DNA of 20,599 bases from a virus: positions 1 through 20,599 of the IMG/VR virus record IMGVR_UViG_3300013126_000307, one strand, 5' to 3'. Of the stretch, positions 1 through 20,599 are shown in pieces. The translations under genes and the position numbers were made by a program. Each line of letters opens with the position of its first letter. The first letter of the stretch is position 1. The notes under the pieces are model-generated. The model had not been told where the DNA came from. It did not search any database and saw only the letters and a program-made list of their open reading frames with translations.

Positions 1-189
1 ATTGGAGAGCATCCACAACACATAGAAGAAATGGATAAGATGGTTGAAAAAATGACAAGTGCAAAAGATAAACTTGATATGCTTGAAACGGTTTATAAAT
101 ATAATCTTAAAAAAGATGGTGAGTTTTTGGTAACTGAAGATATGTTAAGAATAATTAATGAACAAAAAACTAACGAAGATGGCAATTAA
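1..189 (+). CDS. C-terminal fragment of an unidentified phage protein
   Basis: An open frame runs from the first base of the window to a TAA at 187-189 and encodes at least 62 residues, so the start lies outside. The visible piece is charged and probably helical, with many Lys, Glu and Met residues and no recognisable motif. It overlaps the start of the recombinase gene by 11 bases, which suggests that the two are co-transcribed and perhaps translationally coupled. By position it may belong to the replication/recombination block, but I do not recognise the family and the fragment is too short to assign a role. Confidence 0.7.
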   Translation: MGEHPQHIEEMDKMVEKMTSAKDKLDMLETVYKYNLKKDGEFLVTEDMLRIINEQKTNEDGN

Positions 190-1162
190 AAAGAAAGAAT
201 TCAATTTTAACGACATTAAAAATAAATTTTCAACTAAAACAAAATACAAACCTGAAAGTTTTTATAATTGCGGGGAAGCCTTTATGGATGCCTGTGGATT
301 ACCTGGTCCTGTAATGGGCGGTATAAATATGTTTTTAGGGCACTCCAATTCATCAAAAACTACAGCAATGATATTGGCAGCCGCCGACGCTCAACGTAAG
401 GGACATTTACCAGTGTTTATTATAACTGAAAAGAAGTGGTCTTGGGAACATGCCGTAGAACTTGGGCTACAAGCAGAAAAAAATGAAGACGGGGAATGGG
501 AAGGTCACTTTATTTTTAATGATTCTTTTGACTATATTGAACAATCAACTGACTTCATTAATGACATATTAGACTCCCAAGAAAAGGGAGACATCCCCTA
601 TAGTTTAGTATTTTGTTTTGATTCAATTGGATCCATCCCATGTCTAATGACATATGAAGGAAAGGGTGGCGGTATGCACACAGCTAAGGTCCTTGCTGAT
701 AAGATTGGAATGGGGATACACTCAAGAATATCGAAATCAAAAAAAGAAGATTACCCATATTATAATACATTAATCGTGGTTAACCAACCTTGGGTATTAC
801 TTCCAGATAATCCTTTTGGTCAACCTGAAATAAAAAGTAAAGGTGGGGAGGCTATTTGGTTGGCTAGTAGTTTGATATTTTTATTTGGTAATCAAAAAAA
901 ATCAGGAATTAGTCATATTGATGCCACAAAAAATGGTAGAAAAGTTTCTTTTGCTATACGAACAAAAATATCTATATTAAAAAATCACGTCAACGGGTTA
1001 GGTTATAAGGACGGTAAAATAATCGCGGTCCATAATGGGTATATTTCTGATACAAAAGAATCTTTAGATAAGTATAAAAAAGATTATTCTGATTATTGGG
1101 AGACAAAAATGGGTGGAACTGAATTTAATTTAGAAGAATCTAAAGATAATGATTTTGAATAA
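179..1162 (+). CDS. uvsX: UvsX/RecA-like DNA strand-exchange recombinase
   Basis: This is a 327-residue RecA-fold ATPase resembling T4 UvsX, which coats single-stranded DNA and drives strand exchange in recombination-dependent replication and repair. The Walker A loop is GHSNSSKTT (residues 54-62), with Ser in place of the usual last Gly, a type of divergence also found in UvsX. A likely catalytic Glu is E84 (ITEKKW), Walker B is LVFCFDS with D148, and VVNQPW near 200-205 fits the RecA Gln switch motif. T4 UvsX is about 390 residues, so this is a shorter form. An upstream ATG at 158 would add seven residues; I prefer 179 because the peptide MAIKKKEF fits a natural N-terminus and the 11-base overlap is typical of this genome. 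Helicase and 5'-nuclease genes lie downstream. The family is clear; UvsX rather than another phage RecA is likely. Confidence 0.9.
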   Translation: MAIKKKEFNFNDIKNKFSTKTKYKPESFYNCGEAFMDACGLPGPVMGGINMFLGHSNSSKTTAMILAAADAQRKGHLPVFIITEKKWSWEHAVELGLQAEKNEDGEWEGHFIFNDSFDYIEQSTDFINDILDSQEKGDIPYSLVFCFDSIGSIPCLMTYEGKGGGMHTAKVLADKIGMGIHSRISKSKKEDYPYYNTLIVVNQPWVLLPDNPFGQPEIKSKGGEAIWLASSLIFLFGNQKKSGISHIDATKNGRKVSFAIRTKISILKNHVNGLGYKDGKIIAVHNGYISDTKESLDKYKKDYSDYWETKMGGTEFNLEESKDNDFE

Positions 1163-1200
1163 AAAAAATTGTTTATAATAACATTTTTTGATATAAGTAT

Positions 1201-1208
1201 ATATTTAT
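1201..1208 (+). promoter_or_regulatory. candidate phage promoter motif ATATTTAT upstream of the RHH gene
   Basis: ATATTTAT lies 6 bases before the ATG at 1215, in the only gap between the recombinase and the RHH/HNH cassette. The same octamer type, (A/C)TATTTAT, recurs upstream of five other genes in the window that start after a gap. It resembles the T4 late promoter box (TATAAATA) in length and A/T content but is not identical. A role as a translation-initiation element is also possible. Confidence 0.4.
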
Positions 1209-1214
1209 TAATAT

Positions 1215-1376
1215 ATGGGAAGAATTAAAGTTGACTCAGACAAAAAAAAGAAAAGTATTTCAGTGGCAATGGAACCCGAATTACTCGAATATTTTAGAAA
1301 TAAACACATCAACTTATCTTCCCTAGTTAATAAACTATTGAAGGAGTATATTAAAAATGGTGACAAAAATATGTAG
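1215..1376 (+). CDS. small ribbon-helix-helix (Arc/MetJ-type) DNA-binding protein
   Basis: This 53-residue gene runs from ATG 1215 to TAG 1374-1376. After a basic N-terminus, residues about 13-20 (KSISVAME) look like the DNA-contacting beta strand of a ribbon-helix-helix fold. A first helix (PELLEYFRNKH) and a second helix after a short turn (NLSSLVNKLLKEYIKN) follow. That pattern and the size fit dimeric Arc/CopG-like repressors. Its 3' end overlaps the HNH endonuclease gene by 20 bases, so the two form one cassette and are probably translated from one mRNA. I infer that it may control expression of the endonuclease or of its own promoter; the sequence does not show this directly. Assignment rests on the fold pattern only. 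Confidence 0.72.
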   Translation: MGRIKVDSDKKKKSISVAMEPELLEYFRNKHINLSSLVNKLLKEYIKNGDKNM

Positions 1377-1998
1377 TAAATGTGATATTGAAAAACAACT
1401 ATCGGACTTTAATAAAATGTCTAAAATTAAATGTGGGGTTAGGAGTTATTGTCGTGAGTGTCAAAAAATAGAATCTAAAAAATATAGATTAAAAAACAAA
1501 GAAAAAATAAAATCATATAATACAAAGTGGAATGAACAAAATGAAGAATATTATAAAAAATATTTTGAAGAATACTATAAAGTAAATTATGATAAAGAAA
1601 AATTAAGGAAACAAAAGTGGAATCAAGATAATAAAGAATACTTTAACAACTATCAAAAACAAAGAAAGAAAGAAGATATCTTGTTTAATATTATTACTAA
1701 AATGAGGAATTCTATTAATAGATATATAAAATATAAATCAAAACATACATTTGAAATTGTTGGATGCACACCTCAATTTTTAAAAGAACATTTAGAAAAA
1801 CAATTTACTGACGGAATGAATTGGGATAACAAAGGTGAATGGCACATTGATCACATAATTCCCTTATCATCCGCAACAAATGAAGAAGAACTATATAAAT
1901 TATGTCACTACACAAATTTACAACCATTGTGGGCTGAAGATAATTTGAAAAAAAGTAACAAAATTGTAGAAACAATTAAAAAAAAATTAAATGACTAA
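1357..1998 (+). CDS. HNH homing-type endonuclease with N-terminal zinc finger
   Basis: This 213-residue protein probably acts as a site-specific DNA endonuclease that spreads its own gene. Two CxxC pairs (C6/C9 and C32/C35) form a likely N-terminal zinc finger for DNA binding. Residues about 40-105 are a Lys/Tyr/Asn-rich low-complexity linker with loosely repeated NKEY-like units, probably contacting DNA. The nuclease core is C-terminal: WHIDHIIPL with H163, D165 and H166, then N187 (TNLQPLW) and N196 (EDNLKKSNK), a standard HNH layout. The gene overlaps the RHH gene upstream by 20 bases and the 5'-nuclease start downstream by 8. It therefore sits between two core replication genes, a typical home for phage homing endonucleases. 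The real target site is unknown. Confidence 0.88.
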   Translation: MVTKICSKCDIEKQLSDFNKMSKIKCGVRSYCRECQKIESKKYRLKNKEKIKSYNTKWNEQNEEYYKKYFEEYYKVNYDKEKLRKQKWNQDNKEYFNNYQKQRKKEDILFNIITKMRNSINRYIKYKSKHTFEIVGCTPQFLKEHLEKQFTDGMNWDNKGEWHIDHIIPLSSATNEEELYKLCHYTNLQPLWAEDNLKKSNKIVETIKKKLND

Positions 1999-3001
1999 AA
2001 CTTTATTGGTTGATGGAAATAACCTACTAATTATAGGTTTTCACGGGGTAAAGGGGTATTTTAACGGAACAGAACACGTCGGAGGTATTTGGCATTTCCT
2101 TAATACATTACGAAGGTTTATAGACGAAGAAAACTACAATAAAGTAATTGTATTTTGGGACGGAGAAACAAGTTCGTCCGAAAGAAGAAAATATTATCCG
2201 AGTTACAAACTAAATAGAAAAAAACCAACCGACGAAAATTTGGAGTTGTCATTTAACAAACAAAAACAAAGAGTTAAACAATACTTAGAGGAAATGTTTG
2301 TTAGACAAGTTGAATTTGAAAATTCAGAAGCGGATGACCTCATCGCGTATTATTGTAAAATATCCAAAAACGAACAGAAAACAATTTTCAGTGGGGATAG
2401 AGACCTTACACAATTAATTTGTGAAGATGTATCAATATATTCACCAAACACTAAAAAGTATTATAAGAATGGAGATAAGATTAAATTAAAAGAAATTGAA
2501 ATTCCACACTATAATGTCAAAACTTATAAGATCATCGCTGGTGATATGTCGGATAATATTGATGGTATTTACTTTTTAGGTGAAAAAACTTTAGTTAAAT
2601 TATTTCCTGAGATACTTGAAAAAGAAGTTTCTTTTGACGATATTTTAAAAAAGGGTGAAGAACTTTTAAAAGAACAAAAAGATAATGTGGCACTTAAAAA
2701 TCTTCTAACTGGTAAAACTAAAGAAGGTATTTTTGGAGAAGAATTCTTTGTCATTAACGAAAAAATCGTAGATTTGTCCAAACCACTAATTAGTGAAGAG
2801 GGTAAAGAATTAGTTGAGTTGTATTACTCTGAGTCATTGGATCCTGACGGAAGAGGTTATAAAAACTTAATTAGAATGATGATGGAGGACGGACTTTTTA
2901 AATACCTACCAAAAAGTGATGATCAGTGGGTTTATTTTTTAAGACCATTTTTAAAGTTAACAAGAAAAGAAAAATCAAAATTTAAAAACAAAAAATTATG
3001 A
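1991..3001 (+). CDS. rnh: FEN-family 5'-3' exonuclease (T4 RNase H-like)
   Basis: This 336-residue nuclease matches the flap endonuclease/5'-3' exonuclease family. In T4 the homologous enzyme (Rnh, about 305 residues) removes RNA primers and flaps from lagging-strand fragments. The metal-binding acidic residues are all visible: D8 (LLVDGNN), D57 (VFWDGE), E113/D115/D116 (SEADD), D136/D138 (SGDRD) and D185/D188 (AGDMSDN). They are followed by the helix-hairpin-helix-like stretch DGIYFLGEKTLVKLF. RRKYYPSYK (65-73) fits the basic segment of the helical arch. The ATG lies inside the end of the HNH gene (8-base overlap), so its translation may depend on that of the invader. Downstream it shares ATGA with the next gene. 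Family assignment is firm; the name rnh is by analogy. Confidence 0.9.
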   Translation: MTKTLLVDGNNLLIIGFHGVKGYFNGTEHVGGIWHFLNTLRRFIDEENYNKVIVFWDGETSSSERRKYYPSYKLNRKKPTDENLELSFNKQKQRVKQYLEEMFVRQVEFENSEADDLIAYYCKISKNEQKTIFSGDRDLTQLICEDVSIYSPNTKKYYKNGDKIKLKEIEIPHYNVKTYKIIAGDMSDNIDGIYFLGEKTLVKLFPEILEKEVSFDDILKKGEELLKEQKDNVALKNLLTGKTKEGIFGEEFFVINEKIVDLSKPLISEEGKELVELYYSESLDPDGRGYKNLIRMMMEDGLFKYLPKSDDQWVYFLRPFLKLTRKEKSKFKNKKL

Positions 3002-3450
3002 AAGAACAGAATGACGTAACAAAGGTTGAGTTTTTAATCACATTAAATGACAACTTTGTTGTTCAGAGATTTTTTAACGTTAAGGGGTATAACCCTAAAG
3101 TTAAAAACAGTGTGGATCTTTATGATTTAATGTACGAAATTTCAAATGACGTACAAAGAATATTAAGAAACAAAACTGTTGATTATATGCTTGACAACCA
3201 ATACGTGATTGAGTCAGATCCAACCGTGATGGACACATCAAATACTGATGGTCCTGAGGTATTCAACATTTATTTAAAGGCGGAAAATGAGACAATTTAT
3301 CATAGAGCGATTGACGCTAAACTCTATCCACCAAAGGTAAGATATACACTGGATACACGCCCAATCCTAAAAACGGTTTTAAAGTCACTTACTGACATTT
3401 TGTCAGAGAAAAAAATTAACACAAAATATCTAGAATATACACTAGCTTAA
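2998..3450 (+). CDS. unidentified 150-residue protein of the replication block
   Basis: The start shares an ATGA overlap with the 5'-nuclease gene, a strong sign of translational coupling. The protein has 150 residues, is mixed alpha/beta in appearance, has no cysteines, and shows no signal peptide or membrane segment. The N-terminal part (KVEFLITLNDNFVVQRFFNV) reads like a beta hairpin. The end (residues about 120-148) looks helical and Lys rich. I see no motif that I can name. Its position between the 5'-nuclease and the replicative helicase suggests a replication accessory role, such as a helicase partner, but this rests on context only. The T4 helicase loader gp59 and primase gp61 were considered and no signature of either was found. 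Confidence 0.75.
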   Translation: MKEQNDVTKVEFLITLNDNFVVQRFFNVKGYNPKVKNSVDLYDLMYEISNDVQRILRNKTVDYMLDNQYVIESDPTVMDTSNTDGPEVFNIYLKAENETIYHRAIDAKLYPPKVRYTLDTRPILKTVLKSLTDILSEKKINTKYLEYTLA

Positions 3451-3452
3451 AG

Positions 3453-3460
3453 ATATTTAT
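3453..3460 (+). promoter_or_regulatory. candidate promoter motif ATATTTAT upstream of the helicase gene
   Basis: ATATTTAT sits 28 bases before the helicase ATG, in a 38-base gap (3451-3488). Of the six copies in the window it has the longest distance to its start codon. It belongs to the (A/C)TATTTAT set found where genes do not overlap. No Shine-Dalgarno sequence lies between it and the ATG at 3489. Confidence 0.35.
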
Positions 3461-3488
3461 TAAAAACACAGATCAAACTTTAAACCAT

Positions 3489-4868
3489 ATGTCAGAGAAG
3501 AAAAATTTCGGTTATTTAGGGAACACATTTCAAATACAATTATTAAACAATATTATACTTTACAAAGATTTTTCTAACACAATTATTGATGTAATTGATC
3601 CCCATTATTTTGATAACCAATACTTTCGTCTGATTTGTCAAATGATCAAAGAGTACTACGTTAAATACGAACATACACCAACTTTCGATACATTAGAACA
3701 GCTCGCAAAATCTGAAATTACATCACCTATGGCACAAAAAAGTGTCCTTGATATGATTGAACAGGTTAAAAACGCATCTGAAGATGGTTATGAGTTTGTC
3801 CAAGAAAAATCATTAAAGTTTTGTAAGCAGCAAGAATTACAAAAGGTTATGGGTAAAGCTCAAAAAATAATTGACAAGGGCGATTTTGAAAGTTATGACA
3901 AGTTAGAAGAGATGGTTAGAGGGGCACTTCAAGTCGGAGAAGTGGACAAAGGAACAAACGACGTATTTTACGATTTAGACGACGTTCTAAATGAAGATTA
4001 TAGACACCCAATTCCAATTGGTGTCACAGGCATTGACAATCTACTTAAAGGTGGTTTGGCGAAAGGCGAGATAGGAGTAATATTAGCACCAACAGGGGTT
4101 GGAAAAAGTACGTTTACAACAAAAATCGCAAACCACGCATTTAATTTAGGTTATAATGTCTTACAAATATTCTTTGAAGATAACCCAAAGATCATTCAAA
4201 GAAAACATTTTACTTTATGGACTGGTATCGCACCTGACGATTTATCAGACCACAAAGAAGAAGTATTAGAAAAAGTTAAAGAAATTCAAAAACAAAGAAA
4301 AAATAAGTTAATTTTGAAAAAACTTCCATCTGATACTGTAACAATGAATCAAATTAAAAATCAGGTAAGAAAGATGATTGCGGACGGAACTAAAGTTGAT
4401 ATGATTATTTTGGATTATATTGATTGTGTCGTTCCTGACAAAATGCTTGGTGATGAATGGAAGAGCGAGGGATCTGTTATGAGATCATTTGAAGCTTTAT
4501 GTCACGAACTCAATATTGCTGGTTGGACTGCAACACAAGGAAATAGAAACTCTATTTCATCTGAAGTTGTAACCACAGATCAGATGGGTGGATCCATTAA
4601 AAAAGCACAAGTAGGACACGTAATTATCACCGTGGCTAAAACATTACAACAAAAAGAAATGAATTTGGCAACCATTGCAATTACAAAATCAAGAATTGGA
4701 AAAGATGGTATTATATTCGAAAATTGTAAATTTGACAATGGTATGTTGGATATTGACACAGAGCAAAGTGTCACATTTTTAGGTCACGAAGAACAAAAAG
4801 AAGAAAAAAATCGTAATAGGATTAAAGAACTATTAGAACAAAGAAGACAACGAGAAAATCAAGTTTAA
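3489..4868 (+). CDS. dnaB: DnaB-family replicative DNA helicase (T4 gp41-like)
   Basis: At 459 residues this is close to T4 gp41 (475), the hexameric 5'-3' helicase that unwinds the fork ahead of the polymerase. An N-terminal helical domain (residues about 10-120) resembles the DnaB N-domain, with the opening pattern of short helices seen in family members. The RecA-like motor follows: GITGID-like lead-in at 178-184, Walker A APTGVGKST (200-208), catalytic Glu E230 (FFED), Walker B MIILDYID with D309, a polar motif WTATQGNR (346-353), and the motif-4 region DQMGGSIKKAQVG (364-376). TKSRIGKDG (399-407) supplies the Lys/Arg finger area. The C-terminal tail is charged and Gln/Arg rich. A 38-base gap with a promoter-like motif precedes it and the reductase follows 28 bases later. 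Confidence 0.92.
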   Translation: MSEKKNFGYLGNTFQIQLLNNIILYKDFSNTIIDVIDPHYFDNQYFRLICQMIKEYYVKYEHTPTFDTLEQLAKSEITSPMAQKSVLDMIEQVKNASEDGYEFVQEKSLKFCKQQELQKVMGKAQKIIDKGDFESYDKLEEMVRGALQVGEVDKGTNDVFYDLDDVLNEDYRHPIPIGVTGIDNLLKGGLAKGEIGVILAPTGVGKSTFTTKIANHAFNLGYNVLQIFFEDNPKIIQRKHFTLWTGIAPDDLSDHKEEVLEKVKEIQKQRKNKLILKKLPSDTVTMNQIKNQVRKMIADGTKVDMIILDYIDCVVPDKMLGDEWKSEGSVMRSFEALCHELNIAGWTATQGNRNSISSEVVTTDQMGGSIKKAQVGHVIITVAKTLQQKEMNLATIAITKSRIGKDGIIFENCKFDNGMLDIDTEQSVTFLGHEEQKEEKNRNRIKELLEQRRQRENQV

Positions 4869-4896
4869 CAAATAAATTTAATAAATTATAAAAAAA

Positions 4897-6756
4897 ATGG
4901 ATATTTCGCAAAAAATATTAAGTGACATTACTGTCTTTATGAAATACGCTAAGTTTCAACCTGAATTGAACAGAAGAGAGACTTGGGAGGAGTTAGTAAC
5001 TCGTAACAAAGAAATGCATCAAAAAAAATACCCTCACATCAAAGATGAGATTGAAGAGGTATATAAAATGGTGTATGCAAAGAAAGTATTACCATCTATG
5101 AGATCACTTCAGTTTGGTGGAAAGCCAATTGAGATATCACCAAATAGAGTATATAACTGTGCATACATGCCAGTTGACCATGTTGATGCATTTTCTGAAA
5201 CTATGTTTTTACTTTTAGGGGGTACTGGTGTTGGATACTCAGTTCAAAAACACCATGTTGATAAACTTCCTGAAGTTAAAAAACCAAATCCTGAAAGAAC
5301 AAGACGTTACCTTATTGGAGACTCAATTGAAGGATGGGCTGATTCAATCAAAGTATTAATGGAGTCTTATTTAGGATACAAATCATCAACTCCGGTATTT
5401 GACTTTTCAGACATCAGACAAAAAGGTGCAAATCTTGTCACATCAGGAGGGAAAGCTCCGGGACCACAACCACTTAAAGATTGTATACATAACATCACAA
5501 AAGTTATGGATACAAAAAAAGACGGAGAAAAGTTAACACCAATTGAAACTCACGATATCGTATGTCATATTGCAGACGCAGTACTTGCAGGTGGTATCAG
5601 AAGAGCGGCACTTATCTCATTATTTAGTGCAGACGATGAAGAAATGATTTCTTGTAAATCAGGAAATTGGTGGGAACAAAATCCACAAAGAGGTAGAGCA
5701 AATAACTCGGCAGTTCTTCTTCGTCACAAAATTACAAAAGAATTCTTTATGGATCTTTGGAAACGTATTGAATTATCAGGAGCAGGAGAACCTGGAATTT
5801 ATCTTTCTAATGATAAAGATTGGGGAACAAATCCTTGTTGTGAGATCGCACTTCGCCCTTATCAGTTCTGTAATCTTTGTGAGGTAAATGCATCTGACAT
5901 TGAGTCACAAGAAGATTTTGAACAAAGAGTAAAAGCAGCGGCATTTATCGGAACACTACAAGCAGGTTACACCGACTTCCATTATTTAAGAGATGTTTGG
6001 AAAAGAACAACAGAAAAAGATGCACTTATAGGTGTTGGAATGACGGGTATTGGGTCAGGAGTTGTACTTGGTTATGACATGAAAAAGGCTGCTAAAGCAG
6101 TTAAAGAAGAAAACGAAAGAGTGGCTGCAATGATTGGTATTAACAAATCTGCAAGAACAACAACCGTTAAACCATCAGGAACCTCATCTTTAGTATTAGG
6201 CACATCTTCAGGAATTCACGCTTGGCATAATGACTATTATCTAAGAAGAATTCGTGTTGGTAAAAATGAAGCAATTTATTCTTATCTTGCAATTTATCAC
6301 CCTGAACTTGTTGAAGATGAGTTTTTCCGTCCTCACGATACTGCAGTAATTACTATCCCACAAAAAGCACCTGAAGGGTCTATTGTTAGACATGAGTCGG
6401 TATTCCAAATGTTGGAAAGGGTTAAAAAGGTTTCATCAGAGTGGGTTAGATATGGACACAGAACAGGACAAAACACACACAACGTTTCGGCAACTGTGTC
6501 AATCAAAGAAGACGAGTGGGATCTAGTTGGTGATTGGATGTGGAACAATAGAGATTTTTATAACGGACTATCGGTGTTACCTTATAATGGGGGTTCGTAT
6601 ACTCAGTCACCTTTTTCCGATTGTACAAAAGAAGAATACGAAAGTTTAGTAAAAACATTAACCAACATTGACTTAACTCAAGTAATTGAGTTGCAAGATA
6701 ACACCGATTTACGTGGAGAGGCTGCTTGTGCCGGAGGGGCGTGTGAAATAGTTTAA
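4897..6756 (+). CDS. nrdJ: adenosylcobalamin-dependent (class II, monomeric) ribonucleotide reductase
   Basis: This 619-residue enzyme should reduce ribonucleotides to deoxyribonucleotides for phage DNA synthesis using vitamin B12 coenzyme. It resembles the Lactobacillus leichmannii-type triphosphate reductase. The active-site disulfide partners are C88 (VYNCAY) and C325 (QFCNLC). The thiyl-radical Cys is C314 in NPCCEI, with N312 and E316. The C-terminal reducing pair is C611/C616 (CAGGAC). Spacing C314 to C325 is 11 residues, as in the model enzyme (C408/C419). GNWWEQNP, RANNSAV and TVKPSGTSS are further class II signatures. The chain is about 120 residues shorter than the 739-residue model, with about 63 missing between the first disulfide Cys and the radical Cys. 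It follows the helicase by 28 bases without its own promoter motif. Confidence 0.93.
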   Translation: MDISQKILSDITVFMKYAKFQPELNRRETWEELVTRNKEMHQKKYPHIKDEIEEVYKMVYAKKVLPSMRSLQFGGKPIEISPNRVYNCAYMPVDHVDAFSETMFLLLGGTGVGYSVQKHHVDKLPEVKKPNPERTRRYLIGDSIEGWADSIKVLMESYLGYKSSTPVFDFSDIRQKGANLVTSGGKAPGPQPLKDCIHNITKVMDTKKDGEKLTPIETHDIVCHIADAVLAGGIRRAALISLFSADDEEMISCKSGNWWEQNPQRGRANNSAVLLRHKITKEFFMDLWKRIELSGAGEPGIYLSNDKDWGTNPCCEIALRPYQFCNLCEVNASDIESQEDFEQRVKAAAFIGTLQAGYTDFHYLRDVWKRTTEKDALIGVGMTGIGSGVVLGYDMKKAAKAVKEENERVAAMIGINKSARTTTVKPSGTSSLVLGTSSGIHAWHNDYYLRRIRVGKNEAIYSYLAIYHPELVEDEFFRPHDTAVITIPQKAPEGSIVRHESVFQMLERVKKVSSEWVRYGHRTGQNTHNVSATVSIKEDEWDLVGDWMWNNRDFYNGLSVLPYNGGSYTQSPFSDCTKEEYESLVKTLTNIDLTQVIELQDNTDLRGEAACAGGACEIV

Positions 6757-6765
6757 TAAATTAAA

Positions 6766-6806
6766 ATTAGAATGGTGATTAACTGATTTTTTGTCACCAT
6801 TCTAAT
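6766..6806 (+). terminator. perfect 13-bp hairpin between reductase and HNH gene (terminator or mRNA control element)
   Basis: ATTAGAATGGTGA (6766-6778) is matched exactly by TCACCATTCTAAT (6794-6806), with a 15-base loop containing six T's. There is no T-run after the right arm, so it is not a textbook rho-independent terminator. The right arm overlaps the ATATTTAT motif by its last two bases and ends 11 bases before the ATG at 6818. It could protect the 3' end of the reductase mRNA, attenuate read-through, or hide the HNH start in long transcripts. Confidence 0.65.
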
Positions 6807-6812
6807 ATTTAT
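6805..6812 (+). promoter_or_regulatory. candidate promoter motif ATATTTAT upstream of the second HNH gene
   Basis: ATATTTAT lies 5 bases before the ATG at 6818. The block 6805-6825 matches 1201-1222 upstream of the RHH/HNH cassette except for one extra base in the latter, including the first bases of both coding regions (ATGGGAAG). Transcripts beginning here would lack the hairpin at 6766-6806. Confidence 0.42.
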
Positions 6813-6817
6813 TATAT

Positions 6818-7369
6818 ATGGGAAGTAAAGGGGTTAGTAAGTATGATGATACTTTTAAATTGAATCAGATATACGGAAAATGGTTAATACTTAATGAAAA
6901 AATACACATAGAGGGTGAGGCAAAGGTTTTATGTCGTTGTTTAGAATGTAATAAAACAGAAAAATATGTTCCCGCATATCAGCTAGTAACAGGAGTATCT
7001 AAAAGATGTTCGGTATGTGGATATTCATTAAAGGAAGAAAACAATCCTGCTTGGAAAGGACATGGTAAAGTACCGGGAGAAAAACTTTCAAAAATCGCAA
7101 ATGGTGCAAGGTTACGTAACATTGAGTTTAATCTTACTATTGAGTTTATATCGGAACTTTACGATAAACAAAAGGGTGAATGTTTTTACACAGGTTTACC
7201 TATAACATTTAAAGATAAGACAGCATCTTTAGAAAGAATTGATAGTAATATTGGATATGAAGAGTATAATGTTGTTTGGGTTCATAAAAACGTTAACATA
7301 ATGAAAAGAGATCTATCTTACGACGAATTTTATAATGTTTGCAAACTTGTTGTTGAAAATAAAAAATAA
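6818..7369 (+). CDS. HNH-like homing endonuclease (divergent nuclease core)
   Basis: This 183-residue protein is probably a phage homing endonuclease. The N-terminal half has two Cys pairs (C41/C44 and C64/C67) around KYVPAYQLVTG, a zinc-ribbon DNA-binding module common in such genes. The segment NNPAWKG (76-81) is also typical of the family. The C-terminal half carries C122/YTGLPI, then SLERIDSN (137-144), GYEEYNVVWVH (146-156) and NIMKRDLS (160-167). This matches the HNH variants in which the usual Asp-His pair is replaced by an Arg-Ile-Asp type motif. No classical DHxxP is present, so its catalytic residues are less certain than in the other HNH gene. It stands alone between the reductase and the DUF5522-like gene, behind its own hairpin and promoter-like motif. 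Confidence 0.78.
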   Translation: MGSKGVSKYDDTFKLNQIYGKWLILNEKIHIEGEAKVLCRCLECNKTEKYVPAYQLVTGVSKRCSVCGYSLKEENNPAWKGHGKVPGEKLSKIANGARLRNIEFNLTIEFISELYDKQKGECFYTGLPITFKDKTASLERIDSNIGYEEYNVVWVHKNVNIMKRDLSYDEFYNVCKLVVENKK

Positions 7370-7382
7370 AATATTTAATATT

Positions 7383-7463
7383 ATGAAAGTACAATGGGGA
7401 AACGATATTACATTAACCTATCAGGTATTGTTATCATTTTATAATTTAAGAAAACAAAATTGA
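7383..7463 (+). CDS. possible 26-residue small protein
   Basis: ATG 7383 to TGA 7461-7463 encodes 26 residues beginning MKVQWGND, and it ends one base before the next ATG at 7465. A variant of the upstream motif (ATATTTAA, 7371-7378) sits 4 bases before its start, similar to the arrangement at better-supported genes. The tight spacing and the otherwise unexplained 95-base gap favour a real small gene. The length and lack of a known family leave it doubtful; it could equally be leader sequence for the DUF5522-like gene. Confidence 0.35.
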   Translation: MKVQWGNDITLTYQVLLSFYNLRKQN

Positions 7464-7464
7464 A

Positions 7465-7689
7465 ATGACAGTTAACGCATCTAAAGATTGGGTACAAGAA
7501 TTGTTTGTGAAGGAGTTTATGTCGCCGAAACTCCTCCCAAGTGATTTTTATTATGATAATGAAGGTCAAATGGTAATGACAGAATCATATCACAAAAGAC
7601 GAGGTAGATGTTGTGGTAATGGATGTTTAAACTGTCCATATGATCCAAGACACGAAAGAGGTAATATTAACCTTGAAAAAAATCACTGA
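7465..7689 (+). CDS. DUF5522-like small cysteine-rich protein
   Basis: This 74-residue protein ends in a compact Cys motif, CCGNGCLNCPY (residues 49-59), preceded by FYYDNEGQMVMTESYHKRRG. This arrangement is the hallmark of the small DUF5522 family, which I recall mainly from Bacteroidota chromosomes. Its function is not known. The four closely placed Cys residues suggest a metal site. The gene is the last of the replication/metabolism block, and its final four codons and stop form the left arm of a terminator. Its presence suggests acquisition from a Bacteroidota host, which is an inference. The family assignment rests on memory of the motif, not on a search. Confidence 0.75.
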   Translation: MTVNASKDWVQELFVKEFMSPKLLPSDFYYDNEGQMVMTESYHKRRGRCCGNGCLNCPYDPRHERGNINLEKNH

Positions 7690-7708
7690 GAAATCAGTGA
7701 TTTTTTTT
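7676..7708 (+). terminator. rho-independent terminator closing the replication block
   Basis: The left arm at 7676-7689 (seven A's then TCACTGA) pairs with 7694-7707 (TCAGTGA then T's), giving a perfect 14-bp stem closed by a GAAA tetraloop. The right arm runs into eight consecutive T's. The left arm is also the end of the DUF5522-like coding region, whose TGA stop is at 7687-7689. It separates replication genes from tail genes. The A-run and T-run make it potentially bidirectional. Confidence 0.88.
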
Positions 7709-7732
7709 ATTTATATAAAATTCCACTAGAAT

Positions 7733-7740
7733 ATATTTAT
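7733..7740 (+). promoter_or_regulatory. candidate promoter motif ATATTTAT upstream of the baseplate block
   Basis: ATATTTAT lies 5 bases before the gp25-like ATG at 7746 and 25 bases after the T-run of the terminator, where a new transcription unit must begin. This position makes it the best-placed copy for a promoter role. No Shine-Dalgarno sequence is visible. Confidence 0.45.
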
Positions 7741-7745
7741 GTAAT

Positions 7746-8210
7746 ATGGCGGATGGTTCTACTTATGGTATTATATTTCCTTTTAGAAACACTAGTAAAG
7801 GAACTTATTTTAAACTTTCGGAATTAACTTCAGAAGAAATAAGAAGTAATTTGTTACACTTAATTTTAACAAGAAGGGGTAGTAGATATTATTTACCAGA
7901 TTTTGGTACAAGAATTTATGAATATATATTTGAACCATTAGATGGGTTAACATTTGATTCGATAAGGGCCGAGATACAAGAACAAGTAGATAAATATATA
8001 CCTAATGTTAATATAAATAATATTTCAATTGAACCATACACCGATAGTGAAGATGCTGCAGGGTCTTTAAATACTGATTTACTTGGTACTTCTGAAATTT
8101 ATAAAATACCCGGTCTTGCAACTCAAGAATATACTGCAAAATTAAAAATTGATTATACAGACAATAGTAACGGATTTGGGTCAAATCAATTTATAATAAT
8201 TAACATATAA
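7746..8210 (+). CDS. 25: gp25-like baseplate wedge protein
   Basis: This 154-residue protein belongs to the GPW/gp25 family, a lysozyme-like-fold core part of the wedge in contractile tails. The key block is LLHLILTRRGSRYYLPDFGT (residues 36-55), followed by IYEYIFEPLD: the characteristic run of a helix, an Arg-Gly turn, a Pro-Asp-Phe-Gly motif and the Phe-Glu-Pro helix. The C-terminal part ends in beta strands (YTAKLKIDYT). Residues about 100-125 (EDAAGSLNTDLLG) look like an added loop relative to the roughly 130-residue T4 protein. In T4 gp25 contacts gp6 and gp53 and nucleates the sheath. Here the gp6-like gene follows after only 3 bases, in keeping with that partnership. Confidence 0.92.
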   Translation: MADGSTYGIIFPFRNTSKGTYFKLSELTSEEIRSNLLHLILTRRGSRYYLPDFGTRIYEYIFEPLDGLTFDSIRAEIQEQVDKYIPNVNINNISIEPYTDSEDAAGSLNTDLLGTSEIYKIPGLATQEYTAKLKIDYTDNSNGFGSNQFIIINI

Positions 8211-8213
8211 AAA

Positions 8214-10052
8214 ATGGCGAATAAAAAAATAACATATACCGAAAGAGAGTTTGTTGGATTAAGGCAAGATCTTATTGATTTTACACAACAATATTACCCT
8301 GAGTTAGTACAAAACTTTAACGACGCATCAATTTTTTCCGTGTTGATGGATTTAAATGCGGCTATCGGAGATAACTTACATTACCATATAGATAGAAGTA
8401 TACAAGAAACTGTTTTACAATATGCTCAACAAAGATCATCCATATATAATATTGCAAGAACCTACGGCTTAAAAATACCGGGATATAGACCATCCGTTAC
8501 GGTATTGAATGTGTCGATAAGTGTTGCTCCGTTAGGAGATTCTCCTGATGTTAGATATTTAGGAATATTAAGGGCCGGATCACAATTTTTAGGTGGGGGT
8601 ACGGTATTTGAAAATTTATATGATATTGATTTTTCTTCAGATTATAGTCAAAAAGGATTTAAAAATAGAACGGTAGTTCCGATATTTGATGCCAATAATA
8701 GCCTTAAAAGTTATACTATCACAAAACAAGAAGTGGTAGTTAATGGAACTACAAAAGTATTTAAAAAACCAATCAATTCTTCCGACGTAACTCCGTTTTA
8801 TAATTTATTTTTACCTGAAAGAAATGTACTTAGCGTAACATCAATAATTCAAAAAGATGGGACAAACTACCAAACAGTACCAACTTATGGGGAGTTTATT
8901 ACATCAACTAATAAGTGGTATGAGGTAGATGCGTTAGCTCAAGATAGAATATTTGTTGAAGATCCAACAAAACCAGCAGATAATGCTGGTGTTAAAGTCG
9001 GTAAATTTATAAGAACTGATAACAGATTTATAACAGAATATACACCTGAAGGGTTCATCAAAGTACAATTCGGTGGAGGTACCACAACACCCGATGAACA
9101 ATTAAAAGAATTTACAAGGTTAGGCATACCATTAAATTTACAAGATTACCAAAACAACATAGGGTTAGGTCTTACCGTAAAACCAAACACAACATTATTC
9201 ATTCAATATCGAGTAGGTGGAGGGTTATCATCAAATATTGGTGTAGGGGCAATAAATCAAGTTGGCGTTGTTGATTTTGTGGTAAATGGTCCGTCAAGTA
9301 ATGAAAATCAACAAGTTTTACAATCATTAAATGTAACAAATATTACCGCAGCGATTGGAGGGGCAAACCCACCAACAATAGAAGAAGTTAGAAACATGGT
9401 ATCATTTAATTTTGCAGCTCAAAAAAGAGCGGTGACTTTAAATGATTACAAATCAATAATTGATACGATGCCAGGAAAATTTGGAGCACCATCAAAAGTG
9501 TCTATTGCAGAAAAAGATAACAAGATTGCAATAAAACTTTTAACATTAGATCCAAACGGAAAATTAACACAAACGGTTAATAATAATTTAATTTTAAACA
9601 TTGCTGAATATTTGTCAAACTATAGGATGATTAATGATTATGTTGCCGTTGAGATTGCAAAAGTTATAGACCTTGAATTTGAAATATTTGTAGTACTAGA
9701 AGGAAACACTAATCAAGGACAAGTAATAACACAAATAATTAATTCAGTATCCGATTACATGAGTCCTTCAAAAAGAGAGTTGGGACAAAACCTTAATGTG
9801 TCGGACATAAGAAGGTTAGTACAAGATGTGCCTGGAGTTTTAACATTAGCAAATATAAATATCTTTAATAAAGTAGGTGGTCAATATTCGTCTTCTGAAA
9901 CTTCACAAAGTTATATTGATCCTGCGACAAAACAAATTAACATAATAGATGATACCGTTTTTGCAGAAGCCGACCAAATTTATCAAGTAAGATTTGATAA
10001 CGTAGATATAAAGGTCAGGGTAAAAAATCTCAATACGGTAGACTTTTCTTAA
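8214..10052 (+). CDS. 6: gp6-like baseplate wedge protein (baseplate J family)
   Basis: This 612-residue protein is close in size to T4 gp6 (660), which dimerises into the iris-like ring joining wedges around the hub. The N-terminus (YTEREFVGLRQDLIDFTQQY, then LNAAIGDNLHYHIDRSIQET and ARTYGLKIPGYRP) is the usual helical gp6/baseplate-J opening. Near residues 384-420 stands the family signature, GGANPPTIEEVRNMV, then QKRAVTLNDY and KFGAPSKVSIAEKD. The last 150 residues hold the conserved VIDLEFEIFVVLEG strand region and LNVSDIRRLVQDVPGV. It is preceded by the gp25 homologue and followed by a 71-base gap. No unusual residues or truncation are seen. Confidence 0.92.
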   Translation: MANKKITYTEREFVGLRQDLIDFTQQYYPELVQNFNDASIFSVLMDLNAAIGDNLHYHIDRSIQETVLQYAQQRSSIYNIARTYGLKIPGYRPSVTVLNVSISVAPLGDSPDVRYLGILRAGSQFLGGGTVFENLYDIDFSSDYSQKGFKNRTVVPIFDANNSLKSYTITKQEVVVNGTTKVFKKPINSSDVTPFYNLFLPERNVLSVTSIIQKDGTNYQTVPTYGEFITSTNKWYEVDALAQDRIFVEDPTKPADNAGVKVGKFIRTDNRFITEYTPEGFIKVQFGGGTTTPDEQLKEFTRLGIPLNLQDYQNNIGLGLTVKPNTTLFIQYRVGGGLSSNIGVGAINQVGVVDFVVNGPSSNENQQVLQSLNVTNITAAIGGANPPTIEEVRNMVSFNFAAQKRAVTLNDYKSIIDTMPGKFGAPSKVSIAEKDNKIAIKLLTLDPNGKLTQTVNNNLILNIAEYLSNYRMINDYVAVEIAKVIDLEFEIFVVLEGNTNQGQVITQIINSVSDYMSPSKRELGQNLNVSDIRRLVQDVPGVLTLANINIFNKVGGQYSSSETSQSYIDPATKQINIIDDTVFAEADQIYQVRFDNVDIKVRVKNLNTVDFS

Positions 10053-10080
10053 GAATCTTTATTTTGGTGTTCTATTCTTT

Positions 10081-10120
10081 ATCTTTAAAAATAAGATCAT
10101 AACTATTTATTTTAAAAGAT
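10081..10120 (+). repeat. inverted repeat flanking a promoter-like motif before the 1650-residue gene
   Basis: Arms 10081-10094 and 10107-10120 pair over 14 positions with one mismatch, around a 12-base spacer that contains the first bases of CTATTTAT (10103-10110). It lies in the 71-base gap between the gp6-like gene and the large gene. The arms are almost purely A/T, so chance cannot be excluded. It could be an operator, an mRNA hairpin, or the end of the gp6 transcript. Confidence 0.3.
10103..10110 (+). promoter_or_regulatory. candidate promoter motif CTATTTAT upstream of the large tail gene
   Basis: CTATTTAT lies 13 bases before the ATG at 10124, inside the imperfect inverted repeat 10081-10120. 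The extended form AACTATTTAT is shared with the copy upstream of the gene at 18784. Confidence 0.4.
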
Positions 10121-10123
10121 TTC

Positions 10124-13100
10124 ATGACCAAAAGTTATAGGCTAAGAACCAAAGTAGGTGTAGACCAAAACCTAAGAATTAACATAAACCAAGATTTTGA
10201 TTTTCTTGAAATATTGTCTTTAAAATTAAGACAAGAGGACGTATACACAAGATTTTGTTCAGATTATGGTGTTGTTGTCGGTCGTGTTGTTGCAAATGGT
10301 GGATTTGGTATACCAAATGCTAACGTATCTATTTTTGTACCATTAAATAGTATTGATGAAAATGACCCTGTAATATCGACATTATATCCATATAAAAATT
10401 TAGATCAAAAAAATGAAGACGGGTATAGGTATAATCTTTTACCATATGAAAGAGAATACAACGGACACACGCCAACAGGTACGTTTCCATCAAGAGAGGA
10501 TGTTTTAACTAGAAAAGAAGTATTAGAAATATACGAAAAATATTATAAATATACGGTCAAAACAAACGACAGTGGTGATTTTATGATTGTCGGCGTTCCA
10601 TTAGGTAATCAAAAAATCGTTGTAGATTTGGACCTTTCAAATATGGGTTGTTTCTCTTTAAGACCTACCGATTTAATCAGAATGGGTAGAGGAACTGCAG
10701 AACAATTTGATGGGCAAAGATTTAAAGCGTCTTCTGATTTAGCCTCTTTACCACAGCTTTTTAATACTGCAAAGGATATCGATGTAACACCTTTTTGGGG
10801 AGAACAGGATATTTGTAATATTGGAATTACAAGGGTAGATTTTGATTTAAGGGATTTTAATATTGACATCAAACCACAGGCCACATTTATGGGGTCGATA
10901 TTTTCTTCATCAGAAGAAGATTTTTTAAGAACAAACTGTAAACCTAAAAACGATGTTGGTAATTTATGTGACTTGGTTACTGGTCCTGGTCGTATTTTAG
11001 CCATTAGACAAACTAAAGATTATGATATAGATGGTAGACCAATACTTGAAGAATATAGTTTAGAAAATGGAGGTAATGTAATTGATGACGATGGTGCTTG
11101 GCTTGTGGAAGTGCCGATGAATTTAGATTATGTTATAACTAATGAATTTGGTGATCAGGTGTTATCTGCAGACCCATCGGTTGGGGTACCAACCAAGGGT
11201 AGGTATCGATTTAGAATCAAGTATCAAAATGAGTCAGGATTAAGTGCCCCAATTCAAAGAGCGGATTATTTAGTTCCTAATATTAAAGAGTGGGGATGGA
11301 CTGCTGCCACTGAAAGTTATACTACTGCACCTCCACTTGATACTGTAACACAATTAAAAAACTATGCGTTTAGTTTAGATTGGAATGATTACGGAGATAC
11401 AGGTACCACACTTGGTAATGCAATGATCCAAGAGGCTATTGATTGTAAAGATAGATTTTATGAATTTAATTATAATAAGGTCTATACGGTTTCATCATTT
11501 ATTGATAGATGGAAATGGGGTTATGGAAGATCAAGACATTTAGGGATTAAAGAAATAACGGATAGGTCTTGCATGACTTCAACCAATAGGTTTCCCGTCA
11601 ATGACGGAGTTAGAAACTTCGATTTTATTTTCTTTTTATTCAATTTATTTATAACCATTTCGGCGTTTATTATTTATCCACTTTTGGTTTTGATGCATGT
11701 TTTGGCATTTTTATACCCAATTTTAAGAATTATCGTTAATTTGGTGATTTGGTTAATTAATGTGATAATATATGGTATTTGTATTGTCGTAGCTTCATTA
11801 AGTACCAAATTAAAAAAAGAAGATTGTAAAAAATCAACAATTAAACCACTATCAGAAGATAACCCATTTAAAAGAATATCCTTTCCAATGATAGCTTATC
11901 CTGATTGTGAAGCGTGTCCTTGTGAAAGTTCAGATTTAATTTCAGATGGTGGTGATTTTGCACAACAAGCAAATAATACAATATCTTCAGTTAATACGTC
12001 ACTTTTAGGTGATGTTAACTCAGTTGCGTCATATAATAGAGATTTTCATGCCGGAACCGGACTTTCTCAAGATATAAAAGAATCATATAATACGGCAACA
12101 AACCAACTTTTTTCAGGATATCAATTACAGGGAGATGCTAATAGGAATAAATTAGTGAAATTACCAATTATTGAAATTCCTGAACAATCTACAACAAGTA
12201 ATTTATATATAGGATCCGATGTAACATTAGCTCAATCATTGAATTTAATGAACCAACGAGGAAGGTATTTTGATCCTATCGGTCCAAATAGAATTAAAAC
12301 TACTGTAAAAAATACAAACCCATCAACAAATGTTGTTGAACCTTCACAATCTTTTGAAGACAATATTCTTATTATATTATGTGATCCGGGAACTCTAAGT
12401 AATTTAACACCGGGGCAAATTCTTACTTTTAATAATCCGCAAAGTATAAATGACCCTAACACGACGGGACTTACGGCTGCAAATCAATTTAACACAAATG
12501 CCATTACGGGAACAACACCATATAACGCAACACAGTTAGTGGTAAAACAAATATCAAGTTTAGATCCGACTTGGAGTGTCACACAAAAAACACTTAAACT
12601 AAAAATATCTGAGAATGGAAAACAATATAAATTCAAGGCAGGGACTGAATATTTTCAAGTTATAACTGGTGATACGTATGTAAATTACTTTAACATTACA
12701 AGTACTTCAGAAACAAACACCGCAATCGGACCACGTTGGAATTCAATTTTGAATGAATATCTTTTTAAAAAAATACAATCAATAAATTATGAATATTTTG
12801 ATTTCGCAGTTCCATTACCTAGTACAAGATTAGATGTTTATTCTACTGAATTTTTACAAGGAAAAGATGATTATGAAATTATATTCTTAACAAGAGGGGT
12901 TGACCCATACACTGAGAGGCAAAAAATAGAATTTGACCTTTCTAAGATTTTTGGATATAACTATGGTTCAGGACCGACAATTGATGGTGACTATTATTTG
13001 AATATCCCTATTCAAGATAACACAGGATCGGGACCATGGCATAATGATACGTTAACTCCTGAGTCACATGACATAGTTAACAATACGAATATCAAACTTT

Positions 13101-15076
13101 ATCATGAACCTTATGGGTTTAATGTTGATTTATCACTATTTACTGCATTTACCAACAACTCACCTCACTATTATAATTCAACTGACAAGTCAAGAGTTAA
13201 TGTTAAAGCATACTCTACCGACTCTAATACTATTAATTTAGGGTATTTCACTAACAATGGAGTATCAGCTAAAAACGACAAATTAGCCTTTCAAGTACAT
13301 TATGTTCCACCGACAGGACCTGGATATGATTTATCTCAATATAAACAACAGGGGTTAATTGAAGGGGCGTCAGTGCAGGCAACCACATTCACACCTAGTT
13401 TAATTAGCCCATTAAATCTTGACAATTTTCCTACACTTTTTGCTAGAACGTTTTCACCGGCATATCATTTGGAATCACCTCAAGATATTACAATTACTGC
13501 AAACAATAGATTAGTTTTTAGGTCTGACAGATTGCCTACATCTGATATAACTGAAGTGAGAGGTAATTCATCATTTTCATTACATTTGAATGACAATTTT
13601 GGATTTTATTTGGTGGATGAAAATGGGATTGGTACGATCACTCCTGGTTTGACTGTAACGGCAACAGATAATACTGGAGCTGCTGCAAACTTTGCGGAAG
13701 ATGGGGGGGAATTTACAGATGTTGTAGATTCACTTTCTTGTGAAAAAATGGTCCCACTAAAGTGTTATGAAGGTACGGGGGTAAATTTTGTGGCTAACCC
13801 TGATTGTGATGAAAATAAAATGGGTAAAGACGATGCAAATAAAAGAATAGTTGGAGGGTGTTATTATTTTGTTGATAATCCATTAATTATTTCTTTACCT
13901 AAAGACATTATTGCATTTGAAGAGTGGAAGAGTAGATTCAGATTTAATTTTGCTGCCTGTAGAGGAGTGATAAGTCACGTATTTCAAAACAACTGGATTA
14001 ACGGAACTTTATATATGTTTTCATTTAAAAACGCTAAAAGATTTACAATTTTAGGAGATCTTAAAAGATATAAATATTGTGGTGACCCATTAAGTATTAG
14101 ACCAGGGCAAGGACCATTAGTTTTTACATTTGGAACCACTAACTCATTTTTTTATAGAGCAACCCCCTATCATTACCCATCAAACAAATTCATAGGTCAA
14201 TTACCGAAAAAGATTGATATAAATCCTCTTTTAAACGATCCTTGGGAAAGTGCTGGAAATAATGATTCGGGTTATAAAGGAATGAATGAAAAAAATATAT
14301 TCTTTCCTACAACCGTTATGGACTTAGGACCAAGAGACGAATTTACAAAAGAAATATGTTTTAATCCTCAGTTTGAAGGGTATTTAGTAGATACCTTAAG
14401 ATCTACATCTTTTGATGATGGTGGAGATGTTTTACAATTATTTATTCTTTCACGACTAATTAACTCAAACTTTTGGGGACAGGCGTTAAGTTTAGGAGAT
14501 GCATCAATTAATAGAATTTTTAGTAGGACTGAAGATAGAATTGATGGTGATTTTGCACAATCAATGAGCATTAACTCTGAATATGGAGTAGAAGGGTTTA
14601 GTAGTGATGATTACGATCAAAATGATATATACGTTGAAAATAGTGGAGGAGATCCATTATTTGGTGTTTTCTTTTCTTCAGACACATCAAATAGACAATT
14701 ACTTTCACCTGGTAAAACAAGTTATACTACATTTGGTTACCCTAAAACACAGCAAGTACCGTTATATAAATGGAAAAGTGAATCACAGACAACAATTTTT
14801 GGAAGTGACAAAAACAATTGGGTAACTGTAGGACCATTCTATTCACAACCATACCAAACAATGGATTTTACTCAAACTGAGTATTTTAAACCAGAAAACG
14901 GAGAAAAATTAGGTTATATCTACAATAGGACCTCAAGTTTAACCCCAACACCTTCTTGGTCAAATGGACAAAATGTGGAGTATGTTGTTGGGGCCCCATA
15001 CCATTTTTATTTTGGATTAGGTAAAGGGAAAAGTGCAATGAACAAGTACATAACTAAATATATTTTCAATCAATAA
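10124..15076 (+). CDS. very large virion/baseplate protein with membrane-like segment (positional gp7 analogue)
   Basis: This 1650-residue protein follows gp25- and gp6-like genes, where T4 has wedge protein gp7 (1032 residues), so it is probably a baseplate arm or peripheral tail protein. Residues about 50-170 form a carboxypeptidase-regulatory-like beta sandwich: GRVVANGGFGIPNANVSIFV at the start and NDSGDFMIVGVPLGNQKIVV at the end, with a charged insert between. Residues 499-559 are extremely hydrophobic, enough for two or three membrane helices, with few polar residues and basic residues after them (KLKK, 562-565). A Cys cluster (C568, C595, C598, C600) follows. Residues 640-1650 look like repeated beta-rich, Asn/Thr/Tyr-rich structural modules with a second Cys-rich zone near 1203-1245. 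There is no signal peptide. I see no sequence motif proving homology to gp7. Confidence 0.8.
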   Translation: MTKSYRLRTKVGVDQNLRININQDFDFLEILSLKLRQEDVYTRFCSDYGVVVGRVVANGGFGIPNANVSIFVPLNSIDENDPVISTLYPYKNLDQKNEDGYRYNLLPYEREYNGHTPTGTFPSREDVLTRKEVLEIYEKYYKYTVKTNDSGDFMIVGVPLGNQKIVVDLDLSNMGCFSLRPTDLIRMGRGTAEQFDGQRFKASSDLASLPQLFNTAKDIDVTPFWGEQDICNIGITRVDFDLRDFNIDIKPQATFMGSIFSSSEEDFLRTNCKPKNDVGNLCDLVTGPGRILAIRQTKDYDIDGRPILEEYSLENGGNVIDDDGAWLVEVPMNLDYVITNEFGDQVLSADPSVGVPTKGRYRFRIKYQNESGLSAPIQRADYLVPNIKEWGWTAATESYTTAPPLDTVTQLKNYAFSLDWNDYGDTGTTLGNAMIQEAIDCKDRFYEFNYNKVYTVSSFIDRWKWGYGRSRHLGIKEITDRSCMTSTNRFPVNDGVRNFDFIFFLFNLFITISAFIIYPLLVLMHVLAFLYPILRIIVNLVIWLINVIIYGICIVVASLSTKLKKEDCKKSTIKPLSEDNPFKRISFPMIAYPDCEACPCESSDLISDGGDFAQQANNTISSVNTSLLGDVNSVASYNRDFHAGTGLSQDIKESYNTATNQLFSGYQLQGDANRNKLVKLPIIEIPEQSTTSNLYIGSDVTLAQSLNLMNQRGRYFDPIGPNRIKTTVKNTNPSTNVVEPSQSFEDNILIILCDPGTLSNLTPGQILTFNNPQSINDPNTTGLTAANQFNTNAITGTTPYNATQLVVKQISSLDPTWSVTQKTLKLKISENGKQYKFKAGTEYFQVITGDTYVNYFNITSTSETNTAIGPRWNSILNEYLFKKIQSINYEYFDFAVPLPSTRLDVYSTEFLQGKDDYEIIFLTRGVDPYTERQKIEFDLSKIFGYNYGSGPTIDGDYYLNIPIQDNTGSGPWHNDTLTPESHDIVNNTNIKLYHEPYGFNVDLSLFTAFTNNSPHYYNSTDKSRVNVKAYSTDSNTINLGYFTNNGVSAKNDKLAFQVHYVPPTGPGYDLSQYKQQGLIEGASVQATTFTPSLISPLNLDNFPTLFARTFSPAYHLESPQDITITANNRLVFRSDRLPTSDITEVRGNSSFSLHLNDNFGFYLVDENGIGTITPGLTVTATDNTGAAANFAEDGGEFTDVVDSLSCEKMVPLKCYEGTGVNFVANPDCDENKMGKDDANKRIVGGCYYFVDNPLIISLPKDIIAFEEWKSRFRFNFAACRGVISHVFQNNWINGTLYMFSFKNAKRFTILGDLKRYKYCGDPLSIRPGQGPLVFTFGTTNSFFYRATPYHYPSNKFIGQLPKKIDINPLLNDPWESAGNNDSGYKGMNEKNIFFPTTVMDLGPRDEFTKEICFNPQFEGYLVDTLRSTSFDDGGDVLQLFILSRLINSNFWGQALSLGDASINRIFSRTEDRIDGDFAQSMSINSEYGVEGFSSDDYDQNDIYVENSGGDPLFGVFFSSDTSNRQLLSPGKTSYTTFGYPKTQQVPLYKWKSESQTTIFGSDKNNWVTVGPFYSQPYQTMDFTQTEYFKPENGEKLGYIYNRTSSLTPTPSWSNGQNVEYVVGAPYHFYFGLGKGKSAMNKYITKYIFNQ

Positions 15077-15078
15077 CA

Positions 15079-16791
15079 ATGAGTCAAGAAAGTGAAATAA
15101 GAATTGTATTAGGATCAAAAAGAAATGCCGTCACATCAGATAAAGATGTGGGAATACAGGTACCTCTTTTTGGGGATAGAAATTCTTATACGGAAAACGA
15201 CCGAAATGTATTAATAAATTTAGAAGAAAGATTTAATCTTGAAAGACAAAAAAGTGATACATTCAGATTGTCTGGAAAAATAGTTAATATATTTGATAAC
15301 AGTTTAAGTGGTAAAACAGATTATATTCCGTATAGAAATAATCTTTATTATTTAAAACCCGAAGAGTCAATTACAACTAACGTTTGGAAGGGGTTTCCAC
15401 AATACACTGAGTTTACATTTGGTAGAAATGAAGGAATAACGGGTCACATTCCATTTATTGCAAAAAGTTCGAGTACCTATAACTGGACAACGTATGCGTC
15501 TTACGCTTTTTCAAGCACAACTGCACAAACAATGTCTTATATAGATGAAATTAATAATGTTACAATAAATAGTTTTGTTTGTTCGGATGGTATTCCATTT
15601 GTAATGAAAAGAGGAAAATACAACGGAAAAAATGTTATTTATTTTTATTGTGGAACTCCACATAATTTGACGGAAGGGCAATGGGTGGAACTATCAACAC
15701 CGATCAACAACAAGACTGTGTTTAAAGTTGTCGGATTAGGAGATGGTGGGTATGGTACCGAACAAAACGTATTTTACATATTTAATTTAAAATTTTCATT
15801 CATATCCGCTTTTGATGGAAAAAGTGGTACAATGAAAAGAATAGTCAATTTACAAAATAGCGGAGAAACAAAATCTAGATATTATGTTAGACTTCATAAA
15901 ATTTTAACAGATGTTGACGATGTAAATGTTAAAAAAATAGCGTTTGAAAATAATCCATTTAGTATTAAAAAGAAATTAGAATATTCAGGACTTACCCCCA
16001 ACCAACAACAACGTGTGTCGATTAAAGAAGATTCACAGACTTTTTCTTTTAGTTTTAATAAAGATATCCATGTTAACACATTGGTAGATAACAATGGTAA
16101 ACCAGTGACGGAACTATTTGTAACAATTTTAAATAAGGGTTATATGGGTTGGTTCAATAAACCGGGGTTCCAACAAAGGGCTATTGATATAGGGTGGGAA
16201 TTTAATTTTTTAAAAAACAGTATAGACAATTGGTGGAACCACACTTCATCAATAAATAAAGATAATATTAATGTTGGATCATACGTTTTTAACAATAAAA
16301 CATTTTATTATAATAATGATTTGAAAGTTGGAGATATCATAAAAGGTGATTTTTGTGAGTACAACGATATTGAACAAAAAGAATATGTGTTATCTAAATT
16401 GTATCACAAGTATTCTTTTAACCCTGATTTATTTATAGATAACTCAGCAATTAATTTACCTGCAGGGTATTGCTACATACCACACCATTCAATTCCCATA
16501 AGAGTTTTTAGCGATTATATTGAAAGTTTTTCACAAGGTAATTCATTAGGTCTTCCAATTGTTGGATTACCAAACTATGCGTGGTTTTCTCAATATGAAA
16601 ATAATTGGTTTTGGAGAGATATATATGAATATGGATATGTTGATTCTGAGAATTTAGGATTGGATATACCATTTACAAACGGGGCACATTACCCATATAA
16701 AGATATTACATTTTTACAAACACCAATAAAACGAATAAATTATGTCGAGACAACATTAATAAATCCACCAATATTTGACGATTGTGAGTAG
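15079..16791 (+). CDS. unidentified structural protein, 570 residues
   Basis: This gene starts 2 bases after the large tail gene and is clearly co-transcribed. The product is rich in Asn, Tyr, Phe and Ser and looks beta-structured throughout, as in tail or baseplate proteins. The N-terminus (EIRIVLGSKRNAV) is polar and there is no signal peptide. Residues about 85-140 contain NLYYLKPEE and WKGFPQYTEFTFGRN. The C-terminal third holds aromatic-rich stretches such as NNWFWRDIYEYGYVD. In T4 order this is the place of gp8 (334 residues), but I see no similarity that I can defend. It ends with TAG at 16789-16791, inside the start region of the next gene. Confidence 0.7.
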   Translation: MSQESEIRIVLGSKRNAVTSDKDVGIQVPLFGDRNSYTENDRNVLINLEERFNLERQKSDTFRLSGKIVNIFDNSLSGKTDYIPYRNNLYYLKPEESITTNVWKGFPQYTEFTFGRNEGITGHIPFIAKSSSTYNWTTYASYAFSSTTAQTMSYIDEINNVTINSFVCSDGIPFVMKRGKYNGKNVIYFYCGTPHNLTEGQWVELSTPINNKTVFKVVGLGDGGYGTEQNVFYIFNLKFSFISAFDGKSGTMKRIVNLQNSGETKSRYYVRLHKILTDVDDVNVKKIAFENNPFSIKKKLEYSGLTPNQQQRVSIKEDSQTFSFSFNKDIHVNTLVDNNGKPVTELFVTILNKGYMGWFNKPGFQQRAIDIGWEFNFLKNSIDNWWNHTSSINKDNINVGSYVFNNKTFYYNNDLKVGDIIKGDFCEYNDIEQKEYVLSKLYHKYSFNPDLFIDNSAINLPAGYCYIPHHSIPIRVFSDYIESFSQGNSLGLPIVGLPNYAWFSQYENNWFWRDIYEYGYVDSENLGLDIPFTNGAHYPYKDITFLQTPIKRINYVETTLINPPIFDDCE

Positions 16792-17620
16792 TAACTATTA
16801 TAGATATAAAATTAATCAAGTACCGACTGATACATTTATTGAGATTCCAATTCAAATCACATTTGACAATTTAGGTAGAGAAGACGGCATAAAAGATTTT
16901 GAAGAAAAAACGATCGAGGAGGTAATAAATCCTATATCAGATTTTGAAACCACAAGTTTTGCACATTCACCGTGGGGACAGTCAAAACAAACAAAAATAA
17001 ATTATGAATTTTATTTTTATAGTGGTGGAAGTGATTCTACGGTCACTGCAACCACAAATAGTAATGACTGGGTTATTGATTACCAAGCCGCTGATTTTAC
17101 AGATGCAGAAATTTATTATTTTGCAAATTCATTTAAAGGTAGTTTTTTTAAATTAGATTTTTATGACACAAAAAACACGGCAGACCAAAAAATATTCTTT
17201 AGTATAATTTTACCAACACAACAAGGGCAACTTGAAAATGGTTTTATTGGACCTACCGTTAATCCGACACCGGTACAAGTAAAAAGACCAAAATATATTT
17301 TAGATTATGTTGGTGCAGATAAAGAAGGGTTTTTTATTTATTGGTTAAAAAACCAATCATATGTTGATCAGACAACTTTTTATATGAGTGCTAAATTTTT
17401 TAATGCTAAATCAGGTCAATTTGTTAGATTGATGAACGCATCACAAGGAGGGTTAATTGACAAATTTAATTTTGATAAGTCTATATTATTTTATTATAAA
17501 TGTGAATTAGATTATAATACATACGAGTATAAAATTTATAAAGAAAGCCAACCGATAGGACAAACAAGAGTTGGTACCACTACAAGTCCAATAAAATGGT
17601 ATGAATACATTAACCCATAA
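16784..17620 (+). CDS. unidentified structural protein, about 278 residues, non-ATG start
   Basis: The open frame has no ATG near its start. Candidates are TTG at 16775 (281 residues) and GTG at 16784 (278 residues). I prefer GTG because it forms an 8-base overlap with the preceding stop (GTGAGTAG) and GTG is the stronger start; the choice is not certain. The product is Phe, Tyr and Asn rich with no Cys in its first half, no signal peptide and no membrane segment. Recognisable domains are lacking. It begins SSNYYRYKINQVPTDTFIEI and ends KWYEYINP. It lies within a run of tail genes with overlapping ends, so a peripheral baseplate or tail-fibre attachment role is the most that can be said. Confidence 0.68.
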   Translation: MSSNYYRYKINQVPTDTFIEIPIQITFDNLGREDGIKDFEEKTIEEVINPISDFETTSFAHSPWGQSKQTKINYEFYFYSGGSDSTVTATTNSNDWVIDYQAADFTDAEIYYFANSFKGSFFKLDFYDTKNTADQKIFFSIILPTQQGQLENGFIGPTVNPTPVQVKRPKYILDYVGADKEGFFIYWLKNQSYVDQTTFYMSAKFFNAKSGQFVRLMNASQGGLIDKFNFDKSILFYYKCELDYNTYEYKIYKESQPIGQTRVGTTTSPIKWYEYINP

Positions 17621-18750
17621 TGGACGCTATTAAATATACAGTTGTTGTTTCACCAGAAAATGTTAAAGGTGATTTAAATTTTTTACCTTATAGTGGGACA
17701 TATTATACTGAAGCCTGCGGACTTCCATCTGAAGAAGATAAAACTTATAATTTTGGCGTATATTCAGCCTTTACGGACATTTTAAGTGGAGGGACAAATG
17801 GAACTTCTTTATTAACAGGACTTACAATTCCAATTTTTTTAACACAATCAATAAACGATATTGGTTATTATTCTGAATTTGATGGTTTTTTATTACAAAA
17901 AGATGTTGTCACTAACTTTTTATATTCGGGCGACCCTGTTAACATTTATAATGTTAAAGTTTTTAATACATCAGGAAGTGAATATATGTCATTTTTACAA
18001 CTTTCATCATATAATATTGATTGGGGGGACGGATCACCAAACACAAATCTAACCCCAACTTTACAAACAGCAAACCATACATATCCATCGGCACCTTCAG
18101 GATACACTATAACATTAACACAAATTAATCCGTGGGGAACTACGACAATAAGTAAAAAAATAACTTTACCAAATACTGGAGTTACTGTTAACAACTTAGA
18201 AGGTGAGATATTTTTTACACCACAAGGTGGTAGTTGGTCAGGAACACCAATAAGTTACGATTACATATTTAGTGGTGATGCGGGAAATAATGTATTACAA
18301 TATATATCTGAAAACTACACAACAGTTCCTTTTGTTGTGTCAGGTTATACAAACTCCAAAATATCTGACTTAAAAAGATATGGACCAAACCCATATTCAA
18401 TAGGGTATGTTCAATATTTTAAAGGGTTACCTTTAGGTCAAATAGATGAAATAACACCAGATTATACCGCCTATACTATTAACGATGTAAACTATTATGA
18501 CTTACTCGACGGAAGGACATTTTATATTGCTGAGTCTTCCGGAATTACTTCTAATGATTTTGTATTTTCAGCGCTCACTAAAAATGAATATTTGTTAGAT
18601 TTTGTTATGGCACCTGAAATTCAATCAGGTGTGTATATCGAAAGAGGTAAGTATTCAGGATTTGAACCCCTTCAAAGATTAGGTGAAGTTGATAACATTG
18701 GTGATCTTAGAAGGTATGGTTATGGATATTTTAAAATAAATACCACATAA
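17620..18750 (+). CDS. PKD-domain tail/baseplate protein
   Basis: This 376-residue protein starts at an ATG that shares one base with the preceding stop (TAATG). Residues about 108-185 show the PKD immunoglobulin-like pattern: YNIDWGDGSP (131-140), NHTYP (152-156), YTITLTQINPWG (162-173) and a final KKITLP strand. PKD domains mediate protein-protein or carbohydrate contacts and are common on Bacteroidota cell surfaces. In a phage tail they may support fibres or bind the host surface. The rest is unrecognised. Two copies of a short DL(K/R)RYG motif occur at D250 and D362, and the C-terminus is RRYGYGYFKINTT. A 33-base gap follows, with a promoter-like motif. Confidence 0.75.
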   Translation: MDAIKYTVVVSPENVKGDLNFLPYSGTYYTEACGLPSEEDKTYNFGVYSAFTDILSGGTNGTSLLTGLTIPIFLTQSINDIGYYSEFDGFLLQKDVVTNFLYSGDPVNIYNVKVFNTSGSEYMSFLQLSSYNIDWGDGSPNTNLTPTLQTANHTYPSAPSGYTITLTQINPWGTTTISKKITLPNTGVTVNNLEGEIFFTPQGGSWSGTPISYDYIFSGDAGNNVLQYISENYTTVPFVVSGYTNSKISDLKRYGPNPYSIGYVQYFKGLPLGQIDEITPDYTAYTINDVNYYDLLDGRTFYIAESSGITSNDFVFSALTKNEYLLDFVMAPEIQSGVYIERGKYSGFEPLQRLGEVDNIGDLRRYGYGYFKINTT

Positions 18751-18764
18751 AAAATCGAGATAAA

Positions 18765-18772
18765 CTATTTAT
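18765..18772 (+). promoter_or_regulatory. candidate promoter motif CTATTTAT upstream of the gene at 18784
   Basis: CTATTTAT lies 11 bases before the ATG at 18784, in a 33-base gap after the PKD gene. The surrounding AACTATTTAT equals that at 10101-10110. Transcription of the final two genes may start or be boosted here. Confidence 0.38.
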
Positions 18773-18783
18773 AAAATAAAATT

Positions 18784-19692
18784 ATGGCATTAGGAACTTA
18801 CGGAATTAATAGACCTGCTGACGTTTCACCAGAAGATGTTGAAATACTTTTACATTACACACCATCAAGGGACGTGACAAATAATTTTGTGTTAAAAAAA
18901 TTAAATGCAGCGAATATTTTAACTCCATATTTTCATAACGCAAATACTGGTGGTAATGCTAATGTTGAAATCTTAGGGGGTCTTTATAATTTGAAATTGC
19001 CGGCGACAGAATTTACAAATTTAGGAATATATACTTTATACATCAGACCTGCAGAAATAAGAACAACAATACTCGATTGTGGAATTTTATCGTCCGTACC
19101 AAATGTTAAAGGTATTGTAATAGATATAAACCAAGTTCCTGCACAGTATAGAAATAAATTTGTTAATCAAGGGTTGGTAGGTTTTAGAATTGAGTATTTG
19201 AATGGCGACGGAACAAAAATACCTAATTTTTATAGGTTGGTAACCTCATCTTTTTTCTGTGAACCTGTTGTTACAAATCAAACAAACACGTCACAAAAGG
19301 CAATAAGATACAGATATGTGAATGGAACGTCGGATCTTATTTTTTGTACGTTATCACCATCATCGTCACCGACAAATAAACCGGATGTGATTCCATTTAT
19401 CGGACAACCAAATCAAAATATTATTGTAACTAATACTTTTTTCAATCCGATCACCATTGATATACAAATGGCTGAACATGATATCGATACCTTGGCAATT
19501 GCTCTTTATGGTAATCAAACTAAAAGTATTGAAGATGGTATATACACCCTTTACGATAGTTCAGGAAATATCTATAAACAATATAACTTGTTTGAGATCA
19601 GAGATAACTTTAATGAGTTGTTATATGAGGTTAGACAAGATAGAGGAACTAACATTGATTTTAGTAAAAACTTTACAAACGTTATTAGTTAA
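18784..19692 (+). CDS. unidentified structural protein, 302 residues
   Basis: This 302-residue protein opens with a typical cytosolic N-terminus (MALGTYGINRPADVSPEDVE). It looks beta-rich, without signal peptide or membrane helix. The middle (residues 90-185) alternates strands, with few Cys (C99, C159). The C-terminal third contains IYTLYDSSGNIYKQYNLFEIRD, which reads like a folded beta hairpin module. I do not recognise the family. It lies in the baseplate/tail block and overlaps the next ATG by one base (TAATG), so the two proteins are probably made in step. A role as wedge, collar or fibre connector is possible, but nothing in the sequence decides between these. Confidence 0.72.
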   Translation: MALGTYGINRPADVSPEDVEILLHYTPSRDVTNNFVLKKLNAANILTPYFHNANTGGNANVEILGGLYNLKLPATEFTNLGIYTLYIRPAEIRTTILDCGILSSVPNVKGIVIDINQVPAQYRNKFVNQGLVGFRIEYLNGDGTKIPNFYRLVTSSFFCEPVVTNQTNTSQKAIRYRYVNGTSDLIFCTLSPSSSPTNKPDVIPFIGQPNQNIIVTNTFFNPITIDIQMAEHDIDTLAIALYGNQTKSIEDGIYTLYDSSGNIYKQYNLFEIRDNFNELLYEVRQDRGTNIDFSKNFTNVIS

Positions 19693-20599
19693 TGGCAAAA
19701 AGAAAATTTTTCTATCCCCAAACACCACCAACAGGTGCCAATACATTCTCCGACGATTTGGTTGGGTTGCAACTTGTGCAAGGGGGTGGGTTAACACAAG
19801 GTAATTTTGAATTTACAAGTGCCATTTTTGAAAAAAGTAACAGAAAGTTTGACACAGGTGTTTTTTCCGAGCCATTTAATTTAACTAATCTTAATATTGG
19901 ATCTATAGAACAAAGTAAGTTATTAGTACAAAAAAATTTCCAAGTATACCCTAATTTTGATATTTCTCAAATCACAAGTTTTTCATTGTATGGGTCATTA
20001 CAAAAAAGATTGGAAGCATCCATTACCAAAATTATAAATTATTTTCCAGCGGGACTAACAGTAAAAGAATACATATCAAGTAGTTTTACTGCATTAACTG
20101 CAAGTAATATACAATATAGTCAAGTTGATAACGAAACGACTTTTGATGTTTATATACCTTATTTAAATAATCCTTTAGAAATTGATTATACGGTAAATGC
20201 TCCGCAAAACATTTCATTCAGACCGATGAAAGTAAGTGAGTATAGAGATTTAAAAACTTATTTTAAAAGTTATGCTCTTTATATAGATGATCCTTATTCA
20301 GAAGAATATAGAGTTGTTGATTTTGTCGCAAGTCAATCACTAAGTCAAGGATCATTAACATTTGTAGTTGAAGGAAATCCATTTTCAGGACAAACGGGTT
20401 TTTCGCAAAGTTTAGTTATAAAACCAAACAACGAAATTACCGAGAAGATATTTTCAGAAAGTTTTGATGAGGTAGAAGATTTTTTATTGAATAGAATGGT
20501 ATCTCCTAGATACACTGCAACATTTCAATATCCTGATTATGATTCAAATGGTGTATATACGTTGTTTGTTAATAGTGTTACGTGGCCTTTAGATGATAG
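19692..20599 (+). CDS. N-terminal part of an unidentified structural protein, cut by the window end
   Basis: ATG at 19692 overlaps the previous stop by one base. The frame stays open to the end of the window: 302 complete codons, with no stop. The start reads MAKRKFFYPQTPPTGANTFS and contains a Pro-rich stretch suited to an extended arm. The rest is rich in Ser, Asn, Phe and Tyr, with helix-like segments (SLYGSLQKRLEASITKIINY) near 95-115 and many beta-like strands. No signal peptide or membrane segment occurs. The tight coupling and composition make it another tail or baseplate protein. No family is recognised and the full length is unknown. Confidence 0.75.
   Translation, partial: MAKRKFFYPQTPPTGANTFSDDLVGLQLVQGGGLTQGNFEFTSAIFEKSNRKFDTGVFSEPFNLTNLNIGSIEQSKLLVQKNFQVYPNFDISQITSFSLYGSLQKRLEASITKIINYFPAGLTVKEYISSSFTALTASNIQYSQVDNETTFDVYIPYLNNPLEIDYTVNAPQNISFRPMKVSEYRDLKTYFKSYALYIDDPYSEEYRVVDFVASQSLSQGSLTFVVEGNPFSGQTGFSQSLVIKPNNEITEKIFSESFDEVEDFLLNRMVSPRYTATFQYPDYDSNGVYTLFVNSVTWPLDD

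Follow-up and report, generated by a model that had tools for sequence, protein, structure and literature searches.

The window, by which we mean the whole stretch of DNA analysed here, comes from an uncultured virus and is 20.6 kb long; in it, genes for RecA/UvsX-like, 5'-3' exonuclease, DnaB-like helicase and ribonucleotide reductase proteins are followed by a baseplate block. The genes of this block, and the parts of X described below, lie on the plus strand. The block comprises a gp25-like baseplate wedge protein or sheath initiator (7746-8210; PF04965, phrog_261), a gp6-like baseplate wedge protein of the Baseplate J type (8214-10052; PF04865, phrog_219), an open reading frame for a 1650-aa protein at the gp7/gpI position of the wedge block, which we call protein X (10124-15076), and, directly downstream of X, an open reading frame for a 570-aa protein of unknown function (15079-16791; 121 of 124 loci).

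This arrangement is kept among the relatives. The gp6 gene lies immediately upstream of X in all 149 eligible loci, and the order gp25-gp6-X, which is that of W-J-I in P2 and of 46-47-48 in Mu, was found in 112 of 112. The tail sheath domain PF04984 was detected at E <= 0.001 in five of nine long relatives, with the match over the cut-off in three; the phages carrying X are thus contractile-tailed, as the sheath gene occurs in the same genomes. The conserved gene order, together with the sheath genes, makes it very probable that X is a component of the baseplate wedge.

Domains and relatives of protein X

Sequence searches of Pfam, PHROG and PDB gave no usable match to X, and no relatives were found among 50,697 phage records, in plasmids or in GTDB genomes. 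The profile of X did not match Immutovirus, Mel-JY01, LR756508, RM378 or T4 in a comparison run without a positive control. A Far-T4 identity of the phage was also considered; the Far-T4 paper contains no baseplate data for comparison. The best match in the viral library was the uncharacterised protein A0A8S5LA66 (Myoviridae sp. ctPuP5), an apparent relative with 34% identity over 571 aligned columns.

We modelled X with AlphaFold2 as two overlapping pieces, both of which cover the hydrophobic segment described below. In fold searches with both models, known folds were matched by the two N-terminal beta-sandwiches only. The first (residues 44-252; 10253-10879) is of the transthyretin or carboxypeptidase-regulatory-like type, with VIA-align Z values of up to 10, and a weak CarboxypepD_reg match in one relative is in line with it. 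The second (residues 253-460; 10880-11503), covered by VIA-align rows to residue 459, is pilin/CnaB-like in part of the alignments. The long helix and the C-terminal two thirds of X had no convincing fold match in the searches made. Solved gp7, gpI or TssG chains were absent among the matches listed for either model, the models being large and only single domains having been tested.

In IMG/VR, three scans gave 291, 288 and 34 confirmed stretches that encode relatives, some of them shared between scans; the relatives in viral contigs number about 290. The aligned set consists of X and 188 relatives (189 sequences) from uncultured viral contigs, with the best 80 taken from the 291 and from the 288. 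In two of the relatives (L069 and L178) X extends across two reading frames, either through a real break or through an assembly error.

A long hydrophobic segment in protein X

The first-pass annotation of this DNA had placed a 61-residue membrane-like segment at residues 499-559 of X, and these residues correspond exactly to bases 11618-11800. It had called the segment almost entirely Phe, Leu, Ile, Val, Trp and Tyr; the segment is indeed strongly hydrophobic, with these six residues at 44 of 61 positions (50 of 61 when Ala, Met, Cys and Gly are included), but the wording is slightly too strong, since the remainder includes Asp500, Arg535, His525, three Asn and two Pro. The mean Kyte-Doolittle hydropathy of 499-559 is 2.20, the best 61-residue value of the protein, whereas 10,000 composition shuffles gave a mean of 0.65 and a maximum of 1.65. 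The best 19-residue window reaches 2.58 (p = 0.005), and the longest run under windows of at least 1.6 spans 66 residues, against a maximum of 50 in 3,000 shuffles. Outside the segment, no hydropathy window of X exceeds 1.14.

X has two windows of membrane-spanning length and hydrophobicity, 501-523 and 536-556, and their summed insertion energies are negative on a biological hydrophobicity scale. Basic residues occur at 497, at 535 and past 559, where the Lys-rich sequence that had also been remarked on (STKLKKEDCKK) follows the segment.

Conservation and variation of the segment

The same insert is present in 189 of 189 aligned sequences, and in each of them the strongest hydrophobic window lies at this site, reaching a hydropathy of up to 3.26. 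Because some of the patterns used to retrieve relatives, which were placed in several parts of X, adjoin the segment or lie within it, a branch lacking the segment could have been missed; none was seen among the 189. Where dS could be estimated, dN/dS of the segment was about 0.06-0.2, indicating purifying selection. Given its retention in all 189 sequences and these dN/dS values, the segment is no accident of composition, and a frameshift or composition artefact is ruled out on the same grounds. The hydrophobic segment is a genuine conserved feature of this family of uncultured phages; it is not described in the sources searched.

Its length is far less constant than its presence. The hydrophobic stretch ranges from 38 to 128 residues among relatives, between flanks that are both fixed (GIKEI..C...PVND upstream and LPM.SYPDC..C.C downstream). 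The number of non-overlapping 19-residue windows of at least 1.6 is one in 22 sequences, two in 53, three in 86 and four in 28, so that at least two spans are possible in 167 of 189, in agreement with the original suggestion of a length sufficient for two or three membrane helices. The first part, residues 499-541 (11618-11746), forms a conserved core with a polar stripe (N507/T511/A514(T)/H525/P532/R535/N539), and it is after this core that the length varies. In two relatives (L163 and L166) a second strongly hydrophobic stretch (2.5) occurs in the C-terminal part, corresponding to X residues ~1033-1070.

Several residues in and around the segment are invariant in all 189 sequences: His525 in its middle (11696-11698), Cys483 upstream (11570-11572), the three Cys of a downstream P-D-C-x-x-C-x-C motif (Cys595, Cys598 and Cys600; 11900-11923) and, likewise, Cys441. 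From their conservation and spacing, Cys483 and Cys595/598/600 possibly constitute a four-Cys metal site; if zinc or an Fe-S cluster were bound there, the group would pin both ends of the hydrophobic excursion together. Residues 272, 282, 1206, 1246, 1279 and 1319 are near-invariant Cys as well, a high number for a virion protein.

Predicted structure of the segment

In both AlphaFold2 models residues 501-559 form a single continuous helix, the pLDDT being about 72-92 for the C-terminal piece and 64-81 for the N-terminal one. Confidence is low in both models for the residues preceding the helix; for those following it (586-618) it is low in one model and good in places in the other. Polar residues at 507, 511, 514, 525, 532, 535, 539 and 546 follow an angular step of ~102 degrees per residue that is phase-coherent over 499-551 (p = 0.0005, family-wide). 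The models and this periodicity suggest one helix whose polar residues form a narrow stripe, ~5/7 of the helix positions being hydrophobic. A two-helix hairpin, for which Pro residues frequent near 515-519 and at 532 leave some room, is disfavoured by the coherent stripe and by both models.

Comparison with T4 gp7

The initial reading had also held that T4 wedge proteins have nothing like this segment, which proved incorrect. T4 gp7 has a 29-residue hydrophobic run at ~886, near its C-terminus. Among 26 T4 proteins examined, most of them from head and tail, no other has a long run, the remaining 25 having 0-19 residues. The segment of X exceeds all 26 in both hydrophobic strength and length. 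This transmembrane-like helix of gp7 is conserved in seven T4-type phages (RFVHP[VI]GFGF..., 1.84-2.07), and the GenBank entry of T4 gp7 notes a predicted integral membrane domain; gp7 was solved, however, as part of the soluble baseplate. Since such a helix works in a soluble baseplate, hydrophobicity at the gp7 position does not by itself imply contact with a membrane, and a membrane-like helix encoded at this position can be buried structure.

X and T4 gp7 have in common that they are large, are encoded directly after gp6 and carry a conserved transmembrane-like helix with His and Pro. They differ in that the run of X is 66 residues long, against 29 in gp7, and that the helix of gp7 lies near the C-terminus. 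Neither sequence nor profile comparison revealed similarity between them (hhalign assigned a probability of 0.1% to the whole protein and of 0.1-0.2% to its parts), and for this reason we refer to X as a protein in the gp7 position and not as a member of the gp7 family. In the (gp6)2-gp7 core bundle, proteins of the gp7 type provide a helical component (PMC10457771), and P1 has a counterpart (PMC12810830); the hydrophobic helix of T4 gp7 would be expected to sit within this bundle.

Discussion

Taken together, these results establish a long hydrophobic segment of membrane-like strength in a baseplate-block protein, as had been claimed, and extend it to every relative examined. What the segment does is a matter of graded likelihood. 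Most faces of the predicted helix are greasy, its flanks are basic and the number of helix lengths varies, and the run is twice as long as that of T4 gp7 and has a higher hydropathy (up to 3.26 in relatives), all of which suggests a membrane role. Such a role is plausible but unproven, because T4 gp7, in the same position, has a greasy helix in a soluble particle. Our preferred reading, to which we give a little less than an even chance, is that the segment is a tethered and shielded membrane-inserting module of a wedge protein in the gp7 position that meets the bilayer at one stage. X would then be a large structural baseplate-wedge protein at the gene position of T4 gp7 and P2 gpI, in which a very hydrophobic helical module with the length of one to four helices would be flexibly tethered between the N-terminal beta domains and the beta-rich C-terminal part, its base perhaps clamped by the conserved Cys group. 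In the virion, of which X is presumed to be a part, the module would most likely be shielded within the assembled baseplate, and upon opening of the baseplate at infection it would most probably insert into the host envelope.

The explanation that competes most closely is that the segment is a buried structural helix, the counterpart of that of T4 gp7, packed with two gp6 chains or with another baseplate partner and never meeting a membrane; we consider this quite possible, though short of probable. A gene order shared with P2 and Mu speaks for it, as does the precedent of gp7, the one long-run protein of the T4 set, which works in the soluble baseplate of the virion. The core bundle requires a helix from a gp7-type protein (PMC10457771), and the models of X contain no other helix comparable in length to 501-559; the strict conservation of His525 and the coherent polar stripe, with its ~3.5-residue period, would suit specific protein packing, and a free virion must in any case keep such a helix away from water. 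Yet the run in X, more than double that of gp7, extends to 128 residues in relatives and differs in length among them, and such variation between fixed flanks is more readily expected of a membrane module than of a rigid interface helix. Burial is further disfavoured by the lack of profile similarity between X and gp7, and by other proteins at comparable positions. P2 gpI (176 aa) and Mu gp48 (180 aa) occupy the same slot in the gp25-gp6-gp7 order but, unlike X, are small and have no hydrophobic run, and in Immutovirus and Mel-JY01 the large proteins adjoining gp6 likewise lack such a hydrophobic helix. The corresponding gp7 place is taken by TssG in another such order (PMC6300606). Covariation between X 499-545 and gp6 1-95 was not enriched, in a weak test (74 effective pairs) that is uninformative.

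An anchor acting in assembly only, with X docking the nascent baseplate to the inner membrane of the host and the segment inert or hidden in the finished virion, seems to us improbable. The membrane-like strength and the Lys-rich flank of the segment would agree with it, and there is a parallel in the thylakoid-anchored contractile injection system (CIS) of Anabaena, a contractile apparatus attached to the membrane via baseplate and fibre extensions, where the fibre-like baseplate partner Cis13 provides the tie by a transmembrane helix; Cis12, in contrast to X, has no predicted transmembrane domain (PMC8894136). Nothing in the present results separates this explanation from that of the shielded module. 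It is very unlikely that X belongs to the hub or tail tip instead of the wedge and blocks the tail lumen with its hydrophobic part: the proximity of the segment to the four-Cys group recalls the tail tips of lambda (the iron-sulfur domain of gpL and the hydrophobic gpI) and RcGTA, but the gene place after gp6 indicates a wedge protein and the Cys spacing of X is unlike that of gpL.

Partial analogues of the proposed membrane-inserting module are found in other tails. Four-Cys Fe-S sites occur in the tail tips of lambda, in gpL (PMC10721106), and of RcGTA, in the hub (PMC7296036), and membrane-active or membrane-directed segments have been proposed by the respective authors for the N-termini of the RcGTA megatron (PMC7296036) and for a hydrophobic region of lambda gpI (PMC10721106). 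Both tips thus resemble X in combining a four-Cys site with a hydrophobic, membrane-directed segment. They differ in that the two elements reside in separate, siphophage-type proteins, with another gene order and other Cys spacing (Cys173, 182, 205 and 212 in gpL; PMC10721106).

A candidate that may work in a similar way is gp9 of phage phi29, a beta-rich tail protein with a hydrophobic insert, although in a podovirus tail knob. Xu et al. (2016) reportedly described its tail loop as pore-forming, and the loop is said to plug the tail lumen.

Little is resolved about how contractile phages, once the sheath has contracted, cross host membranes or seal against them; the documented membrane-active tail segments that we found in the literature belong to non-contractile tails. 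If the preferred reading of a membrane-inserting module is right, baseplate opening would be coupled directly to membrane entry through an integral membrane module in a wedge protein. It is tempting, if rather doubtful, to speculate further that this uncultured contractile-tailed lineage has a giant wedge protein with a shielded multi-span module that is released at baseplate opening, several copies entering the envelope around the tail tube and sealing or anchoring the injection site. If the preferred reading is wrong, X would join T4 gp7 as a second striking example of a soluble baseplate that makes use of a membrane-like helix, and would advise caution when transmembrane segments of phage proteins are annotated automatically. 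In both cases a testable label is obtained for this protein family, for which the searched collections yielded relatives from uncultured viral sequences only.

Some further features of these phages were observed. The open frames with a sheath domain in five of the relatives (L195-L199) are unusually large, with 1063-1281 codons compared with the 659 aa of T4 gp18. In the window, a 74-aa DUF5522 protein (7465-7689; E = 1.3e-16) with a CCGNGCLNCP motif is encoded between the ribonucleotide reductase and gp25 genes. Two further genes lie among the replication genes, one with an HNH-like endonuclease match below the cut-off (1357-1998; E = 0.0099) and the other encoding a 183-aa Cys-containing protein without a Pfam match (6818-7369), and both may possibly be homing endonucleases.
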